64,000 nucleotides of DNA from Halorubrum aethiopicum (GTDB lineage Archaea; Halobacteriota; Halobacteria; Halobacteriales; Haloferacaceae). A model generated the notes under the pieces. It worked only from the letters and a program-made list of their open reading frames with translations, had not been told where the DNA came from and searched no databases. The stretch is taken from contig NZ_LOAJ01000001.1 of NCBI RefSeq assembly GCF_001542905.1, positions 248,001 through 312,000 of the forward strand. Reading direction: 5' to 3'. The position numbers and the translations under genes are program-made. Numbering within the stretch: position 1 is the stretch's first letter; each line of letters opens with the position of its first letter. Below, one piece after another: positions 1-64,000 of the stretch.

Positions 1-643
1 CCCGCTGGACCATCTGTTCGCGGGCCGTCGTGTGGTCGGAGTACTCCGCGTCGAAGGCCTCCGCGTCGCCGTCGGGCGCGTTCCCGATGTCGAGGCCCGC
101 GTCCTGGAGCATGGTGAGCGGGACGAGCGTGCCGGACACCGAGAGGATGTCGCCCATGTAGATCAGCTCGCCCTCGAGGTCGGTCAGGGACTCGATGCCG
201 CTGTCCGGCGTCGTCGTGGTCGTCGAGAAGTACTGGGCCGCGCCGTAGGCGATCCGGATGCCGACGATGTCGAGGATGTCCTCGCCCGCGATGACCGCCG
301 ACGGCGAGATGTCCGCGATCTCACCCTGATCGTTGCGCATCGCCTGGAGCGTCGCGGTGTAGCTCTCCGCGCGGTCGGGCTCGATCTCGACGTCGACCTC
401 GGACTCGAGGTACTCGAACATCGGCTGGTACTGCCGTTCGATCTCGACGTCGGCCTCCGCCGGGTTCAGGATGAACTGCGCCGTGGGCGTGGATTCGGTG
501 TCGCCCGCCGTTCCCCCGTCGGAGCCGGAGCCGCCGTCTCCGGATCCACCGCCGCCGGTACACCCGGCGAGGCCGACGACCCCGCTCGCCCCCGCCGTTT
601 TAACAAACGTCCGTCGGTTCGCCGACCACCTGTTGTCGGACAT
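1..643 (-). CDS. Phosphonate/phosphite-type ABC substrate-binding lipoprotein (PhnD-like), partial
   Basis: Reads on the minus strand from an ATG at 643 and leaves the window at position 1, so only about 214 N-terminal residues are visible. The start has a twin-arginine signal (NRRTFVKTAG, Arg-Arg at residues 10-11) followed by a hydrophobic stretch and a lipobox (GLAGC, Cys28), then a Gly/Ser/Asp-rich linker typical of haloarchaeal lipoproteins. The mature part (FILNPAEADVEIERQYQPMF, then EYLE, then SPSAVIAGEDILDIVGIRIA) matches the PhnD family: an N-terminal strand followed by the YxPmfeYLe helix, and later a dleGk-like strand (LTDLEGELIYMGD). It would bind a phosphonate, phosphite or related anion outside the membrane for an ABC importer encoded off the window. 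The substrate cannot be told from sequence. Confidence 0.85.
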   Translation of the reverse strand, partial: MSDNRWSANRRTFVKTAGASGVVGLAGCTGGGGSGDGGSGSDGGTAGDTESTPTAQFILNPAEADVEIERQYQPMFEYLESEVDVEIEPDRAESYTATLQAMRNDQGEIADISPSAVIAGEDILDIVGIRIAYGAAQYFSTTTTTPDSGIESLTDLEGELIYMGDILSVSGTLVPLTMLQDAGLDIGNAPDGDAEAFDAEYSDHTTAREQMVQR

Positions 644-778
644 ACACCGGGGAATCCGGGCGACGGGACTAATCGTTTTCTATGTTCACTAGGGACGGCT
701 TCCCTGAAAACGGTTCTCACGCCGCGCGCGTCCGGAGATCGAACGGATCGCGTGGACCGATCGGATCGGTCGTGGCCC

Positions 779-1459
779 TCAGAACTCGCCGAGTCGCGAC
801 TGGCCGCCGGAGCCTCCCTCCCCCTCCGCGGCGACGCCGCTCAGTTCGCCCGAACGGGCGATCGTCTCGAAAAAGCCCTCGCGCTGGCTCCGGTCGTACA
901 GCGTCGCCGCCGGGTGGACCGAGAGGAGGACGCGCCGCGACTCCCCGCCGATCCGGGCGTCGACGACGTCGCCCGACTCGGCCGTGATGCGCACCGAGCG
1001 ACCGAGCAGGTGCTCGCTCGGGACCTTCCCCAGCGTCACGATCAGTTCCGGGTCGAGTCCGGCGATCTCCGCCTCGAGGTGGCCGCGACAGTTCGCCAGC
1101 TCCTCGGTCGTCGGGTCGCGGTTCTCCGGGGGACGACACCGCACGCAGTTCGTGATCCGCACGTCGGCCCGCGCGAGCCCCGCGTCCCGCAGCGCCTCGT
1201 CGAGGACGTCGCCCGACCGGCCCACGAACGGCTCGCCCTCCTCGTCCTCGTTCGCGCCGGGACCCTCGCCGACGAACAGCAGGTCGGCGTCCGTCGGGCC
1301 GACGCCCTCGACGATCCGGCTCCGCGACTCGACCAGCGCCGGGCATCGTTCACAGGAACCCACGCGCAGATCGGAATCCAACGCGCCGTCTCCGGGGCCG
1401 TCCCCGAGCGCGCCGTCGCCGGAGTCGGCCGCGTCGGCCCCCTCTCCGTCCTCGCTCAT
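779..1459 (-). CDS. udg: Family-4 uracil-DNA glycosylase
   Basis: DNA repair enzyme removing uracil from deaminated DNA; family 4 enzymes carry a 4Fe-4S cluster. Visible motifs are LFVGEGPGANEDEEGEPFVG (uracil-binding motif A, residues about 60-80), ITNCVRCRPPENRDPT, and the motif-B segment SVHPAATLYD near the C-terminus. Cysteines in CERC, CVRC and ANCRG are suitable cluster ligands. The protein is 226 residues, the usual size. The ATG at 1459 (MSEDGEG) is preferred over one 45 bases upstream because a TATA element (gtataag, 1483-1489 on the plus strand) lies 27 bases before it, giving a leaderless mRNA. The acidic N-terminal 40 residues are a haloarchaeal extension. It lies 41 bases downstream of the glycerate kinase gene on the same strand. 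Confidence 0.93.
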   Translation of the reverse strand: MSEDGEGADAADSGDGALGDGPGDGALDSDLRVGSCERCPALVESRSRIVEGVGPTDADLLFVGEGPGANEDEEGEPFVGRSGDVLDEALRDAGLARADVRITNCVRCRPPENRDPTTEELANCRGHLEAEIAGLDPELIVTLGKVPSEHLLGRSVRITAESGDVVDARIGGESRRVLLSVHPAATLYDRSQREGFFETIARSGELSGVAAEGEGGSGGQSRLGEF

Positions 1460-1482
1460 GTCACCGACTCCGGGAGCGGGGC

Positions 1483-1489
1483 GTATAAG
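1483..1489 (-). promoter_or_regulatory. TATA element of the uracil-DNA glycosylase gene
   Basis: The minus strand reads cttatac about 27 bases before the ATG at 1459, the spacing that puts the transcription start on the start codon in haloarchaea (leaderless mRNA). It decides between two in-frame ATGs. Confidence 0.6.
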
Positions 1490-1500
1490 TTCGGACGGTC

Positions 1501-2910
1501 TCACCCGGTCTCGTCCTCGACGACGACCGCCCGGAGGTCGTTCACGTTCGTCCCCGTCGGGCCGGTCCGAAGCAGGGCGTCGGCCTCGGCCAGAAGCGGG
1601 GCCGCGTCGTGGCGGTCGAGCGCGTCCCGCGCGGCCGGCGCGTGGAGCGTCGTCGCGTCGACGATCCCGCCCGCGGCGTCGCTCGCCCCGTCGATCCCGT
1701 CGGTGTCGACGCTCGCGACGACCGACCCCTCCCGGTCGAGTTCGATCCCCGCGCTCGCGACGAGTTCGGCGTTCGGCCCGCCGCTTCCACTGTCACCGGT
1801 TCCGTCCGCGAGGGTCACGGTCGTCTCCCCGCCCGTGAGCAACACCGCGGGCGGGGAGACGGGCCGGTCCTCGGCGGCGCACGCCTCGGCGAGTTCGGCG
1901 TGCTCGCGGCCCGCGTCGCGCGCCTCGCCCGCGACGTCGTCCGCGACGACGACCCCCTCGTACCCCCGGTCGCCGGCGGCGGTCGCGGCGGCGTCGAGGG
2001 CGGTCCGCGCGTTGCCGACGACGACGGTTCGCGCGCGATCGAAGGCCGGATCGTCGGATTCCGGCGTCTCGGGGCGCTCGCCGGCGGCCCCCGCGCGGAG
2101 GTGATCGCGGACGGCGGCGGGGAGGTCGAGCCCGTACCGCTCGACCACCTCGAGCGCGTCGTCGTACGTCGAGGGGTCGGGAACGGTCGGGCCGCTGCCG
2201 ATCACGGCGAGGTCGTCGCCGACCACGTCGCTCACGGCGAGCGTGACGACCGTCGCGGGGGCCGCCGTCCGGGCGAGCAGCCCGCCCTTGACCGCCGAGC
2301 AGTGCTTCCTGACCGCGTTGATCTCGTCTATCGACGCGCCGCAGGCGAGCAGGGCGTCGGTGAGCTCGCGCAGGTCGTCGACGCCGATCGGGTCGGCCGG
2401 GACGGCGAGGAGCGCGCTCGCGCCGCCCGTGACGACTGCGACGACGAGGTCGTCCGGACCGGCGGCCGCCGCGGCGTCGACGACGCGGCGCGCGTGATCG
2501 ACGCCGCGCTCGGTCGGGAGCGGGTGGTCGCCGGGGAGAACGTCGAGCGAGCGATCCGCTCCGGACGGCTCCGTGGACTCCGGGGACGCCGGCTCGTCCG
2601 TGATCACCGTCCCGCCGGCGAACCGGTCGCAGAGGGGGTCGCCCAGTCGGTCTGCGAGCGCCGTCGCGACGCCGTCGGCCGCCTTGCCGGCTCCGACGAT
2701 CCGGACCGATCCGTACGCGTCGAGGTCGTACTCGGCCGCCTCGCCGTCGACCGCCGCGACCCGGAGGGTCCCGTCCGCTACCGAGACCGCGTCGGCGACG
2801 ACGTTCGCCGGGAGCGCCGCCTCGATCCCCGCGGCGAGACAGTCGAGCGCGACGCCGTGAGCCGGCGTCGAGACGATCCGGTCGCGGTCGCGGAAGGTGA
2901 CCTCACCCAT
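1501..2910 (-). CDS. gckA: Glycerate 2-kinase (MOFRL family)
   Basis: Phosphorylates D-glycerate to 2-phosphoglycerate in the cytoplasm. The 469-residue protein has the GckA/GLYCTK layout: an N-terminal Rossmann-like region (VRIVGAGKAADGVATALADR; GDHPLPTERGV), the segment VAVVTGGASALLAVP, the stretch ALLACGASIDEINAVRKHCS followed by AVKGGLLA, and a C-terminal MOFRL domain ending with LLRTGPTGTNVNDLRAVVV. The ATG at 2910 (MGEVTFRDRDRIV) is chosen over the upstream in-frame start at 3015 because a TATA-like caaatag (2935-2941) sits 28 bases before it and the extra N-terminus has no family match. It is divergent from the molybdoenzyme gene. In haloarchaea this enzyme serves sugar-acid or glycerate use; the pathway here is not indicated by neighbours. 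Confidence 0.92.
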   Translation of the reverse strand: MGEVTFRDRDRIVSTPAHGVALDCLAAGIEAALPANVVADAVSVADGTLRVAAVDGEAAEYDLDAYGSVRIVGAGKAADGVATALADRLGDPLCDRFAGGTVITDEPASPESTEPSGADRSLDVLPGDHPLPTERGVDHARRVVDAAAAAGPDDLVVAVVTGGASALLAVPADPIGVDDLRELTDALLACGASIDEINAVRKHCSAVKGGLLARTAAPATVVTLAVSDVVGDDLAVIGSGPTVPDPSTYDDALEVVERYGLDLPAAVRDHLRAGAAGERPETPESDDPAFDRARTVVVGNARTALDAAATAAGDRGYEGVVVADDVAGEARDAGREHAELAEACAAEDRPVSPPAVLLTGGETTVTLADGTGDSGSGGPNAELVASAGIELDREGSVVASVDTDGIDGASDAAGGIVDATTLHAPAARDALDRHDAAPLLAEADALLRTGPTGTNVNDLRAVVVEDETG

Positions 2911-2962
2911 GGCGGGGCCGTGGGCGGCCGGGGACAAATAGCCGCGCCATCGACCCGACACG

Positions 2963-2969
2963 TTATATG
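2963..2969 (+). promoter_or_regulatory. TATA element upstream of the mini-ORF and molybdoenzyme
   Basis: The sequence ttatatg lies 26 bases before the ATG at 2992 but about 103 bases before the molybdoenzyme ATG at 3069. The transcript should therefore begin at the mini-ORF, not at the enzyme gene. Confidence 0.6.
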
Positions 2970-2991
2970 CTAACAGCCCAACGAAGGGTAG

Positions 2992-3063
2992 ATGCACCGA
3001 ACGCGACACGCGCACCGCGGAGCCGCGGTGGTCGAACCGTCCCGAACCGCCGGTGACGGGTGA
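2992..3063 (+). CDS. Possible 23-residue leader peptide upstream of the molybdoenzyme
   Basis: An ATG placed exactly where a leaderless transcript would start opens a 23-codon reading frame (MHRTRHAHRGAAVVEPSRTA, then GDG) ending in TGA at 3061-3063. The stop overlaps a GTG at 3060 (GTGA) in frame with the downstream enzyme, whose ATG follows at 3069. This arrangement would allow translational coupling or a leader-peptide control. The peptide is rich in Arg and His and resembles nothing I know. The ORF is seen directly; its translation is inference. Confidence 0.4.
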   Translation: MHRTRHAHRGAAVVEPSRTAGDG

Positions 3064-3068
3064 TCGCC

Positions 3069-4730
3069 ATGGGTCCGAGCGCGTCCGACGACGGGAGCGA
3101 CGCCGCGGGTCGAACGGAGCGCGGGGACGGCGACGGGAACGGGGACGATCCCGCCGCCGCGATCGACCGCGAGACGGTCCTCCGTCGGGCGCTGGGCGGG
3201 GGCGTCGTCGGCGCGGCGTGGGTCGCCGGGCTGTTCGCGGCCGCGCCCCTCGTCGGCGGGTTCGGGATCGAGCCCGTCGCCGAAGGGGTGATCGCGCTCT
3301 CGCCCGGCTGGCTGTCGACGATCGCGATCGACCTCCTCGGGTTCTACGCGACGCCGACGCTCGTCGCCGGCCTGGTCGCCGCCGTCGTCGTCGCGGCCGC
3401 GGCCGTCGGGGTCCTCCTCCCCGTCGCGGCCGATCGGGCGGGAGGACCGGCGGACGAGCGGACGGGGAACCGGTCGATCCCGAACGCCCTCCGGGCGCGG
3501 ACCGGCTCCGCGGTCGCGGCGGTCGCCGTCGCCGCGACGCTCCCGCTGTTTCTCGCCGTCGGCGCGGGGATCTCCCTCGCGCTCGTCGTCGGCGTCGCCG
3601 TCGCCGTCGTGCCGCCCGCGCTCGTCGCCCGACGGGTCCGGGGAACCGACCGGCTTCGGGGGCGACGGGGGTTCCTCCGGCGCGTCGGCGGGCTCGCGGT
3701 CGCGGGGAGCGTCCCCCTCGCGGGACTCCGGTTCCTGTTCGGTCGGCTGGGCGGCCCGGAGGAGAGCGAGCGGGTCGCGGAGCCGCTCGAGCGGTCGGTG
3801 TCGCCGCCGAGCGGGGACCCCGGGTTCTACTTCGGGACGATGCCGCCCGCGGTCACGCCGCCGGCGGACCACTACGTCGTCGACGTGAACGTGAACCCGC
3901 CGGTGGTCGATCCCGAGTCGTGGAGCCTCGACGTCGACGGGGCGGTCGCGGAGCCGTACTCGCTCGCGTACGACGACCTGGTGGGCCACGAGGAGAGCCT
4001 CGAGCAGACGACGACGATGGTCTGTATCTCCAACGAGGTCGGCGGCGACCTGATCGGCACGGCCCACTGGACCGGGGTCCAACTGTCCGACCTCGTCGCG
4101 GCGGCGGACCCGGCCGAGGGCGCGGTCGACGTGGTCACGCACGCCGCCGACGGCTACAGCGAGGCGATCCCGATGGAGATCGTCGAGCGCGACGACATCC
4201 TGATCGCCTACGGGATGGGCGACCGGACGCTGGAGACCGAACACGGGTTCCCGGCCAGACTGCTCGTCCCCGGTCGGTACGGCATGAAGATGACGAAGTG
4301 GATAGAGCGGATCGAGGTCTCGGGCGCCGACCACGAGGCGTACTGGGAGGAGCGCGGCTGGGACGAGGAGGCGGTCGCGAACACGATGTCGTACGTGCGG
4401 ACCGGCGTCCGCGACGGCGACCGGGTCCTCGTCGGCGGGGTCGCGTTCGGCGGGCTGGAGACCGGCCTCGAGGAGCTGGCGGGCGTCGAGGTCAGCGTCG
4501 ACGGCGGGGAGACGTGGAACGCGGGGGAGCTGGAGCCGCAGATCGCCCCGCACGCGTGGCGGCGCTGGCGGTACGCGTTCGACGCGCCCGACCGGACCGA
4601 GTTCGACGTCGTCGTCCGCGCGGTCCGCCGCGACGGGACGGTCCAGACCGAGGAGCGGACGGGGCCGCGGCCGGGCGGGTCGACGGGGTGGCACCGGCGG
4701 ACCGTCGAGGTCGCGTCGAACTCAGAATAA
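3069..4730 (+). CDS. Membrane-anchored sulfite oxidase/YedY-type molybdopterin oxidoreductase
   Basis: 553 residues. The N-terminal part is membrane: hydrophobic helices at about 41-65, 95-119, 146-165, 167-186 and 205-226. The outer catalytic domain (about 255-430) is of the sulfite oxidase superfamily: SWSLDVDGAVAEPYSLAYDD, the cofactor cysteine in TTTMVCISNEVGGDLIGTAH (Cys319), WTGVQLSDLV, and RLLVPGRYGMKMTKWIERIE. A C-terminal Ig-like dimerisation domain (GGVAFGGLETGLEELAGVEV, then VDGGETWN) follows. It would oxidise or reduce a small oxyanion or sulfoxide at the outer face and exchange electrons through its membrane part; the substrate is unknown. The ATG at 3069 or the GTG at 3060 may be used. 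Both neighbours point away from it, so it is a single-gene unit apart from the small upstream ORF. Confidence 0.85.
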   Translation: MGPSASDDGSDAAGRTERGDGDGNGDDPAAAIDRETVLRRALGGGVVGAAWVAGLFAAAPLVGGFGIEPVAEGVIALSPGWLSTIAIDLLGFYATPTLVAGLVAAVVVAAAAVGVLLPVAADRAGGPADERTGNRSIPNALRARTGSAVAAVAVAATLPLFLAVGAGISLALVVGVAVAVVPPALVARRVRGTDRLRGRRGFLRRVGGLAVAGSVPLAGLRFLFGRLGGPEESERVAEPLERSVSPPSGDPGFYFGTMPPAVTPPADHYVVDVNVNPPVVDPESWSLDVDGAVAEPYSLAYDDLVGHEESLEQTTTMVCISNEVGGDLIGTAHWTGVQLSDLVAAADPAEGAVDVVTHAADGYSEAIPMEIVERDDILIAYGMGDRTLETEHGFPARLLVPGRYGMKMTKWIERIEVSGADHEAYWEERGWDEEAVANTMSYVRTGVRDGDRVLVGGVAFGGLETGLEELAGVEVSVDGGETWNAGELEPQIAPHAWRRWRYAFDAPDRTEFDVVVRAVRRDGTVQTEERTGPRPGGSTGWHRRTVEVASNSE

Positions 4731-5369
4731 GGAAGCGTCGGGAACCGCCTCCCGGTGGGCGCTCGCCGCAATCGACGCGACCCGGAGCGGCTCGGGCCGG
4801 CGGAACCCCTCGCGGACGAGCGACCGGACGATCGCGGCGGCGCGGTCGTCGGCGAGGCCGACCGCGCGAACGAAGAGGGGATCGGACGTATCCGACTCGA
4901 TATCCGCCGAGTTCGACCCCCCGAGTTCGACCCGGCGACGGGGCGGCAGCGACCGGTAGACGGCCAGTCGCTCCGCGAGGTCGTCGCCGTCGGCGTCGTT
5001 ACCGGCACCGGCGTCGTCGCCCTCACCGCCGCCGAACGCCTCCCGAAGGGCGGGTTCGAGTCCGGGGCTGGCCTCGTAGCTCACCGCGGAGACGGGGCGG
5101 TCGAGCTCCTCGCGGATCCGGCGTAAGTCGAGGAGGTTGAACCACGCGGGCGCGACCCCGGCGATACAGACGTGGCGAACGTCCTCGCGGTCGAGGTCGG
5201 CCACGAGGTCGACGACCGCGTCGGTGGCGTCGGTGCCGCCGACGGTACACGCGCCGTAGGCCAACCCGTCGAGGGTGGCGTCGGCTCGGAGGACCGCGCC
5301 GGCGATCCGGCTCACGCGGTCCCCGTCGGAGAAGGCGACGCCGAGCGTCCGGCTCGGCGGATCGGTCAC
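4722..5369 (-). CDS. DUF99 / UPF0215 family protein (endonuclease dU-like)
   Basis: 215 residues from a GTG at 5369 (VTDPPSRTLGVAFSDGDRVS). The DUF99 signature is clear: LDGLAYGACTVGGTDATDAV (matching the family's d-GlafgkatVgGtDaTdai), DVRHVCIAGVAPAWFNLLDL and VSAVSYEASPG. Some archaeal and bacterial members act as endonucleases on deoxyuridine-containing DNA; that role is family knowledge, not shown here. It follows the 60-residue DUF5786 gene by 25 bases on the same strand and probably shares its transcript. Its 3' end overlaps the 3' end of the convergent molybdoenzyme gene by 9 bases. The acidic loop GGGEGDDAGAGNDADGDD is a haloarchaeal insertion. Confidence 0.85.
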   Translation of the reverse strand: MTDPPSRTLGVAFSDGDRVSRIAGAVLRADATLDGLAYGACTVGGTDATDAVVDLVADLDREDVRHVCIAGVAPAWFNLLDLRRIREELDRPVSAVSYEASPGLEPALREAFGGGEGDDAGAGNDADGDDLAERLAVYRSLPPRRRVELGGSNSADIESDTSDPLFVRAVGLADDRAAAIVRSLVREGFRRPEPLRVASIAASAHREAVPDASLF

Positions 5370-5394
5370 GAGTTCGAGAACGCCTCGCGGTCCG

Positions 5395-5577
5395 TCACGT
5401 CCCTTCGGATTTGATCTCCTGAAGCCGGTCGAGCAGTTCGTCGTTCGACGCGCCGGGCTCGTACTCGACGGACCCGTCGTGGGTCTCCTGGGCGGCTCGG
5501 ACGCCGTCGTCGTCGTCGAAGTCCGCATCCAGGTCCTGGTTCTCCTGTTCGGATTCGTCGTAGCTTCCGAAGCCCAT
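5395..5577 (-). CDS. Small haloarchaeal protein, DUF5786-like
   Basis: 60 residues (MGFGSYDESEQENQDLDADF and onward), extremely acidic in the middle and ending DELLDRLQEIKSEGT. The opening MGFGSYDESEQ is the hallmark of a small family conserved across Halobacteria whose function is unknown. The start is fixed by a TATA box (atttatac on the minus strand, 5605-5612) about 30 bases upstream. The DUF99 gene follows after 25 bases, so the two are probably cotranscribed. Confidence 0.82.
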   Translation of the reverse strand: MGFGSYDESEQENQDLDADFDDDDGVRAAQETHDGSVEYEPGASNDELLDRLQEIKSEGT

Positions 5578-5604
5578 GTGTACTCGGGAATAGTGGACCG
5601 TAGC

Positions 5605-5612
5605 GTATAAAT
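5605..5612 (-). promoter_or_regulatory. TATA box of the DUF5786-DUF99 transcript
   Basis: A strong minus-strand atttatac about 31 bases before the ATG at 5577, with a short or absent leader. Confidence 0.6.
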
Positions 5613-5707
5613 CCCGTGGCGGATCAGTAGTCGGGCGATTTCGTCGGCGGCTCGCGACCGCGGCGCGGTCGCACACGTTTTTGTCCGGCGGGCCGGGTAG
5701 TGCGTAC

Positions 5708-6334
5708 ATGGAGCCGATCACCGTCACCGCCGACGCCGAGGAGTTCACCTGCAACGCGTACCTGGTTCCCGGGGAGGCGACCACCCTCGTCGACGCGGGG
5801 ACGATGCCGGGGGTCGCGGACGTGATCGCCGAGCACGTCGACGAGCTGGACCGCGTCGTCCTCACGCACCAACACCACGACCACGTCGGCGAGCTCGACG
5901 CGGTCCTCGACCGGTTCGAGCCACGACTGCTGGCGGCCGCCGACCACCCGCGCCGCGACGTGGCTCTCCGCGACGGCGACGAGGTGCTCGTCGGGAGCGA
6001 GCCGTGTACGGTCGTGGAGACGCCCGGCCACGCCGACGACCACGTCTCGCTCGTGGGCGACGAGCGCGTCTACACCGGCGACGTCGTCGTCTACAACGAC
6101 GGGGCGTTCGACGACGGCTCGTTCGGCCGGACCGACATGGCGGGTCAGTCGCGCGAGCGCCTGATCGAGAGCCTCCGTACCCTCCTCGAGCGCCTCCCCG
6201 ACACGGTCGAGGCGATGTACCCCGGCCACGGCGACGTCTACCGGGCGAGCGAGGGCTCCGACACCGTCCGGGAGGTGATCGAGCGCGCGACCGAGCGGGC
6301 CGAGCGCCGCGAACCGAAGTACCCCGAGGAGTGA
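5708..6334 (+). CDS. Metallo-beta-lactamase-fold hydrolase
   Basis: 208 residues. The MBL signature THQHHDHVGEL (HxHxDH, residues about 61-68) is complete. Further metal ligands are the histidine of VVETPGHADDHVSLV, the aspartate of YTGDVVVYNDG, and the final histidine of AMYPGHGDVYRAS. It resembles glyoxalase II-like or hydroxyacylglutathione hydrolase-like small MBL proteins that bind two metal ions; the substrate is not indicated. The ATG at 5708 (MEPITVTADAEEF) is preferred to a GTG-initiated extension because a TATA-like tract (acgtttttg, about 5672-5680) lies about 30 bases before it. It stands alone between oppositely directed and later genes. Confidence 0.88.
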   Translation: MEPITVTADAEEFTCNAYLVPGEATTLVDAGTMPGVADVIAEHVDELDRVVLTHQHHDHVGELDAVLDRFEPRLLAAADHPRRDVALRDGDEVLVGSEPCTVVETPGHADDHVSLVGDERVYTGDVVVYNDGAFDDGSFGRTDMAGQSRERLIESLRTLLERLPDTVEAMYPGHGDVYRASEGSDTVREVIERATERAERREPKYPEE

Positions 6335-6382
6335 GGGACGGCGGCATACGCTCTTAAGTGTCACACGGTCGAACCGGGTGGC

Positions 6383-7894
6383 ATGGACCTGTCGACGGCC
6401 GTCACGGCCACCGTTTCGACCCTCCGACGGCGACCGGCGGACCTACTCCCGTTCTACTTCCTCGGGACCGCCGTCCCCGTGATCGCCCGCACAGTCCTCC
6501 TCGTCGCGCTCGCGGGCGCGTACCTCCACGCCGAGCTCACCGGACGGCTCGACGCCGCCGGCGAGGCGCTCGCGGGAACCGACCTGACGCCGCCGGACGT
6601 GGAGGATCCGGAGGCCGTCCAGCGGTGGGCCGAGGGACTCGCACCCGCCCTCGAGCCGCTCGTCTCGCCGACCGCGGTCGCGCTCGTCGCCGTCGGGAGC
6701 GCGGCCGCGGTCCTCCTCGCGGTTCTCGCGTACGCGGCGGTCTCGGCCGGTCAGATGAGCGCCGTGATCGCCCGGCTCCGGGGAGAGCGAGGGTTGACCG
6801 CCGGTATCGCCGGCGTTCGCGGTCGTTGGCTCACGTTCCTCGGGCTCTACGTCGCGGAGCTCCTGTTGTGGCTCGGCGTGATCCTGCTCGCGAGCGTCGT
6901 CGTGGGCGTCGCGTCGCTCGCCGGCGGGCCGCTCGTCGGGGCGCTCGTCGGGCTCGTCGCGTTCGTCGTCGGAGGGATCGCGCTGCTCCTCGTGCGGATC
7001 GTCTTCGCGTTCGCCCCTCCAGCGATCGTCGTCGACGACGCGGGCGTGGTCGAGGCGGTCGAGGGGGCGGGCGGGTTCGTTCGCGCGAACCCGGTCGACG
7101 CCATCGCCTACCTCGTCGTCGCCGTCGGCGTCGTCGTCGCGATCTCCTCGGCCGCGTCCGCGCTGGCGTTCCTCGGCGGCGGCGCGGTCGTCGCGCTCGC
7201 CAGCGCGGTCGTCGCCGCGCCGGCGTTGGACCTCCTCAAGACCGTCCTCTACGGCGACCACCGGGGCACGGTCGACCCCCTGGATCCCCCGGAGGCGGGC
7301 GTGCGCGCGCAGGTCACCGGCGGCGTCCGCCGCGGCGTGGGCGAGACGCTCGCGTTCGTCCGGCGGACCCCCGGCACGCACCTCCTCGTCGCCGCCGTCG
7401 GCGTCGCGGGCGGCGTCGCGGGCTGGACGCTGGCCGAGCCGTTCGTCGGGATCGTCCCCACCTCGATCGAGGCGCGGCTCGCGGGGCACCTCCCGCCGGC
7501 CGCGGCCCTCGAGTTCTTCGGGAACAACTGGACGGTGACGATCGCCACGGCGTTCGGCGGCGTCGCGCTCGTCCTGCCCGCGCTCTCGTCGATCGCGTTC
7601 AACGGGGTCGCGCTCGGCGCGATCGCCGCGCTGGAACAGAACCTCCCCGCGCTCGTCGCGTTCGTGGTCCCGCACGGGCTCCTCGAGATCCCGGCGATCG
7701 TCGTCTCGGGCGCGCTCGGGGTCCGGCTTGGCGTCGTCGCCTGGCGGGCGTTCCGGGGACGGCTGAGCCGCGTCGGGTTCGCGGACGCGATCGAGAACGC
7801 GTTCTGGGTGACCGTCGGGATCGGCGCGTTCCTCGCGGTCGCCGCGCTCATCGAGGGTTTCGTCAGCCCGTACTACTGGCGGCCGTTCCTCTAG
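6383..7894 (+). CDS. SpoIIM-like (DUF95) integral membrane protein
   Basis: 503 residues with about ten hydrophobic segments. The C-terminal third carries the stage II sporulation protein M signature: FGNNWTVTIATAFGGVALVL, FNGVALGAIAALEQNLPALV and FVVPHGLLEIPAIVVSGALG, the conserved PHGxxEIPAI being diagnostic. The N-terminal half is a separate membrane domain with YAAVSAGQMSAVIARLRGER. In sporulating bacteria SpoIIM works with peptidoglycan hydrolases; in archaea without such walls its role is unknown and may concern membrane organisation. A TATA-like cttaag (6351-6356) lies about 29 bases before the ATG. Confidence 0.88.
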   Translation: MDLSTAVTATVSTLRRRPADLLPFYFLGTAVPVIARTVLLVALAGAYLHAELTGRLDAAGEALAGTDLTPPDVEDPEAVQRWAEGLAPALEPLVSPTAVALVAVGSAAAVLLAVLAYAAVSAGQMSAVIARLRGERGLTAGIAGVRGRWLTFLGLYVAELLLWLGVILLASVVVGVASLAGGPLVGALVGLVAFVVGGIALLLVRIVFAFAPPAIVVDDAGVVEAVEGAGGFVRANPVDAIAYLVVAVGVVVAISSAASALAFLGGGAVVALASAVVAAPALDLLKTVLYGDHRGTVDPLDPPEAGVRAQVTGGVRRGVGETLAFVRRTPGTHLLVAAVGVAGGVAGWTLAEPFVGIVPTSIEARLAGHLPPAAALEFFGNNWTVTIATAFGGVALVLPALSSIAFNGVALGAIAALEQNLPALVAFVVPHGLLEIPAIVVSGALGVRLGVVAWRAFRGRLSRVGFADAIENAFWVTVGIGAFLAVAALIEGFVSPYYWRPFL

Positions 7895-7963
7895 CGGCGA
7901 ACGACGGGGGCGACGACCCGACGCCCACACGTTCAAGTCGATCCGGGTCGAATCCTGACCCGT

Positions 7964-8434
7964 ATGACCCGACGCGATCCCCTCCAGGACATCGAGGAGC
8001 TGTTCGAGCGCATGGACCGCGAACTCGAGAAGCTCGGCACGGGCCTCGAGGTGCCGACCGACTCGAGCGTCGACGTCGACGTGATCGAAGGCGGCGAAGA
8101 GGTCACCGTGCTCGCCGATCTGCCGGGGTTCGACGAAGAGGAGATCAGCGTGGAACTCAGAGACGAGACGCTCACCGTGGGGGCGACGCCGGGCGGCGAG
8201 GCGGACGCGGGCGACGCGAACGCGACGAGCGCGAGCGACGCGGACGACGCGAACGACGGGGGACGCTACCACCTCCGCGAGCGGCGTCACGGGTCGGCCT
8301 CCCGGCGGATCCCGTTGCCGGCGGCGGTCGAGCCGGGCGGGGCGAGCGCGACGTACGACGCCGGCGTGTTGACGGTCACGCTGCCGAAACGGTCCGCCGC
8401 CAGCGCGAGCGGCCACCGGATCGACGTCAACTGA
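7964..8434 (+). CDS. hsp20: Hsp20/alpha-crystallin small heat-shock protein (first of two)
   Basis: 156 residues. After an amphipathic N-terminal helix (DPLQDIEELFERMDRELEKL) comes the alpha-crystallin domain (about 40-150): VDVIEGGEEVTVLADLPGFD, EEEISVELRDETLTVGATPG, an acidic Ala/Asp/Asn-rich loop (about 80-100), then GRYHLRERRHGSASRRIPLP and the signature AxYxxGVLTVTLPK (ATYDAGVLTVTLPK). It is an ATP-independent holdase for unfolding proteins. A paralogue follows 110 bases downstream with its own promoter. The expanded acidic loop is unlike the shorter loop of the paralogue. Confidence 0.95.
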   Translation: MTRRDPLQDIEELFERMDRELEKLGTGLEVPTDSSVDVDVIEGGEEVTVLADLPGFDEEEISVELRDETLTVGATPGGEADAGDANATSASDADDANDGGRYHLRERRHGSASRRIPLPAAVEPGGASATYDAGVLTVTLPKRSAASASGHRIDVN

Positions 8435-8544
8435 TCGCGGGATCCCGGCCGAATTCGATCGAGTTCGCCGCGTGCCACGGCGGCAGTTAGCAACCTTCCA
8501 TCCCGATTTAATAGCTCAGCGAGCCTCTCTAGGGGCGAACAACG

Positions 8545-8985
8545 ATGAACGGATCCAACCCCTTCGAGGAGATAGAGCAGTTCTTCGGACGAAGCCCCTT
8601 CGGCGAGGGGTTGACGGGTCGCCGCGGCCTCCGGACCGCCGACATCGACGTGGCCGAGTACGACGACGAACTCGTCGTGATGGCGGACCTGCCCGGATAC
8701 GACCGCGAGGACATCGACGTCCGCGTCGACGACGACCGGCTCACGATCCGCGCCGAGCGCGACGCGGAGCACGAAACGGGGGACGGCGAGACGGGCGACG
8801 GAAACGGCGGGCACCGGTACCTCCGTCGCGAGCGGCGTCACGAGTCGGTGACCCGGACGATCGACCTCCCGACCGGCGTGGACCCGGAGGGCGCGGAGGC
8901 GACGTACCGGAACGGCGTCCTCACCGTTACCCTGCCCAACAGGCGGGACGACCGCGAGGACGGCCACCGGATCGACATCGAATAG
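8545..8985 (+). CDS. hsp20: Hsp20/alpha-crystallin small heat-shock protein (second of two)
   Basis: 146 residues, paralogue of the preceding gene. It starts NPFEEIEQFFGRSPFGEGLT and has the alpha-crystallin core: IDVAEYDDELVVMADLPGYD, REDIDVRVDDDRLTIRAERD, then HRYLRRERRHESVTRTIDLP and ATYRNGVLTVTLPNR. The C-terminal RIDIE supplies the I-x-I-like tail used in oligomer contacts. A TATA element (tttaatag, 8506-8513) lies about 35 bases upstream of the ATG, so it is transcribed on its own with a short leader. Tandem copies with different promoters suggest different heat or salt responses (inference). Confidence 0.95.
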   Translation: MNGSNPFEEIEQFFGRSPFGEGLTGRRGLRTADIDVAEYDDELVVMADLPGYDREDIDVRVDDDRLTIRAERDAEHETGDGETGDGNGGHRYLRRERRHESVTRTIDLPTGVDPEGAEATYRNGVLTVTLPNRRDDREDGHRIDIE

Positions 8986-9054
8986 CGGATCGTCCGCGAA
9001 CGGGGGGTGGCACGGAACGGTATCCGACCCTCGCCAAACGATCCGACGATCGGT

Positions 9055-9443
9055 CAGTACAGGCAACAGAGTGAGCGGTCGCGGTGCGGTGGCGCGCCGG
9101 TGAGCGCCCGATAGGGCGCGAACCCGACCGCGAGGGACGCTGCGAACGAAGTGAGCAGCAAGGCTGGGGAGGCGTGAGGTGCGGGGCGGTGCTGGGCGCT
9201 GCAGGGTGGGACTCAAAGAGGCAGCCGGCTCCGGGAAGACGGCCGACGCAAGCAGCGTGGCGCTACGCGCCACGGGCAGCCGGCGGCGGAGCCGCCGGCG
9301 ACACCGCAGGAGCGAGCAACGCGAGCGACGAGGAGCACAGCGAGGCCCTCGACCGGAGCCGGCTGGGGCTTTGAAAGAGTTCACTGCGCCAGAAACGATC
9401 GTGTTTCTATCAGAGTAAGACCATCTGTAGCACCCGTACAGTA
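9055..9443 (+). repeat. Dispersed structured repeat, copy A (full length with tail)
   Basis: About 390 bases, plus orientation, between the second hsp20 gene and the first methyltransferase gene. Order: a lead-in cagtacag; hairpin 1 with stem GCGCCC/GGGCGC around GATA; the block gcgagggacg; hairpin 2 with stem GCTGC/GCAGC around gaacgaagtga; the block ggctggggaggcgtgaggtg; hairpin 3 whose base is CAAAG and CTTTG, with a long upper stem beginning cagccggctccgg and closing ccggagccggctg; and a tail gagtaagaccatctgtagca. The first internal-loop triplet of hairpin 3 is AGG instead of GGG in this copy. ORFs across it are not conserved in frame except for the last few codons, so a protein is unlikely. 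Confidence 0.85.
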
Positions 9444-9585
9444 GCATGCTCGACGCGCCGGATCACGCCCTCGTCGAACGGCGAACGGGACCGGACCGCT
9501 CCGAAACGGTTCGATCGAACTCCCGCGTCACGCCGAACTCCTTCACGTCGATAGCTTCTCCACGACGGGAATGCTACGACGTGGC

Positions 9586-10266
9586 ATGGGCGACGTCGAT
9601 CACGCCGCGGAGCGCCGACGACTCGTCGAGCACCTCCGGCGACGGACCGACGCGAGCGATCGGACCCTGTCGGCGATCGCCGCCGTCCCCCGCCACGAGT
9701 TCGTTCCGGAGGAGGACCGCTCGCACGCGTACGCGGACCGACCGCTGCCGATCGGCCACGGACAGACGATAAGCGCGCCGCACATGGTGGCGGTCATGGT
9801 CGACCTCCTCGAGGTCTCCTCGGGGGACCGGGTGTTCGAGGTCGGCACGGGCTGTGGCTATCACGCCGCGGTCGTCGCCGAGATCGTCGGTCCCGGGAAC
9901 GTCTACAGCGTGGAGTACGTCCCGGAACTCGCCGACGCCGCTCGCGAGCGGCTGGATCGACTGGGATACGACGTGACCGTGCGAGCCGGGGACGGACGGA
10001 CCGCGTTCGAGGAGTGTGCCCCCTTCGACGCCGCCTACCTCACCTGTGCCGCTCCGGGGGAGGTTCCCGGCGAGATCGTCGAGCGGACGCGGATCGGGGG
10101 CCACGTCGTCGCCCCCGTGGAGTCGAACGACGACGGGAGCGGCCTCCTCGGCAGCATCGGAGCCGGTCGATCCGGCGCGAGTCAGCGGCTCGTCCGGCTG
10201 ACCGTCCGCGACGACGGCGTCGACCGCGAGGACCACGGCGGGGTGCGGTTCGTCCCGATGCGGTGA
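9586..10266 (+). CDS. pcm: Protein-L-isoaspartate O-methyltransferase
   Basis: SAM-dependent repair methyltransferase that methylates L-isoaspartyl residues of aged proteins so that they can return to aspartate. 226 residues from the ATG at 9586; an ATG at 9571 adds five residues (MLRRG) and cannot be excluded. Diagnostic features are PRHEFVPEEDRSHAYADRPL, PIGHGQTISAPHMVAVM (the substrate region including Ser and the conserved SAPHM), motif I VFEVGTGCGYHAAVVAEIVG, NVYSVEYVPELADAARERL, and FDAAYLTCAA. It is followed after 73 bases by a divergent paralogue. Haloarchaea usually carry both in tandem. Confidence 0.93.
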   Translation: MGDVDHAAERRRLVEHLRRRTDASDRTLSAIAAVPRHEFVPEEDRSHAYADRPLPIGHGQTISAPHMVAVMVDLLEVSSGDRVFEVGTGCGYHAAVVAEIVGPGNVYSVEYVPELADAARERLDRLGYDVTVRAGDGRTAFEECAPFDAAYLTCAAPGEVPGEIVERTRIGGHVVAPVESNDDGSGLLGSIGAGRSGASQRLVRLTVRDDGVDREDHGGVRFVPMR

Positions 10267-10339
10267 GTCGCGGATTCCGCCCGTTACGCCACCCCGCGCG
10301 GAGCGTGCGGTTTTAGACCACGGACCGCCGAGAACGGGC

Positions 10340-11134
10340 ATGGACGAAGCGGCGCTCCGGGCCGACATGATCGAGGGGCTCGAACACCAGCTCGGCGAGC
10401 CCCTCGGCGCGTCGGTGCTGTCGGCGCTCCAGACGGTCCCCCGCGAGGCGTTCGTGGACGACGCGCCGTACGCGAACGACGCGAGCGAGGAGGCCGGAAC
10501 GCGGGCGCTCGCGCCCGCGACCGTCGCGCGGATGCTTGCCGCGGTTGACGCCGAGGAGGGAGACGACGTGCTCGTCGTCGGGGCCGGTATCGGCTACACG
10601 AGCGCCGCGCTCGCCGAGATCGTCGGCGCGCGCCACGTCCACGCGATCGACATCGACCGACGCGCCGTCCACCTCGCCCGCTCGAACCTCGCGGACGCCG
10701 GCTACGACGCCGTCCTCGTCGACCGCCGCGACGGCGCGGGAGGGCTCCCGGAGTACGCCCCGTACGACCGGGTCCTCGTCGAGGCGGCCGTCGTGACGCC
10801 GCCGCGGGCGCTCCGCGACCAGCTCGACGAGGCGGGTCGGATCGTGTACCCGCGCGGAGCCGGTGATCAGACGATCGTCGCGATCGAGCCGGCCGACGGC
10901 GTCGAACCGACCGATCGCGTCGACCGCGCCGGGAACGACGACCCCGCACCCGACGGCTTCCGAACCGTCGAGGAGGCGGGACCCGCGCGGCTCCGTCCGA
11001 TGCTCGTCGACGGCGAACAGGCCGGAGTCGAGCGGAACCGGACACGCCGCGAGGACGCCGAGTTCGCCGAGCAGGGGTACTTCGCGCGAACCGGCTGGGA
11101 GCAGGAGTGGATCGACTGGGACGAGCGGCTGTGA
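10340..11134 (+). CDS. Protein-L-isoaspartate methyltransferase-like paralogue
   Basis: 264 residues and clearly PCMT-like: QTVPREAFVDDAPYANDASE, a SAM-binding motif VLVVGAGIGYTSAALAEIVG, HVHAIDIDRRAVHLARSNL and PYDRVLVEAAV. Where the first paralogue has GHGQTISAPHMVAVM, this one reads GTRALAPATVARML, losing the Ser/His substrate motif. It also has about 40 more C-terminal residues ending WEQEWIDWDERL. It probably keeps SAM binding but may modify another target or be a partner of Pcm (inference). It is convergent with the pilin-like gene at 11139, only 4 bases between stops. Confidence 0.85.
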   Translation: MDEAALRADMIEGLEHQLGEPLGASVLSALQTVPREAFVDDAPYANDASEEAGTRALAPATVARMLAAVDAEEGDDVLVVGAGIGYTSAALAEIVGARHVHAIDIDRRAVHLARSNLADAGYDAVLVDRRDGAGGLPEYAPYDRVLVEAAVVTPPRALRDQLDEAGRIVYPRGAGDQTIVAIEPADGVEPTDRVDRAGNDDPAPDGFRTVEEAGPARLRPMLVDGEQAGVERNRTRREDAEFAEQGYFARTGWEQEWIDWDERL

Positions 11135-11138
11135 GAGC

Positions 11139-11621
11139 CTACTCCGCGACGACGAGCACCTCCGTGTTGCCGCGCTCGTCGACGAAGTCGCTTCCCGCGG
11201 GCGGTTTGACGTCGATCGAGAGCGTCCCATCGAGCTGATTCGATCCCAGCGTCGGCGACACGTCGACGCTGGCGATCCCGTCCGAGTCGGACTTCGCGGT
11301 AGCGAGCCCGTCGAGTCGTGCGGAGCCGCCGCGGACGATCACCGTCGCGTCCGAGACGCGGTTGCCGTCCGGGTCGACGACCGCGACGTCGAGCGTCTGT
11401 GACCCCGGCGTCGTCACCTCCGGCTGCGGCTGCGCGTCGATCTCCGTCGACGAGAGCCCGTCGATGTCGCCGATCATCCCCATCATCACGCTGAGGCTCG
11501 CGACGCCGACGACGAGGGCGATCACCAGCCTGACCGGCAACCCCTCGATCGCGCGGCGGTCGTCGAGAAACGATCCGACACCGGCCTTCGAGTCCGACGT
11601 GTCCGACTTCGAGTCGAGCAT
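11139..11621 (-). CDS. Haloarchaeal membrane-anchored protein with carboxypeptidase-regulatory-like domain
   Basis: 160 residues. A short basic/acidic head (about 1-30) precedes one hydrophobic segment (LPVRLVIALVVGVASLSVMM, about 28-50) that resembles archaeal pilin N-termini. The outer part is a single beta-sandwich: QTLDVAVVDPDGNRVSDATV, IVRGGSARLDGLATAKSDSD, GIASVDVSPTLGSNQLDG, which looks like a carboxypeptidase-regulatory or invasin-type Ig domain. It matches an uncharacterised haloarchaea-only family (probably DUF7382; number from memory). A surface or pilus-related role is inference. A TATA box (11644-11650) lies 26 bases upstream of the ATG, giving a leaderless mRNA. Confidence 0.75.
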   Translation of the reverse strand: MLDSKSDTSDSKAGVGSFLDDRRAIEGLPVRLVIALVVGVASLSVMMGMIGDIDGLSSTEIDAQPQPEVTTPGSQTLDVAVVDPDGNRVSDATVIVRGGSARLDGLATAKSDSDGIASVDVSPTLGSNQLDGTLSIDVKPPAGSDFVDERGNTEVLVVAE

Positions 11622-11643
11622 ACGACCGGTGGCCGCGGATTAG

Positions 11644-11650
11644 TATATAA
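11644..11650 (-). promoter_or_regulatory. TATA box of the gene starting at 11621
   Basis: Minus-strand ttatata centred 26 bases before the ATG; leaderless transcript expected. Confidence 0.6.
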
Positions 11651-11742
11651 GTAGTCGGTCGGGATCGGGAGAGCAGTTCCGTTGAGACCCGATCGGTCGG
11701 ATATGGAATGAGCTGAAACAGCCGCTATATTTCGAGTGCTAG

Positions 11743-12074
11743 TGGTACGGGTGTTACAGGTGGTCTTACTCTGACAGAAACGCGATCGTTGCTGGCGCGG
11801 TGAACACGTCCAAAGCCCCAGTCGCGAGGACTCGATGCGCTCGCTGTGCTCCTCGGTCGCTCGTTTCACTCGCTCCCTGCGGTGCTTGCTTCGCGCGTCT
11901 TCGCCCTCGCGACTGCCCCTTTGAGTCCCACCCAACCACAACCGCCCCGCACCTCACGCCTCCCCAGCCTCGCGGCTCGCTCCGCTCGCCGCGTCCCTCG
12001 CGGACGGTTCGCGCCCTCCGGGCGCTCACCGGCGCGCCACCACTCCGGCGATCGCTCTTGCTTCGGCTGTACTG
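11743..12074 (-). repeat. Dispersed structured repeat, copy C (full length with tail)
   Basis: About 330 bases in minus orientation between two divergent genes. Read on the minus strand it begins with the shared lead-in (cagtacagccgaagcaa). Hairpin 1 is GCGCCC/GGGCGC. Hairpin 2 is CGCGGC/GCCGCG around gagcggagcga. Hairpin 3 is CAAAG-GGG-CAGTCGCGAGG paired with CCTCGCGACTG-GGG-CTTTG. The tail contains gagtaagaccacctgtaaca. Hairpin 2 and the upper stem of hairpin 3 differ from copy A at many positions, always with matching changes on the other arm. With copy A it forms an inverted pair around 9444-11742. Confidence 0.85.
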
Positions 12075-12188
12075 ATCGGAGCCAGTCAAAGCGTATTATC
12101 CGCTGAGGATCTCGACGGATCCAAGCAAGCGAGTCACCGTCCTCGCCGCCGCGCGACGGCTTTTATTCGATGCCGCGCGATCCCGCGC

Positions 12189-13376
12189 ATGAACGTTCTC
12201 GGACGGGACGACGACGGAGACGGAGCGGATGACGGGGAGAACCCATCACCGGCGACGGTCCGTCTCGGCTCCTTTCTGGCGCGGGACGGCAGCGACGGGG
12301 CGGCCGTCGGGGTCGACGCCGACTCCCCGCACGCGGCGGTGGTCCTCGGGAAACGCGGCACCGGGAAGTCGTACACCCTCGGCGTCATCGCGGAGGGGCT
12401 CGCGGACGCGACCGGGGTCGCTCCCGTCGTCGTCGATCCGATGGGCGTCTTCGACGGGCTGACCGAGGCCGGCGGACGGGTCGTCGATCCCACGATCCGA
12501 CCGACCGAGGTTCCGGCCTCGGTCTGGCCCGACCTCGTGGGACTCGACCCCGCGGGCGGCCCCGGAAGCCTGTTGTGGCGGGTCGTCGCCGACGCGGTCG
12601 AAACCGCGGGAGTCGACGGCGATTCCCCGTCGATCGACGCGCTCCGGTGGGCCGTCTCGGAGGCCGACGCCCCCGACCGAACGCGCCGGGCGGTTCGGAA
12701 CCACCTCCGGCTGGCGGAGTCCTGGGGCGTCTTCGACGAGGCCGCCCCGCCGGTCGCGTCCCTCGTCGCGAGCGGCGAGCCGACCGTGATCGACCTGTCG
12801 GGGGTTCCCGAGGCCGCCGCCGGGGCGGTCGTCCGCGCGGTCGCCCGCGGGTTGTACGACGCGCGAGTGAACGGGACCGTCGACCGGCTTCCCTGGCTGC
12901 TCGTGGACGAGGCGCACGCCTTCTTCGACGGCGTGGCCGACCCGGCGCTCCGGACACTCTTGACGCGCGGCCGCGCGCCGGGCGTGTCGCTCGTCTGTGC
13001 GACGCAGCGGCCGAGCGCGCTGCCGGACGTCGCCGTCTCGCAGTCCGACCTCCTCGTGGCACACCGGCTCACGGCCGGCCCCGACGTGGACGCGCTGGCG
13101 ACGGCTGAGGCGACGTACCTCGCCGGCGACCTCGCCGCCCGGCTGCCCACCGGCACCGGCGAGGCGCTCGTCGTCGACGACGCGAGCGAGACGGCCCACG
13201 CGGTCCGCGTGCGGGAGCGGCGAACGCCACACGGCGGCGGAAATCCCCGCGCCGGCGACACGGAGGCGGCCGAGCGGGCGACACGAGCCGAGCGGGCGGC
13301 ACAGGCCGAACGGGCGACACGAGCCAAGCGAGCGACGGGGACCGGGCGGATCGCGCCGACCGAGCACGGCCGGTGA
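12189..13376 (+). CDS. HerA-like / DUF87 P-loop ATPase
   Basis: 395 residues. Near the N-terminus is AAVVLGKRGTGKSYTLGVIA, a Walker A of the HerA/FtsK type, followed by PVVVDPMGVFDGL. Walker B is LPWLLVDEAHAFFDG, and the sensor region is LLTRGRAPGVSLVCATQRPS, the usual HerA/VirB4-type glutamine-arginine motif. The N-terminal HAS barrel seems short. The last 50 residues are low-complexity repeats of Ala/Glu/Arg/Thr. HerA translocates along DNA and normally works with NurA, which is not next to it here; an orphan role is therefore possible. It precedes the crcB pair by 40 bases on the same strand. Confidence 0.85.
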   Translation: MNVLGRDDDGDGADDGENPSPATVRLGSFLARDGSDGAAVGVDADSPHAAVVLGKRGTGKSYTLGVIAEGLADATGVAPVVVDPMGVFDGLTEAGGRVVDPTIRPTEVPASVWPDLVGLDPAGGPGSLLWRVVADAVETAGVDGDSPSIDALRWAVSEADAPDRTRRAVRNHLRLAESWGVFDEAAPPVASLVASGEPTVIDLSGVPEAAAGAVVRAVARGLYDARVNGTVDRLPWLLVDEAHAFFDGVADPALRTLLTRGRAPGVSLVCATQRPSALPDVAVSQSDLLVAHRLTAGPDVDALATAEATYLAGDLAARLPTGTGEALVVDDASETAHAVRVRERRTPHGGGNPRAGDTEAAERATRAERAAQAERATRAKRATGTGRIAPTEHGR

Positions 13377-13416
13377 GCATCGGAACGCACAACTCGGTCC
13401 GCCCGGAGGGACGGCC

Positions 13417-13764
13417 ATGGAACGAACGGTTCCGGGGATCGGTCTCGTCGCGCTCGGCGGGTTCGTCGGCGCGCTGGCGCGGTACGGCGTCGACGTCGCC
13501 GCCGGCGACGTCACCGGAGCCGGAACGCTCCTCGTGAACGTCGTCGGATCGTTCGCGCTCGGGGTTCTCGTCACCCGGGCGGTCGGTCCGCGGACGCGCC
13601 TCTTCCTCGGAACCGGCGTGATCTCCTCGTTCACCACGTACAGCACCTTCGCGACCGACGCCGTCGCCCTCGGCGCGGTCGGCGGGACGGCCTACGTCGC
13701 CGCGAGCTACGGCCTCGGGTTCGCGGCCGCGCTGGCGGGGCTCGCCGTCGGGAGGCGACGGTGA
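13417..13764 (+). CDS. crcB: Fluoride exporter subunit CrcB (first)
   Basis: 115 residues with four hydrophobic segments. Fluc/CrcB motifs: GGFVGALARYGVD (helix 1), LLVNVVGSFALGVLVTRAVG (Asn and the pore GSFALG) and GVISSFTTYSTFATDAVALG (the TM3 break with the Phe/Ser/Thr track). It expels fluoride as a dual-topology or heteromeric channel. The ATG at 13417 is preceded by a good Shine-Dalgarno-like ggaggg (13405-13410), in line with translation within an operon. The second crcB starts inside its stop codon. I see no fluoride riboswitch-like structure upstream. Confidence 0.94.
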   Translation: MERTVPGIGLVALGGFVGALARYGVDVAAGDVTGAGTLLVNVVGSFALGVLVTRAVGPRTRLFLGTGVISSFTTYSTFATDAVALGAVGGTAYVAASYGLGFAAALAGLAVGRRR

Positions 13765-14126
13765 CGGCGGCGAGCCCGCTTCTCGGAGCGGTCGCGGTCG
13801 GCCTCGGCGGCGCGGCGGGCGCGACGTGTCGCCACCTGGTCGGCCTCGCCGTCTCCGGACGCCGGTCGCTCGTCGCCGTCAACGTCCTCGGGAGCCTCGC
13901 GCTCGGTGCCGTGCTCGCCGCTCCCGTCGGCTCCGCCGTCGCGCTGGGGATCGGCGTCGGGTTCTGCGGCGCGTTCACGACGTTCTCGTCGTTCGCGGTC
14001 GAGACGGTTAGCGCCGCGGAGAGCGGCGAATCCGGGGTCGCCGTCGGGTTCGCCCTCGGCGTCCTCCTCGCGGCGGTCGCCGCGGTCCTCCTCGGAGCGG
14101 CGATCGTCGCCGTCGCAACGCCGTGA
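13761..14126 (+). CDS. crcB: Fluoride exporter subunit CrcB (second)
   Basis: 121 residues, from a GTG that overlaps the stop of the first crcB (GTGA). Same family: GGAAGATCRHLVGLAVSGRR, LVAVNVLGSLALGAVLAAPV, GVGFCGAFTTFSSFAVETVS. Four hydrophobic segments. Haloarchaea and many Firmicutes carry two unequal copies that assemble into an antiparallel heterodimer, each fixed in one membrane orientation. The four-base overlap ensures equal translation of both subunits. The helix-1 arginine (CRHLV) is retained in the equivalent position to ARYGV of the first subunit. Confidence 0.94.
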   Translation: MTAASPLLGAVAVGLGGAAGATCRHLVGLAVSGRRSLVAVNVLGSLALGAVLAAPVGSAVALGIGVGFCGAFTTFSSFAVETVSAAESGESGVAVGFALGVLLAAVAAVLLGAAIVAVATP

Positions 14127-14210
14127 CGCCATCGCGACGACGGCACTCGTCGACGCGGTACCCGCGACGGGAGCGACAGGTACAGGGCGGACCGGGGCGT
14201 ACGACGCGGC

Positions 14211-14540
14211 GTGAACGACGACGCCGACGCACCGACGGAGTCCGCGAGGGAGGACGGCGGATCCGGCGTCACGGACGCGAGCGAATCCGACGCTCCGAGC
14301 GACGTCGCCGACGTGGACTTCGCGGACCTCTCGCTGCCACAGCGGGTGTTCGTCGCGGCCGTCCAGAACCCGACCCGGGGCGTCGTGGTCGCGGTGCTTC
14401 TCGCCTTCGGGTTCTCGTTTTACATCGCGTTCTGGATGGCGTTCCCCCGCGTCGCCGCGCTGTTCTCGGCGGTCGGCGTCGTCGTCGTCCTCGTCCTGCT
14501 CGGGCTCTACTACCTGACCCGCGTCCTCGACCGCGCTTGA
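14211..14540 (+). CDS. Hypothetical haloarchaeal two-helix membrane protein
   Basis: 109 residues from a GTG at 14211. The first 45 residues are acidic and low complexity (DDADAPTESAREDGG). Then comes DLSLPQRVFVAAVQNPTRGV and two close hydrophobic helices (about 57-79 and 83-103) joined by a short turn FPR. I do not recognise a characterised family. The LSLPQRVFVAAVQNPTRG segment is strongly suggestive of a conserved haloarchaeal protein, and codon use fits its neighbours. It lies 84 bases after the crcB pair and is convergent with cca. Confidence 0.65.
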   Translation: MNDDADAPTESAREDGGSGVTDASESDAPSDVADVDFADLSLPQRVFVAAVQNPTRGVVVAVLLAFGFSFYIAFWMAFPRVAALFSAVGVVVVLVLLGLYYLTRVLDRA

Positions 14541-14616
14541 CCCGACCCGCGACGTCGACTCGACCGGACCCGACCGCGCTTGACCCAACCCGCGACGTCG
14601 ACCGATTCGGCCGGCC

Positions 14617-16038
14617 TCACGGACGCGGCTCGTAGAACTCCCGGAGGTCCCTCCCGAAGCGGTCGGCGAGCGTCGCCACGGCGTCGCCGACGAGCACGTC
14701 CCGGTGCGTGAACGCCGGCTCGATCTGCGCGCCGAGCGCGACGTCGCCGGCGGCGTCGCTCTCGAGATATCCGCGGACCGTGGTGAACTCCCGCTCGCGC
14801 TCGACGACGTACCGGTTCCCGTCGATGAACGGCCCGTACGTGTCGGGATCGACGTCGTCCGCGTACGACTCGTAGAAGCGGTCGGCGTGTTTCCGCACGG
14901 CGACCGGCGGCCCCTCGTGGCGCTCGACCGCAGGCCGGGTCGCCGTCTCGACCTCGACGTACAGGGCCGCCCGCTCGTCGCGGGCGTTTCCGTCGCGGGC
15001 GCTCCCGTCGCGGACGCTCTCACCGCCCCCGTCGCCGCCGTCCGCGACCATCGCCCGAGCGCGGAGCGCGTCGAAACCGTGCTCGTTCAGGCCGCGGACG
15101 ACGCCGTCGAGCGACCGTCGGAGCTGGGGCCACAGCTGGTCGTCGACGACGTCCGGGGCGTCGAAGACGACGGCGACCGGCGTCGTCTCGCGTCTGTCGA
15201 GGTGATCGCGGACCTCGCCCGCGTCGAGCGGCTCGGGAGCCCGCGGCTCGAACAGCGCCTCGCGGGGCGTCGCGAGCAGGTCCCGGGCGTAGTGTTGAAA
15301 TCGCGCCAGGTTCGCCGCCGACAACACCGCCGCGACGTTGCGCGTCGGGTCCGTCGGATCGACGACGACGAGCGGGTCCTCGAACGTCCGTTCGGCGTGC
15401 CCCTCGGGGTCGAACTCCACCGGCGGGTGCCAGCTCCGGGCGGACTCGACGAGCGGGACGAAGCCGCCGAGCTCGGCGACGAGCAGTTCGGTGAGGTATC
15501 CCGAGAACCCTTCGGTCCGGAGGTCGCTCCCGTACGCGCCGACCCCCTTGAGGAACGCCTTCGCGAGGACCACGTCGCCGGCGAGGTCGTCGTCGAGCCG
15601 CTCCGTGAGGTACGCGTCGTGGAAGGGCGTACGGTCGACGGCGGAGATCAGATCGCCCGCCGTCTCGATGTCGTGACAGGGGACCAGGTCGACGTCGAAC
15701 CCCTCGAAGACGCCCTTCACGTAGGGGTGTTCGGCGTACTCCTCGTGGCCCTCCGGGAGGACCGCGTGGCCGACCGCGAGCCCGTACTCCTCGAGCTCCT
15801 CGCGGTCGAGGTTCGGCGGGAACCGAACGAAGAGGTCGATGTCGCGGTCGCCGGAGACCCACGTTCCGCGCGCGGTCGAGCCCACCTGGACCACGTCGGC
15901 CTCGACCGGGAGGTCCGCGATCGCCGCCCGGGTCCGCTCGGTCAACTCGGCGGCCGTCGCCCGCAGCCGCTCGCGTTCCTCCGCGTCCGGCAGGGCGCGC
16001 TCACGGACGCGCGACAGCACCGCGTCGAGGTCGGCCAT
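14617..16038 (-). CDS. cca: CCA tRNA nucleotidyltransferase (archaeal class I)
   Basis: Adds or repairs the 3'-terminal CCA of tRNAs. 473 residues, as for archaeal CCA enzymes. The nucleotidyltransferase motif is VVQVGSTARGTWVSGDRDID with LFVRFP (G-S-T-A-R-G-T and DxD) at about 50-75. The third carboxylate is in FEGFDVDLVPCHDI. Later come RTPFHDAYLTERLDDDLAGD, LLKAFLKGVGAYGSDLRTEG-like (VVLAKAFLKGVGAYGSDLRT) and EGFSGYLTELLV, all typical. The ATG at 16038 (MADLDAVLSRVRERALP) fits the family start; a longer in-frame extension upstream runs into the tRNA flank and has no support. The gene ends 76 bases from the convergent small membrane protein. Confidence 0.96.
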   Translation of the reverse strand: MADLDAVLSRVRERALPDAEERERLRATAAELTERTRAAIADLPVEADVVQVGSTARGTWVSGDRDIDLFVRFPPNLDREELEEYGLAVGHAVLPEGHEEYAEHPYVKGVFEGFDVDLVPCHDIETAGDLISAVDRTPFHDAYLTERLDDDLAGDVVLAKAFLKGVGAYGSDLRTEGFSGYLTELLVAELGGFVPLVESARSWHPPVEFDPEGHAERTFEDPLVVVDPTDPTRNVAAVLSAANLARFQHYARDLLATPREALFEPRAPEPLDAGEVRDHLDRRETTPVAVVFDAPDVVDDQLWPQLRRSLDGVVRGLNEHGFDALRARAMVADGGDGGGESVRDGSARDGNARDERAALYVEVETATRPAVERHEGPPVAVRKHADRFYESYADDVDPDTYGPFIDGNRYVVEREREFTTVRGYLESDAAGDVALGAQIEPAFTHRDVLVGDAVATLADRFGRDLREFYEPRP

Positions 16039-16161
16039 ACACGGGCTTCTCGCGGTCCGGCCGAAAGCGTGTCGGTCGTCGAGAGTGGGAGGGGAGAGCC
16101 CTCGAGCCGGGTCGGGCGGAAACGAAAGCCCTATCAAAACCACGCGAGTACGATGAATCAA

Positions 16162-16269
16162 GCCGAAGTAGCTCAGTTGGTAGAGCGCCTCGCTGTTACG
16201 ACGATCGGCGGTTTTCCCCCGAACGTCGCAGTCACGAGGCGGTCCCAGGTTCGAGTCCTGGCTTCGGCG
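16162..16269 (+). tRNA. tRNA-Asn (GTT) with a 35-base bulge-helix-bulge intron
   Basis: Acceptor GCCGAAG (16162-16168) pairs with CTTCGGC (16262-16268), with discriminator G at 16269. D arm GCTC/GAGC, anticodon stem CCTCG/CGAGG, T arm CCAGG-TTCGAGT-CCTGG. The anticodon loop is CTGTTA before and A after an intron at 16199-16233, giving anticodon GTT. The splice sites form a textbook BHB: central helix CTGT (16193-16196) with GCAG (16228-16231), bulges T-A/C and T-C/A holding the two cut sites, and an inner helix GACG (16200-16203) with CGTC (16224-16227) extended by TCGG/CCGA. No CCA is encoded. Confidence 0.93.
16199..16233 (+). other. BHB intron of tRNA-Asn
   Basis: Intron lies one base 3' of the anticodon, the canonical 37/38 position. 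It folds into a hairpin with a ggcggttttccc apical region and would be cut by the tRNA splicing endonuclease. Confidence 0.85.
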
Positions 16270-16329
16270 TCCTTCCTACGCTTCCGATGACGACCACGCG
16301 TTTTGTACGATGACGGCACAACGCGTCGT

Positions 16330-16794
16330 ATGTCGCGTTTCGAACAGTACGATCGCCTCGGAGAACCACAGAAACGCGGACAGGCCACGGAAGCGATCGT
16401 CACGGCAGAACTGATCGCCCGCGACGTTTCCGTGCTCACCCCGGCGTACGATAACGAACCGTACGACCTCGTCGTCAGGATCGACGACGAGTTCTATCGG
16501 CTACAGATCAAAACGGCGTACGACGGGAGAAACGACGGTACAGTGGAGTTTCGGACTAGAAGCGTCCGGACGAAAAGCGAGGGATACGAACGCGAGGGCT
16601 ACGAGGGGGAGATCGACTACTTCGCCGTCCTGAATGTCCGGATGGAAGAGGTGTATCTCGTTCCGATCGACGACGCGGGAGCGGCAACGACCACCATCCG
16701 GTACGAACCCGCCGCGAACAACAACCGTACGAACGTCAACTGGCACACGGAGTACCGACTCGACGCGGTTCTCGACGGGCTCGGGTCGGAGTAA
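16330..16794 (+). CDS. PD-(D/E)XK nuclease-like protein of the group I intron-associated type
   Basis: 154 residues from the ATG at 16330 (MSRFEQYDRLGEPQKRGQAT). The nuclease core is visible: a Glu in the first helix (KRGQATEAIVTAELIARDVS), the metal-binding Asp in NEPYDLVVRID and the QxK motif in EFYRLQIKTAYDGRNDGTVE. The later segment EIDYFAVLNVRMEEVYLVPI is typical of this family, whose cyanobacterial relatives include homing endonucleases acting on tRNA genes. It begins 61 bases after the intron-containing tRNA-Asn. Base composition is less GC-rich than the flanking genes, in line with acquisition. Whether it is an active homing enzyme, a restriction-type nuclease or a domesticated protein is unknown. 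Confidence 0.75.
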   Translation: MSRFEQYDRLGEPQKRGQATEAIVTAELIARDVSVLTPAYDNEPYDLVVRIDDEFYRLQIKTAYDGRNDGTVEFRTRSVRTKSEGYEREGYEGEIDYFAVLNVRMEEVYLVPIDDAGAATTTIRYEPAANNNRTNVNWHTEYRLDAVLDGLGSE

Positions 16795-16838
16795 TGCGGT
16801 AACCTAAAGAACGTTCCTCCAGTACCAGAGATCGACGT

Positions 16839-16914
16839 GGGCCTTTAGCTTAGTCTGGCTCAAAGCCCTCCGCTCATAACGGAGTGATCGCCGGTTCAAA
16901 TCCGGCAAGGCCCA
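16839..16914 (+). tRNA. tRNA with anticodon CAT (Ile2 or elongator Met)
   Basis: 76 bases. Acceptor GGGCCTT/AAGGCCC with discriminator A; D arm GCTT/AAGC; anticodon stem CTCCG/CGGAG with loop CTCATAA; T arm GCCGG-TTCAAAT-CCGGC. It is not the initiator, whose anticodon stem has three G-C pairs below the loop and a different acceptor. The G1 and A73 pattern and overall sequence look more like the isoleucine tRNA whose C34 becomes agmatidine, but elongator methionine remains possible. No intron and no encoded CCA. Confidence 0.9.
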
Positions 16915-16946
16915 TTTTCGAGGCAGTCGTTCCGGAATCGTGAACG

Positions 16947-17816
16947 CTACTCCAAGAGGTCCACCAGCCCGTTCACGTCCTCGAGAACCGCGTCGGCCCT
17001 CGCCTCGCTGAACGCCCGCGTTCCGTCCTCGCCGGTCAGTCCCCCGGTCAGGACGCCGACCGCGTAGTAGACGCGCGAGTCGTCCTCGAGGTCCGCGTTC
17101 CGGGCGGTCCGCACGTCGTCGAGGGTGTCGCCCGCGAACGCGACCCGCTCGGCGTCGAACCGCTCGGCGAGTTCGACGAGCGCCCGCGGGTGCGGCTTCC
17201 CCTCCTCCCAGTCGTCCATCGTGAACCGGTGGGTCTCAGGAATCTCGAGCCCGACGCGCTCCAGAGCGATCTCGGCCTCCGCGGCGGGCCGCCCAGTCAA
17301 CACGCCCACGTCGAAGCGATCGGTCAGGTCCGCGATCGTCGCCGGATCGACGAGCGTCGGCTCGTCGTGGATGTACCCCGTCGTCGACACCGGCGGGTCA
17401 CCGCCCTCGAGATCGCGGTACAGCTCCTCGCCGAGGTACAGCGCCTGGAACACGTCGTGGAGGCGGTCCGTGTCCCACTGGTCGCGAACCCGCGCCTGCG
17501 CGACGTTGGGGAGGTCGGCGACGACCCGTTTCGCCGCCGCGAGGCCGCCACCCTCCTCGTCGGCCGCGATCCGGTCGGTGAACGCCTCGACGTCCATCCG
17601 GAGCCCCTCGCGGCGGGCCAACACGAAGAGGGCGGCCGCGTACGTCAGCTCCCAGTCGTTGTTGAAGCCGCCGGCGTCCTTGAACGACTGGATCGCCTCG
17701 CGGTCGATGGTCTTGCCGCAGACGCGGTCGACCGACTCGATGATCGCCCGGCGGTAGGAGTCCGCGACGTCGACCAACACCCCATCGATGTCGAGCACGA
17801 CGGCGTCGACCTGCAT
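16947..17816 (-). CDS. HAD-superfamily phosphatase (IA subfamily, TIGR01548-like)
   Basis: 289 residues. HAD motif I is [20 protein letters not shown] (nucleophile Asp plus acid/base Asp), motif II is [18 protein letters not shown] (Thr), motif III is the lysine of [20 protein letters not shown], and motif IV is [21 protein letters not shown] large cap insertion (about 25-150, with [20 protein letters not shown]) distinguishes this subgroup. In other haloarchaea members lie near histidine-biosynthesis genes, but here its neighbours are a tRNA and UPF0146, so no substrate is indicated. The CAT tRNA ends 32 bases from its 3' end, in convergent orientation. Confidence 0.87.
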
Positions 17817-17897
17817 ACCGGTAGGCCGGCAGGGGGCAAAATGAACGTTCGGGTTCCCGCGGTTCGCTCCGTGGAAGGCGAGTCCCGCGGAAACGAA

Positions 17898-18362
17898 TCA
17901 GGGGAACGAGTCGCCGGGAGCGCGCGCGACGTACAGCGTCGTACCCGGGATCGACCGGCGTCGTACGGGGACGACCGGCTCCTCGAACCCGAGCGTGGTG
18001 AACAGGCAGGCGGCGTCGAGGCGGGTCGCCAACTCGAGGGCGGGGCGTTGAAGCTCCGCCGGGAGGCGGCGGGCGTACACCGCGTCGACCCCCGCCGCGT
18101 CCTCGTTCCCGATCGCGAGCGCCGACGACGGATCGGCCGCGTCCGCGAGCGCGACCACGTCGCCGCGGCGGACGCGGAGCGAGCCGTCGACCCGCGGGTC
18201 TTCGTCGCCGGAGCCGTCGACCTCGACGTCGATCGCGATCACGTCGCGGCCGCGGTCGGCGAGGTTCCTCGCGACGCCGAGGCGGTCGCCGCAGCCGACC
18301 TCGAGGAGTCGGTCGAACCGATCGAGTTCGGCGACGAGCGCACGACGTGAGGGGGATTCCAC
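17898..18362 (-). CDS. UPF0146 family protein
   Basis: 154 residues from a GTG at 18362 (VESPSRRALVAELDRFDRLL). It carries a methyltransferase-like glycine-rich turn, LLEVGCGDRLGVARNLADRG, then VIAIDVEVDGSG and GVDAVYARRLPAELQRPALE, a pattern shared by the archaeal UPF0146 family of unknown function. The conserved YARRLPAELQ segment replaces the usual acidic motif-II region of methyltransferases. The longer in-frame ORF to 18503 is rejected because it runs through the start of the divergent archaemetzincin gene. The two starts are only 39 bases apart, so their promoters overlap. Confidence 0.82.
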   Translation of the reverse strand: MESPSRRALVAELDRFDRLLEVGCGDRLGVARNLADRGRDVIAIDVEVDGSGDEDPRVDGSLRVRRGDVVALADAADPSSALAIGNEDAAGVDAVYARRLPAELQRPALELATRLDAACLFTTLGFEEPVVPVRRRSIPGTTLYVARAPGDSFP

Positions 18363-18401
18363 GGCGGGGGGTTTATGACCGCGGCGGTCAAAAGTCGTTC
18401 C
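18363..18401. promoter_or_regulatory. Very short divergent promoter region
   Basis: Only 39 bases separate the GTG at 18362 (minus) from the ATG at 18402 (plus). A plus-strand tttatga (18372-18378) is 27 bases before the plus start. A minus-strand cttttga (about 18388-18394) is about 29 bases before the minus start. The two pre-initiation complexes would have to compete. Confidence 0.5.
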
Positions 18402-18923
18402 ATGCTCGTGGACATCGTGCCCGTCGGGGAGGTTTCCCCGCGAGTGAAGCGGGAGGCCTCCGCCGTGCTGCGGTCGGTATACGACTGTGACGTGACGGTC
18501 CACGACGACCAGGCGGTTCCGGAGACCGCCTACGACGACGGCCGGGGCCAGTACCGCGCGGAGGACCTCATCGAGGTCGTGGGTCGCGTCGGCGGCGGCG
18601 AGAAGAACATCGGGATCACGCCGCAGGACCTCTACTACCGCCGGCGGAACTACGTGTTCGGGCTGGCGTACCTCAACGGCAGCGGCTCAGTCATCTCGAC
18701 GCACCGGCTCCGGACCTCCTCCGACGGCGGCGTGTCGACGAAGCCCGCGATCGACGTGTTCGCCGACCGCGTCCGCAAGGAGGTCGTCCACGAGATCGGT
18801 CACACCCTCGGTCTGGAACACTGCGACAACAGCAAGTGCGTGATGTCCTTTTCGCCGACGGTCCGCGAGGTCGACGTGAAAGAGGAGAACCTCTGTGGCA
18901 CCTGCTCGCGACACGTCCGGTGA
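18402..18923 (+). CDS. amzA: Archaemetzincin metalloprotease
   Basis: 173 residues from the ATG at 18402 (MLVDIVPVGEVSPRVKREAS). The archaemetzincin signature is complete: HEIGHTLGLEHCDNSKC supplies the HExxHxxGxxH zinc ligands and the first cysteines. CVMSF contains the Met-turn. The following ENLCGTCSRHV supplies the rest of a second, structural zinc site (CX4C...CX2C). Upstream, NYVFGLAYLNGSGSVISTHR is the conserved strand of the family. It should be a cytoplasmic zinc peptidase; its substrates are unknown. A TATA-like tttatga lies 27 bases before the ATG, giving a leaderless mRNA. Confidence 0.93.
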   Translation: MLVDIVPVGEVSPRVKREASAVLRSVYDCDVTVHDDQAVPETAYDDGRGQYRAEDLIEVVGRVGGGEKNIGITPQDLYYRRRNYVFGLAYLNGSGSVISTHRLRTSSDGGVSTKPAIDVFADRVRKEVVHEIGHTLGLEHCDNSKCVMSFSPTVREVDVKEENLCGTCSRHVR

Positions 18924-18998
18924 GAGGACCGTCGCCGGTGGGTCACGCCGACCCGCTCCGCCGGTAGAGGTAAACCCCGCCCGGTCCATGTTCGGGAC

Positions 18999-19298
18999 AT
19001 GGCCGCAAAGTCGGAGTACCGCGACCGGCCGGACGTCCAGGTCGCGCTGCTCGACGCGCTGGTCGACCGCGGCGACGAGGGGATGACGGTTCTGGAGCTC
19101 CGGGCGGCCGTCGACGCCGACATCGACGCGGTCGAGGACGCGCTCTCGGCGCTGAAGGAGGACTCGCTCATCACCGTCGAGAGCGGCGATCGCGTCCGCG
19201 TCTACCCGCACGACCGGGTCGTTCCGGACTCCGAGCCCGACGAATCGAAGCCGACCGGCGGGCTCCTCGAAAGCATCAGAGAGCGGCTCGGACTGTAG
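18999..19298 (+). CDS. Small winged-helix-like protein (DUF6432-like)
   Basis: 99 residues. The sequence has a winged-helix arrangement: DVQVALLDALVDRGDEGMTV, LELRAAVDADIDAVEDALSA, LKEDSLITVESGDRVRVYPH, then an acidic linker and the C-terminal helix GGLLESIRERLGL. It fits a small haloarchaeal family (DUF6432, number from memory) of likely DNA-binding or regulatory proteins. It is 75 bases after archaemetzincin and 74 bases before the YgfZ-like gene, all on the plus strand. The C-terminal helix could be a membrane-associating or dimer contact (inference). Confidence 0.75.
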   Translation: MAAKSEYRDRPDVQVALLDALVDRGDEGMTVLELRAAVDADIDAVEDALSALKEDSLITVESGDRVRVYPHDRVVPDSEPDESKPTGGLLESIRERLGL

Positions 19299-19372
19299 TC
19301 CTCGAGGGGGATCCGACCGCCCCGCCGCCCGCGAACCGCGACCTTTTGGCCGTGCCGCGACTGGAGGGAGCC

Positions 19373-20524
19373 ATGACGCTCGTCTCCGACGCCCACGACG
19401 GTCACGGCGCGCGCTATCGCGACCGCGGCGGCAGACAGGTCGTCGACCACTACGGCAAGCCCGCCCGCGTCGGGAAGGCCGTCCGGAACGTCGTGGGCGC
19501 GATAGAGATGGGATACGGCGTGCTCTCGGTCACGGGCGAGGACCGAGTGGAGTTCGTCGACAACGCCGTCAGCAACCGCGTCCCCGCCGAGGACGGCCGC
19601 GGCGTCTACGCGCTGTTGTGCGACCCGCAGGGCGGGATCGAGACGGACATGTACGTCTACAACGCCGAGGAGCGGCTGCTCGTCTTCGTCCCACCCGAGC
19701 GCGCCGAGCCCGTCCGCGAGGACTGGGCGGGGAAGGTGTTCATCCAGGACGTCGAGATCGCCGACGTCTCCGCGGAGTTCGGCGTCTTCGGCGTCCACGG
19801 CCCGAAATCCACGGAGAAGATCGCCTCCGTACTGGGCGGGCCGGGCGCGCCGGAGGAGCCGCTGTCGTTCGTACGCGGGTCGATGGTCGACGCCGGCGTC
19901 ACGGTGATCGCGACCGACGCGCCGCTCGGCGAGGAGGGGTACGAGGTGGTGTGCGGGGCCGGGGACGCCCCGGACGTGTTCGACACGCTCGTCAACCGCG
20001 GGCTCAACGCCGCCCCGTTCGGCTACCGGACGTGGGACGCGCTCAGCCTCGAGGCGGGCACGCCGCTCTTCGAACACGAACTCGAGGGAACGATCCCGAA
20101 CGTGCTCGGGATCCGCAACGCCCTCGACTTCGAGAAGGGGTGTTACGTGGGCCAGGAGGTCGTCTCCCGCGTCGAGAACCAGGGCCGACCGAGCCGCCGG
20201 CTGGTCGGACTCGCGCTCGACGGCCTCGTCGACGATCTCGCCGGGATCGACGGCGACGCGGACCCCGACGGCGTCACGGACCGGCTTCCCGACCGCGGCG
20301 CGGCCGTCTTCGCCGGCGACGCGGCGGTCGGCGAGGTGACCCGGGCGGTGGTCGGCCCGGCCCTCGAGGAGCCGATCGCCTTCGCGCTCGTCGACTTCGA
20401 CGCCGCGGCGGAGTCGGTCACCGTGCGCGTCGACGGCGCGGAGGTCGATGCGACCCGGACCGACCTCCCGTTCGTCGAGGGAAGCGCCCGGTCCGGGCGG
20501 CTGCCGACGTACCCGAGCGACTGA
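19373..20524 (+). CDS. YgfZ/GcvT-like folate-binding protein
   Basis: 383 residues. The folate-dependent GcvT fold is visible: DHYGKPARVGKAVRNVVGAI, SVTGEDRVEFVDNAVSNRVP, CDPQGGIETDMYVYN. The YgfZ hallmark is LDFEKGCYVGQEVVSRVENQ (K-G-C-Y-x-G-Q-E), which distinguishes these proteins from true glycine-cleavage T protein. The C-terminal barrel has GEVTRAVVGPALEEPIAFAL. YgfZ-type proteins help maintain Fe-S enzymes; in haloarchaea the gene is often annotated as an aminomethyltransferase. No other glycine-cleavage gene is near, supporting the YgfZ reading. The ATG at 19373 starts MTLVSDAHDGHGARYRDRGG. Confidence 0.88.
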   Translation: MTLVSDAHDGHGARYRDRGGRQVVDHYGKPARVGKAVRNVVGAIEMGYGVLSVTGEDRVEFVDNAVSNRVPAEDGRGVYALLCDPQGGIETDMYVYNAEERLLVFVPPERAEPVREDWAGKVFIQDVEIADVSAEFGVFGVHGPKSTEKIASVLGGPGAPEEPLSFVRGSMVDAGVTVIATDAPLGEEGYEVVCGAGDAPDVFDTLVNRGLNAAPFGYRTWDALSLEAGTPLFEHELEGTIPNVLGIRNALDFEKGCYVGQEVVSRVENQGRPSRRLVGLALDGLVDDLAGIDGDADPDGVTDRLPDRGAAVFAGDAAVGEVTRAVVGPALEEPIAFALVDFDAAAESVTVRVDGAEVDATRTDLPFVEGSARSGRLPTYPSD

Positions 20525-20534
20525 GAGGACCAAA

Positions 20535-20733
20535 CGCGGTGGCGCGCCGGTGAGCGCCCGGAGGGCGCGAACCCGACCGCGAGGGACGCTGCGAACGAAG
20601 TGAGCAGCGAGGCTGGGGAGGCGTGAGGTGTGGGGCGGTTGCGGTCGGGCGGGATTCAAAGGGGCAGTCGCCGGCTGCCCGAGGCGCGTAGCGCCTCGCG
20701 GCTGGGGCTTTGGAGATGTTCTCCGTAGTCGTC
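20535..20733 (+). repeat. Dispersed structured repeat, copy B (short, without tail)
   Basis: About 200 bases in plus orientation between two convergent genes. Hairpin 1 is GCGCCC/GGGCGC with loop gga. Hairpin 2 is CGCTGC/GCAGCG around gaacgaagtga. Hairpin 3 is CAAAG-GGG-CAGTCGC paired with GCGGCTG-GGG-CTTTG, including one G-T wobble, with a second palindrome (gaggcgcgtagcgcctc) inside its apex. It lacks the gagtaagacc tail. Confidence 0.85.
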
Positions 20734-20752
20734 TGTTTCACTCCGTACAGCC

Positions 20753-20795
20753 GAGCGGCTGGGGCTTTGGAAGCGTACTACGCAGCACGAATCCC
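20753..20795 (+). repeat. Partial 3' module of the dispersed repeat
   Basis: The sequence gtacagccgagcggctgggg, then ctttggaagc, repeats the last arm of hairpin 3 just downstream of copy B. It is fused directly to a lead-in-like tacagccga, like an internal-deletion derivative. Similar partial modules follow copies F (57739-57770) and G (63583-63635). Confidence 0.6.
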
Positions 20796-20831
20796 GCTTC
20801 GGACGGGTGATCGGAGGCCCTAACCCACCGA

Positions 20832-22010
20832 TCACAACGCCAACGCTACGACCGAGTAGACGCCGAACCCGAGCGCCAGCGACCCGACGAGCGAGGCGAC
20901 CCACGCGAGCACGGTGTACCCCATCTTCGACCGGCTCACCCCCGCGTCGCCGGCGGCGTACCCCGCACCGACGATCGCCGAGACGATGATCTCGTTGAAC
21001 GAGACGGGGATCCCGAACGCGACGGCGGTCTGGGCGATGGCGAACGAGGGGATCAGCGCCGAGATCGACCGCCGCGGCCCCATCGAGGCGTAGTCCTGTG
21101 AGATCGCCTTGATCATCCGCGGCGCGCCGGTCCAGGAGCCGGCCAGCAGGCCGACCCCGCCGCCGACGAGCAGCGCCCACAGCGGCACGCCCACCCCGGA
21201 GAAGATCGGCACGAGCGGACCGATGGCGAGACCGACCTGCGACCCGCCGGCGGAGAACGCCACGAGCCCCCCCATCGCGAGCAGGAAGCGGCGCTGTGCG
21301 CCCTCGCGGTCCCGGCCGATGTCGACGTACACCGCGGCCGCGACGATCGCCGCCATCGCCGCCGTGGCGGCGACGACGCCGATTCCGCCGGAGACGCCGA
21401 GTTCGACGGAGACCGCCTCGGCGATCGACGCCTGTTCGCCGTCGGGGCCGAGCAGCGCGAACCCGACGTTGGCGACGATCGCGCCGACGACGCCGGCCAG
21501 CGCCGCCGTGAGCCCGCGCTCCGGGAGGCGGTCGCCGATCAGCGTCCGGGCGACGCCGTAGGCGATCCCGCCGCCGACGAACGGGGTGAGCACCCACAGC
21601 GTGAGGATCTCGGTGTACTTCGGCCACGCGGGGTCGCCGCCCATCGCGAGGCCGACGCCGACGACCGCCCCGGTGACGGTGAACGCGGTCGCGATCGGGT
21701 AGCCGGCGAAGACGCCGATCGCGACGAGCACCGCGGCGGTGACGAGCGCGACGATGGCGGCGGTGGCGGTGAGCGTGACCCCACCGATCAGCTCGGTGCC
21801 GACCGCCTCGGTGACGTTCGCCCCCTGGAGGATCGCCCCGAGGAGGCCGAGGACGCCGACGACGAGGCCGGCGCGCATCACCGAGATGGCGTTGGCCCCG
21901 ACGGCCGGGGCGAACGGGGTCGAGCCGGAGGAACCGGCCCCGATGGACCACGCCATGAAGAGGCTCGCGACGCCGGCGACGAGGAGCGTGAGGGTCGTGA
22001 CGACGACCAT
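20832..22010 (-). CDS. pitA: PiT-family inorganic phosphate transporter (first)
   Basis: 392 residues, about ten membrane segments. The two inverted PiT repeats are visible: AWSIGAGSSGSTPFAPAVGA, NAISVMRAGLVVGVLGLLGA near the N-terminus and YASMGPRRSISALIPSFAIA, VSFNEIIVSAIVGAGYAAGD near the C-terminus. SxxFNE replaces the usual Asn-rich phosphate motif. It would import phosphate with Na+ or H+. A 42-residue one-helix membrane protein starts upstream and ends 2 bases before its ATG, so the pair is co-translated. Haloarchaea often pair PiT genes with a small partner or a PhoU; no PhoU is seen here. Confidence 0.9.
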   Translation of the reverse strand: MVVVTTLTLLVAGVASLFMAWSIGAGSSGSTPFAPAVGANAISVMRAGLVVGVLGLLGAILQGANVTEAVGTELIGGVTLTATAAIVALVTAAVLVAIGVFAGYPIATAFTVTGAVVGVGLAMGGDPAWPKYTEILTLWVLTPFVGGGIAYGVARTLIGDRLPERGLTAALAGVVGAIVANVGFALLGPDGEQASIAEAVSVELGVSGGIGVVAATAAMAAIVAAAVYVDIGRDREGAQRRFLLAMGGLVAFSAGGSQVGLAIGPLVPIFSGVGVPLWALLVGGGVGLLAGSWTGAPRMIKAISQDYASMGPRRSISALIPSFAIAQTAVAFGIPVSFNEIIVSAIVGAGYAAGDAGVSRSKMGYTVLAWVASLVGSLALGFGVYSVVALAL

Positions 22011-22012
22011 CG

Positions 22013-22141
22013 CTATCGCTGCCCGTCCTCGTACCCCTCACGCAGCCCCATCAGGGTGCGCCGGACGAGGAGGAAGCCGAAGAAGAACAGCCCAAGGAGG
22101 CCGACGAGAACGAGCACGAACAGCGGCTCGACCGATATCAT
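22013..22141 (-). CDS. 42-residue single-helix membrane protein paired with PiT transporter
   Basis: Begins MISVEPLFVLVLVGLLGLFF and continues FGFLLVRRTLMGLREGYEDG. One strongly hydrophobic helix (residues about 6-26) ends in two arginines, so the charged C-terminal tail should be cytoplasmic. Only 2 bases separate its stop from the ATG of the phosphate transporter. Short proteins of this type recur beside PiT transporters in haloarchaea (my recollection; possibly DUF7859). It could be a regulatory or assembly subunit of the transporter. The longer in-frame ORF upstream is low complexity and unlikely. Confidence 0.7.
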   Translation of the reverse strand: MISVEPLFVLVLVGLLGLFFFGFLLVRRTLMGLREGYEDGQR

Positions 22142-22588
22142 GTAACGGATATCCGTCGGCACCGAGTTAGGCGTTTCGACCCACCCGCCGGTCGGACGCG
22201 ACGGGCGGACCGCCGACCCGACGCGGTCACTAAAACGCGTCTTTGTGCCTCGAACACCTATAATATGGTACGCCGCCCATGTCCAACCGCGACCCCCGCT
22301 TCGGCCCTCCGCCGAGTACCGATCGACGCCGGTACCCGGGAATCCCCCCGCGATCGAGGCACACGTCCGCCCTCCGTCCGCTCGGACGATCCCCCCTCGT
22401 CCGACGGTCGACGCCTCCGGACGACGGCCGCCTCCCCGACGGCCGCCCGTCCGACCGGGCCGAAGCGGGGAGTCGTGGCCGTCCGTCCCCATCCGTCCGA
22501 CCGATCCCCCCTCCGTCGAGACGCGGGACGGACGCGTGTGCTCTTCCTCTCCACGGTCGTCCGATCCGCTTCCGGCAGTCGCCCGGTC
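22142..22588. other. 447-base non-coding stretch
   Basis: Lies upstream of the small membrane protein gene and downstream of the phosphodiesterase gene, both on the minus strand. It holds a minus-strand TATA-like tattata (22258-22264), about 120 bases before the ATG at 22141. That suggests a leader of about 90 bases for the phosphate-transport transcript, or an unseen small gene. ORFs across the rest are Arg/Pro-rich shadows; nothing else is recognised. Confidence 0.4.
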
Positions 22589-23098
22589 CTACCTCCCGAT
22601 CCGGAACCGCTCGAACACCTCCCCGTCGGGCGTGACGAGCCGTCCGTCGAGCCCGTCGTCCGTCGGTTCGAGCTCCGCGTGGGCCGGGCGATTCCCCCGC
22701 GGCTGTGCGTGGCTGCCCGGATTCAGGATCGGGACCGCGGTCGAGTCGTCGAAGCGCGGCCGGTGGCTGTGACCGCAGACGACGGCGTCGGCGTCGCGGC
22801 CGCGGGCGAGCATGACGAGCCCGGTGTCGCCGCTCCGGTGTCTGTGCGTCACCGCGAGGCGGACGCCGCCGAACTCGACGGTGCGGACCTCCGAGAGCCG
22901 CTCGCGGATCGCCGCCCCGTCGTTGTTGCCGAACACGGCGCGGAGCGAGTCGGCCGCCCGCTCGAACGCGTCGAGGACCGGCTCGCGGTAGAAGTCGCCC
23001 GCGTGGACGACGACCTCGGCCGCCTCGACCGCCTCGCGGGTCCGACCGCGGAGCTTCGGATCGTCGGTGCTGTGGGTGTCCGAGACGACGACGAGCAT
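22589..23098 (-). CDS. YfcE/MJ0936-type metallophosphoesterase
   Basis: 169 residues. Motifs of the calcineurin-like fold: LVVVSDTHSTDDP (DxH), VVVHAGDFYREPV (GD), RAVFGNNDGAAIRERLSEV (GNND), RLAVTHRHRSGDTGLVML (H) and DAVVCGHSHRPRFDDSTAVP (GHSH), followed by ILNPGSHAQPRG (NPGS). The set is complete, so the enzyme should be an active Mn/Ni-dependent phosphodiesterase; its physiological substrate is unknown. It stands alone, 74 bases downstream of secD on the same strand, and could be the last gene of that transcript. Confidence 0.92.
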   Translation of the reverse strand: MLVVVSDTHSTDDPKLRGRTREAVEAAEVVVHAGDFYREPVLDAFERAADSLRAVFGNNDGAAIRERLSEVRTVEFGGVRLAVTHRHRSGDTGLVMLARGRDADAVVCGHSHRPRFDDSTAVPILNPGSHAQPRGNRPAHAELEPTDDGLDGRLVTPDGEVFERFRIGR

Positions 23099-23172
23099 GG
23101 CGTCGGCTTCCGGCGCGCGGCGGTTAAGCGTCGCGGGTGAACGAGCCGGACGTGAGCGGATCGGCGACAGGT

Positions 23173-24807
23173 CTACCGAACCGTCAACAGCCGCCGGAGG
23201 ATGTCGCCGTAGGCGGGCCGCGTGATCAACACGCCGATGAGCACGCCGAGGATGGTGAAGATCGCGAACCCGGAGAGGTCGCCGAGACTCAACACCATCA
23301 ACGGCGACATGGCGACGATGGTCGTCGCCGCGGCCGCGCCGATCACCCAGAACGCCCGGCGGAACCGCGAGTCGAACACCGTCCGGGAGTTGACCTCGCC
23401 CTCGCTCATCACCTCGTCGGCGATGATCACGAGGTCGTCGACGCCCGTCCCGACCACGGCGATGAAGCCGGCGATGACCGCGAGCTCGAGCGGATACCCG
23501 ACGAGCGCCGCGAACCCGAGCAGGGCGTACACCTCCGCGAGCGCGGTGACGATCATCGGGAGTGCCACCTTCGGCTCGCGGTAGCGGAGGAACACCACGC
23601 CCGCGACCGCGAACACCGCGAAGACGCCGGCGATCGCGGAGTAGAGCCGGAAGTTCTCCCCCTGCGCGGCGGAGATCGTCGAGGAGGTCCCCTGTCCGCT
23701 GATGTCGAGTTCGGCGGGGAGCGCGCCCGCACGGAGGTTGATCGAGATGGTCTGTGCGTCGGCGAAGGAGGTGGTCGTCAGCCGGAAGTTCCCGCTGTCC
23801 GCCCAGCCCCCGCTCGCCATGCTGCGTGCGAGACCGTCGTCCATCCCGAACGCGTTGACGACCTCGCCGTCGACGACGAGCAGCAGACAGGAGTCGCTGG
23901 ACTCGCCGAGTGAGTTCGTCTCCAGGTCGTAGTCACAGCGCGCGCCGCCCGAGGCGCTCGCGACGCCGTACTCGACCGCGGCCGCCTGGAACCGCTCGGC
24001 CGGCGACCGCTCGCCCTCGGGGGCCTCGTTGACGACGGAGACCGGCACGTACGCGCCGGAGCCCGCCTCCCGCCTGCTCGCGGTCCCGATGTTCTCGAAG
24101 TCGTTCTGGATCAGGATTCCGTCGGTCCTCGCCGTGCCGTCGGTCGCGTTCGAGTCGGGGTACGCGATGGCGATCTCGACGGTCCCGCGCTCCTCGAGGA
24201 GGTCGATCACGTCCTGGCGACCCTGGCCGGGCACCTCGACGAGGATGAAGTACTCGCCGGTGATCGACTGGACCTGCTGGACGCTGCCGCCCGAGAGGCC
24301 CGCCTCGTTGATCTTCCCCTGGATGACCTCCACCGCCGCGTCGCGGGTCTCCTGGGTCACGCCGCTCCTGATCGCCTCGTAGTCGTACCCCGAGGCGTCC
24401 ATCGCCTCGCGGAACTCCGTCTCGCTCACGGACGTGGCCGTGACCTCCACGGCTCCGGTCCCGCCGCTTCCGCCGGTCCCGGTCCCCCCGTCGCCGAGGA
24501 CGGCGTCGACCTCGCGCGTCGAGACGCCGTCCAGTTCGGCGGCGACGTCGCTCGCGACCTGCGTCGGGGTCTCGCCCGCGAAGTCGACGCCCGTCGCGGT
24601 GTAGCCGACGAGCGGCGCGCGGATGCGGGTTCCGCCCGCCAGATCGAGCCCGTACTGGAGGTTCGTCACCCCCTGCGTCGCGTCCTCGGCGGACTCGCCC
24701 GGCGCGGTCTCGGGGGCGAACTGCGGGGCGAACAGCGCGACCGTCGCGCCGAGCACGACGACGACGAGGAGCAGCACCCGCCAGTTCTCCTTGACTCGTT
24801 CGAACAT
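23173..24807 (-). CDS. secD: Protein translocase subunit SecD
   Basis: 544 residues. One N-terminal membrane helix (about 12-28), then GVTNLQYGLDLAGGTRIRAP (the LGLDLxGG motif of SecD), a large outer P1 region (about 60-370) and a C-terminal five-helix block: YSAIAGVFAVFAVAGVVFLR, VALPMIVTALAEVYALLGFA, AVIAGFIAVVGTGVDDLVII (the conserved TGVDDLVI). With SecF it uses the proton gradient to finish protein export outside. Its ATG overlaps the secF stop (TGATG), so the two are translated together. Order secF-secD is the archaeal one. The P1 domain is longer and more acidic than in bacteria. Confidence 0.95.
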   Translation of the reverse strand: MFERVKENWRVLLLVVVVLGATVALFAPQFAPETAPGESAEDATQGVTNLQYGLDLAGGTRIRAPLVGYTATGVDFAGETPTQVASDVAAELDGVSTREVDAVLGDGGTGTGGSGGTGAVEVTATSVSETEFREAMDASGYDYEAIRSGVTQETRDAAVEVIQGKINEAGLSGGSVQQVQSITGEYFILVEVPGQGRQDVIDLLEERGTVEIAIAYPDSNATDGTARTDGILIQNDFENIGTASRREAGSGAYVPVSVVNEAPEGERSPAERFQAAAVEYGVASASGGARCDYDLETNSLGESSDSCLLLVVDGEVVNAFGMDDGLARSMASGGWADSGNFRLTTTSFADAQTISINLRAGALPAELDISGQGTSSTISAAQGENFRLYSAIAGVFAVFAVAGVVFLRYREPKVALPMIVTALAEVYALLGFAALVGYPLELAVIAGFIAVVGTGVDDLVIIADEVMSEGEVNSRTVFDSRFRRAFWVIGAAAATTIVAMSPLMVLSLGDLSGFAIFTILGVLIGVLITRPAYGDILRRLLTVR

Positions 24808-25691
24808 CAGCGTTTCACCCCCTCGAACTTGTACCAGCGCAACAGCGCCACGTTCAGCAGGTACGTGTTCATCAGGTCCGCACAGAGCCCGATCGCGAGG
24901 ATGATCCCGATGTCACGCAGGAGGCCGACGCCGAAGACCGTCGCGACGACCGCCATCACGAGCATCGCGGCGATGGAGGTGACCGTCATCGTCACCCCGG
25001 TCCGCATCGCGCGGCTCACCGACTCGTAGAACTCGCCGGTCCGGCGCAACACGGAGTTGTTCAACAGGATGTCCGAGTCGACGCTGTACCCGATGATCAT
25101 GAGCAGGGCGGCGACGATGCCGAGCGTCATCTCGATGCCGAGGAGGTTCATCGCGGCGACGGGGATCACGAGGTCCGAGAAGGCGGAGGCGACGACCGCG
25201 ATGGAGGGGACGAACGTCCGGAACAGCGCGAAGACGAGCACGCTCATCCCGAGGAACGCGAGCGCGAGCCCGAACAGCGTCGTCCGCGCCGTGTCGGACG
25301 CGAAGCTCGGCGACACCTGGTCTATCGCCTCGACCGACAGCCCCGCCGCGTCCGCCTGCGATTCCAGATCGCTCGCCAGTCCCTCCGGGTCGTCGTCGGC
25401 CGCGCGGAAGGTCACGACGTACACGTCGTCGGCGGGGATCGAGCGGACCGAGTCGGGGTCGCGGTCGAACGCCGTCTCGATCCGTTCCTCGACGTCTCCG
25501 CCCCCGTCGTCGGCGACCCGGAGCTCCACGCCGCCGGTGAACTCCAGCCCGAGGGTCGCCGGCGCGCCCGTTGCGACGTACCAGCCGCCGATCACGAGCA
25601 CCGCCACCGCGAGCACCGCCAGCGGCACGAGCACGAGCTGGCGATTCGAATACTCGGTGTAATCGACCTCCGGTACCTCGATCGCTGTCAT
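24807..25691 (-). CDS. secF: Protein translocase subunit SecF
   Basis: 294 residues with six membrane helices. After helix 1 (QLVLVPLAVLAVAVLVIGGW) comes TLGLEFTGGVELRV, the SecF form of the LGLDFTGG motif, then a short outer domain (about 45-125). Helices 2-6 include MNLLGIEMTLGIVAALLMII, GYSVDSDILLNNSVLRRTGE (conserved GYSVxDxIL) and VFGVGLLRDIGIILAIGLCA. It works with SecD in the membrane. The ATG at 25691 heads the operon, with 82 bases to the oppositely placed end of the preceding gene unit. Confidence 0.95.
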   Translation of the reverse strand: MTAIEVPEVDYTEYSNRQLVLVPLAVLAVAVLVIGGWYVATGAPATLGLEFTGGVELRVADDGGGDVEERIETAFDRDPDSVRSIPADDVYVVTFRAADDDPEGLASDLESQADAAGLSVEAIDQVSPSFASDTARTTLFGLALAFLGMSVLVFALFRTFVPSIAVVASAFSDLVIPVAAMNLLGIEMTLGIVAALLMIIGYSVDSDILLNNSVLRRTGEFYESVSRAMRTGVTMTVTSIAAMLVMAVVATVFGVGLLRDIGIILAIGLCADLMNTYLLNVALLRWYKFEGVKR

Positions 25692-25773
25692 GAAACGGGT
25701 TCGTCCGTGAGCCCGAATAAGCCTTCTTATCTCTCGAGTCGGTCGAAAACGGGACCGCGAACCGATCGCGCGT

Positions 25774-26244
25774 TCAGGGGAGATACCGCACGCTGAGCAC
25801 GCCGGGCTCCGCCCGGACCTCGACGCGGTTCACGCCGAGCCGCGCGGCCCGCGAGAGCGTCCCCTCGCGGTCCGAGAGCACGTCCTCGGCCGCCTCCTCG
25901 GTCGCGTCCGCCGGCGGGGAGAGCACGTGGATCTCGCCGATCCCCGCCCGCGGCTCGCGGGTCAACTCGCCCGTCTCCAGGTCGGCCGCGAGCTCGCGCT
26001 CGTGAACCGTCGGGGGCTCCTCGCTCCGCTCGAGCGAGAGCGACCGCCGCTCCGCGACCTCGATCACCCGATAGGTGACCTCCATCGGCGGGTCGGGCGC
26101 GACGGTCGCCTCGACGGCGTCGTCGACCGCCAGTCCCGGATTCGAGCTCAGCGTGTGGACCTGGCCGTCGTTGGCGTCCTTGAGCACCGCGGAGTCCTCC
26201 TCGACGTGGGTGACGAGGAACGTTCCCTCCTTTTCGTCGGTCAT
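25774..26244 (-). CDS. Haloarchaeal DUF5812 protein
   Basis: 156 residues from the ATG at 26244 (MTDEKEGTFLVTHVEEDSAV). The N-terminal half looks like a small OB or SH3-like beta barrel: LKDANDGQVHTLSSNPGLAV, EATVAPDPPMEVTYRVIEVA. The C-terminal half, TLSRAARLGVNRVEVRAEPG ending in VLSVRYLP, is alpha/beta. This fits a family found only in Halobacteria, normally beside ribonuclease HII or SecF-SecD genes. Here it lies upstream of secF on the same strand. Its function is not known; a nucleic-acid or translation-related role is only a guess. Confidence 0.8.
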   Translation of the reverse strand: MTDEKEGTFLVTHVEEDSAVLKDANDGQVHTLSSNPGLAVDDAVEATVAPDPPMEVTYRVIEVAERRSLSLERSEEPPTVHERELAADLETGELTREPRAGIGEIHVLSPPADATEEAAEDVLSDREGTLSRAARLGVNRVEVRAEPGVLSVRYLP

Positions 26245-26252
26245 CGCCGGCG

Positions 26253-26798
26253 CTAGGTCGCCGAGCCATTTCGGGGTTTCGAGCCGTCCTCGCCGCCGCC
26301 CCGGAGCCGGTAGTGCGTCCAGAACACGACCGCGGCGGCGAGGACGGGGAACAGCGCACCGACCGGTCGCGGGAGCGCGTACAGCGCCGACAGCAGCACG
26401 GACTCGGTCGGGTCGCGCAGGTCCGCGGGCGCGGTGACGATCAGCCCGAGGTACAGCGAGGCCAGGAAGAGGAAGCCCGCGTACGCCAGCTTCCGGTCGT
26501 AGCCGGCCGCGACGGGGAGCCCCCGACGGTGGCGGCGGGCGACGAAGAGCAGCGGGGCCAGGAGGGGGGCGACGGCGGCGAAGCCGAGGACCACGTACAG
26601 AGAGCGCGTGAACAGGTACGTCCCGCTCGGGACGCCGGCGGTCTCCGCCATCCAGACGACGAGCGCGAGCGTGACGACGAGCGCGATGGCCGCGGTCGCC
26701 AGCGCGCCGATCACCCCGTAGACGCGCATCGTCCACGAGTCGGTGGTGCGGATCGCGTACGGGATCGCGCCGAACACCCCCCGGTAGCTGTCTGTCAT
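26253..26798 (-). CDS. Haloarchaeal four-helix membrane protein
   Basis: 181 residues, beginning MTDSYRGVFGAIPYAIRTTD. Four or five hydrophobic segments: about 27-50, 60-85, 104-123, 130-160. The opening YRGVFGAxPYAxR is shared by a family of uncharacterised haloarchaeal proteins (recollection). It ends 8 bases before the DUF5812 gene and is probably cotranscribed with it. The C-terminal tail is short and charged. No catalytic motif is seen. Confidence 0.72.
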   Translation of the reverse strand: MTDSYRGVFGAIPYAIRTTDSWTMRVYGVIGALATAAIALVVTLALVVWMAETAGVPSGTYLFTRSLYVVLGFAAVAPLLAPLLFVARRHRRGLPVAAGYDRKLAYAGFLFLASLYLGLIVTAPADLRDPTESVLLSALYALPRPVGALFPVLAAAVVFWTHYRLRGGGEDGSKPRNGSAT

Positions 26799-26873
26799 CG
26801 TTCGAGGTAGGAGCGACGACCGATTAAACCCCTCGTCCGCGAGGTTTTACACCCCGCGGGGCGATCGGCGACC

Positions 26874-27482
26874 GTGGGTCTCTACGACGCGTACCTCGGC
26901 GTCCGCCACCGCCTCCACGAGGGGGATCCCCCCGAGCACGTCGCCATCGTCATCACCGAGCGCGACCTGCTCGCGGATGGCGCGTTCGACACCCTCGCCG
27001 CGGCGCTGGACTGGGCGTTCGACTACGGGGCCGAACGAGTGACCGTCTCCGTCTCCGTGCTCGACGAGGCGGTGGTCCCCTCGCTCGTCCGGGAGTTCCG
27101 GGACCTGGACGCGCCGCGGCCGATGTCGATCCGCGGGCCGGACGACACCGAGTCGGCGGACGCCCCGATCCGCGTGAACGTCGGTCTCGGCGGGAAAGCC
27201 GAGTTCGCGGCCGCGGTCCGTGACATCGCCGCCGACGTCGACGCCGGCGAGTTGCGGCCCGAGGAGATCGACGAGGCGGCCGTGACCGACCGGCTGGTGT
27301 TCCCGACCGAGCCCGACCTGGTGATCAAGACCGGCGCGGAGCGGCTCTCCGACTTCGCCATCTGGCAGTCGGTGTACGCCGAGCTCTACTTCACCGACGT
27401 GAACTGGCGGGAGTTCAGGCGGCGGGACTACCTGCGTGCGGTCCTCGACTTCCAGGACAGACAGCGGCGGTTCGGTCGGTGA
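26874..27482 (+). CDS. cis-Prenyltransferase (UppS)-like protein lacking the catalytic motif
   Basis: 202 residues from a GTG at 26874. The C-terminal half is unmistakably UPP synthase-like: PDLVIKTGAERLSDFAIWQS, then VYAELYFTDVNWREFRRRDY, then LRAVLDFQDRQRRFG. That includes the RxG-like KTGAERLS, the WQS-YAELYFTD signature and a terminal RxFG. The N-terminal half is reduced: the catalytic HxAxIMDGNxRWA is replaced by EHVAIVITERDLL, without the Asp and the Arg/Trp. So the protein keeps the diphosphate-site end but not the residues for catalysis, as in the eukaryotic partner subunits NgBR/Nus1. It may be a partner of a separate catalytic UppS making polyprenyl carriers for protein N-glycosylation. 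Confidence 0.82.
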   Translation: MGLYDAYLGVRHRLHEGDPPEHVAIVITERDLLADGAFDTLAAALDWAFDYGAERVTVSVSVLDEAVVPSLVREFRDLDAPRPMSIRGPDDTESADAPIRVNVGLGGKAEFAAAVRDIAADVDAGELRPEEIDEAAVTDRLVFPTEPDLVIKTGAERLSDFAIWQSVYAELYFTDVNWREFRRRDYLRAVLDFQDRQRRFGR

Positions 27483-27517
27483 GTCGGTGGGGAACCCGTC
27501 GCGAGCCGGAACCGGCC

Positions 27518-28693
27518 TCACCAGACGAACCGGAAGAGGAGCCCGAAGGCGGCGAGCGCGCCGATCGTCGAGAGCAGGGGAACGACGTTCTGGAGGAGGA
27601 CGATCCGGGCGGTCGTCGACGGGTTGAACAGGTCCGCCGCCGCCGGGATGTCCGCGGGGTCCTCCTCGCCGATCCCCTCGGGCTCCTCGCCCGGTTCGTC
27701 CGCCTTCAGCGCGCCGACGGAGACGTTCGTCTCCCCGCCGCCGCGGATCCCCTCGCCGACGGTGACCGTGCGGGTCGCGCGACCCCACCCGAGCCCGACG
27801 ATCGACATCGTCGCGATGATGACGAACGAGGCAGGGATCCCGATCGCCGAGAGGCCGACGACGATCCCCGAGGAGACGACGGCGACGACGATCGCCGCGG
27901 TGAGCGGGAGGTCGGTGATGTCGTTGCCGAGGGTGTCGAGGGTGCGCCGCGCGATGGTGAACGCGCCGACCGCGACCGCGGCGCTCCCGAGGAGGATCAT
28001 CGGGTCCATCTCGACGCCAGCGCCGACGAGCGGCGCGATCGCGTTCGCGATGTTCGAGGTGCCGGAGGAGAAGGCCATCAGACAGCCGATGGCGACGACG
28101 ACGACCGCCCCGCCGACCTCCCGGCGCGTCGTGTTCGGCCCGAGCGTCGGCTCGGGCACGGTCCCGGACCGGTCGAGTTCGAGCAGCGGCCCGTCGCTGG
28201 TCTCTATCGCGACCCACTGGTTGATCCGCGGGTAGAAGTAGCGGCCGATGACGCCCGACACCCAGAAGCCGATGATCGGCGCGACGATCCACCAGACCGC
28301 GATCTCGCCCATCACGCCCCAGTCGAGGCTATCCGTCGCGACGCCGAGGCCGGCTATCGCGCCGACGGCCGTCATCGAGGTCGACGCCGGGACGCCGTAG
28401 TAGTTGCCGACGAAGAGCGCACCGCCGATGAAGAACAGCACGACGATGCTCGTCTCGAGGGTGAACACGCCACCGCGCGTGACCAGATCCCGGCCGAGGG
28501 TGTCGACGACGCGCCGGCCGAGCGTCCCCGCCCCGATGAAGAAGAACACCGACATCAGCGCCGCGGCCGCGACCTTCGAGAGCACGCCGGCACCGACCGC
28601 GGGCCCGAACGCCGGCCCCGTCGTCGAACCGCCGACGTTGTATCCGACGAACACCGAGACCGCCAAGCCGACGACGAGAAGAAGTTCGACCAT
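27518..28693 (-). CDS. PiT-family inorganic phosphate transporter (second)
   Basis: 391 residues, about ten membrane helices. PiT signatures: VGYNVGGSTTGPAFGPAVGA near the N-terminus, GNYYGVPASTSMTAVGAIAG (PxSTS), then FSSGTSNIANAIAPLVGAGV and IGIPASFVIIATMSIVGLGW in the second half, with GNDITDLP between. The central cytoplasmic loop (about 165-195) is acidic. Unlike the first PiT gene it has no small partner gene. It is convergent with the UppS-like gene (35 bases between stops). Two diverged PiT importers within 8 kb suggest different affinities or ions (inference). Confidence 0.92.
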   Translation of the reverse strand: MVELLLVVGLAVSVFVGYNVGGSTTGPAFGPAVGAGVLSKVAAAALMSVFFFIGAGTLGRRVVDTLGRDLVTRGGVFTLETSIVVLFFIGGALFVGNYYGVPASTSMTAVGAIAGLGVATDSLDWGVMGEIAVWWIVAPIIGFWVSGVIGRYFYPRINQWVAIETSDGPLLELDRSGTVPEPTLGPNTTRREVGGAVVVVAIGCLMAFSSGTSNIANAIAPLVGAGVEMDPMILLGSAAVAVGAFTIARRTLDTLGNDITDLPLTAAIVVAVVSSGIVVGLSAIGIPASFVIIATMSIVGLGWGRATRTVTVGEGIRGGGETNVSVGALKADEPGEEPEGIGEEDPADIPAAADLFNPSTTARIVLLQNVVPLLSTIGALAAFGLLFRFVW

Positions 28694-28846
28694 ATACCCG
28701 ATCGGAGTACACTCTCACGGTTAAGCCGTCCGTTTTCCGGAAAGATACGCCGCCGAAACGGCGCGGGCGTGAGCGTGAGATCGTTCCGTGACCGACCGCA
28801 GAGGTCGTTCGATCACGTACCGATCTCGCTCATTACGTTCACAGAA

Positions 28847-28963
28847 AGCACCGGCCGAGTAATTTCTCTCACTACGTTCGAGAAATGCACCGGCCGAGAC
28901 TCCCGCGAGCAACGCGAGCGGGAGTCAGGCCGGTGCACGACCGAAGGGAGTGCACCGGCCGAG
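28847..28963 (-). repeat. Tandem copies of the tRNA-Gly 3' end separated by hairpins
   Basis: On the minus strand the tRNA-Gly ends in ctcggccggtgca (28951-28963). The same 13 bases recur at 28886-28898 and, with a final T, at 28847-28859. An inverted ggccggtgca lies at 28928-28937. Between them sit hairpins with different stems: ACTCCCGC/GCGGGAGT (28899-28925) and TTTCTC/GAGAAA around gaacgtagtga (about 28860-28885). The layout is a repeated tRNA 3' end followed by a stem-loop, as if something had inserted behind the tRNA more than once, or as if the array processes or terminates the transcript. Confidence 0.8.
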
Positions 28964-29021
28964 ATTTGAACTCGGGTTGCAACCATGGCAAGGTTGCGTG
29001 ATACCACTACACTACCGGTGC
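28951..29021 (-). tRNA. tRNA-Gly (GCC)
   Basis: 71 bases. Acceptor GCACCGG/CCGGTGC with discriminator A; D arm with agtggta; anticodon stem GCAAC/GTTGC and loop CTTGCCA carrying GCC; T arm CCGAG-TTCAAAT-CTCGG. No intron and no encoded CCA. Copies of its 3' end lie directly downstream. Confidence 0.95.
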
Positions 29022-29248
29022 GTGCTTCGCAACTGGAGATGGTCGGGTCGAATATTTAAATCTGTCACATCGCGACGGCGACCCGATCGAGACGATCCGG
29101 TCCCGAATCTCTGGGCGGTCACGCGACGGTCGCTCGGCGGTAGAGGGTCGGTCGAAGGCGGGTCGATCGGCGGGCTGCGGCTCGGATCGTCGCCGTCGCG
29201 TGGGCGGTTTCCAAAGGTCTTTGCCCTTGCCTGCCGAACGGATCGGTA

Positions 29249-29914
29249 ATGGACGATGTCGCGCGGGCGCGTGATGCCGCACGCGAGGCGCTCGCGAACG
29301 TCGAGCCCGAACGCCTCCGTGAGACCCTCGACGACCGACTCGCCGACGCCGCGGTGACTCCCGGCGTCCTGTCGCTCGTCACCGCCCGCGCGCTCGACCC
29401 CGAGGTCGACCTCGAGACGGTCGTCGACCGGGCCGCCGGCGTCCAACTCATCTACGAGGGGCTCCGGCTCACCCGCTGGCTCGCCCACGAGGAGCCGTGG
29501 GCGACCGCGGCAACCCGCGAGTCGGACATCGACGCCGACATGGACGTGTTGGCCGCGGACGTGCTCGTCTCCCGCGGCTTCTCGCTTCTCGCACACACCG
29601 GCGCGGCGGGCGCCGCCGTCGAGGTCGTGCGCGCGTTCGGCCGCGACCAGACCCGCCGCGGGGAGGAGGGGCTCGACCCCGCCGAGGCGACGGCGCTCGA
29701 CCGGAACCTCGAGGTCGACGCCCTCGAACTCGCGGTCGTCGCGGGCACTACCGCGGTCGGCGGCGACCCGCCGGCGGAACTGCTCGAGTACGCCCGCGAG
29801 CTCGCCGCCGACTGCGACCGGGAGTTCCCGCCGCCGGGACGGGCGCTCCCCGAGACGACCGCCGACCGCATCGCCGACATCTCCGACCGCGCCGTGAGCG
29901 CGACGGATCGCTAG
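29249..29914 (+). CDS. Haloarchaeal DUF7114-like protein, possibly related to polyprenyl synthase components
   Basis: 221 residues, mostly helical, beginning MDDVARARDAAREALANVEP. The conserved centre is AAGVQLIYEGLRLTRWLAHE, then DADMDVLAADVLVSRGFSLL, then AHTGAAGAAVEVVRAFGRDQ. The DVLVSRGFSLLAHTG stretch recalls the non-catalytic component of heptaprenyl diphosphate synthase and trans-prenyltransferase helices, but no DDxxD motif is present. The family is confined to haloarchaea (recollection, possibly DUF7114). An isoprenoid-related role is a weak inference. It precedes tRNA-Thr by 73 bases. Confidence 0.7.
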   Translation: MDDVARARDAAREALANVEPERLRETLDDRLADAAVTPGVLSLVTARALDPEVDLETVVDRAAGVQLIYEGLRLTRWLAHEEPWATAATRESDIDADMDVLAADVLVSRGFSLLAHTGAAGAAVEVVRAFGRDQTRRGEEGLDPAEATALDRNLEVDALELAVVAGTTAVGGDPPAELLEYARELAADCDREFPPPGRALPETTADRIADISDRAVSATDR

Positions 29915-29987
29915 ACGCGGAACCCGACGACACCGACGGCTTGAATCGAAACCCCTAAAGTCGGTTCCGGTCAACGACGTATTGCGC

Positions 29988-30059
29988 GCCTGGGTAGCTT
30001 AGCGGTAAAGCGCGTCCTTGGTAAGGACGAGACCCCGGGTTCAAATCCCGGCCTAGGCT
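29988..30059 (+). tRNA. tRNA-Thr (GGT)
   Basis: 72 bases. Acceptor GCCTGGG/CCTAGGC with one G-T pair, discriminator T; D arm GCTT/AAGC; anticodon stem CGTCC/GGACG with loop TTGGTAA carrying GGT; T arm CCGGG-TTCAAAT-CCCGG. No intron. Immediately downstream composition drops, and a toxin-antitoxin locus follows. Confidence 0.94.
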
Positions 30060-30414
30060 TGTTCTGCCGTACACTCCTTGTACGCACAGTTTTATATCTA
30101 CACTCATCTGAATTAAACCCGTTCAAGATTCGCGTCTCTCGCTAAACGGGGCATCCCTCGCCGTATTGCGATTCGGGAGAGTATCAGGGCACACAAACTA
30201 ATTCACAGACTGCGGTGGGATAGACCCGAGATCGGCCAGGGGCGCGTCCTCTCAAAGGACACCACGGATTTCGCTGATCTACGCTCACAGAGGAATGACT
30301 GAATCTTAGTCAGGAATGTAATAGAACACCCTCGATTCGGTTATCCACGACGAGTACGCGGCGAGTGAGCCTCCGCCGAAACGACTATCGGTAAGACCAG
30401 CGTATTACGTCTAT
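30060..30414. other. Low-GC intergenic stretch after tRNA-Thr
   Basis: 355 bases visibly richer in A and T than the rest of the window, with a TATA-like ttttatatct (30090-30099) and no convincing ORF. A short segment near 30243-30262 (gcgcgtcctctcaaaggac) resembles the anticodon arm of the adjacent tRNA-Thr and may be a decayed tRNA fragment. The composition and the tRNA edge point to acquired DNA; no integrase or second attachment site is visible. Confidence 0.5.
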
Positions 30415-30696
30415 ATGTCTGAAGCGGCTACAAACGACGACGGCGGAGACGACATCACCACGGTGAATTTCAAACTCACCGAGTCGTTCCTCGAACGGAT
30501 AGACGATACGTGGCAGGGACGCGGGTTCAACAGTCGGAGCGAGTTCATTCGGTACACGCTTCGGGACGCCGTCGAGTTCCCGACGTTCGACCGCGACGAA
30601 CTCGTCGCCCTGCTCGAAGCCGAGGAGGACATCCGCGAGGGGCGAACGACGAGCGCCGAGGAAGCCCGTGAGCGGTTCGGCACGAGCGATGAGTGA
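30415..30696 (+). CDS. Ribbon-helix-helix antitoxin (CopG/ParD-like)
   Basis: 93 residues. The RHH core is TTVNFKLTESFLERIDDTWQ with GRGFNSRSEFIRYTLRDAV, i.e. the DNA-contacting beta strand followed by two helices. The C-terminal tail (EDIREGRTTSAEEARERFG) is the toxin-binding region typical of ParD/RelB-type antitoxins. It should repress its own promoter as a dimer. It overlaps the start of the adjacent toxin frame by 8 bases (ATG at 30689 inside the last codons), the usual coupling. The toxin frame carries an early stop (see next entry). Composition is lower in GC than neighbours. Confidence 0.85.
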   Translation: MSEAATNDDGGDDITTVNFKLTESFLERIDDTWQGRGFNSRSEFIRYTLRDAVEFPTFDRDELVALLEAEEDIREGRTTSAEEARERFGTSDE

Positions 30697-30973
30697 CGAC
30701 GGGTAGACGTGGGAACTTTCCTCGACCGCCGAAGACGACCTCGACGGACTGTCCCCCGCCGACCAGGACCGGATACTCGACAAGCTCGATGAAATCGTCT
30801 CCTCGCCGTGGCGCGACCCGCCGGACTACGGCGAGCCGCTCCAGAACAGCCCGTACAAGAAGATACGCATCGGGGAGTTCCGGCTCTCAGTGAGCTTCCG
30901 CCAGGACGACCGACGGCTCGTCGTCGCACGTATCAAGCGTCGTGGCGGCGCGTACATCGCTGACGACGATTAA
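30689..30973 (+). pseudogene. RelE/ParE-type toxin interrupted by a TAG at codon 6
   Basis: The frame reads MSDDG-stop, then continues open as TWELSSTAEDDLDGLSPADQ to KIRIGEFRLSVSFRQDDRRL, VVARIKRRGGAYIADDD and TAA at 30971-30973. The missing codon 6 is normally Trp in such haloarchaeal toxins (MSDDxWTWELS from memory), so a single TGG to TAG change explains it. All other RelE-like parts, including the conserved SPWRDPPDYGEPLQNSPYKK and the basic C-terminal strand, are intact. No good alternative start lies after the stop. The antitoxin remains intact, so the pair has become antitoxin-only, unless the stop is suppressed or a sequence error. Confidence 0.85.
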
Positions 30974-30990
30974 ACGACCACCCGACCGAC

Positions 30991-32061
30991 TCACTCCCCG
31001 TCGAGCAACTCTTCGTCGATCGGGTCCTCGATGTCGCCCGTGATCGCCTCCAGGAGGTCGGTCACGGTCACCATGCCGACGACCTCGCCCTCGTCGATCA
31101 CGAGCGCGAGCTCCTGGCTCTCGGCCTGAAACAGGTCGATCGCGTCGCTCACGTCGGTGTCCGGCGAGAGCGTCACCGGCGGGGCCGCGAACTCGGCGAA
31201 GTCGACGTCGCCGGCGGCCAGCGCCGCTCGACGTCTGAGGAGGACGGGGGTGTAGACGATGCCGCGGAAGTCGGCTGGGTCGCTCCCGATCAGGGGGTAG
31301 CGGGTGTGCGGGCGGTCGGCCATCCGGTCGAGCGTCGTCTCCGGGTCGTCCTCGGTCGACAGGAACACCACCTCCGAGGGCGGTACCATCACGTCGCTCA
31401 CCGGCTGCTCCCCGATGGCGAGCGCGTTCATCACCTCCTCGCGGCGCTCGGCCGGGAGGTCGCCCTCCTCGAGGACCGACCCGAGGCGCTGGCGGAGCTG
31501 CGCGCGCGACTCGATCACGTCCTCCTCGGTCTCGAGCCACGCGCCCGTCATCTCGATGCCGAACAGCCGGAGCGTGGCCTTGGCGATCCCGTCGCCGAGC
31601 GTGATGATCGGGGAGATGATCCAGTTGAACCAGTAGAGCGGCGCGGCCCCGTACCGACAGACCATCCGCGAGCGCTCGACGCCGAGGTACGTCGGCGTCT
31701 GCTCGCCGTGCGTGAGGTGGAGCAGGTTGATGATCCCGAACGCGAGGAGCGCGCCCGCGCCGATCGACGCGAGCGGCGTGCCGACGAAGTAGGGCTCGAA
31801 GAGCGCGGCCAGCGCCGGCTCCGCCACGATCCCGACCGCGATGCTGGAGGCGGTGATCCCGACCTGACACGTCGTCAGGTAGATCTCGAGGTCGTTCGTC
31901 ATCTCCCAGGCGCGTTCGAGCGCCGGGGTGCCGTCGACGAACTCCTCCTCGGTGAACTGCCGGGCCCGAGTCAACGCGAACTCGATCGCCACGAAGAAGC
32001 CGTTCGCCAGAATCAACAGCGCGCCCGCGACGAGCCGGATCGCGAGTTCGAGCGGGGTCAT
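30991..32061 (-). CDS. CNNM/CorC-type membrane protein with CBS domains
   Basis: 356 residues from the ATG at 32061 (MTPLELAIRLVAGALLILAN). The N-terminal DUF21 region has three to four helices with GFFVAIEFALTRARQFTEEE, QVGITASSIAVGIVAEPALA and GIINLLHLTHGEQTPTYLGV. Two CBS domains follow: VSDVMVPPSEVVFLSTEDDP ... RYPLIGSDPADFRGIVYTPV, and DTDVSDAIDLFQAESQELAL ... DEGEVVGMVTVTDLLEAITG. The family transports or regulates Mg2+/Co2+. The C-terminal CorC/HlyC domain is missing; the protein ends soon after the second CBS. A TATA element (32088-32095) lies about 30 bases before the start. Confidence 0.9.
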   Translation of the reverse strand: MTPLELAIRLVAGALLILANGFFVAIEFALTRARQFTEEEFVDGTPALERAWEMTNDLEIYLTTCQVGITASSIAVGIVAEPALAALFEPYFVGTPLASIGAGALLAFGIINLLHLTHGEQTPTYLGVERSRMVCRYGAAPLYWFNWIISPIITLGDGIAKATLRLFGIEMTGAWLETEEDVIESRAQLRQRLGSVLEEGDLPAERREEVMNALAIGEQPVSDVMVPPSEVVFLSTEDDPETTLDRMADRPHTRYPLIGSDPADFRGIVYTPVLLRRRAALAAGDVDFAEFAAPPVTLSPDTDVSDAIDLFQAESQELALVIDEGEVVGMVTVTDLLEAITGDIEDPIDEELLDGE

Positions 32062-32186
32062 CACGTCGCGGTATGCTCGTCCGGCGGTATATATTCGGGT
32101 GGACGCGTCGCTCGATCCGCCGCGTCGGTTTTCACGGGGGACAGACATATTACCGAGGCTCGCCCGGATACGCACGGGAGAGTATC
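32062..32186. promoter_or_regulatory. Divergent promoter region of the CBS transporter and DICT genes
   Basis: A minus-strand aatatatac (32088-32095) is about 30 bases before the ATG at 32061. A plus-strand catatta (32146-32152) is about 38 bases before the ATG at 32187. Confidence 0.5.
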
Positions 32187-33020
32187 ATGACGGATCCGGA
32201 GTCGCTGCGCGCGTTCTTCGAGGAGATCGAGGCCCCCGATCGCTCCCTCGTCGTGCTCAACCGGTCGTCGCCGGACCCGGTCCGGGGGCTGCTCGACTCG
32301 CTGCTCGAGGGCCAGCCCGTGTCGATACGCAACGCGGAGGTGCCCGACGGCGACGACGACGTGGTCGCGCTGATCGAGGACGGCGAGGTGCTCGCGCAGT
32401 CGACGCTCGACGACCTGCTGGAGTCGGTGCTTCTGATCAACTCGGACCTCTATCGGACGGGCGCGATCGACCTCGGGGAGGTGGAACTCCCCGACGTGCT
32501 CCGCGGGCTCGACGAGATGCCGTTCAGGGTCCGGGGGTACCCCGAGTCCAACAAGGAGAAGCTGCTCTTGATCGTCATCTCGCGGGTGATAGAGCGGATC
32601 GCGAACGAGACGGGCGGCGGGACGCTCCGGGCGTCGTTCCAGCGACTCTCGAGGCTCAGAGACGAGCGCGGCACTTACGAGGTGTACGAGTCGGTCGCGC
32701 GAAGCGGCGTCGACGTCCACGTCTACGGGATGGACGACGCCGAGCCCGCCGAGGAGCTGCCGGCGACGGTTCACACGGGCTCGTCGTACCCGTATCGCCG
32801 GTCGTGGTTCGTGGTCTTCACCCCGCCGGGAAAGAGCGACCCCGAGAGCGGGACGGACGACTGGGACGGGAGCGACATCGGGAACGGGAGCGACGGAGAA
32901 AACGGCGACCACGCCGCGCTCGTCGCGCTGGAGGACGAGCCCAACGTCTGGGACGGCTTCTGGACGTTCCGTCCCGAACTCGTGTCCCGGATCGACCGCT
33001 ACATCGCCGATCACGTCTGA
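32187..33020 (+). CDS. DICT-type sensory domain protein
   Basis: 277 residues. It starts MTDPESLRAFFEEIEAPDRS and contains LVVLNRSSPDPVRGLLDSLL, then LIVISRVIERIANETGGGTL, RASFQRLSRLRDERGTYEVY and VDVHVYGMDDAEPAEELPAT. The ISR.IE..A...G.G.L..sFQ.lSR..dE.GT..VY pattern is the DICT domain, found with diguanylate cyclases and two-component proteins. No kinase or output domain is attached. The C-terminal part WFVVFTPPGKSDPESGTDDW ... ALVALEDEPNVWDGFWTFRP keeps the family's final strands with an acidic insertion. Probably a stand-alone signalling protein. Confidence 0.85.
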   Translation: MTDPESLRAFFEEIEAPDRSLVVLNRSSPDPVRGLLDSLLEGQPVSIRNAEVPDGDDDVVALIEDGEVLAQSTLDDLLESVLLINSDLYRTGAIDLGEVELPDVLRGLDEMPFRVRGYPESNKEKLLLIVISRVIERIANETGGGTLRASFQRLSRLRDERGTYEVYESVARSGVDVHVYGMDDAEPAEELPATVHTGSSYPYRRSWFVVFTPPGKSDPESGTDDWDGSDIGNGSDGENGDHAALVALEDEPNVWDGFWTFRPELVSRIDRYIADHV

Positions 33021-33070
33021 GCCGGTCACGTGCCGCGCCTCCGCGGCGGCCGACGGGGTGTCCCTCCGTA

Positions 33071-33080
33071 ACATATTATA
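33071..33080 (+). promoter_or_regulatory. TATA element of the dpp operon
   Basis: acatattata, centred about 27 bases before the ATG at 33103. It would drive a leaderless transcript of the five-gene transporter operon. Confidence 0.6.
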
Positions 33081-33102
33081 CCGGCGGGGAATTTTTCACG
33101 GC

Positions 33103-35088
33103 ATGGCAAATCGACACGAAGCCGCCGACGCGAGTCGGCGTCTCGGCCGGCGGAACCTCCTCGCGACGATCGGGGCCGCGGGGACCGCCGGGTTCGCCGG
33201 GTGCGGTGGGCAGGGGGCCACCGAACCCTCGGAGTCCGACGGCTCCGACGCGGACGACGGCGGGCTGTTTCCCCTCCAGGTCCGTCTCGAGACCGGCGGG
33301 ACGGACGAGCGGATCCGGATGGTCGAGCTCATCGCGGAGTCCCTCCAGCAGACCGGGTACTTCGAGACGGAGGTGGAGACCTACGAGTGGAACGCCTACC
33401 TCGACCGGGTGATCAATCCGGCGTACCAGGAGAACGGCTACCTCCCCGCCATCGGCCTCTCCGGGACGTTCAACCCCCACAGCTTCTGTAACGTGATCCA
33501 CAACTCGGCGAACGTCGGCGCGTGCTGTAACCTGACGGGCATCTCGGACCCCGAGCTGGACGAGCTGCTCGCCTCCGCCCGGTACGGGATCGATGTCGTC
33601 GAGGACCCGCAGCTCCGCGCGGAGACGTACGACGAGATCTGGCGGACCCTCGCCGAGGAGCGGTACACCTCCTTCACCCACTTCGGCGTGGAGACCGCCG
33701 TGACCAGCGCGGCCGTCCACGGGTTCGGGGTGTGGCCGTTCCAGGAGGGGCTCTTCGGCTACGCCCTGTTCTCCCCACAGGACGGGCAGGTCGCCTGGAT
33801 CGACCGGGAGAATCCGGCCGGCGAGTCCGACCTCGCGGACCTCGTGACGGGCGGGACGCTGACGGGGGCGGTCTCGACGAACCCGAGCTCGTTCGACCCG
33901 CCCCACAGCAGCGACACCACGTCGACGATGCTCCAGAACCTCCTCTTCGAGGGGCTCGTCGTCAACGACGCGGAGGGAAACGTCCACCCGTGGCTCGCCG
34001 AGCGCTACGAGCTTCTCGACGTTCGAGACGTCGGTCGTGCCGCCTACGAGGAGTACATGCGCACCGTGGGGACCACGGCGGAGGGCGCGGTCGACGCCGA
34101 CGAGCAGGTGATCGTCCGACACCCCGAGGACGATCCCGCGGCCGACGACGAGGTCCGCGTCCTGCTGCCCGAGGACGCGCGCGAGGCGGCCGCGGACGGG
34201 ACGTACGGGATGCGGTTCCGCTACGAGCTCCACGAGGGCGTCGCGTTCCACGACGGGAGCGAGCTGACCGCCGAGGACGTCGTCGCGAGCTACGAGTACT
34301 ACGAGAACTCGGCGACCGCCCCGCAGACGTTCGACTCCGTTCTCGCCGCCGTCGCGGTCGACGACTACGTCGTCGACGTGTACGCGCAGGTCCCCGACGC
34401 GGAGGCGGAACGCGAGCTGCCGGGGATATTCGTCCTCAGCGCGGACCAGATCGCCGCCGTCGAGAAGGGCGGTATCGACCCGCGCGAGGGGGTCACGCCG
34501 ATCGGAACCGGGCCGTACGAGTTCGGCGAGTTCGTCGACGAGGAGTACCTCGAGGTCTCGCGGTTCGACGACTACTGGGTCGGATCGCGGGGGATCGCGG
34601 AGGCGTTCGCGTGGTTCGACGGCCTGGACGCCTTCCCGGACGGCCCCGCGATCGACGCCGTCGAGGTGGAGGTCGTCCCCGACGACGCGACGCGGACGGG
34701 CGCGCTCCGGAACGGCGAGGTCGACCTGACCTACGACGTCGCGAGCGGGACGCTCGAGGACTTCGACGACGCCGACGACTTCCTCGTACACGCCGTCGAG
34801 GCGGGCGGATACGACTACCTCCAGTATCCGGTGAACGTCGAGCCGTGGGACGACCCCCGGCTCCGGGAGGCCGTCAACCACCTCGTTCCCCGTCAGCGGA
34901 TCGTCGACAACGTGTTGAACGGGTGGGCCGAGCCCGCCTGGACGCCCATCCCGCAGATCGCCCGCGGATCGGGGACGGCCGACTACGAGGCGCTCGAGGA
35001 CGCCGTCAGGCCGCTGAACGAGTACGACGTCGAGCGGGCGGAGGAGCTGCTCGACGAGATGGCCGCCGAGTACGGCGAGTCGTCGTGA
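33103..35088 (+). CDS. dppA: Oligopeptide-type ABC substrate-binding lipoprotein with apparently permuted lobes
   Basis: 661 residues from the ATG at 33103. A Tat signal (GRRNLLATIGAAGTAGFAGC; Cys34 lipidated) is followed at about 50-240 by what is normally the C-terminal lobe of family-5 binding proteins: FPLQVRLETGGTDERIRMVE, ESLQQTGYFETEVETYEWNA, YLDRV, then DPELDELLASARYG. Only from about residue 250 does the usual N-terminal lobe start (GGTLTGAVSTNPSSFDPPHS, LQNLLFEGLVVNDAEGNVHP). It runs through AFHDGSELTAEDVVASYEYY and TPIGTGPYEFGEF to DDPRLREAVNHLVPRQRIVD and NEYDVERAEELLDEMAAEYG at the very end. Joining the end to residue 50 restores the family order. It binds peptides or related solutes for the permeases downstream. 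Confidence 0.88.
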   Translation: MANRHEAADASRRLGRRNLLATIGAAGTAGFAGCGGQGATEPSESDGSDADDGGLFPLQVRLETGGTDERIRMVELIAESLQQTGYFETEVETYEWNAYLDRVINPAYQENGYLPAIGLSGTFNPHSFCNVIHNSANVGACCNLTGISDPELDELLASARYGIDVVEDPQLRAETYDEIWRTLAEERYTSFTHFGVETAVTSAAVHGFGVWPFQEGLFGYALFSPQDGQVAWIDRENPAGESDLADLVTGGTLTGAVSTNPSSFDPPHSSDTTSTMLQNLLFEGLVVNDAEGNVHPWLAERYELLDVRDVGRAAYEEYMRTVGTTAEGAVDADEQVIVRHPEDDPAADDEVRVLLPEDAREAAADGTYGMRFRYELHEGVAFHDGSELTAEDVVASYEYYENSATAPQTFDSVLAAVAVDDYVVDVYAQVPDAEAERELPGIFVLSADQIAAVEKGGIDPREGVTPIGTGPYEFGEFVDEEYLEVSRFDDYWVGSRGIAEAFAWFDGLDAFPDGPAIDAVEVEVVPDDATRTGALRNGEVDLTYDVASGTLEDFDDADDFLVHAVEAGGYDYLQYPVNVEPWDDPRLREAVNHLVPRQRIVDNVLNGWAEPAWTPIPQIARGSGTADYEALEDAVRPLNEYDVERAEELLDEMAAEYGESS

Positions 35089-35104
35089 CCGCGGAGCCCG
35101 CCAG

Positions 35105-36061
35105 ATGAGTCTCAGACGGTTCGTCCTCCGGCGCGCCCTCGCCGTGGTCCCGGTGCTGTTCGGCGTGTCGGCGGTCACCTTCGGGCTGTTCCACCTGACG
35201 CCCGGCGACCCGGTCTCGCAGGTGGTCGCGTTGAACCCGGACGTGAGCGCGGCCGAGGAGGCGCGCCTCCGCGAGCGGTGGGGGCTCTCGGGGCCGGTGT
35301 GGCGGCAGTATCTCGAGTGGCTCTCGAACGTGCTGGTCGGCGACTTCGGCCGGGAGATCCGGACGGGGCGGGCGGTCTCGGGGATCGTGTGGCGTCGGCT
35401 TCCCGAGACGATCGCCTTGGGGATCTTCGGCTGGCTCTTCGCGGTCGCGATCGCGATCCCGACGGGGATCTACGCGGCGGTGAACAAGGGGAAACTCGGC
35501 GACGTCGCGAGCCGCGTGCTGGCGCTGTCGGGGGTCTCGATCCCGAACTTCTGGCTCGGCCTGCTGTTGATCCTCGTCTTCTCGCTGTACCTCGGGCTGT
35601 TCCCGGTGTTACCCCCCTCGCGGCTGCCGCTGTATCACCCGGAGACGCTCCGGTACCTCCTGTTGCCGGGGGTGACGGTCGGGACCGCGGCGGCCGCGAG
35701 CCTCATGCGCGTGATGCGGACGTCGATGGCCGAGGAGCTGAACGCGGAGTACGTCACCGCGGCGCGCGCGAGGGGCCTGCCCGAGCGCACGGTCGTGTTC
35801 AAACACGTCCTGCGGAACTCGCTCGTCTCGGTGGTCACGCTCGCGGCCACGCTGACGGCCGGCATCGTCGCCGGCTCGGTCGTCGTCGAGAGCGTGTTCA
35901 ACTGGCCCGGACTCGGTTCCGAGTTCGTTCAAGCGATCGATCGGCGGGAGGTCAACGTCGTGATGGCGATCACGCTCGTGACCGCCGTCGCCGTCGTGGT
36001 CGCGAACTTCCTCGCGGACGTCCTGTACGCCGTGCTCGACCCGAGGATCAGGTATGACTGA
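35105..36061 (+). CDS. dppB: ABC transporter permease, DppB type
   Basis: 318 residues with six helices. It starts RRFVLRRALAVVPVLFGVSA and VTFGLFHLTPGDPV, the DppB opening. The ATPase-contacting EAA loop is YVTAARARGLPERTVVFKHV followed by LRNSLVSVVTLAA. SVVVESVFNWPGLGSEFVQA is the usual C-terminal signature. It forms the membrane channel with DppC. It starts 16 bases after the binding-protein stop and overlaps dppC by 8 bases. Confidence 0.95.
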   Translation: MSLRRFVLRRALAVVPVLFGVSAVTFGLFHLTPGDPVSQVVALNPDVSAAEEARLRERWGLSGPVWRQYLEWLSNVLVGDFGREIRTGRAVSGIVWRRLPETIALGIFGWLFAVAIAIPTGIYAAVNKGKLGDVASRVLALSGVSIPNFWLGLLLILVFSLYLGLFPVLPPSRLPLYHPETLRYLLLPGVTVGTAAAASLMRVMRTSMAEELNAEYVTAARARGLPERTVVFKHVLRNSLVSVVTLAATLTAGIVAGSVVVESVFNWPGLGSEFVQAIDRREVNVVMAITLVTAVAVVVANFLADVLYAVLDPRIRYD

Positions 36062-37319
36062 GGACGGAGAGCGCGGTGCCGACTCGGAGGGCAGCCGGGC
36101 GACCGACTCGGAGGGGAGCCCGTCGGTCGGATCGGGCGAGAACCGAACGCGAAGCCGGACCGCGACGCGGGGGCGGCTCCGGATCGTCGGGTTCGACGCG
36201 GACCACGTCCGCGACCGCGAGTCGCTCGCCGAGCGGCGCGAGAGGGACGGCACGCCCGGCGAAAGCCGGGGAACGCCCGGCGAGAGCGACGACCGCGCGA
36301 ACGCAGAGGGAGTGACGAACGGCGCGGCAGCCGGCCGGTGGCGACGCGGGCTCCGGCGGTTCCGGCGGAACCGTTCGGCGATGGTCGCGCTCGCGGTCGT
36401 CGTCGCGATGGCGCTCGTCTCGCTTCTCGCGCGGCCCGTCGAGGTCTTCGGCGTGGTCGTCCAGCCGTTCGCGCTCGCGCCCTACGACCCGACGACGATC
36501 CTCTACCTCTCCGTGGACCCGAGCGTGAGCCCGTACGACCCGCCCTCGGCGCGGTTCCCGATGGGCGTCGACGGCGCGGGACGCGACCTGTTCTCGCGGG
36601 TCCTCGTCGGCGGGCGCTACAGCATCTCGATCGGGTTCGTGGTCGTCGGACTGACGGCGACGTTCGGGCTGGCCTACGGGGCGGTCTCGGGATACTACGG
36701 CGGGGCGGTCGACGAGGTCATGATGCGGGTCGTCGACGTGGTCTTCGCGTTCCCCGGCCTCGTGTTGGCGCTCGTCGTCGTCGCCACCCTCGGCGGGGGG
36801 TACTGGCAGCTGGTGCTCGCGTTCAGCCTCTTCGGGTGGGCCGGCTACGCCCGACTCGTCCGGGGTGAGGTGTTGTCGATCGCGGAGCGCGACTACGTGC
36901 TGGCGGCGAAGGCGGTCGGCGCGCGCGACCGCGGCGTCATCCGCCGACACGTGGCGCCGAACGCGCTGTCGCCGCTCGTCGTGTTGGCGTCGCTCAACGT
37001 CGGCAGCGTCGTGATCGGCGTCGCCGCGCTCGGCTTCCTCGGGCTCGGGATGGACCCGAGCACCGCCGAGTGGGGAACGATGCTCGACGCGACGCGCGAG
37101 ACGCTGATCCAGGGGCCGGGCGGGGCGATCCCGTGGTGGGCGACGGTGTACCCCGGCGCGGCGATCTTCGTCTTCGTGCTGGCGATGAACGTGATCGGCG
37201 ACGGGATCAACGACGCGCTCGACGCGCGCGAGATCGGCGTGGCCCGCGGGGCAAGCGGGGGCCACGGGGATCCGCGTGACGGCGGGGGGAACCGCGAGAG
37301 CCGGGGTGGCGAGCCGTGA
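36054..37319 (+). CDS. dppC: ABC transporter permease, DppC type, with long acidic N-terminus
   Basis: 421 residues. The first 105 residues are hydrophilic and low complexity (for example SRGTPGESDDRANAEG), far longer than the usual DppC start. Six helices follow. Conserved parts are FRRNRSAMVALAVVVAMALV, SARFPMGVDGAGRDLFSRVL (the GTDxxGRD-like motif), the EAA loop YVLAAKAVGARDRGVIRRHV with APNALSPLVV, and GFLGLGMDPSTAEWGTMLDA. It pairs with DppB. Its stop overlaps the GTG of dppD (GTGA). Confidence 0.94.
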   Translation: MTEDGERGADSEGSRATDSEGSPSVGSGENRTRSRTATRGRLRIVGFDADHVRDRESLAERRERDGTPGESRGTPGESDDRANAEGVTNGAAAGRWRRGLRRFRRNRSAMVALAVVVAMALVSLLARPVEVFGVVVQPFALAPYDPTTILYLSVDPSVSPYDPPSARFPMGVDGAGRDLFSRVLVGGRYSISIGFVVVGLTATFGLAYGAVSGYYGGAVDEVMMRVVDVVFAFPGLVLALVVVATLGGGYWQLVLAFSLFGWAGYARLVRGEVLSIAERDYVLAAKAVGARDRGVIRRHVAPNALSPLVVLASLNVGSVVIGVAALGFLGLGMDPSTAEWGTMLDATRETLIQGPGGAIPWWATVYPGAAIFVFVLAMNVIGDGINDALDAREIGVARGASGGHGDPRDGGGNRESRGGEP

Positions 37320-38425
37320 CCGCCCTGCTCGAGGTCGAGGACCTGACGGTCCGCTTTTACACCGAGGAGGGCGTCGTGACCGCGGTCGACGGGCTCTCCT
37401 ACCGGGTCGAGGCCGCGGAGACGTTCGGCGTCGTCGGGGAGAGCGGGGCGGGAAAGAGCGTGGCCGCGCTGTCGGTGCTCGGGCTGATCGACCGACCCGG
37501 ACGGATCGAAGGCGGCGAGGTCCGGTTCAAGGGCGAGGACCTCCTGTCGATGGACGAGTCCGCGCTCCGGTCGGTCCGCGGCGACGAGATCGGCGTGGTC
37601 TTTCAGGACGCCCGCGCCGCGTTGAACCCCGTCTACACCGTCGGCGAGCAGATCGCCGAGACGATCGAACACCACCTGGGATACGATCCGGCGGTGGCGA
37701 AGGCGCGGGCGATACGCCTGCTCGACCGCGTCGGGATCGCCGATCCGGCGGCCCGATACTCGGCGTACCCCCACGAGTTCTCCGGCGGGATGTGTCAGCG
37801 CGCGACGATCGCGATGGCGCTGTCGTGCGATCCGGACCTGATAATCGCCGACGAGCCGACGACCGCCCTCGACGTCACCGTCGAGGCGCGGATCCTGGAT
37901 CTGCTCGCCGAACTGGCCGACGAGTTCGACGTCGCCGTCCAGCTCATCACCCACGATCTCGGGGTGATCGCCGGGACCTGTGACCGGGCGATGGTGATGT
38001 ACGCGGGCGAGGCCGTCGAGACGGCTCCGGTCGAGGAGCTGTACTACGACCCGAAACACCCGTACACCGCGGGCCTCATGAGCGCGATCCCGCGGATCGG
38101 CGACGACCGCGACCGGCTCGCGACGATCCCGGGGACGATGCCGGACCTGATCGAGGTCCCCTCCGGCTGTCGGTTCCACCCGCGGTGCCCCTTCGCCGAG
38201 GAGGCGTGTACCCGGACGCATCCCTCCTTCGTCGACCCCGAGACGGGCGAGGCGGCGACGCTCGACGACGACCGCGCGGCCGCCTGCCTCGAGTACACGG
38301 AGGGGCTCTCGGGCGGGCTGGACTACTCGGTGGAGGTCGACGGCGAGAGGGGGAGGGGGTCCGGCGGCCCGGACGCGGAGACGGAGAGGGACGCCGAACG
38401 CGACGAGGGTGGTCTCGATGAGTGA
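37316..38425 (+). CDS. dppD: Peptide ABC transporter ATPase, DppD type
   Basis: 369 residues from a GTG overlapping the dppC stop. Walker [22 protein letters not shown]-loop [20 protein letters not shown], signature [20 protein letters not shown], Walker [22 protein letters not shown]-loop [20 protein letters not shown]. The C-terminal oligopeptide domain has [20 protein letters not shown] with HPSF, carrying the cysteines that in relatives bind an iron-sulfur cluster. An acidic tail follows. The stop overlaps the dppF start by 8 bases (ATGAGTGA). Confidence 0.96.
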
Positions 38426-39899
38426 CGGCGACGCCGGCGACGCCAGCGACGCCGGCGAACCGGTCCTCCGCGTCGAGGGCGTGAAGACGCACTACGACTC
38501 GACCGGCGGGTTCCTCGACCGGCTGCTCGGGCGGTCGCGGCGGGTGCGGGCGGTCGACGGCGTGGACTTCGAGCTTCGCGCGGGCGAGACGCTCGGCGTC
38601 GTCGGCGAGTCCGGCTGCGGGAAGACGACCCTCGGTCGGAGCGTGCTCCGGCTGGTCGAGCCGACGGCCGGCTCCGTGTATCACCGCGGCGAGGACCTGA
38701 CGGCGCTGTCGAGCGCCGCGCTCCGCGACCGCCGGAAGGACCTCCAGTACGTCTTTCAGGACCCGCTCTCGAGTCTGGATCCCCGCCTCACCGCCGGCGA
38801 CGTCGTCGGCGAGCCGCTCGACGTCCACGGGCTCGCGACGGGCACGGAGCGCGACGCGCGGGTCCGCGAGCTGTTGGAGACGGTCGGGCTGAAGCCGAGT
38901 CACGCCGCCCGGTACCCACACGAGTTCTCCGGCGGGCAGCGCCAGCGGCTCGGGATCGCCCGCGCGCTCGCGGTCGACCCCGAGGTGATCGTCTGTGACG
39001 AGCCGGTGAGCGCGCTCGACGCCAGCGTCCAGGCGCAGATCCTCAACCTCCTCTCGGACCTCCAGGCGGAGTTCGGGCTCGCGTACGTGTTCATCGCCCA
39101 CGACCTGCGCGTGATCGAGCACGTCTCCGACCGGGTGGCCGTAATGTACCTCGGCGAGTTCGTCGAGCGCGGGCCGACCGAGGCGGTGTTCGAACCGCCG
39201 TACCACCCGTACACCGAGGCGCTGCTCTCCGCGATCCCCGAGCCCGACCCGCTGTGGGAGGGCGACGGGATCCGCCTCGAGGGGACGGTCCCGTCACCGG
39301 TCGATCCCCCCTCAGGCTGTCGGTTCCACACCCGGTGTCCGCGGCTCGTCCCGGCCGCCGAGTACGACCTCCCCGGGGAGGTCTGGCGCTCCCTGACGGA
39401 CCTGAAACGTCGGACGAGGGAGGCCGACGGCGTGGCGTCCCTGACGGCGGTGAGCCCGTCGGGAGAGGCAGGCGGATCGCCGGCCGGAGACGACGCCGTC
39501 GATCCCTTCGATCCGACCAGTCCCGGCGATCCGACCGACTCCACCAGCCCGGCCGACTCGACCGGCCCGGCCGATCCGACCGAGGTCCCCCGGGAGACGT
39601 TCGACGCGCTGGTTCGCGAGGAGTTCGGCCTCCCCGAGCCGCTCCCGGACGCCGACGCGGAGGCGACCGTCGCCGACGCGATCGGCGCGCTCCACGACCA
39701 CCGGATCGACGAGGCCGCGGAACTGCTCGACGCCGCGTTCGTCTCGCCCTGCGAGCGCCACCATCCGACGGAGTACCAGGTCGGCACGGACCACGGGATC
39801 GCGTGTCTCCGGTACGACGACGGGTTCGACGAGGAGACCGGAACGTTCGCTGACGGGGCGGAGCCGACCGGATCGGAGCCGACCGGGTCGGCGGAGTAG
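38418..39899 (+). CDS. dppF: Peptide ABC transporter ATPase, DppF type, with split C-terminal cysteine domain
   Basis: 493 residues, about 100 more than usual. ATPase motifs are complete: [100 protein letters not shown]. The C-terminal oligopeptide domain starts at [20 protein letters not shown], but its closing cysteines ([22 protein letters not shown]) come about 120 residues later. Between them lie a Pro/Thr/Ser/Asp repeat stretch ([20 protein letters not shown]) and a helical piece ([17 protein letters not shown]). The insertion is in frame and well coded. It should supply energy for the importer together with DppD. Confidence 0.94.
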
Positions 39900-39970
39900 G
39901 TCGTCGCCGGCGGATCCGTTTCGCCGTCCCCGGCGGATCCGTTTAGGTCCCCCGCGCCCAATCCCGTCCG

Positions 39971-40516
39971 ATGCGACGGATCTACGAGTCGGACGCGCTC
40001 CGGCGCGACGACGACGACCCGCACGCGCCGGCGGAACGGGAAGACGAGGGAGCGATCCAGGCGCTGCGCTCGGTCCCCGCGACGGCGCTCAGCGACCGTC
40101 TCGTCCCCCGCGGGCTGCGTCATCGGTTCGTCTCCGTCGACGTTGAGACGCCGCGGCGGGAGTTCGCGGTCGGCGAGCCGGTCCCGTTCGTCGTCACCTT
40201 CCGCAACCGGGTCCCGTTCCCGGTGTCGATCGCGACCGCGTCGCCGCTGCCGTGGGTCTGGACCGTCGACGGCGACGTCGAGGCCGCGGCCGCGGACGTT
40301 TCCCTCCGCGACCCGCCCGACGAGCCGGGTCGGTTCGCGTTCGACCGCGGCGAGCGAAAGCGCTTCCGCAGGCGGTGGGACGGGCTGTTTCGGGTGAGCG
40401 ACTCGGAGTGGGTCCCGGCCGAGCCCGGCGAGCACGTCATCGGGGCGGCGGCGAACGTCGCGGACGCGGGCGCGAAGGGGTTGCGCGCGGAGACGACGGT
40501 CCGGCTCGTGGAGTGA
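39971..40516 (+). CDS. Haloarchaeal protein with BsuPI-like beta-sandwich
   Basis: 181 residues. A charged N-terminus (to about 45) precedes VSVDVETPRREFAVGEPVPF, VVTFRNRVPFPVSIATASPL, PWVWTVDGDVEAAAADVSLR and FAFDRGERKRFRRRWDGLFR, ending EPGEHVIGAAANVADAGAKG. The order of strands and the F..GE...F...WDG...... PGEH pattern resemble the intracellular proteinase inhibitor BsuPI fold. No signal peptide is seen. It is 71 bases after dppF on the same strand, but a TATA-like tttaggtcc (about 39940) suggests its own transcript. Role unknown. Confidence 0.72.
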   Translation: MRRIYESDALRRDDDDPHAPAEREDEGAIQALRSVPATALSDRLVPRGLRHRFVSVDVETPRREFAVGEPVPFVVTFRNRVPFPVSIATASPLPWVWTVDGDVEAAAADVSLRDPPDEPGRFAFDRGERKRFRRRWDGLFRVSDSEWVPAEPGEHVIGAAANVADAGAKGLRAETTVRLVE

Positions 40517-40571
40517 CGGCTCGCGAAGTGACGATTCGTTCGTGGGGAACCCGGCGTCGCCGGCACCCGGC

Positions 40572-41268
40572 GGCAGTGTTGAGATAAGGTCGAAGGATGA
40601 GGCGGTCAAAAGATCGAGTGGTCTATGCTCTCGTTCGACCGCCTCAGCGAGGATAGCGGTTGTATCGAGTTAGATTTTCTGGAGCGAGAGGCGACACCCG
40701 AGCCAGCGATGAAGCTCGGTATCCGACTCCATTTGGCTGGGTTATCACTTTCGGATACCGTCTCATTTCTTGAAAAGTTGGGTGTCGATCGGCATCGAAC
40801 CACCGTCCATCGGTGGGTACAGAAAGCCGACCTACAGCCGACAGACGGTGCCGATCCGAATCACGTTGCGGTCGATGAAACCGTGATTCAGCTCAATTCT
40901 GAACAATATTGGCTGTACGCTGCTGTCGATCCCGATACGAACCGCCTGCTCCACGTTCGGCTCTACCCGACGAGAACAAACGCGATCTCCTCGATGTTTC
41001 TCTCTGAATTGCGTGAGAAACATCAGGTGGACGACGCGGTCTTTCTCGTCGATGGTGCTCCGTGGTTACAGGCAGCCTGCCATCGTCACGGGCTCCGATT
41101 CCAACACGTCACACATGGGAATCGGAATGCCGTCGAACGTGTCTTTCGTGAAGTAAAACGCCGAACAAACCAATTCTCAAATACGTTTAGCCACGTCGAA
41201 GCGAAGACCGCCGAAAATTGGTTACAAGCGTTCGCCTTCGCATGGAATCAGCTTATCTAAACACTACC
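40572..41268 (+). mobile_element. IS6-family insertion sequence, apparently complete
   Basis: About 697 bases. The left end ggcagtgttgagataag (40572-40588) and the reverse complement of the right end, ggtagtgtttagataag, match in 15 of 17 positions as terminal inverted repeats. A single transposase gene fills the element. GC content is far lower than in the neighbours. I see no clear 8-base target duplication at the flanks. Confidence 0.85.
40625..41260 (+). CDS. IS6-family DDE transposase
   Basis: 211 residues, the usual length for haloarchaeal IS6 members. An N-terminal helix-turn-helix (RLHLAGLSLSDTVSFLEKLG, VDRHRTTVHRWVQKADLQPT) precedes the catalytic core: first Asp in NHVAVDETVIQLNSEQYWLY, second Asp in DDAVFLVDGAPWLQAACHRH, Glu in NRNAVERVFREVKRRTNQFS. 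The K/R after the Glu (ERVFREVKRRT) is conserved. It should catalyse replicative transposition. All catalytic residues are present, so the element may be active. Codon use and base composition differ clearly from the flanking genes. Confidence 0.95.
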   Translation: MLSFDRLSEDSGCIELDFLEREATPEPAMKLGIRLHLAGLSLSDTVSFLEKLGVDRHRTTVHRWVQKADLQPTDGADPNHVAVDETVIQLNSEQYWLYAAVDPDTNRLLHVRLYPTRTNAISSMFLSELREKHQVDDAVFLVDGAPWLQAACHRHGLRFQHVTHGNRNAVERVFREVKRRTNQFSNTFSHVEAKTAENWLQAFAFAWNQLI

Positions 41269-41419
41269 CCGACACGGCCAACGTTTACGGTTCTCACACC
41301 CGTGGGAGACGTATGCATCCACGCACCCGTCCGGTCGCACGGCCGATCGCGCGGACGGCTCGACCTCGACGCCGGGCGGTCGATCGATCCGGACCCGCCC
41401 CCCGGGGTCGATCCCGGCG

Positions 41420-42427
41420 ATGACCGCGCGCCGACTGCGGTTCACCGAACCACGGACGATCGAGGTTGAGTCGGTCCCGGAGCCGGTTCCGGAGAGCGAC
41501 GAGGTCCGCGTGCGGACGACCGTCTCGGCGATCAGCTCCGGCACGGAGCGGCTCGTCTACCGCGGGGAGGCACCGACGGACCTCCCGGCGGACCCGGCGC
41601 TGGAGTCGCTCGACGGCGACCTCTCGTTCCCGCTGTCGTACGGCTACGCCGCGGTCGGCGAGGTCGACGCGGTCGGCGAGGACGTCGATCCCGACTGGCT
41701 CGGCCGGCGAGCGTTCGCGTTCGAGCCGCACGCGAGCGCGTTCACGGCGTCGCCGGGAGACCTCCAACCGATCCCCGACGGGGTCACCGACGCGCAGGCC
41801 GCGCTGTTCCCGACCGTGGAGACCGCGGTCAACTTCCTCATGGACGGGAACCCCCGGATCGGCGAGCGCGTCGGCGTCTTCGGCCAGGGGATGATCGGCC
41901 TCGCGACGGCGGCGCTTCTGTCCGACGCGTCGCTCTCGGAGCTCGTCACCGTCGACGCCTGTCCCGCCCGCCGGGAGCGCTCCGAGCGGATCGGCGCGGA
42001 CCGGAGCCTCTCCCCCGGAGCGGACGCGGTCGCGCGCCTCCGCGAGGGCGATCCGCCGGGACGGGACCTGACCTACGAGCTGAGCGGCGCGCCCGACGCC
42101 CTCGACGACGCGATCGCGGCCACCGGGTACGACGGGCGGGTCGTCGTCGGCTCGTGGTACGGGACGAAACCCGCCGAAGTCGACCTGGGGCGGACCTTTC
42201 ACCGCGACCGGATCGCGATCGAGAGCAGCCAGGTGTCGACGATCGAGCCGGCGCTCCGGGGCCGCTGGTCGCTCGAGCGCCGCCGGGCGGTCGCCTGGGA
42301 CCGGCTCGCGGGGCTCGATCTCGACCCGATACTCACCCACCGGATCCCGTTCGCGGAGGCCGCCGACGCGTACGAACTCCTCGAGGAGCGACCCGAGGAG
42401 GCCGTCGGCGTGCTGTTGACGTACTGA
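41420..42427 (+). CDS. MDR-family dehydrogenase/oxidoreductase
   Basis: 335 residues of the medium-chain dehydrogenase superfamily. The N-terminal GroES-like domain has RLRFTEPRTIEVESVPEPVP and AISSGTERLVYRGEAPTDLP, where the usual catalytic cysteine is a serine. The Rossmann domain has PTVETAVNFLMDGNPRIGER and VGVFGQGMIGLATAALLSDA. The form resembles BchC-like members that lack structural zinc. No substrate can be named. In haloarchaea it tends to lie with the pterin-synthase homologue and a CDP-alcohol phosphatidyltransferase found just downstream (recollection), implying a shared pathway. Confidence 0.85.
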   Translation: MTARRLRFTEPRTIEVESVPEPVPESDEVRVRTTVSAISSGTERLVYRGEAPTDLPADPALESLDGDLSFPLSYGYAAVGEVDAVGEDVDPDWLGRRAFAFEPHASAFTASPGDLQPIPDGVTDAQAALFPTVETAVNFLMDGNPRIGERVGVFGQGMIGLATAALLSDASLSELVTVDACPARRERSERIGADRSLSPGADAVARLREGDPPGRDLTYELSGAPDALDDAIAATGYDGRVVVGSWYGTKPAEVDLGRTFHRDRIAIESSQVSTIEPALRGRWSLERRRAVAWDRLAGLDLDPILTHRIPFAEAADAYELLEERPEEAVGVLLTY

Positions 42428-42478
42428 CCGGTGTCGCGAGAAGCTTTCCGGATTCCCGCGACGCCGACTACCGGTCTG

Positions 42479-42772
42479 TGGGCGGTGGCGCGCCCGGGAG
42501 CGGGCCGGCGGCCCGCGACCGGAACACGAGGGACGCGGCGAGCGGAGCGAAGCGGAGGGAGCCGCAGCGAGGCGCTCCGCGCCTCTGGCAGCCGGCGGCG
42601 AAGCCGCCGGCGACGAGGCTGGGGAGGCGTGAGGTGCGGGGCTGTGCGGGGCGGGATTCAAAGGGGCAGTCGCGAGGCGTGCGCAAGCGATACAAGGACC
42701 GAGGACCGCAGCGAGCGTGCGCACGCCTCGCGACTGGGGCTTTGGCGATGGTCACCGCGCCAGCGACTACGC
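42479..42772 (+). repeat. Dispersed structured repeat, copy D
   Basis: About 290 bases, plus orientation, between the dehydrogenase gene and the convergent pterin-synthase gene. Hairpin 1 is GCGGGCC/GGCCCGC around ggc. Hairpin 2 is extended (CGCGGC ... GCCGC, with an AT-poor insert holding a second palindrome). Hairpin 3 is CAAAG-GGG-CAGTCGCGAGGCGTGC paired with GCACGCCTCGCGACTG-GGG-CTTTG, a perfect stem unlike that of the other copies. It ends with caccgcgccagcga, the start of the tail seen in copies A, C and F. With copy E it brackets the gene at 42815. Confidence 0.85.
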
Positions 42773-42814
42773 ACCATCGGGAAGTCCGTATCGACCGATC
42801 TCGCGCCGACCGAT

Positions 42815-43198
42815 CTACTCCCCGACTACCGTCTCGTAGCTCGCGGCCGCGCTCTCGTCTTCCCACATCGTGACGCTCGCCGTCTCGATCCCCTCGGTCT
42901 CGATCCCCTCGAGCAGCCGGTCACAGAAGACGCGGGCGAACCGCTCGACGCTCGGGTTGTACCCCTCGAAGCGCGGGCGGTCGTTGAGCGTCGCGTCGGC
43001 GTACTCGTCGACGAGCTCGTCGATCCGCCCGGCGAGGTCGTCGATGTCGACGAGGTAGTCGTGTTCGTTCAGCTCGGGGCCGGCCACCTCGACGTCGACC
43101 TCGAAGCGGTGGGAGTGGAGTTCGTTCTCCGGGCCGGCGTCCGGCACGGTCAGGAAGTGCTGGGCGACGAACCGCCGGGAGACGCGAACCGAGTACAC
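42815..43198 (-). CDS. 6-Pyruvoyl-tetrahydropterin synthase/QueD-family protein
   Basis: 127 residues from a GTG at 43198 (VYSVRVSRRFVAQHFLTVPD). Zinc-binding histidines are in VAQHFLT and ELHSHRFEVDVEVAGPELNE; the YLVDIDDLAGRIDELVDEYA and GYNPSVERFARVFCDRLLEG segments are typical (ND..P.....PT.E.....). It converts dihydroneopterin triphosphate or a related pterin in the tetrahydropterin or archaeosine/queuosine precursor route; which one is open. A TATA-like cttttgatc (about 43221-43229) precedes the GTG by 27 bases, so the longer ORF reaching into the repeat is rejected. It is flanked on both sides by inverted repeat copies. Confidence 0.87.
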   Translation of the reverse strand: MYSVRVSRRFVAQHFLTVPDAGPENELHSHRFEVDVEVAGPELNEHDYLVDIDDLAGRIDELVDEYADATLNDRPRFEGYNPSVERFARVFCDRLLEGIETEGIETASVTMWEDESAAASYETVVGE

Positions 43199-43324
43199 GG
43201 GATCACCACGGACCGAGCGATCAAAAGCGTGTCCCCGCTCGTACGGAGACGATTCGAGTATACGCCACCGTAAAGGGACTCTCATGGCTCCTTCGTACTG
43301 ATCGAGGGACGCGATCGCGACGAA

Positions 43325-43415
43325 CACCGCCAAAGCCCCAGCCGCCCCGCATCCGTACCTCACACCTCCCCAGCCTCGCTGCTCGCGCGTTCGCGCTCGC
43401 AGCGTCCCTCGCGCA
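43325..43415 (-). repeat. Dispersed structured repeat, copy E (hairpin 3 deleted)
   Basis: About 90 bases in minus orientation upstream of the pterin-synthase gene. It keeps the gagggacg block, a long hairpin 2 (CGCTGC/GCAGCG around gagcgcgaacgcgcga) and the ggctggggaggtgtgaggta block. It then jumps straight to gcggctggggctttgg, having lost the 5' arm of hairpin 3. A natural deletion derivative. Confidence 0.8.
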
Positions 43416-43522
43416 GTGCTGCTCGGCTGCAAAGCGGCCTCGCAGGCACGCGCCACCGCACTTCCGTTCGGCGTCTCCGGATCACTCGAACGACCACCGA
43501 CGTTCCCGCGACGAACACGAGG

Positions 43523-43530
43523 TTTTTATC
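43523..43530 (+). promoter_or_regulatory. TATA element of the FAD oxidoreductase gene
   Basis: tttttatc about 27 bases before the ATG at 43554; a leaderless mRNA is expected. Confidence 0.6.
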
Positions 43531-43553
43531 GGACTACGGAGACCGGGAACTCG

Positions 43554-44666
43554 ATGGACCCGATCGTCATCGTCGGCGGCGGCATCGTCGGCGCGAGCCT
43601 CGCGTATCGCCTGCGCGACCACCCCCGCCCGGTCGCGCTCTACGAGCGCGACGCGCTCGGCTCCGGGACCACCGGCGACTCCGTGGCGATCTTCGTCCGC
43701 CACCAGTCGCGTCCCGACCCGCTGAGCCACGAGCTGCGCGAGCGCGCGTGGGAGCACTACGAGCCGCTGATCGAGGACGGCACCCTCGACTTCGAGCGGA
43801 TCGGGACGCTCGACGTCGCCCGGACCGACCGGGGGCTGGCCGACCGCCGCGAGGCCGCGGAGGCGCTCTCCGAGTTCGGGGTCGAGGCGTCGATCCTCGA
43901 GCCGGCCGAGCTCGCCGACCACGGGCTCGACCCCGACGCGGTCACCGGCGCGATGTGGACCCCGAACGACGGCTACCTCGACCCCGCGGAGATCGTCCAA
44001 CACTACGTCCGCGAGGCGACCGCGGGCGACGGCGGCGTCACGGTCGAGACCGGTACCGCCGTGACGGACCTCCGCGTCGAGGACGGCGCGGTCGTCGGGA
44101 TCGAGACGGCGAACGGCACGCGACCGGCCGCCACGGTGGTGAACGCGGCGGGGCCGTGGGCCCCGGCCGTGAACGACATGGCCGGCGTCTCGCTGCCGTT
44201 CCGACACAACCGCGGGCCGGTCGTCGTGCTCGGGAAGGAGGAGCCGTTCTCGCTCCCCTTCGTCCAGTTCGGCGACGGGCTCTACGTCCGCGGCGAGGGG
44301 CGAACTCAGGCGTTCGGCGGGCGCTTCGGCGCGAGCTACGAGGACGCCGGACGCCTCGATCCGACCGACGCCCGATCGGTCGATCACGACTTCTACCTCG
44401 AGATCGGCGAGCGGATCGAGACCGCGATCCCGCGGCTCGAGGGGGCCGAGGTCGTCGCCGACTGGGTCGGGGTCCGGACGCTCACGCCCGACGGCGTCCC
44501 GGCCGTCGGCGAGTCGGCGGTCGACGGCTTCTACCTCGCCGCCGGCATGAACGGCCTCGGCGTCACGCTCGCGCCCGCGATCGGGGAGTTCCTCGCGAAG
44601 CGGATCGCCGGCGAGTCGGTCGATCCCGAGGTCGCGGCGTACCTGTCTCCGGACCGGTTCGCGTGA
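43554..44666 (+). CDS. FAD-dependent oxidoreductase (DAO family)
   Basis: 370 residues from the ATG at 43554. FAD-binding start PIVIVGGGIVGASLAYRLRD (GxGxxG), LYERDALGSGTTGDSVAIFV (the GxGxT...S region), and the C-terminal GVRTLTPDGVPAVGESAVDG with FYLAAGMNGLGVTLAPAIGE (G..h...G.....P...) are typical of D-amino-acid oxidase and sarcosine/glycine oxidase relatives. It probably oxidises an amine or amino acid with FAD; the electron acceptor and substrate are unknown. The TATA box fixes the start. The CDP-alcohol transferase follows after 110 bases. Confidence 0.9.
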   Translation: MDPIVIVGGGIVGASLAYRLRDHPRPVALYERDALGSGTTGDSVAIFVRHQSRPDPLSHELRERAWEHYEPLIEDGTLDFERIGTLDVARTDRGLADRREAAEALSEFGVEASILEPAELADHGLDPDAVTGAMWTPNDGYLDPAEIVQHYVREATAGDGGVTVETGTAVTDLRVEDGAVVGIETANGTRPAATVVNAAGPWAPAVNDMAGVSLPFRHNRGPVVVLGKEEPFSLPFVQFGDGLYVRGEGRTQAFGGRFGASYEDAGRLDPTDARSVDHDFYLEIGERIETAIPRLEGAEVVADWVGVRTLTPDGVPAVGESAVDGFYLAAGMNGLGVTLAPAIGEFLAKRIAGESVDPEVAAYLSPDRFA

Positions 44667-44776
44667 CGGTCACGCGACGTTCACGTGACGTTCGCGTGAC
44701 GTTCGGCGGAGTCGCCCACCCGTCGGAGCAGCCCTCCGCCGAAAGGGGTTTTCCCGGCGGTCCCCTGGTGAGACCG

Positions 44777-45532
44777 ATGGGCCCGAGAGATCGCGTCGTC
44801 CGCCGGCTTCCGATCGACGGCGGCTGGATCCCGCTCGTCGCGCTGTGGGCGGTCCCGACCGGGATCGGCGCGGCGGGACTGCTCGCCGCCGGGCTCCCCC
44901 CCGTCGCGCTCGGCGGCGTCGCGCTCGGCGGGGCGGTCGCGGTCGCGGCGATCCGGGTCGCGACCGGGCGAGCCCGCGAGGCGGCCGGCGGGGAGCCGGT
45001 GACGGCGGCGACCGCGGTGACGACCCTCCGCGCGTCGGCGCTCGCGCTGCTCGGCGCGTACCTCGTCGTCGACCCGGCGGCGGGCGAGGCCGCGAGCGGC
45101 TGGCTCGCCGGCGGGCTGTTCGCGGTCGCGGCCGGCGGCGACGCGGTCGACGGCGCGGTCGCGCGCGCGACCGACGCCGTGACCGACCTCGGCGCGGAAC
45201 TGGACGTGGAGGTCGACGGCGCGACCGTCCTCGTGGGCGCGACGGCCGCAGTGCTGGCCGGCGCGGCCCCGGTCGTGTTCCTCGCGGTCGGGCTCGCCCG
45301 GCCGCTCTTCGCCTACGGGCTCCGCCGACGACGACGACTGGGGCTCCCGACGCACGACCTGCGGCCGAGCCGGCTCCGTCGGCCGATCGGCGGAGCGACG
45401 ATGCTCGCGACGTGGCTCGCGCTGTCACCGGTTCCGGGGGAGGGTCTCTCGCGGCTTCTCACGACCGCCGTGGCGGTGCCGGTCGTCGCCTCCTTCGCGC
45501 GCGACTGGCTCGTCGCCAGCGGCCGGCTGTGA
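44777..45532 (+). CDS. CDP-alcohol phosphatidyltransferase family membrane protein
   Basis: 251 residues, about six to seven helices. The catalytic motif DGAVARATDAVTDLGAELDV with EVD fits DGx2ARx8Gx3Dx3D exactly (about residues 124-147), so the enzyme should transfer a phosphoryl-alcohol from a CDP-activated donor to make phospholipid head groups or related products. The family in haloarchaea includes archaetidyl-serine and -glycerol enzymes; this one is a more distant paralogue. The N-terminus starts MGPRDRVVRRLPIDGGWIPL. Neighbouring oxidoreductases suggest a small lipid-modification or cofactor pathway (inference). Confidence 0.87.
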   Translation: MGPRDRVVRRLPIDGGWIPLVALWAVPTGIGAAGLLAAGLPPVALGGVALGGAVAVAAIRVATGRAREAAGGEPVTAATAVTTLRASALALLGAYLVVDPAAGEAASGWLAGGLFAVAAGGDAVDGAVARATDAVTDLGAELDVEVDGATVLVGATAAVLAGAAPVVFLAVGLARPLFAYGLRRRRRLGLPTHDLRPSRLRRPIGGATMLATWLALSPVPGEGLSRLLTTAVAVPVVASFARDWLVASGRL

Positions 45533-45575
45533 GCAGGCCGTGAGTCCGATCGCGTGAGGACGCCCCGACCCCGGC

Positions 45576-45644
45576 TACGACTCCCGACGGTGCGGGATCA
45601 CGACTCTCGACCGTACGGGATCACGACTCCCGACGGTACAGGAC
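45576..45644. repeat. Three tandem 23-base repeats overlapping a gene end
   Basis: The unit acgactcccgacggtrcggg occurs three times with a few changes (45576-45598, 45599-45621, 45622-45644). The third copy contains the last codons of the minus-strand gene ending at 45621, so the gene's 3' end has been duplicated downstream of its stop. Confidence 0.75.
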
Positions 45645-46040
45645 CACGAGCACCGCGATCAGGACGACCTGCGCGAGTTTGTCGGCCGCCGACATCGGGT
45701 TTATCGCCGGCGGCGCGGGGAGTCCGGGGCTGTTGAGGGCGTACCAGAGGACGATCTGACCGGCGGTGAAGGGGATCCCCAGCAGGTAGACCGTCGGCCG
45801 GAAGCGGTCGGTGAGGACGAACCAGACGCCGACCGAAAACCCCGCGGTCGCGACGAGGAAGGAGACGCCCATCGCCAGCGAGACGCCGAGCCCCGTCTCG
45901 AGGAAGTCGCCGAGGAACCCGACTCCCAACGCGAGGTGGACGAGCGCGCTCACGACCGCGGCGGCGATACCGACCCAGTGCGTCGAGGTGAGCGACCCCA
46001 TTCGACCCGCGGTGGCGGTCGCGGACGTGTCGTCTACCAT
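45621..46040 (-). CDS. Haloarchaeal four-helix membrane protein, DUF7475-like
   Basis: 139 residues from the ATG at 46040. After a short N-terminus come STHWVGIAAAVVSALVHLAL, GVSLAMGVSFLVATAGFSVG, TVYLLGIPFTAGQIVLWYAL and KLAQVVLIAVLVVLYRRES, four membrane helices. The HWVGI and VHLALGV motifs recur in a haloarchaea-only family of unknown function (DUF7475, from memory). It is convergent with the CDP-alcohol transferase gene, and its 3' end lies within a tandem repeat. Confidence 0.78.
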   Translation of the reverse strand: MVDDTSATATAGRMGSLTSTHWVGIAAAVVSALVHLALGVGFLGDFLETGLGVSLAMGVSFLVATAGFSVGVWFVLTDRFRPTVYLLGIPFTAGQIVLWYALNSPGLPAPPAINPMSAADKLAQVVLIAVLVVLYRRES

Positions 46041-46372
46041 ACCCCGCGTACGGGCCCCTCCCACATCGTTGTTTGGTACGACGGCGCATGGATCGTCGGG
46101 CGAGGGCGTCGAGGAGCGTCGGAGAGCGTCGAGGACGGCGTGACCCGTCGTCGGAAAAACCGGGGGAATGGGCACTCCACCCCGAGGTCGATCGGAGCGA
46201 CGCGCCTGTCGATATCGACCGACCGAAGCGACTTATACCCGCGTCAGACGTGTGCCCTCCGTCCGACGAGCGTCCCACGTCGCGGGCGGCGGTCCGCCCC
46301 GCGAACCCGTCTCCCGCCCCCGTCGCCGCGCCGGCCGGAAGGTCGATACGTGCGGCGGACGACGGTCCGGGC
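46041..46372. other. 332-base region between divergent small genes
   Basis: Holds a plus-strand TATA-like cttatac (46231-46237) well upstream of the next gene and a weaker cgatacg (46344-46350) about 26 bases before the ATG at 46373. No RNA or protein gene is recognised here. Confidence 0.4.
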
Positions 46373-46492
46373 ATGACCTTCGGCGACCTGTTCGAGCGCG
46401 CGGCCGGCTACGACGTCGACGAGGAGGCGATATCGCGGGCGCTCGCGGAGCGGCGCGCGGAGCGGGGCACGGAAGAGGACGAGGACGCATGA
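46373..46492 (+). CDS. 39-residue haloarchaeal protein
   Basis: Begins MTFGDLFERAAGYDVDEEAI and continues SRALAERRAERGTEEDEDA. Mostly helical and charged, with an acidic tail. The next gene starts within its stop codon (ATGA), so the two are co-translated; a similar small frame is, from memory, common before the DUF7384 gene in haloarchaea. It resembles a short antitoxin-like or adaptor helix, and the following gene resembles a PIN domain, but this pairing is inference. Confidence 0.65.
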   Translation: MTFGDLFERAAGYDVDEEAISRALAERRAERGTEEDEDA

Positions 46493-46986
46493 GCGACGCC
46501 GGAACCGAGGCGCGACCCGACCCGAGTCCCGCCAGGGTCGTCGCCGACGCGGACGTGTTGGCGGCGGATCTCCTCGTCGGCGGGTCCGCCCGCGACGCGC
46601 TCGATCACCTCAGGCGACACGCCTGGACCACGCTCGTCGCCAGCGACGCCCTCCTCGACGACGCCGAGGCGGTCGTGGCCTCGCTCGCCGATCCGGATCT
46701 GGCGCGCGACTGGCGCGAGCGGGCGGCGGCCTGGCGCGAGCCCGTCACCCAGCCCGCGGGCGACCACCCGGCGCTGGCGTCGGCGTACCACGGCGGCGCG
46801 ATGCAGGTGATCAGCCTCGATCCGGCGCTGACGAGCGCGGGCGCGGCCGCGGGGCTCGCGAGTCGGTTCCCCGTGAGCGTGCGCGAGCCGCGCGCGTTCG
46901 CGAGCGTGTTCTCGCCCGAGCGGCTCTACTCCGAGGTCGTCGGCGGGGAGTACCCCGGACCGGACCGGGACGCCCGGGAGTGGTGA
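46489..46986 (+). CDS. PIN-like haloarchaeal protein (DUF7384-like)
   Basis: 165 residues. The N-terminal RVVADADVLAADLLVGGSAR is like the first Asp strand of PIN-domain nucleases, followed by ALDHLRRHAWTTLVASDALL, DDAEAVVASLADPDLARDWR and a second acidic strand MQVISLDPALTSAGAAAGLA. The catalytic set appears partial: Asp residues in strand 1, DD in the third helix, Asp in the penultimate strand. Members are conserved in haloarchaea. The preceding 39-residue gene overlaps it by 4 bases. Toxin, RNA nuclease or non-catalytic roles remain open. Confidence 0.75.
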   Translation: MSDAGTEARPDPSPARVVADADVLAADLLVGGSARDALDHLRRHAWTTLVASDALLDDAEAVVASLADPDLARDWRERAAAWREPVTQPAGDHPALASAYHGGAMQVISLDPALTSAGAAAGLASRFPVSVREPRAFASVFSPERLYSEVVGGEYPGPDRDAREW

Positions 46987-47008
46987 GCCGGGTCGACCAC
47001 GTACCGCG

Positions 47009-47697
47009 TCAGCGGTTCGCGTACCACTCCGCGAACTTCTCCAGCGCCCGGCCGCGGTGTGAGACCGCGTTCTTCCGTTCGGTGTCCATCTCCGCGAACG
47101 TCTCGCCGTCGTGTTCGAAGATGGGGTCGTAGCCGAACCCGCCGTCGCCGCGCGGGGCCACGATCCGGCCGGGAACGTACCCCTCGAACAGCTTGACGGG
47201 GAGGGGCCGGGGCTTTCCTGGTCGCCGTCGACGTCCCCGCTCTCGTCGTCTCCGCCCTCGTCGTCCCCGCCGCCATCGGCCTCCCTCTCGGGACCCGCGG
47301 CCGCGGCGGCGACGCGGTCGCCGCGGTCGACCGGGTCGGGGCTGGCGGCGAACCCCTCGCCGTCGCAGTACGCGAGGGTACACCGGAACGCGGCCCGGCG
47401 GTCCTCGAGGTCGCGGGCGATCTCCCAGACGCGGTCGATCCCGAGGGTGTCCTCCACGTACGAGGAGTAGGGGCCGGGGAAGCCGGAGAGCGCCTCGACG
47501 AACAGCCCCGCGTCGTCGACGAGGACGGGCTCGCCCGCCTCCCGGTACGCCTCGCGCGCGCCGCGCGCCGCGATCGGGCCGAGCTCGTCCGCCTGTATCT
47601 CCGCGTAGTCGAATTCCAACTGGCTGACCGAGCCGTCCGCCAGGTAGCTCTCCGCCTCGCGGACCTTGCCCGGGTTCGTCGTCACGTACCGCAGCAT
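47009..47697 (-). pseudogene. rdgB: RdgB/HAM1-type XTP/dITP pyrophosphatase with a -1 frameshift
   Basis: Starts at the ATG at 47697: [91 protein letters not shown]. It loses its frame in a C-rich run near 47195-47225. The rest ([60 protein letters not shown]) is intact in the frame one base away and ends at 47009. The break lies in an acidic Gly/Asp linker specific to this protein. All catalytic residues are present in the two halves. A missing C, real or a sequencing slip, would explain it. The enzyme hydrolyses non-canonical purine NTPs. Confidence 0.85.
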
Positions 47698-47818
47698 GTG
47701 ACGAGGAGTCCGCCGGCGCGACGGGAATAGCCGTCGATGGGCCGCCGCCCGATCGGCGGCGGGCCGCGGAGGAGCCGGCGGCGACACGCTTTTTTCATAT
47801 CGGCGAAACGTTCCGCAT

Positions 47819-48262
47819 ATGGCTGCCCTCCCCACGTTCGAGAAGAAGCGGCTCATGGGACTGGTCGCGGTGCTCTCGTTCGGGCTGACCTCGCTCTTCG
47901 CGGTGCTCGAACTCGGCGTGCTCGTCCCCGCGACGTTCGTGGTCGGCTTCCTGATCCTGCTCCCGGTGGTGGCGGTCCTCGGCGAGGACTTCCCGCTCGT
48001 CGAGCCCGCGGACGCGACGGCCGAGGCGGCGGCGACCGCGGACGCCGGGCAAGCGGGGAGCCGCGAGGACGACCCGGTCGCGACGCTCCGGCGGCGGTAC
48101 GCGACCGGCGAGATCGACGAGGCGGAGTTCGAGCGGCGGCTCGACCGGCTGCTGGAGACCGAGGAGCTCGAGGGAACGGTCGACGGCGACGAAGCTCGGC
48201 GACGAGCGGACGAGCTGACGGAGATAGAGGCGGAGCTGGAGTCGAACTCCACGTCCCCGTGA
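47819..48262 (+). CDS. Membrane protein with C-terminal SHOCT domain
   Basis: 147 residues. Two helices (LMGLVAVLSFGLTSLFAVLE and VLVPATFVVGFLILLPVVAV, about 13-58) are followed by an acidic linker and a SHOCT-type helix-turn-helix: DDPVATLRRRYATGEIDEAE, FERRLDRLLETEELEG. SHOCT domains are short C-terminal oligomerisation modules, many of them in haloarchaeal membrane proteins. A TATA-like tttttcata (47792-47800) lies about 25 bases before the ATG. It is divergent from rdgB. Confidence 0.85.
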   Translation: MAALPTFEKKRLMGLVAVLSFGLTSLFAVLELGVLVPATFVVGFLILLPVVAVLGEDFPLVEPADATAEAAATADAGQAGSREDDPVATLRRRYATGEIDEAEFERRLDRLLETEELEGTVDGDEARRRADELTEIEAELESNSTSP

Positions 48263-48347
48263 AACTCGGGGGGGGGCTCGGGAGCCTCCCGCGGGGGATC
48301 GGAGCCGGAGCGGATCGCCTCTCGACGGGGACCGGGGACTCGGGGGA

Positions 48348-51116
48348 CTACGCCGCGTCGGGGTCGAGACCGGTGATCTCGAAGCGTGCCCCGCCGGCCT
48401 CGCTCTCGGTCGCCCGCACCTCCCAGCCGTGCGCGTCGACGATCTCTCCGACGATCGCGAGGCCGAACCCGGTTCCGTCCGCGCGCGTCGAGTAGCCGGA
48501 CTCGAAGACCCGTCCGCGCTCGCCGTCCGGGATCCCGGGCCCGTCGTCGGCGACGTAGAACCCGTCGTCCAGGTCGCCGACCGAGATCGTCACGTCGTCG
48601 CCGCCGTGCTCGACGCCGTTCCGGATCAGGTTCTCGAAGAGCTGTGCGAGCCGGTTCCGGTCGGCCCGAACCGTGCGGTCGACGGCGACGTCGAGCGTCG
48701 CCTCTCCGGTGTCCACGTTCTCCCAGCAGTCCCGGACGAGCGCGCCCAGATCGACCGGCGACGAGTCGGTCACGCCGCCTCCCTCGCGAGCCAACTCCAG
48801 CAGGTCGTCGATCAACGCCCCGATCCGGTCGTGTGCCTTCGCCACCGCGTCGAGGTGCTCGTCGTCACGCTCCGCGCGGGCGAGTTCGAGGTGACCCGAG
48901 GCCACGTTCAACGGGTTCCGGAGGTCGTGAGAGACGATGTTCGCGAACTCCGACAGCTGTTCGTTCTGCCGTTCCAGCTCCCGCTGGTGTGCGATCCGGT
49001 CGAGCGCGGTCGTCGTGTGCGCGGCGACGGTCTCCGCGAGCGAGACGTCCGCGTCGTCGAACGCGTCGGGGGTGGTCGACCCGATGAGGAGCACGCCGTG
49101 ATCGTCGAGCGGGATGATGATCTCGCTCCTGACGGGCGTGTCCGGGTTGAACCGTTCGGGGACCGTCGAGAGGTCGTCGTGGATCACCGGCCGACCCGTC
49201 TCGAACGCCCTTCCGGCGAGTCCCTCCCCGGACGCGAAGGTCGGGGGTTCGCCGACGAGCTCCTCGGTCAGGTCCGTCCACGCGACCGGCACCAGCGTGT
49301 CGTCGTCCTCGTCGTGGAGGTGAATGGCGCTCGCCGGCATGTCGAGGACGTCGTGAACGGTCTCGACGGCGATCTCGGCGGCCCGTTCCGCCGTCTCGGC
49401 CCGCATGACCGACTGTGCGGTCTCGTGGAGCGCGTCGATGACCCGCGTGTACCGCTCCTGCCCGGTGACGTCCGTGATGAACCCCTCGAGGGCCTCCACG
49501 CGGCCGTCCTCGGTACGGATCCCCCGGCCGCGTTCCCACACCCACTTGATCTCCCCCTCCTTGGTGCGGATCCGGTAGGTGATCTCGAACGGCTCGCGGT
49601 CGTCGACCGCGGCCTGTATCGAACGCCAGACCCGCTCTCGGTCGTCGGGATGGATGATCCGCTCGCCGTAGATGTCGGTCCCGTCCTCCAGTTCGGACGA
49701 ACGGTACCCCGTCAGAGCCGTCACTTCACCCCGAACGTCCTCCATCGGCCACCCGGGCTCGTTGACACACCGGTAGACCATTCCCGGCAGGTTGTCGACG
49801 AGCCGTTCGAGCCGTCGTTCGCGTCGCCTGTGCTCCGTGAGGTCCCGGCCGATCCCGATGAGCCCGATCAGATCGCCGTCGAGGTCGGTCAGACGCGACG
49901 CGGTGAACTCGTAGGGAACGCGGTCGCCGTCCGCCGTCAGAAGCGCGGATTCGACGGTCGTCTCCCTGGCGGCGAGCGCCTCGTCGATCGCGTCGTCGAT
50001 CCGCTCCCGTTCGTCCTCGGGGAAGAGGTCGGTCGCCCGCATCCGCCCGATCGCCTCGTCCGTGTGACCGGTGACCGCCGTGAGGTGGTCGTTCCACCGG
50101 CGGAACGTCCCGTCGGCGTCGATGACGTAGAAGACGTCGTTGAGCGAATCGAGGGCCTGCTCGACGAAGTCGCGCTCCTCGCGAAGGCTCGCCCGCACCT
50201 CGAAGGAGTGGAGGACGTGGGCGACGTCGTTGCCGAGTTCGGCGAGGAGGTCGCGCTCGTTCGCGTCGAACGCGTTCGGGCGGTCGGCGTAGACCGCCAG
50301 CACGCCGTACAGGGTGTCCCGGTACTCGAGCGGGAGGGCGGCGACCGCCCGAAACCCGCGTTCGATCGCGTTCGCCTTCCACGGCTCGAACTCGGGGTCC
50401 TCGGCGACGTTCTGTGAGACGGCGACCCGCCGTTCGCGGACCGCCGTGCCGGCGGGCCCCTGCCCGGTGGCGCTCTCGTCCGTGGTGATGGTTATCCCGT
50501 CGAGGTACCCGCGTTCCGTGCCCGCGGACGTTCCCGGTTCGACGCGGTTCGTCTCGGGATCGACCTCGCCGATCCACGCGAACAGGTAGGGGTCGGAGTC
50601 GCTGAGGACCTCACAGACGCGAGCCTCCACCGCCGCCCGCGAGTCCGCGCGCACGATCGCCTGGTTGACGTCGCTGGCGAGCGTGCGGATGCGGTCGAGT
50701 TCGGCGGCCCGCCGGCGGGTCCGGTACTGCTCGACCGCGTTGGCGACGCGGTTCGCGAGGACGGCGTACTGGCTGGTTCCGCGCTCCTTCTGGAGGTAGT
50801 CCGTGACGCCGGCGGCGATCGCCTCGCTCGCGACCTCCTCGCTCCCCTTGCCCGTGTAGAGGAGGAAGGGGAGGTCCGGGTGCTCCTCGCGGACGGCCTC
50901 GAGGAACTCGATGCCGTTCCGGCCGGGCATGTCGTAGTCGGAGACCACGCAGTCGACGTCGCCGGCGGCGAGACGCTCTAACCCCTCGCTCGCGTTCGAC
51001 GCCGTCTCGACGTCGATCCGGTCGTCCTCGCGTTCGAGGAAGGTCGCCGCCATCTCCGCGAGCTCCGGCTCGTCGTCGACGTGGAGGACACGGATCGCGT
51101 CGGAGGATGCGCTCAT
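48348..51116 (-). CDS. Hybrid sensor histidine kinase: REC-GAF-PAS-PAS-GAF-HisKA-HATPase
   Basis: 922 residues from the ATG at 51116. A receiver (IRVLHVDDEPELAEMAATFL, phospho-acceptor in DCVVSDYDMPGRNGIEFLEA, LLYTGKGSEEVASEAIAAGV) is followed by a GAF domain (about 145-310), a PAS (DVFYVIDADGTFRRWNDHLT), a PAS-PAC (GEIKWVWERGRGIRTEDGRV), a second GAF (PASAIHLHDEDDDTLVPVAW), then the HisKA box SEFANIVSHDLRNPLNVASG and the ATPase boxes LIRNGVEHGG, VADDGPGIPDGERGRVFESG and TGFGLAIVGEIVDAHG. No membrane helix, so it is a cytoplasmic sensor of redox, light or small ligands. A TATA-like tatctta (about 51150-51156) lies upstream. No partner response regulator is adjacent. Confidence 0.93.
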   Translation of the reverse strand: MSASSDAIRVLHVDDEPELAEMAATFLEREDDRIDVETASNASEGLERLAAGDVDCVVSDYDMPGRNGIEFLEAVREEHPDLPFLLYTGKGSEEVASEAIAAGVTDYLQKERGTSQYAVLANRVANAVEQYRTRRRAAELDRIRTLASDVNQAIVRADSRAAVEARVCEVLSDSDPYLFAWIGEVDPETNRVEPGTSAGTERGYLDGITITTDESATGQGPAGTAVRERRVAVSQNVAEDPEFEPWKANAIERGFRAVAALPLEYRDTLYGVLAVYADRPNAFDANERDLLAELGNDVAHVLHSFEVRASLREERDFVEQALDSLNDVFYVIDADGTFRRWNDHLTAVTGHTDEAIGRMRATDLFPEDERERIDDAIDEALAARETTVESALLTADGDRVPYEFTASRLTDLDGDLIGLIGIGRDLTEHRRRERRLERLVDNLPGMVYRCVNEPGWPMEDVRGEVTALTGYRSSELEDGTDIYGERIIHPDDRERVWRSIQAAVDDREPFEITYRIRTKEGEIKWVWERGRGIRTEDGRVEALEGFITDVTGQERYTRVIDALHETAQSVMRAETAERAAEIAVETVHDVLDMPASAIHLHDEDDDTLVPVAWTDLTEELVGEPPTFASGEGLAGRAFETGRPVIHDDLSTVPERFNPDTPVRSEIIIPLDDHGVLLIGSTTPDAFDDADVSLAETVAAHTTTALDRIAHQRELERQNEQLSEFANIVSHDLRNPLNVASGHLELARAERDDEHLDAVAKAHDRIGALIDDLLELAREGGGVTDSSPVDLGALVRDCWENVDTGEATLDVAVDRTVRADRNRLAQLFENLIRNGVEHGGDDVTISVGDLDDGFYVADDGPGIPDGERGRVFESGYSTRADGTGFGLAIVGEIVDAHGWEVRATESEAGGARFEITGLDPDAA

Positions 51117-51243
51117 GGGCGGCCCGTCCCCCGGCGGTTGGACGCCGCGATAGATAAGATACGGGGGCGGCTGCCGCTCGGCCGGGAGGGTCCACGATCG
51201 ATGGACAAGACTCTTGAACCGCACGCGCCAGGAACGGACGGAC

Positions 51244-52560
51244 ATGTTGGTAACCGGGACCGTGGTCGCCGACGCCGACACCGTCATCGAGGACGGCGCG
51301 GTCGCGATCGAGGACGGCGCGATCGCCGCGGTCGGCGAGGCGGACGCCCTCCGCGAGACGTACCCCGACCACGAGCGGCGGGCGTTCGACCTCGTCGCGC
51401 CCGGACTGGTCGGCGGGCACGTCCACTCCGTCCAGTCGCTCGGGCGGGGGATCGCCGACGACGACGCCCTCCTCGACTGGCTCTTCGACGCCGTGTTGCC
51501 GATGGAGGCGGCGATGGACGCGGAGGCGACCCGCGCCGCCGCCGAACTCGGCTACCTCGAGTGTCTCGAGTCGGGGACGACGACGGTCGTCGACCACCTC
51601 TCCGTGAACCACGCGGCCGAGGCGTTCGAGGCGGCGATCGAGACGGGGATCCGCGGACGGCTCGGCAAGGTGCTGATGGACAAGGAGTCGCCGGACGGCC
51701 TGCTCGAGGACACCGAGGAGGCGCTCGCGGAGAGCGAGGCGCTGATCGAGGCGTACCACGGCGCGGCCGGCGGCCGGGTGCGCTACGCGGTCACGCCGCG
51801 GTTCGCCGTCACCTGTAGCGAGGCGTGCCTGCGCGGCTGTCGCGACCTCGCGGACCGCCACGACGGGGTGACGATCCACACCCACGCCAGCGAGAACGAA
51901 GAGGAGATACAGGCGGTCGAGGCCGCCACCGGGAGACGGAACGTCCACTGGCTCGACGAGGTCGGGCTCACCGGGCCGGACGTGACGCTCGCCCACTGCG
52001 TCCACACCGACGAGAGCGAACGGGAGCTCCTCGCGGAGACGGACACCGTCGTCACGCACTGCCCCTCCTCGAACATGAAACTCGCCTCGGGGATCGCCCC
52101 GGTCCACGACTACCTCGACCGCGGGATCGCGGTCGCGCTCGGCAACGACGGGCCGCCGTGTAACAACACGCTCGATCCCTTCACGGAGATGCGGCAGGCG
52201 AGCCTCCTCGGGAAGGTGGACGCCCGCGACCCCACCAGACTCCCGGCGGAGGCGGTCCTCCGGATGGCGACGGAGAACGGCGCGCGCGCCGCCGGCTTCG
52301 ATCGGATCGGCCGGCTCGCGCCGGGGTACGCGGCGGACGTGATCGGTCTCACGACCGAGAGGACGCGGGCGACCCCGCTCCACGACCCGCTCTCACACCT
52401 CGTGTACGCCGCCCACGGCGACGACGTGGTCTTCACGATGGTCGACGGCGAGGTCCGGTACGACGGCGGCGAGCACGTCGGGATCGACGCCGCGGCGGTC
52501 CGCGAGCGCGCGACCCGCCAGGCCGAGCGGGTCGTCGAGGCGGCCGGGATCGAGGGCTGA
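51244..52560 (+). CDS. Amidohydrolase/deaminase of the MtaD-TrzF type
   Basis: 438 residues from the ATG at 51244 (MLVTGTVVADADTVIEDGAV). Metal ligands: first HxH in LVAPGLVGGHVHSVQSLGRG, then VTIHTHASENEEEIQAVEAA (His), VTLAHCVHTDESERELLAET (His) and VALGNDGPPCNNTLDPFTEM (Asp). The MRQASLLGKVDARDPTRLPA and GRLAPGYAADVIGL segments are typical of 5'-deoxyadenosine, methylthioadenosine or S-adenosylhomocysteine deaminases and of guanine deaminase relatives. It is cytoplasmic and binds one metal. No neighbour clarifies the substrate; 8-oxo-guanine or aminohydrolase functions are alternatives. Confidence 0.88.
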   Translation: MLVTGTVVADADTVIEDGAVAIEDGAIAAVGEADALRETYPDHERRAFDLVAPGLVGGHVHSVQSLGRGIADDDALLDWLFDAVLPMEAAMDAEATRAAAELGYLECLESGTTTVVDHLSVNHAAEAFEAAIETGIRGRLGKVLMDKESPDGLLEDTEEALAESEALIEAYHGAAGGRVRYAVTPRFAVTCSEACLRGCRDLADRHDGVTIHTHASENEEEIQAVEAATGRRNVHWLDEVGLTGPDVTLAHCVHTDESERELLAETDTVVTHCPSSNMKLASGIAPVHDYLDRGIAVALGNDGPPCNNTLDPFTEMRQASLLGKVDARDPTRLPAEAVLRMATENGARAAGFDRIGRLAPGYAADVIGLTTERTRATPLHDPLSHLVYAAHGDDVVFTMVDGEVRYDGGEHVGIDAAAVRERATRQAERVVEAAGIEG

Positions 52561-52678
52561 CTCGGACGAGCGGGTCGCCGTCCCGCCACGACCCGGACGG
52601 CCGGCTCGCCGGAAGCGACGGAGTCAAAAACCGGATCCCACGAACGTCCGGTATGACACGAAAACGGAGGGGCGTTTC

Positions 52679-53665
52679 GTGAGCATCGGAACCGACGGGA
52701 TCCGGCGGGCGAGCCGGATCGCGAGCAAGTACTTCGTCGTCTGGGTGCTCGTCGCCTCGGCGCTGGCGCTGTACTCGCCGGGGACGTTCACGCCGATCGC
52801 GCCGTACATCACGCCGCTTCTCGGGATCATCATGCTCGGGATGGGGCTCACGCTCGAGCCCGCGGACTTCAGGCGGCTCGTCGAGCGACCGCGCGACGTG
52901 GCGATCGGCGCGGTCGCCCAGTGGATCGTGATGCCGCTGGCGGCGTGGGGGCTCGTCGTCGCGTTCGACCTCCCGGACGCGCTCGCGGTCGGGCTGATCC
53001 TGGTCGGGGCCGCGCCCGGCGGCACCGCCTCGAACGTGATGACCTACCTGGGGAAAGGCGACGTTGCGCTCTCGGTGGCGATCACGACGGTCACCACGCT
53101 GGCCGCGCCGGTCGTCATGCCCGCCTGGGTCGTGTTCATCCTCGGCGAGAGCCTCCAGGTGACGTTCATGGAGATGTTCGTCACCATCGTCCAGATCGTC
53201 TTGATCCCGGTCGTGCTCGGGTTCGCGATCCGCTACGTCCTCGACCGGACGGCCCCGCGCGTCGCCGAGGTCGGTCTCGACGTGTTCCCGGCGGTGAGCG
53301 TCGCGGCCATCGTCGCCATCGTCGCCGCCGTGGTCGGCCTCAACGTCGAGAACATCCTGACCGCCGCGGCGCTGGCGTTCGCGGCCGTCGTGATCCACAA
53401 CGCGGTCGGGCTCGGCTCGGGGTACGGAATCGGGAAGCTGACCGCGATGTCCGAGGACCGCGCCCGCGCCTGCGCGTTCGAGGTCGGCCTCCAGAACAGC
53501 GGGCTCGCGGTCGCGCTCGCCACCTCCTTCTTCAGCCCGGAGGCCGCGCTGATTCCGGCGCTGTTCTCGGTCTGGCACAACGTCTCGGGGCCGGCGCTGG
53601 CGAGCTACTTCTCGGCGAGCCCGCCCGCCGACGCCGCCGGGACGGAGCCGGCGACCGCGGACTGA
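52679..53665 (+). CDS. BASS-family bile acid:sodium symporter-like transporter
   Basis: 328 residues from a GTG at 52679; about ten helices. BASS signatures: IIMLGMGLTLEPADFRRLVE, IVMPLAAWGLVVAFDLPDAL, AVGLILVGAAPGGTASNVMT (conserved GAxPGGTASNxM) and FEVGLQNSGLAVALATSFFS (E-x-x-x-Q-N). Na+-coupled import of an organic anion (bile-acid-like, pantoate or pyruvate) is expected; the natural substrate in haloarchaea is unclear. It follows the amidohydrolase by 118 bases on the same strand. A short hydrophilic tail ends the protein. Confidence 0.92.
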   Translation: MSIGTDGIRRASRIASKYFVVWVLVASALALYSPGTFTPIAPYITPLLGIIMLGMGLTLEPADFRRLVERPRDVAIGAVAQWIVMPLAAWGLVVAFDLPDALAVGLILVGAAPGGTASNVMTYLGKGDVALSVAITTVTTLAAPVVMPAWVVFILGESLQVTFMEMFVTIVQIVLIPVVLGFAIRYVLDRTAPRVAEVGLDVFPAVSVAAIVAIVAAVVGLNVENILTAAALAFAAVVIHNAVGLGSGYGIGKLTAMSEDRARACAFEVGLQNSGLAVALATSFFSPEAALIPALFSVWHNVSGPALASYFSASPPADAAGTEPATAD

Positions 53666-53722
53666 CCGGCCCGCGGCGTCGTCGGCTCCCGGGACGGCCG
53701 GGAGCCGTACCGCGATCGACCG

Positions 53723-54124
53723 CTAGGGAGACGATCTGAGCGAGGTGGGCGGTTCGGTCGACGACCCCGCCCACCGGACCGCGGTCGCGACGTCGTTGAA
53801 CGCCTCGACCGCGATGTCCTCGGTGGCGATCGTTCGCTCGAGGTACTGCCGTTTCGACCGCTCCCCGACGACGGCGAAGCGCTCGACGCCGCGGGCGACG
53901 GCGATCTGCGTTGACTCGCGGAGCGCCCGCCGCCCCGCGTCCGAACACGGCCGACTCGTCCGCACGGCGATCACGATAGCCTCGACGTCGCGATCGACGA
54001 TCAGGCTCCGCCACCGGTCGAGGAGCGCCTCACCGGCCGCGGGACTGATCCCCGTTCCGTGTGGAAACTCGACGACGAGGACGCCCTCGTCGACCCGCAT
54101 CGACCATCGTTCACCCGGTTCCAT
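53723..54124 (-). CDS. STAS-like haloarchaeal protein
   Basis: 133 residues. WSMRVDEGVLVVEFPHGTGI, SPAAGEALLDRWRSLIVDRD, VEAIVIAVRTSRPCSDAGRR, ALRESTQIAVARGVERFAVV and GERSKRQYLERTI form the strand-helix order of a STAS (anti-sigma antagonist) domain, with SD in place of the usual phosphorylated Ser motif. No kinase partner is adjacent. It is preceded by a clear TATA element (54149-54155) 28 bases before the ATG. It is convergent with the BASS transporter gene. Confidence 0.7.
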   Translation of the reverse strand: MEPGERWSMRVDEGVLVVEFPHGTGISPAAGEALLDRWRSLIVDRDVEAIVIAVRTSRPCSDAGRRALRESTQIAVARGVERFAVVGERSKRQYLERTIATEDIAVEAFNDVATAVRWAGSSTEPPTSLRSSP

Positions 54125-54148
54125 GTCACCGGCTATCAGTTCGATCGA

Positions 54149-54155
54149 GATAAAC
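54149..54155 (-). promoter_or_regulatory. TATA element of the STAS-like gene
   Basis: Minus-strand gtttatc 28 bases before the ATG at 54124; a leaderless mRNA is expected. Confidence 0.55.
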
Positions 54156-54353
54156 GCTCGTGTGAATATATCAGAGATGATATCCAGAGAATCGGTGCGA
54201 CCGCGGCGTGATAGACCCGATCCTTCGGAATACGAGCCACGGAGAGCACGAGAGCTCGACGGGAGACGACCGCCGGTTCTCGGTGCGCTGATTCTCGGCT
54301 CTCGAGATCGGCGGTCCGGCGTCGGGCGCGCCGCCCGCTCCGAGAGGTCCCGA

Positions 54354-55163
54354 TCAGTCGCCCCCGTCCTCGGCGGCCGCGGGCGCGTCGCTCCCGGCCG
54401 GAAGGCCCTCGACCGCCGCGACGACGGCCTCGGCGAGCGCCTCGAAGTCGGCCGCGTCGGGGACCACGTCGACGTCCATCCCGAGGTCCGCCGCCGTCTC
54501 GGCGGTCGGCGGGCCGATCGCGCCGACGACCGCGTCGTTCGCGCCGGCCAGCGCCGCCCCCCGGATCCCCCGCTCGTCGGCGGCCGCGAGGAAGTGTTCG
54601 ACCGTGAGCGAGGAGGTGAACGCGAGCGCGTCGAGGTCGCCGGCGGCGGCGAGGTCGGCGGAGTCGCCGGCGTCCGCCGGCCGCGTCAGCCGGTAGAGGA
54701 CCGTCTCGGTGACGGCCGCGCCGGCGTCGCGGAGCCCGTCGAGCAGTACGCTGCTTCCGTGGTCCGAGCGGGCGACCTCGACGCGCTCGCCGTCGACCCG
54801 ACCGCGAAGCGCCGCCACGAGACCCGCGGAGGTGTACTCCTCGGGGACCAGATCGACCGTCCAGCCGGCCTCGCGGGCGGCCGCCGCGGTCGACGGGCCG
54901 ATGGCGACGAGCGTCGCGTCGCCGGGTTCCCAGCCGGCCGCCGCGGCGAGTTCGACGCCCGTCTTGCTCGTGAACACGACGAAGGCGGCGGCGTCGCCCG
55001 GGACCGCGCCCGTCGGCTCGACCGCGAGCATCGGGTCCGGAACGGGGCGGGCCCCGAGCGAGGCGAGGAGGTCGACCGCCTCGTCGATCCGCTCGTCGTC
55101 AGGGCGGAAGACGGCGACGCGTGGGCCGGAATCGTCGCCGGGGCGGTCCGCGTCGTCGCTCAC
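54354..55163 (-). CDS. hemD: Uroporphyrinogen-III synthase
   Basis: Cyclises hydroxymethylbilane to uroporphyrinogen III. 269 residues: RVAVFRPDDERIDEAVDLLA, AVPGDAAAFVVFTSKTGVEL (the TSxxGV motif), LVAIGPSTAAAAREAGWTVD (the iGxxTaxxl motif), VLLDGLRDAGAAVTETVLYR, DALAFTSSLTVEHFLAAADE and AVVGAIGPPTAETAADLGMD. The two Rossmann-like domains are both present. It overlaps cobA by four bases (ATGA) and is the last gene of the hemC-cobA-hemD operon, leading to haem and sirohaem/cobalamin. Confidence 0.93.
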   Translation of the reverse strand: MSDDADRPGDDSGPRVAVFRPDDERIDEAVDLLASLGARPVPDPMLAVEPTGAVPGDAAAFVVFTSKTGVELAAAAGWEPGDATLVAIGPSTAAAAREAGWTVDLVPEEYTSAGLVAALRGRVDGERVEVARSDHGSSVLLDGLRDAGAAVTETVLYRLTRPADAGDSADLAAAGDLDALAFTSSLTVEHFLAAADERGIRGAALAGANDAVVGAIGPPTAETAADLGMDVDVVPDAADFEALAEAVVAAVEGLPAGSDAPAAAEDGGD

Positions 55164-56011
55164 GCGCCGTCACCTCCGGGGTCGGTCGGGTCCGCGTTCC
55201 GCAGGAAGGCGATCACGCGCTCGCGGGTTGCGGCCACCTCGCCGATCACGGTGATCGCGGGCGGCTCGATCCCGGCCTCGTCGCGGGCGTCGACGATCGT
55301 CTCCAGCGTGCCGGTCGCGACGCGCATGTCGGGCCACGTCGCGCGCTCGACGAGCGCGACCGGCGTCTCCGGGTCCATCCCCGCCTCGCGGAGCTCCGCG
55401 ACGTAGGCGGGCAGCTTCCCGACGCCCATCAGGACGACGATCGTTCCCCCGGTGGCCGCGAGCGCGTCCCAGTCGACCGCGGACTCCTCTTTCGTCGGGT
55501 CCTCGTGGCCGGTGACGAACGAGACCGAGGAGGCGTGATCGCGGTGCGTGACGGGGATCCCGGCGACCGCCGGGCCGGCGACCGCGGAGGTGATCCCCGG
55601 GACGACCTCGAAGGGGACGCCCGCCTCGGCGAGGTGTTCGGCCTCCTCGCCGCCGCGCCCGAAGACGAACGGGTCGCCGCCCTTGAGCCGGACGACGCGT
55701 TTCCCCTCGCGGGCCAACTCGACCATGCGGCGGTTCGTGTACTCCTGTGGGGTCCACTCGCCGCCGGCGCGCTTGCCCACGTCCTCGCGTTTCGACTCGG
55801 GGATCTCGCCGAGGATCTCGGGGCCGGGCAGCTTGTCGTGGAGCACGACGTCCGCCTCCTCGATCAGCCGGGCCGCCTTCACGGTCAGGAGGTCCGGGTC
55901 GCCCGGCCCGGAGCCGACGAGGAACACCGTTCCGACCTCGTCGTCGTGGCTGGCGTCGTCGGCGGGACCCCGGTCGCGATCACCCGCCGACCCCGCCGCG
56001 TCCTCACTCAT
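55160..56011 (-). CDS. cobA: Uroporphyrinogen-III C-methyltransferase
   Basis: Methylates uroporphyrinogen III twice with SAM to precorrin-2, the branch to sirohaem, alternative haem and cobalamin. 283 residues. Motifs: GTVFLVGSGPGDPDLLTVKA (GxGPGDxxLLTxKA), ADVVLHDKLPGPEILGEIPE, RVVRLKGGDPFVFGRGGEEA (VRLKGGDPxxFGRGGEE), FEVVPGITSAVAGPAVAGIP and VTHRDHASSVSFVTGHEDPT. All are complete. It overlaps hemC by eight bases and hemD by four. A short acidic N-terminus is added, as usual in halophiles. Confidence 0.96.
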   Translation of the reverse strand: MSEDAAGSAGDRDRGPADDASHDDEVGTVFLVGSGPGDPDLLTVKAARLIEEADVVLHDKLPGPEILGEIPESKREDVGKRAGGEWTPQEYTNRRMVELAREGKRVVRLKGGDPFVFGRGGEEAEHLAEAGVPFEVVPGITSAVAGPAVAGIPVTHRDHASSVSFVTGHEDPTKEESAVDWDALAATGGTIVVLMGVGKLPAYVAELREAGMDPETPVALVERATWPDMRVATGTLETIVDARDEAGIEPPAITVIGEVAATRERVIAFLRNADPTDPGGDGA

Positions 56012-57146
56012 CCGCGTCGACCTCCTCGCGTGCCTCGGCGATCAGCTCCGCCGCGCCGCGGTCGGCGAGGTCGGCGGCGAACGACGCGGCCGCCGCCGCG
56101 TGCGACCGGATCGGGAGGTCGCGGGTGCCCTCGACCTCCTCCGTGCCGTCGGTCGAGAGCACGCGAACGCGGGTGTGGACGTGCTCGCCCTGAACGAGCG
56201 CCGAGACGCCGATCGGGGCGATACAGCCGCCGTTGAGCTCGGCGAGGACCGTCCGCTCGACGGTGGCCGCGACCCGCGTTTGCGGGTGATCGACCGCCGA
56301 CCGCACCGCCTCGGCGACCTCGTCGTCCGCCGCGGTGACGGCGATAGCCCCCTGTCCGGCCGCGGGGACGAACTCCCCGCGGGAGAGCCGGGTCGTCCCG
56401 ACCTCGTCGAGCAGGTTCGACCGGCGGAGCCCCGCCTCGGCCAACACGAGCGCGTCGTACCCGTCGTCCACCTTCCGCTCCATCGCCGAGCGCTCGAGGT
56501 CCGACAGCGAGTCGAACCACTCCTCGACGCTCTCGTCGAACTCCTCGTCGGGGTCGTCGGAGTCGTCCGCGTCGTCAGCCTCGTCCGCCGCGTCGCCGTC
56601 GCCCTCGGCGGTCAACGCGGCCTCCTCGCCGGCGGCGACCAGCCGTCGTTCGTGTTCGGCCTGGAGGCCGGGCGCGAGCAGCTTCTCGAGTCGGGTGTCG
56701 ACGTTGCCCCGGATCGGCTCGACGACGAGGTCCGGGCGCGCCGCCAGGATCTGGGCGGTCCGCCGGAGCGAGCCGGTTCCGACGACGGCCCCGGAGGGGA
56801 GGTCGGCGAGCGCCCTCCCGTCGGGGTGGACGAGCACGTCGCCGGCGGCCGCGCGCTCGGGGACGCCCGCGACGACGAGGTCGTCCATCCCCTCGGTGGG
56901 GACGTCCTTCATGGAGTGGACGGCGAGGTCGGCGTCGCCCGCGAGGACCTCCTCGTCGAGCGCGCGGACGAACGCCCCGGTGCGGCCGAGCCGGTGGATC
57001 AACTCGTCGGGTATCTGGTCGCCGCGGGTCTCGACGCGGCGGATCTCGACCTCGCGCTTCCGGGTCGCGAGCGCGTCGCGGACGGTCTCCGCCTGTCGGA
57101 GGGCCAGCTCCGACCCGCGGGTGGCGAGGGTGAGCGTCTCGGTCAT
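56004..57146 (-). CDS. hemC: Hydroxymethylbilane synthase (porphobilinogen deaminase)
   Basis: Polymerises four porphobilinogens. 380 residues from the ATG at 57146 (MTETLTLATRGSELALRQAE). Signatures: RGDQIPDEL, DLAVHSMKDVPTEGMDDLVV, GTGSLRRTAQILAARPDLVV, EPIRGNVDTRLEKLLAPGLQ, GYDALVLAEAGLRRSNLLDE, and the dipyrromethane-cofactor cysteine in VLAELNGGCIAPIGVSALVQ. Between RGNVDTRLEKL and YDALVLA is an acidic insertion of about 75 residues (for example GDAADEADDADDSDDPDEEF), where most enzymes have a few. First gene of the operon; three tandem repeats and copy F of the dispersed repeat lie upstream. Confidence 0.95.
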   Translation of the reverse strand: MTETLTLATRGSELALRQAETVRDALATRKREVEIRRVETRGDQIPDELIHRLGRTGAFVRALDEEVLAGDADLAVHSMKDVPTEGMDDLVVAGVPERAAAGDVLVHPDGRALADLPSGAVVGTGSLRRTAQILAARPDLVVEPIRGNVDTRLEKLLAPGLQAEHERRLVAAGEEAALTAEGDGDAADEADDADDSDDPDEEFDESVEEWFDSLSDLERSAMERKVDDGYDALVLAEAGLRRSNLLDEVGTTRLSRGEFVPAAGQGAIAVTAADDEVAEAVRSAVDHPQTRVAATVERTVLAELNGGCIAPIGVSALVQGEHVHTRVRVLSTDGTEEVEGTRDLPIRSHAAAAASFAADLADRGAAELIAEAREEVDADE

Positions 57147-57184
57147 GTCCGAATCCAGGCCCCCCGCGTTCAAAAGGGCACCAG

Positions 57185-57261
57185 TTCCCTCCCACCTTTT
57201 TCTCGTCGGGTACCCTCCCACCTTTTTTCGTCGGGTTCCCTCCCACCTTTTTCTCGTCGGG
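57185..57261. repeat. Three tandem 26-base repeats upstream of hemC
   Basis: The unit ttccctcccacctttttctc plus gtcggg occurs at 57185-57210, 57211-57235 (one base shorter) and 57236-57261. Each carries a run of five or six T on the plus strand. They lie 40-115 bases before the hemC ATG, with no spacers, so they are not a CRISPR. They may be promoter-proximal regulatory or slippage-prone repeats. Confidence 0.8.
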
Positions 57262-57382
57262 TTCCCTCGCTCACTCCGTTCGCTTCGGGAACCGCTCCTC
57301 GAAAAACCTGGAGGGAAAAAGCCGACGGCTCGGCGTTCGCCTCGCCGTCGGTGAACCGCTCACTTCGTTCGCGGATGCTCAC
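57262..57382. other. Hairpin-rich stretch between hemC repeats and copy F
   Basis: Contains several short palindromes of the gaacgaagtga type (reverse complement tcacttcgttc at about 57361-57371 in stem CCGC/GCGG, and tcactccgttc at 57271-57281) and a longer stem ccgacggc ... gccgtcgg (about 57322-57352). No gene. Confidence 0.5.
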
Positions 57383-57714
57383 TACAGCCGAAGCAACGAG
57401 CGATCGCGGTGGCGCGCCGGTGAGTGCCCGGAGGGCACGAACCGCCCGCGAGGGACGTGGCGAACGAAGTGAGCCACGAGGCTGGGGAGGCGTGAGGTGC
57501 GGGGCGGTTGCGGTCGGGTGGGACTCAAAGGGGCAGCCGGCTCCGGGAAGACGACCGACGCAAGGACCGCAGGAGCGAACGCAGTGAGCGACGAGGACCA
57601 CAGCGAGGTCCTCGACCGGAGCCGGCTGGGGCTTTGGAGATGTTCTCCGTGATCGTAATCACCGCGCCAGCAACGATCATGTTTCTATCGGAGTAAGACC
57701 ACCTGTAACACCTG
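57383..57714 (+). repeat. Dispersed structured repeat, copy F (full length with tail)
   Basis: About 330 bases in plus orientation between the divergent hemC and sufS genes. Lead-in tacagccgaagcaacgag as in copy C. Hairpin 1 is GTGCCC/GGGCAC, a paired change from the GCGCCC/GGGCGC of copies A-C. Hairpin 2 is CGTGGC/GCCACG around gaacgaagtga, again a paired change. Hairpin 3 is CAAAG-GGG-CAGCCGGCTCCGG with CCGGAGCCGGCTG-GGG-CTTTG. The tail has gagtaagaccacctgtaaca. A partial 3' module (gtacgaccgagcggctggaa) follows at 57739-57770. Confidence 0.88.
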
Positions 57715-57921
57715 CCCTATAAGCCGGCGACGACGTACGACCGAGCGGCTGGAACGTTGGAGACGTTTCCAGTACCGGAGACGTTTCCAGTACCGCGATT
57801 CCACGATCCGTACCGTCTATCGGCCGGATCGCTCGGATCCCACGCGTCTGCGTAGATCCGCGATACGGGCAACACGTACCGGACCGAAGGTGTGTTAGTG
57901 CTCGGGGCTCTACTGCCGGCA

Positions 57922-59199
57922 ATGGGAGTTCAAGAACAGTACCCGTTCGACGTGGGGGCCATCCGCGACGACTTCCCGATCCTCGATCGGTCCGTCGGCG
58001 GCGATCCCACCTCGCCCGGGCAGGACGAGACGGACGACGTCGACCTCGTCTACCTCGACAACGCGGCGACGTCGCACACCCCGGACCCGGTCGTCGATCG
58101 GATCGCCGACTACTACCGGAGCTACAACTCCAACGTCCACCGCGGGATCCACCAGCTGAGCCAGGAGGCGTCGGTGGCCTACGAGGAGGCCCACGACGTC
58201 GTCGCCGACTTCATCGGCGCGAACGGCCGCGAGGAGGTGATCTTCACGAAGAACACGACGGAGGCGATGAACCTCGTCGCGTACGCGTGGGGGCTCGAGG
58301 AGCTCGGCCCCGGCGACAACGTCGTGCTCACGCAGATGGAACACCACGCCTCGCTCGTCACCTGGCAGCAGATCGGCAAGCGGACGGGCGCGGAGGTGCG
58401 GTTCGTCGAGGTGACTGACGAGGGGAGACTCGACATGGCCGACGCCGCGGCGAAGATCGACGACGACACGGCGATGGTGTCGGCGGTCCACGTCTCGAAC
58501 ACGCTCGGGACGATCAACCCGATCCGCGAGCTGGCCGACCTGGCGCACGACCACGACGGGCTGATCTTCGCGGACGCGGCCCAGTCGGTGCCGAACCGCC
58601 CCGTCGACGTCGACGATCTGGACGTCGACTTCCTCGCCTTCTCGGGTCACAAGATGTGCGGGCCGACCGGGATCGGCGCGCTGTACGGCCGGGAGGAGTT
58701 GCTGGAGTCGATGAGCCCGTACCTCTACGGCGGCGAGATGATCCGGAAGGTGACCTTCGAGGAGTCGACCTGGGAGGACCTCCCGTGGAAGTTCGAGGCC
58801 GGCACCCCCTCGATCGCCCAGGGGATCGGGTTCGCGGCCGCGATCGAGTACCTCGAGGAGGTCGGCATGGAGCGTATCGAGGAACACGAGCGCCTGCTCG
58901 CCGAGTACGCCTACGACCGCCTGACCGACCTCGGCGGGGTGGATATCTACGGCCCGCCGGGCGACGAGCGCGGCGGCCTCGTCGCCTTCAACGTCGAGGG
59001 CGTCCACGCCCACGACCTCTCGAGCGTCCTCAACGACTACGGCGTCGCGATCCGCGCGGGCGACCACTGTACCCAGCCGCTCCACGACGAACTGGGCGTC
59101 GCCGCCTCCGCGCGCGCCTCCTTCTACCTCTACAACACCGTCGAGGAGGTTGACGCCCTCGTCGACGCGGTCCGCGAGGCCCGCGACCTCTTCGCCTGA
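57922..59199 (+). CDS. sufS: Cysteine desulfurase, SufS type
   Basis: 425 residues from the ATG at 57922. PLP enzyme that removes sulfur from cysteine for Fe-S assembly. Motifs: VYLDNAATSHTPDPVVDRIA, YNSNVHRGIHQLSQEASVAY, VIFTKNTTEAMNLVAYAWGL, VVLTQMEHHASLVTWQQIGK, LDVDFLAFSGHKMCGPTGIG (PLP Lys in SGHK), FEAGTPSIAQGIGFAAAIEY and the loop with the active cysteine AIRAGDHCTQPLHDELGV. Complete and of normal size for SufS. The scaffold gene sufU follows about 1 kb downstream. Confidence 0.96.
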   Translation: MGVQEQYPFDVGAIRDDFPILDRSVGGDPTSPGQDETDDVDLVYLDNAATSHTPDPVVDRIADYYRSYNSNVHRGIHQLSQEASVAYEEAHDVVADFIGANGREEVIFTKNTTEAMNLVAYAWGLEELGPGDNVVLTQMEHHASLVTWQQIGKRTGAEVRFVEVTDEGRLDMADAAAKIDDDTAMVSAVHVSNTLGTINPIRELADLAHDHDGLIFADAAQSVPNRPVDVDDLDVDFLAFSGHKMCGPTGIGALYGREELLESMSPYLYGGEMIRKVTFEESTWEDLPWKFEAGTPSIAQGIGFAAAIEYLEEVGMERIEEHERLLAEYAYDRLTDLGGVDIYGPPGDERGGLVAFNVEGVHAHDLSSVLNDYGVAIRAGDHCTQPLHDELGVAASARASFYLYNTVEEVDALVDAVREARDLFA

Positions 59200-59577
59200 C
59201 GGCCCGCGGCACCGAATCGTGACGCCCTCCGCACGCTGGAGCACGACGGCGGCTTCTGGCCCGTTCGTACCCGGTCGCCGGATCGGTGCTCCCTCATCGG
59301 ACCGCTCTCCGGCGTGGTCGGCGACGGTAGCTCGACGGCGACGACGTTCAACGGTTAAACGGGCTTAATCCGGGTAAATCCGGGGAGAGCATCGCTACGG
59401 TATACCCGTACGGAGCGCGTCGGGGGAAGCGTAATGACACCGATCGGGACGACGGACGACCGCTCTCGGGAGGCTCCAGCCGACCGCTTTCGACACCGGA
59501 CGTTCACCGTACTCGGCGAGGGCGTGAACACGAGGGCGACCGGTCGCCCGGGGCGCTCGCGTCGGCATCGCCATCGC
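59200..59577. other. 378-base intergenic region
   Basis: Between sufS and the receiver-like gene. Near 59361-59385 are two short direct repeats of aatccggg with TATA-like cttaatc and a second tatac at 59401. The promoter of the receiver-like gene probably lies here. In-frame extension of that gene upstream is possible but has no support. Confidence 0.4.
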
Positions 59578-60105
59578 ATGACAGAGTATACGCAGCCACC
59601 GACATCCGACGGCCGGACGAACGCGCACACCGCGGCAGGTGACTCGACGGAAGGCGACGACTCCGTCGTTCTACTTCACGTCGAGCCGGACCCGGGCTCC
59701 GCGGAGTTGCTGGCGGCGTTCGTGGAGCGGTTCGTGGAGGGAGTCGCGGTCCGGTCGGTCGCCGGGATGGAGCCGGCGCTCGACGCGGTCGACGAGGTCG
59801 ACTGCGTCGTGACCGAACAGCGGCTCCCCGACGGCTCGGGCGTCAAGCTGGTCGAGCGGCTTCGGAACCGAGGCGTCGAGGCGCCGGTCGTGTTCCACAC
59901 CACCTGTCGCGAGGACGGAACGAAAGCGCGGGCGCTCGAGGCCGGTGCGGACGCCTACTTCTCGAAGCGGTCGGAACGCGGACAGTACGGCCGCGTTCTC
60001 GAACGGCTCCACGGTCTCGTCGACGACGCTCGGACCGCCCGCACGACGACGGTCTCGCCGGAGACGCCGGGATCGTCCGCGGGAGCGCCGTCCTCGGAGC
60101 GGTAG
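59578..60105 (+). CDS. Receiver-domain protein with altered phosphorylation site
   Basis: 175 residues from the ATG at 59578 (MTEYTQPPTSDGRTNAHTAA). The receiver fold is clear: DSVVLLHVEPDPGSAELLAA, DEVDCVVTEQRLPDGSGVKL, APVVFHTTCREDGTKARALE, AGADAYFSKRSERGQYGRVL. The acidic pair is reduced (HVEPD), and the phospho-acceptor Asp position holds Glu (VVTEQ instead of VVSDY), while the Thr and Lys remain. The protein may be a fixed, phosphorylation-independent receiver. It has no DNA-binding domain. It lies between sufS and sufU on the same strand, but with its own upstream gap. Confidence 0.82.
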   Translation: MTEYTQPPTSDGRTNAHTAAGDSTEGDDSVVLLHVEPDPGSAELLAAFVERFVEGVAVRSVAGMEPALDAVDEVDCVVTEQRLPDGSGVKLVERLRNRGVEAPVVFHTTCREDGTKARALEAGADAYFSKRSERGQYGRVLERLHGLVDDARTARTTTVSPETPGSSAGAPSSER

Positions 60106-60240
60106 TCGCCCCTTCGTCGTCGTCATCCCCTCATCGTCGGCACTCGGTCACCGCGAGGGAACCGCTCGGCCGGTCTCGACTCGAACGACACCGCGGGCGA
60201 CGGAACCCTTTTGGCCCGCACTGGCGTATCTGCCCCTGAT

Positions 60241-60666
60241 ATGGGAACGGGCTCGGACATGTACCGACAGCAGATCCTCGACCACTACAAGAACCCGCGC
60301 AACTACGGGGAACTCGAGGATCCGGACTTCACACACGTCGGGGAGAACCCCTCCTGTGGCGACACGATCAAGGTCGACGTCGCCCTCGACGACGACGGCG
60401 AGACGATCGAGACGGTGGCGTTCACCGGCGACGGCTGCGCCATCTCGATGGCCTCCGCGAGCATGCTCTCCGAGCGGCTCCGCGGGATGACCGTCGACGA
60501 ACTCGACGCGCTCGACACCGACGACGTCACCGAGATGCTCGGCGTCGACATCTCCCCGATGCGGATCAAGTGCGCCGTGCTCGGCCGCCAGGTCGCCCAG
60601 GACGGCGCGAAGATCCACCGCGGCGAGCTCGATCCGGACGCCGACCGCACCCGCACAGAGGAGTGA
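60241..60666 (+). CDS. sufU: Fe-S cluster assembly scaffold SufU
   Basis: 141 residues from the ATG at 60241 (MGTGSDMYRQQILDHYKNPR). The three cluster-ligand cysteines are in ENPSCGDTIKVDVAL, FTGDGCAISMASASM and MRIKCAVLGRQVAQDG, with the conserved aspartate in SCGD. It accepts sulfur from SufS and donates clusters or acts as zinc-dependent sulfur acceptor. A TATA-like run (cttttggcc) is about 30 bases upstream. sufS lies upstream but is separated by the receiver-like gene. Confidence 0.94.
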   Translation: MGTGSDMYRQQILDHYKNPRNYGELEDPDFTHVGENPSCGDTIKVDVALDDDGETIETVAFTGDGCAISMASASMLSERLRGMTVDELDALDTDDVTEMLGVDISPMRIKCAVLGRQVAQDGAKIHRGELDPDADRTRTEE

Positions 60667-60800
60667 CCGCCGGTTCCGTCGACCCGACCGCGAGGACTGA
60701 CCGCCCTTTCTGACGGCTCTCCGTTCGGTTCCCAGCGTTGATACTCGGTCACGAACACATATGTAGGGGAACGCTCGTCGCTGGAACCACGTGAATATCC

Positions 60801-61166
60801 ATGGCAACCGTGTTCGGAGCGATCGGCGCTCAAACGTTCGTCGTGCTCGTGATCGCAGCCATCGGCGTCGTTCCGGTCGTGTTGTACCGGCGCGAGACGC
60901 CGACGGTGTTCCTCGTGCCCTACGCGTTCCTCGTCGTCGCCGCGTTCGCGACGAACGTCGAGAACCTCGTGGCTCCCGACCTGTTGAACCTCGCGGAACA
61001 CTACGTCGGTAACCTCGGCGCCGGGGTCTCGTTCGCGGCCGCCGCGTACCTGTACCGGCGGCGGACCATCGTCGCCGACGGGGACGACGCGGCCGGGGCG
61101 GCCGAGACGGTGCTCGACGCGGAGGGCGCCGCCGCGCCGTTGAATCCCGACGCGGAGGAGGCCTGA
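60801..61166 (+). CDS. Three-helix membrane protein preceding a chemoreceptor
   Basis: 121 residues. Three hydrophobic helices ([57 protein letters not shown]) and a hydrophilic Ala/Asp-rich tail from about 90. The chemoreceptor gene starts one base after its stop, so the two are co-translated. The size and helix layout of the two N-termini are alike (both about 95 residues with three helices and a charged loop after helix 1), so this may be a receptor or sensor subunit of the downstream protein (inference). Not recognised as a known family. Confidence 0.7.
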
Positions 61167-61167
61167 G

Positions 61168-62736
61168 ATGGTGCTCGGCGGACTGATCCCGATCGTCGAC
61201 GCGGTCGCGACGCTCGGGTTCCTCGTCGCCGCGGGCATCGGGGTCGCGAACTACCGCGACACGGACCTCGAACGGACGTTCTGGGCCGTCTTCGCCGGCG
61301 TCTCGGCAACCGGCGCGCTCTGGATGGGGCTCGTCACCGTGGAGTGGATCGGCATCCAGGGCGCGCTGATGGACTCGCTGAGCACGTCGCTACAGTCCAT
61401 CGTCATCGGCGTCTTCTCGATCGGTGCGGTGGGGACGATGGCCGTCGTCCAGGACCTCAAGCGCTCGCAGGCGGAGACGGAGCGTCAGCGCCGGGAGGTC
61501 GAGGCGGCCAGACGGGAGGCCGAACGCGCCCGCGCCGACGCCGAGGAGGAGCGGGAGACGGCGGAGGCGTTGAGCGAGCACCTCCAGACGAAGGCGCGAG
61601 CGTTCGGCGACGTGATGGGGCGCGCGGCGGACGGCGACCTGACGGAGCGCATGGAACCGGACGCCCGGTCCGAGGCGATGGCGGCGATCGCCGAGGCGTT
61701 CAACGAGATGATGGCGGAGTTCGAGGGGACGTTCGCCCGGCTTCGCGGGTTCGCGGACGAGGTGGCCGCGTCGAGCGAGCAGGTCACCGCGGGCGCCGGC
61801 GAGAGCCAGCGGGCGAGCGAGCAGGTGGCCGAGTCCATCCAGACGATCTCGGCCGACGCCGAGTCGCAGTCCGAGCGCCTCCGTGAGACCTCCGGGGAGA
61901 TGCAGAGCCTCTCCGGGACCGTCGAGGAGGTCGCGTCGTCCGCCGAGGAGATCGCGGCGCGGTCGGCGGAGACGGCGGAACTCGGACGCACCGGCCGGCG
62001 GGCGGCCGGCAACGCGATGGAGGAGATGAACGCCATCGAGGACGAGTCCGGCGACACGATCGAGGACGTGGAGTCGCTGGCGGGAGAGATCGCGGAGATC
62101 GGCGAGATAACGGACCTGATCACCGACATCGCCGAACAGACGAACATGCTCGCGTTGAACGCCTCCATCGAGGCCGCGCGGGTCGGAAAGGCCGGCGAGG
62201 GCTTCGCGGTCGTCGCCGACGAGATCAAGGAACTGGCGGCCGAGACGGCCGAGGCGACCGACGACATCGAGACGCGGATCGACGCCATCCAGTCGACCTC
62301 CACCGACGCCCTCTCCGGGATCCGGTCCGTCGACAGCCGGATCACGACCGGGGCGGACACGATCGAGGAGGCGCTCTCGGCGCTCGACGACATCGCCGAG
62401 AACGTCGAGGAGGCCAACCGGGGGATCCAGGAGATAAGCGACGCGACGGACGACCAGGCGAGTTCCACCGAGGAGGTCGCGAGCATGGTCGAGGACGTCG
62501 CGGAGTCCGCCCGACAGGTGAGCGCGGAGTCCGACAACGTGTCCGCGGCCGCAGAAGAGCAGACCTCGTCGCTGACGGAAGTCTCACGGAGCGCGTCGAC
62601 GCTCGCCGAGCGGGCGACCGAGCTTCGCGAGCGGCTCTCGGAGTTCTCGATCGACCACGCGGCGACCGCGAATCCGCAGGTGACCGGCGAACGCGATGGG
62701 ACGTCCGCCGCCGCGGACGGCGGGTTCGACTTCTGA
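61168..62736 (+). CDS. Methyl-accepting chemotaxis protein (halobacterial transducer)
   Basis: 522 residues. Three N-terminal helices (about 6-26, 36-58, 68-92), no outer sensor domain, then a coiled coil of charged repeats ([20 protein letters not shown], about 95-140), a HAMP-like segment ([20 protein letters not shown]) and the long signalling rod. The tip is [20 protein letters not shown] with [20 protein letters not shown], as in all MCPs. The glutamate/glutamine-rich methylation helices flank it. It would control CheA. Sensing must come through the membrane part, the coiled coil or the membrane protein encoded just upstream. Confidence 0.94.
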
Positions 62737-62819
62737 GATCGACTTCTGAGACCGTGACTCACGCACGGGCGTGAACCGCGGCCGCGGCGTTTTTCCACGC
62801 GAATCACGTTCACCCGCAC

Positions 62820-63563
62820 ATGAGCGACGAGTTCGACAAGGAAGCCGAACGCGAGAAGCTCCGCGAGAAGTTCGCGAAGGACGAGAAAAAGCGCGAGCAC
62901 ACCCAGCGGATGTCCGAACTGCTCTTACAGGGCGCGACGATGACGAACCGCCACTGCGACACGTGTGGCGACCCGATATTCCGACACGACGGCCGGGAGT
63001 TCTGCCCGACGTGTCACGCGACCGAGGACGGGTTCGAGGTCCCAGCGGCCGACGAGACCGGAGACCGCGGGACCGACGCGGGCGAGGGCGGCTCGACCGC
63101 GGACGCCGACCGGTCGGCGGCTCCGGAAACGACCCGGAACCGGGAGGGATCGGCGGCCGCCGCCAACGGCGACGCCGACGGTGACGCTCCCGCTGCGACC
63201 GACGCCCAAGCGAACGCCACGGCCGACGCCGCCCCGAACGTCTCGAACACCCCGAACGCCGCGGAACCGGCCGAGACCGGAGGCGGACGCGACGCTCCCG
63301 AGGCGGGCGGCGGACGGTCGCCGTCGAGGGCGTCGACGCCGCCGTCGACCGGGGAATCGCCGGACTCGGCGGGTACCGCCGCGCCCGTCGAAACTTCGCC
63401 CGGCGACGACGCGGCGGGCGGGATCGCCGCGGCTCGGGAGTCGCTGACGCGGACGCTGACCCGGTTCGCCCGCGCGGCGGAGGAGACGGACGACCCGCGC
63501 CGCGCCCGCGATCACCTGCACGCGGCGCGGGAGGCGGCGGAGGCGCTCGCGGCGCTCGACTGA
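62820..63563 (+). CDS. Sjogren/scleroderma autoantigen p27-like zinc-ribbon protein
   Basis: 247 residues. An N-terminal coiled helix (EAEREKLREKFAKDEKKREH) precedes MSELLLQGATMTNRHCDTCG, the archaeal autoantigen-p27 opening, and a zinc ribbon CDTCG...FCPTCH. A long low-complexity Ala/Asp/Thr linker (about 85-195) follows, and the end is helical (ESLTRTLTRFARAAEETDDP, HLHAAREAAEALAALD). Function unknown; a nucleic-acid or chromatin role has been suggested for the human homologue. In haloarchaea it often lies with topoisomerase or lipid genes; here a gene end follows convergently after copy G of the repeat. Confidence 0.87.
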   Translation: MSDEFDKEAEREKLREKFAKDEKKREHTQRMSELLLQGATMTNRHCDTCGDPIFRHDGREFCPTCHATEDGFEVPAADETGDRGTDAGEGGSTADADRSAAPETTRNREGSAAAANGDADGDAPAATDAQANATADAAPNVSNTPNAAEPAETGGGRDAPEAGGGRSPSRASTPPSTGESPDSAGTAAPVETSPGDDAAGGIAAARESLTRTLTRFARAAEETDDPRRARDHLHAAREAAEALAALD

Positions 63564-63582
63564 GACGACTCGGTTCCGTTAC

Positions 63583-63903
63583 TCGTTGCCGGCGCGGTGA
63601 GCGCCGGCAAAGGCCCAGTCGCTCGGTCGTACGTCGTTGCCGGCGCGGTGAACGTGACTGGGAAAAACACCTCCAAAGCCCCAGCCGTGAGGACTCGCGC
63701 GGCTCGTTGCGCTCCTCGCTCAGTCGCTATCGCTCCTTCGCTGCGGTGCTTACTTCGCCGTGCTTCGTCCTCACGGCTGCCCCTTTGAGTCCCACCCCAC
63801 CCCGCACAGCCCGCACCTCACGCCTCCCCAGCCTCGCTGCTCACTTCGTTCGCAGCGTCCCTCGCGGGCTCCTCGCGGCCGGTGGCCGCTCGGAGGCGCG
63901 CCG
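63583..63903 (-). repeat. Dispersed structured repeat, copy G, with partial 3' modules
   Basis: Minus orientation, between two convergent genes. Hairpin 1 is GCGGCC/GGCCGC. Hairpin 2 is CGCTGC/GCAGCG around gaacgaagtga. Hairpin 3 is CAAAG-GGG-CAGCCGTGAGGA with TCCTCACGGCTG-GGG-CTTTG. Two further partial 3' modules (accgcgccggcaacga followed by gtacgaccgagcgactgggc) extend it to 63583. Confidence 0.85.
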
Positions 63904-63924
63904 GAGCCTTAGTGGAAATCGACC

Positions 63925-64000
63925 CTATCGACCGCTCTCGACCGCCGTGCGCATCTCCTCGGCCAGCCGCTCGGCGCGGTCGGGGTCGGCGGACTCGGCG
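63925..64000 (-). CDS. C-terminal end of an unidentified protein (partial)
   Basis: On the minus strand the window edge reads AESADPDRAERLAEEMRTAV then ESGR and a TAG at 63925-63927. The helical, charged end looks like a real coding end, with GC-rich codon use as in neighbours. The fragment is too short (24 residues) to name; only its orientation, convergent with the zinc-ribbon gene, is clear. Confidence 0.55.
   Translation of the reverse strand, partial: AESADPDRAERLAEEMRTAVESGR

Follow-up and report, generated by a model that had tools for sequence, protein, structure and literature searches.

In Archaeoglobus fulgidus, the heteromeric cis-prenyltransferase (cPT) Af1219/Af0707 reportedly requires both of its subunits and is probably a heterotetramer, and its likeness to human hCIT/NgBR is said to have been regarded as convergent. 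The human enzyme DHDDS/NgBR (NUS1; 6z1n, 6w2l) resembles the archaeal pair described here in that its non-catalytic subunit has a short, degenerate N-terminal half without DGN and a C-terminal RxG, while its catalytic subunit bears a helical C-terminal extension. NgBR differs in possessing an N-terminal transmembrane part and in having lost the WQ..Y.E signature, which the archaeal subunit retains. Bacterial homodimeric UppS (E. coli IspU) shares the fold and the C-terminal half, RxG included, but unlike the archaeal pair it holds the catalytic residues and RxG in a single chain. In M. mazei, MM_0618 and MM_1083 form a heteromeric cPT with C45-50 products (Emi et al. 2019, cited in PMC8131916), and PMC5088576 mentions no more than a group of distant cPT paralogues in euryarchaea. 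By description, the M. mazei pair is likewise archaeal, from the same phylum, composed of two cooperating cPT paralogues and concerned with the class of glycosyl carrier lipid proposed below. It differs in that M. mazei has a third cPT (MM_0014), whereas most haloarchaea searched hold the pair only, and in that the haloarchaeal canonical subunit bears a long helical tail. No report of a haloarchaeal heteromeric cPT was found among the open-licence papers searched; the kind of enzyme is already known as a heteromeric archaeal cPT, and its haloarchaeal, phylum-wide occurrence appears to be new.

The window analysed is a stretch of 64,000 nucleotides from Halorubrum aethiopicum (C1:248001-312000). 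One of its genes (Table 1) encodes a cPT paralogue, which matches PF01255 at 85.6 bits (E 4.8e-24; Pfam cut-off 27 bits) only in its C-terminal half, over profile positions 115-219 of 219; with phmmer, E. coli UppS aligns to this half too, at 1e-19. The sequence-only reading had described an UppS-like protein in which the catalytic HxAxIMDGN region is replaced and the C-terminal half keeps the family signature and an RxG-like element, and each point is borne out. The replaced region reads HVAIVITERDLL, and the stretch that follows this position in the canonical protein, containing R39 and H43, is deleted. The signature lies within the PF01255 match, and the C-terminus is RRFGR, a true RxG. Compared with canonical cPTs, and in E. 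coli numbering, the signature DLVIKTGAERLSDFAIWQSVYAELYFTDVNW has K for R194 and D for N203 and lacks one residue at H199. Identity to the window protein lies at 62-78% among 25 aligned orthologues from haloarchaea, whose C-terminal halves are sharply conserved, and the closest named relative, from Halorubrum, is 97% identical. The GTG start is common to the aligned relatives; a chance ORF or a frameshifted UppS was ruled out, as the orthologues share length and start. The TTTTA-containing stretch upstream may mark where the TATA box of a leaderless haloarchaeal transcript would sit. Orthologues of a Halorubrum subclade (for example L102:559-1221), which gave split matches in the family search, are up to ~30 residues longer, owing to an insertion of acidic, low-complexity sequence at a place corresponding to residues ~89 to ~98 of the window protein; the window species lacks this insertion.

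Table 1. Coordinates of the putative non-catalytic cPT subunit gene and its elements (numbered from the first base of the window)
Feature	Position	Strand	Basis
Putative non-catalytic (NgBR-like) cPT subunit gene	26874..27482	+	ORF, GTG start, 202 aa
HVAIVITERDLL, residues 22-33, in place of HxAxIMDGNRR	26937..26972	+	alignment to E. coli UppS
PF01255-matching C-terminal half, residues 97-201	27162..27476	+	Pfam match
Family signature DLVIKTGAERLSDFAIWQSVYAE, residues 148-170, K for R194, D for N203	27315..27383	+	sequence, alignment
RxG motif R199-F200-G201, followed by a single final residue	27468..27476	+	sequence
TTTTA-containing stretch, about 25 bases before GTG	26843..26850	+	sequence reading

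No Pfam family was matched by the N-terminal half of the window protein, and among 35 N-terminal halves PF01255 was matched at E<=1 in 8 (best 0.0011). This half is nevertheless a trimmed cPT N-terminal half, according to an AlphaFold2 model and a broad profile. The model, built with 60 haloarchaeal sequences, has a pLDDT of 82.0, with residues 165-174 below 50, and predicts a cPT fold for the whole chain. The best 50 Foldseek matches are all cPTs, the cPT match extending over residues 4-202. VIA-align superimposed the model about equally well on B. subtilis UppS (7jli; Z 14.9, 188 aligned, rmsd 2.9, residues 6..202) and human NgBR (7pax_B; Z 13.9, 179 aligned, rmsd 4.1, residues 1..202). The broad N-terminal profile A3, searched against 177,635 PDB sequences, matched DHDDS (2.3e-5), NUS1 (8.8e-4), Rv1086 (0.0079) and B. 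subtilis UppS (0.5); its alignment to NUS1 needs no insertion at the DGN stretch, where that to DHDDS skips 11 residues. A haloarchaea-only N-terminal profile (A4) gave 8 weak PDB matches, with no cPT among them. An N-terminal membrane anchor of the NgBR type is absent from the 202-residue chain, which in the model starts within the fold (helix 3-14, strand 22-28). An AlphaFold2 model of a Haloferax canonical subunit is weak (pLDDT 69.4) and predicts C-terminal helices at 237-272, 274-287 and 290-305.

A partner subunit calls for a canonical UppS elsewhere in the genome, and exactly one is present. The 3.33-Mb genome contains two PF01255 matches in all, the window gene and a canonical cPT (C1:1341750-1342415, 240.8 bits, profile 1-216), whose ORF of 339 aa (L001 1411-2430) contains HVAVIQDGNRRYA and whose C-terminal region, REASWRRARAER, lacks RxG. 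The same combination is nearly universal. The window protein was found in all 119 genomes of its family that were searched, and at least one canonical protein together with exactly one protein matching PF01255 in the C-terminal half only occurs in 69/69 genomes of the class sample. A phylum sample of 70 genomes, 58 of them beyond the class sample, brought the combined number to 127; 125 of these hold both genes, and the two that hold neither (G170, G178) belong to a single genus. In a wider sample of 390 genomes, where the added ones were scored by the number of PF01255 matches and not by type, at least two matches were found in 385, one in two (G105, G286) and none in three (G170, G178, G469). 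The assemblies of these five exceptional genomes consist of 20 to 270 contigs, and their status may reflect gaps. The mirror-tree correlation of the two subunits, uncorrected for the species tree, is r = 0.89 (65 genomes), a value that species relatedness alone can produce and that is not counted here as evidence.

The two genes lie 1.07 Mb apart in the window genome. Among the 125 genomes that possess both, they are at most 5 kb apart in 68, and in every one of these they are convergent, tail to tail. For 39 convergent pairs that were fetched, the stop-to-stop gap is 0-100 bp in 18, and 3 overlap at their 3' ends. At 80 named haloarchaeal loci the canonical gene falls inside the fetched flank in 38, always convergent, and the tail-to-tail adjacency is found in many haloarchaeal genera. 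At many Halorubrum loci, as in the window, the pair is parted, and the gene is flanked by a PHO4 transporter on one side and a membrane protein/SecF/SecD block on the other. The conserved tail-to-tail layout is unusual for two subunits of one enzyme and possibly reflects a linkage of the genes through their 3' ends. The stops of neighbouring subunit genes are often a few to 60 bp apart (for example L038, L089 and L194). Divergent from the window gene lies a small membrane protein gene (26253-26798, minus strand), conserved in Halorubrum and without a Pfam match.

The distribution of active-site residues was audited at positions whose roles in E. coli UppS are known. Of the 125 genomes with both genes, 65, covering 25 of 26 families, supplied their two proteins for an alignment that also contained the window genome's own pair and E. 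coli UppS (L120). The catalytic set comprised 69 proteins (the 65, the own one and three second copies) and the non-catalytic set 66; the PF01255 proteins L105 and L108 (MM_0014-like) and L107 (divergent) were left out before counting. Gene starts were picked by script, so that L068 is truncated and L029 and L091 are probably overlong at the N-terminus; longer frames contain no DGN. In E. coli numbering, D26, N28, R30, N74 and R77 are all present in 69/69 canonical proteins, as are R194, R200 and S202. RxG near the C-terminus is absent from 67 of them. The five residues together occur in 0/66 non-catalytic proteins, 55 of which have none, seven one and four two, while an RxG end followed by one residue is found in 65/66, the remaining one having K for R. 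The window protein has T, R, L, E and a gap at the five positions, and a gap also at H43. It shares with NgBR a cPT likeness mainly in the C-terminal half, the lack of the catalytic Asp, a C-terminal RxG and a genomic partner without RxG. Only jointly, therefore, do the two genes make up one complete active site; the residues are shared out as in DHDDS/NgBR, which agrees with the NgBR/Nus1 pattern proposed earlier. The two canonical subunits that do bear RxG, L023 (G182) and L024 (G215), have RSG or RAG near the end and come from families with overlapping or nearly touching genes.

Given the canonical UppS in the genome, the residue split, the phylum-wide co-occurrence and the neighbouring genes, the window protein is very probably the partner subunit of a two-subunit cPT, as the sequence-only reading had suggested. 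Against this stand the distance between the two genes in the window genome and the few genomes with fewer than two PF01255 matches. According to the relevant passage of PMC8131916, the Arg of RxG in homodimeric cPTs contacts Mg via water and the Gly backbone contacts the acceptor phosphate, and in PMC7573591 the NgBR C-terminus, with its RxG, is described as reaching through the interface to the active site of DHDDS. The canonical subunit, having lost its C-terminal RxG, would bind the allylic diphosphate and carry out condensation through its intact DGNRR, STENxxRP and RTGG..RTSN motifs. The window protein folds like a cPT but has no active site of its own, and by analogy with NgBR/DHDDS its R199-F200-G201 would extend past the dimer interface to the IPP/Mg site of the partner. 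Together the two would make a polyprenyl (dolichol-type) carrier lipid, the expected product being polyprenyl diphosphate for dolichol-type carriers. We infer the physical dimer, the action of RxG in trans, the product length and the use in N-glycosylation.

Indirect support for a carrier-lipid product comes from the archaeal STT3/AglB (915 bits) that the genome encodes. STT3 was found in 19 of 21 genomes tested and is missing from G170 and G178, which also lack both cPT genes and represent one genus only. G469 has STT3 and no PF01255 match, which counts against a link with N-glycosylation; in three further members of its family the two genes lie within 421 bp, so that a single gap in the assembly could account for the loss of both. 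HVO_2318, the canonical subunit of Haloferax volcanii, appears in PMC9263693 in a list of N-glycosylation proteins and is given as uppS in PMC5898192.

Three other explanations of the window protein were weighed. It might be a homodimeric enzyme that makes another isoprenoid and has reconstructed its active site, perhaps around E29 and D31. These two residues do not vary among 26 aligned haloarchaeal sequences, and a D occupies the column of this region in 59/66 non-catalytic proteins. The full set of five diphosphate-binding residues is kept in none of the 66, the window protein lacks the R39/H43 stretch and any equivalent of N74 and R77, and the canonical enzyme that accompanies it is without RxG; a rebuilt site is accordingly improbable. 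Much the same probability is assigned to a regulatory pseudoenzyme or a moonlighting paralogue acting outside the catalytic complex. The Halorubrum gene does lie apart from its partner, adjoining SecDF and the PHO4 transporter, but what 65/66 of the proteins preserve is RxG in its exact C-terminal position, the very part needed at the active site of a partner that lacks it.

The chance that the gene is a functionless, decaying duplicate is negligible. Its N-terminal half has diverged strongly, to the point where Pfam does not recognise it, but retention in every genome of the family and class samples, the identity among orthologues and the sharply conserved C-terminal half speak against decay; a pseudogene was ruled out by conservation.

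The partner subunit was also compared with eukaryotic NgBR. The archaeal non-catalytic profile A2 matches NUS1 over its full length (50.5 bits, E 2.7e-12, positions 17-204), though it scores UppS (124.1 bits) and DHDDS (86.4 bits) above NUS1. The archaeal catalytic profile A7, from which L045 was left out, matches DHDDS best in the PDB (248.6 bits; E. coli UppS 241.3) and NUS1 at 34.3 bits in the C-terminal half only. As viral-contig scans yielded 2 and 0 loci, too few for a bacterial profile control, single sequences served as controls. The non-catalytic sequence of G177 matches NUS1 at 36.9 bits over 20-213; the catalytic one places DHDDS first (169.8 bits) and reaches NUS1 at 21.3 bits in the C-terminal half only, as does E. 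coli UppS at 21.7 bits. The window protein alone gave no match to NUS1 at E<=1. A tree of the C-terminal half of the archaeal proteins (103 columns, one FastTree run, rooted on E. coli) supports the non-catalytic group at 0.986 and the catalytic group at 0.559.

These comparisons, in which archaeal non-catalytic subunits match NgBR over the full length and better than the catalytic cPTs tested do, hint at a common origin rather than convergence. The shared loss of the DGN stretch and the shared RxG could supply part of the NUS1 score. That the split into catalytic and RxG-donating subunits arose once, in archaea, and that eukaryotes inherited both halves, is offered as a tentative and rather doubtful proposal. 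If true, the archaeal catalytic subunits would be orthologues of DHDDS and the family of the window protein the prokaryotic root of NgBR/Nus1, and a single origin would contradict the convergent view reported from the A. fulgidus work. Because two archaeal subunits resemble two eukaryotic ones, the question of where the eukaryotic enzyme came from is open to direct test. The two-subunit cPT would extend from single archaeal cases to an apparent rule for the whole phylum, with a probable function assigned to what would pass, by Pfam alone, for a second undecaprenyl diphosphate synthase. Genetically tractable haloarchaea could also offer a model for a human enzyme form linked, in a passage of PMC7573591, to retinitis pigmentosa and epileptic encephalopathy.

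Some genomes hold PF01255 proteins besides the pair. A second canonical cPT, both copies being without RxG, occurs in two haloarchaea, G037 (L109/L110) and G021 (L112/L113). The haloarchaeon G120 encodes a third and divergent PF01255 protein, L107 (C1:478925-479599), which contains GLIPDGHRRYA and lies in a 622-codon open frame. L105 (G181) and L108 (G164) are third cPTs that resemble MM_0014 and end in TLGG, as described for that M. mazei protein.

Follow-up and report, generated by a model that had tools for sequence, protein, structure and literature searches.

A circularly permuted DppA-like lipoprotein gene in Halorubrum aethiopicum, very probably one of several permutations among archaeal family-5 binding proteins

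Can a peptide-binding protein encoded in an otherwise standard Dpp operon carry its two lobes in reverse order, and if so, how did that order come about? The question is raised by a gene in the window studied here, a stretch of 64,000 nucleotides from Halorubrum aethiopicum. The gene is a single unbroken open reading frame on the forward strand, running from an ATG at 33103 to a stop codon at 35086..35088 (+), and encodes a protein of 661 amino acids (P0001). An earlier note on this DNA had claimed that the protein begins with the lobe that is normally C-terminal in family-5 solute-binding proteins (SBPs), continues with the N-terminal lobe, and would regain the normal order if its end were joined to its start. 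Our explanation of the locus as a whole, which we consider very probable, is that it holds a circularly permuted DppA-like lipoprotein gene with an ordinary predicted fold, that the halves were swapped in place, and that this permutation is one of several.

The encoded chain leads from a signal peptide through the C-terminal lobe (residues 55–234) and a junction to the N-terminal part (residues 249–661). Residues 1–33 (33103..33201, +) were recognised in the sequence as a Tat-type lipoprotein signal peptide, with twin arginines (RR16–17) in the Tat motif RRLGRRNLL and a lipobox ending in a cysteine (AGC34), so that both features expected of an archaeal Tat lipoprotein are present. R16, R17 and C34 were invariant across 26 full-length collinear homologues (hereafter T1). 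An acidic low-complexity linker, evident in the sequence, extends from the predicted lipidated Cys34 to residue 54 (33202..33264, +), and AlphaFold assigned a pLDDT below 50 to residues 1–50. The relocated C-terminal lobe (33265..33804, +) corresponds to positions 414–586 of the canonical HMM and to residues 347–489 of AppA in the PDB. It is followed by a junction of residues 235–248 (33805..33846, +), where the canonical C-terminus meets the canonical mature N-terminus in the T1 pattern W[IL]DR..(A)..(T)DLSDL.EGG. The N-terminal part (33847..35085, +), delimited by Pfam (PF00496), the HMM, the alignment to a canonical orthologue and AlphaFold, ends after the helix NEYDVERAEELLDEMAAEYG, where a canonical chain would enter the C-lobe; the new C-terminus sits in the variable loop preceding that lobe. 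The boundaries given in the earlier note (residues 50–240 for the first lobe, and an end at AEELLDEMAAEYG) were right to within a few residues.

The sole Pfam profile to match P0001 was PF00496 (SBP_bac_5; E 6.5e-59, 200 bits, cut-off 32.4), and the match spanned residues 369–655, equivalent to only positions 16–278 of the 368 in the profile; domain annotation of haloarchaeal SBPs gives such truncated Pfam matches where the protein is complete. The PDB matches shown were likewise family-5 proteins. In a phmmer search of the PDB, AppA (1xoc) aligned in three pieces of rotated order, with the C-terminal lobe first in P0001: residues 249–306 matched chain positions 20–77, residues 369–620 matched 79–316, and residues 43–195 matched 347–489. 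The canonical orthologue L013 (genome G048) matched in two segments, residues 234–658 to 42–460 and residues 51–236 to 457–644, each at 59% identity, and these matches abut once the end of P0001 is joined to its start. Chance similarity is excluded by the E-values of the two halves (1e-173 and 9e-76). The lobe order and the end-to-start continuity proposed from the sequence were hence borne out. P0001 has the full two-lobed SBP_bac_5 protein, including the C-lobe (residues 55–234; AlphaFold pLDDT 90.9), and the N part that should stand ahead of the C-lobe follows it instead; it is a permuted variant of this family.

AlphaFold predicted the mature chain with a mean pLDDT of 90.9 and a pTM of 0.88, low confidence being confined to residues 1–50. 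When only the 26 permuted sequences were aligned the pLDDT was 65.6, and it rose to 90.9 once canonical relatives had been included as split halves, each half an unaltered row of its own (alignment A2). The best PDB fold matches of the model in Foldseek were family-5 SBPs with TM-scores of approximately 0.5; because Foldseek alignments follow the order of the chain and capture chiefly the N-terminal part, these scores reflect the collinear part only, and support the family but not the permutation. Judging from the model, P0001 should adopt the ordinary two-lobed fold of a binding protein.

The gene is followed by genes for a DppB-type permease (35105..36061, +; PF00528, PF19300), a DppC-type permease (36054..37319, +; PF00528, PF12911), a DppD-type ATPase (37316..38425, +; PF00005, oligo_HPY) and a DppF-type ATPase (38409..39899, +; PF00005, oligo_HPY), the last three assigned by Pfam and conserved gene order. 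This is the arrangement of a DppABCDF importer, with an SBP gene ahead of two permeases and two oligo_HPY ATPases, and the otherwise standard operon described in the earlier note was thereby confirmed. The DppB gene adjoins canonical and permuted SBP genes alike, and the order SBP–DppB–DppC–DppD–DppF is almost always the same for both. These shared neighbours indicate that the operons are orthologous and that rearrangement of the binding protein took place in situ. We infer both ligand and transport function, namely that P0001 should deliver peptides to DppBC/DF. Just 3' of DppF, a 181-aa ORF with no Pfam match (39971–40516, +) is conserved in most permuted and canonical operons, and is probably an unrecognised part of the operon. 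A DICT-domain protein (PF10069) is encoded 5' of the SBP gene (32073–33020, +) and occurs near the operon only in close Halorubrum and Halobellus relatives; a transposase-like ORF lies soon after the operon (40625–41260, +).

The earlier note had suggested looking for the same order in other haloarchaea, and it was found in approximately 40 genomes, at 50–92% identity and upstream of the same DppBCDF genes. T1 proteins occur in Halorubrum, Halobellus captivus, Natronocalculus, Natronorubrum, Halobiforma, Natronococcus, Natronolimnohabitans, Halovivax and Halostagnicola, while canonical-order homologues were found in Halalkalicoccus, Halocatena, strain SHRA6, Halomicrobium, Halopiger, Salinarchaeum and others. 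A search with PF00496 returned seven SBP_bac_5 proteins in the H. aethiopicum genome itself, six of which are permuted (P0001 and L163–L167), the seventh (L161) being canonical by the canonical full-length HMM. Conservation across several haloarchaeal genera, the five further permuted proteins of the same genome and the repeated events described below go beyond what had been noted before. Across 15 haloarchaeal genomes with matches, at least 31 of approximately 86 SBP_bac_5 genes are permuted, the total having been counted by hand and each permuted gene verified at its locus. Among the approximately 93 SBP_bac_5 matches listed for 15 genomes of a bacterial class, at most one was permuted: one interrupted gene gave a partial match, and none had its pieces reversed. 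The difference between the two groups gave a Fisher p of approximately 1e-10 on these hand counts, a value that is descriptive only since the genomes are related. Nearly all SBP_bac_5 proteins of other archaea of the phylum were canonical, with two clear exceptions (L263 and L253), and a plasmid search returned a single relative, which aligned in two pieces.

The swap itself is visible in the DNA of close relatives. In two Halorubrum genes, one permuted (L242) and one canonical (L259), the flanks are collinear at 89.6% and 82% nucleotide identity and the signal region at 76%; the N and C halves, at 76% and 75%, have traded places. The T1 gene of Natronocalculus (L123) and the canonical gene of SHRA6 (L136), which are the same genes as L032 and L055, likewise have exchanged halves between collinear flanks and a collinear signal peptide, and at the protein level each half is 73% identical and the signal peptide 82%. 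The halves have been swapped in place at the DNA level in both pairs.

The most likely route to the P0001 gene would begin with a tandem duplication fused in frame (SP–N–C–N–C), from which the leading N part and the trailing C lobe would then have been lost, the signal peptide and linker being retained at the 5' end throughout. In P0001 a short linker joins the canonical N- and C-termini, and the new termini lie in the variable loop that leads from the last N-part helix to the first strand of the C-lobe. As a consequence, the Tat signal and the lipid anchor would now enter via the C-terminal lobe, and as the predicted fold is retained, docking to DppBC is presumably retained as well. A gene in another haloarchaeon (L266, genome G038; minus strand, ~814–4404) looks like the expected duplication intermediate. 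It holds two SBP_bac_5 copies in one open frame, 69% identical over 545 residues and separated by a short acidic linker, with a Tat signal on the first copy only; if the leading N part and the trailing C lobe were removed, the order left would be exactly that of T1. L266 makes the duplication route plausible, but, lying in a different subfamily, does not prove it for the P0001 gene, and neither a duplication intermediate nor a gene with a duplicated lobe was found in the subfamily of P0001 among approximately 140 loci. This tandem-fused protein may possess two binding sites.

Five break sites were distinguished on the canonical HMM. The break at approximately position 412 is that of T1 and of a large clade including L163–L167, whereas T2 (L019, L020 and L087–L090), along with L242, L244, L247 and L248, breaks near position 390. 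T3 (L016) breaks near position 145, T4 (L179 and L188) near position 486, together with L263 of another archaeal family, and L253 near position 281. T3 and L253 are single sequences each; the assignment of L179 comes from inspection of its sequence. In the T3 case, the orthologous Dpp operon of a metagenome genome (CSSed162cmA_517; L016/L144, one contig), the first part of the N-lobe has been relocated to the C-terminus; a dedicated search found no further T3 relatives in the same order. L253 (995–3362; genome G471), from a non-haloarchaeal archaeon, is apparently anchored by a C-terminal transmembrane segment and not by an N-terminal lipid.

A tree of 138 proteins did not unite the permuted ones in one clade, and its well-supported branches forced at least seven changes of state, a count that is approximate given the long branches of this quick LG+G4 tree. 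Two canonical lineages, the SHRA6 gene and the Halalkalicoccus/Halocatena group, were nested among the permuted genes of T1, and a single T1 clade was rejected by the whole protein (p 3e-5), by the N half (0.002), by the C half (0.009) and by the neighbouring permease and ATPase genes (p 6e-12). The trees of the N half and the C half agreed, both mixing T1 with canonical genes, which indicates that the halves share one history. Taken together, the trees and the five break sites require that permutation arose several times independently in archaeal family-5 SBPs.

Chimeric contigs and domain fusions do occur, and T3 is known from one metagenome contig, so an artefact of assembly or sequencing, or an unrelated extra domain at the front of the chain, had to be weighed for P0001. 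An assembly or sequencing artefact is out, the same order being present in approximately 40 independently sequenced genomes including a complete chromosome, and a frameshift artefact as the source of the permuted order was tested and rejected. The earlier note had named an extra domain with a complete C-lobe beyond residue 600 as the finding that would overturn its reading, but the chain ends at residue 661, residues 55–234 match the orthologue's canonical C-lobe at 59% identity, and the whole mature chain folds confidently as one unit in AlphaFold; the chance of either reading is negligible. A permuted look could also arise convergently if the N-terminal part came from one SBP gene and the C-terminal lobe from another, a possibility raised for Treponema pallidum MglB-2 (PMC4990184). 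Such a fusion is very improbable here, as both halves are equally near the same orthologue (59/59%, and 73/73% in L032/L055) and both half trees place the nested canonical genes alike, with no differing phylogenies seen.

T1 could have come about by one gain with reversions, by repeated gains, or by the sorting out of an ancestral gene that carried one lobe in duplicate. A single gain at the base of the clade, followed by reversion to the canonical order in two or more lineages (SHRA6 and the Halalkalicoccus/Halocatena group), falls a little short of an even chance in our estimation. The junction linker, similar across all T1 lineages, and the three changes counted on the rooted tree favour it, as does the rejection of one T1 clade by both the SBP and operon trees. 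The return could have occurred by re-permutation, but the ancestral N–C boundary would then have to be rebuilt without a scar, or through such sorting of an ancestral gene, and no gene with a duplicated C-lobe was seen in the subfamily; moreover, the backbone branches are short and the composition of some rows deviates. Repeated gains, each in a different lineage but always at the same loop, would equally leave T1 non-monophyletic, and other permuted groups of the family do break at that loop, but similar linkers would be unexpected had variable low-complexity linkers been fused independently, and this history appears unlikely. It is an evenly balanced judgement whether lobe order in haloarchaeal family-5 SBPs is labile in evolution, with permuted and canonical forms interconverted repeatedly in place in front of one and the same transporter, by way of tandem-fused intermediates and at five or more break loops.

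Most natural circular permutations are known as isolated, ancient events that separate distantly related homologues. In the reading preferred here, an in-place permutation that is one of several, haloarchaeal homologues of approximately 65–75% protein identity that share one genomic position have their halves cleanly exchanged, such swaps recur at several sites, and permuted proteins make up the majority of the family in the H. aethiopicum genome. What is new is that permutation in family 5 would be recurrent and is caught among close relatives. The proteins provide a natural series in which one can test how permutations originate, whether they revert, and whether the position of the tether affects delivery to the transporter. 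In the open journal literature covered by the search, neither permuted family-5 SBPs nor haloarchaeal cases were found, and T. pallidum MglB-2 (Tp0684) was the only natural precedent to emerge among SBPs.

With DppA, OppA and AppA, the peptide-binding proteins of ABC importers in SBP_bac_5 (PF00496), P0001 shares its sequence family, predicted fold, export as a lipoprotein and an operon with DppBCDF, but it differs in lobe order and in a lipid anchor attached via the C-terminal lobe. The canonical orthologues of Halalkalicoccus, Halocatena, SHRA6 and Halomicrobium (among L131–L142) lie in the same operon and are 41–60% identical to P0001 in the best segment, their order being canonical. TpMglB-2, described as a naturally circularly permuted SBP of 'Type Ic / Cluster Bc', resembles P0001 in being a tethered lipoprotein, and its authors propose membrane tethering as a possible reason for the permutation (PMC4990184). 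P0001 shares the circular permutation of that class but not its Type I (cluster B) sugar-binding fold. In TpMglB-2 just part of the N-lobe moves, and the moved part is so poorly identical that a common origin was doubted (PMC4990184). That report is without recurrent events (PMC4990184), whereas the family of P0001 appears to have been permuted recurrently.
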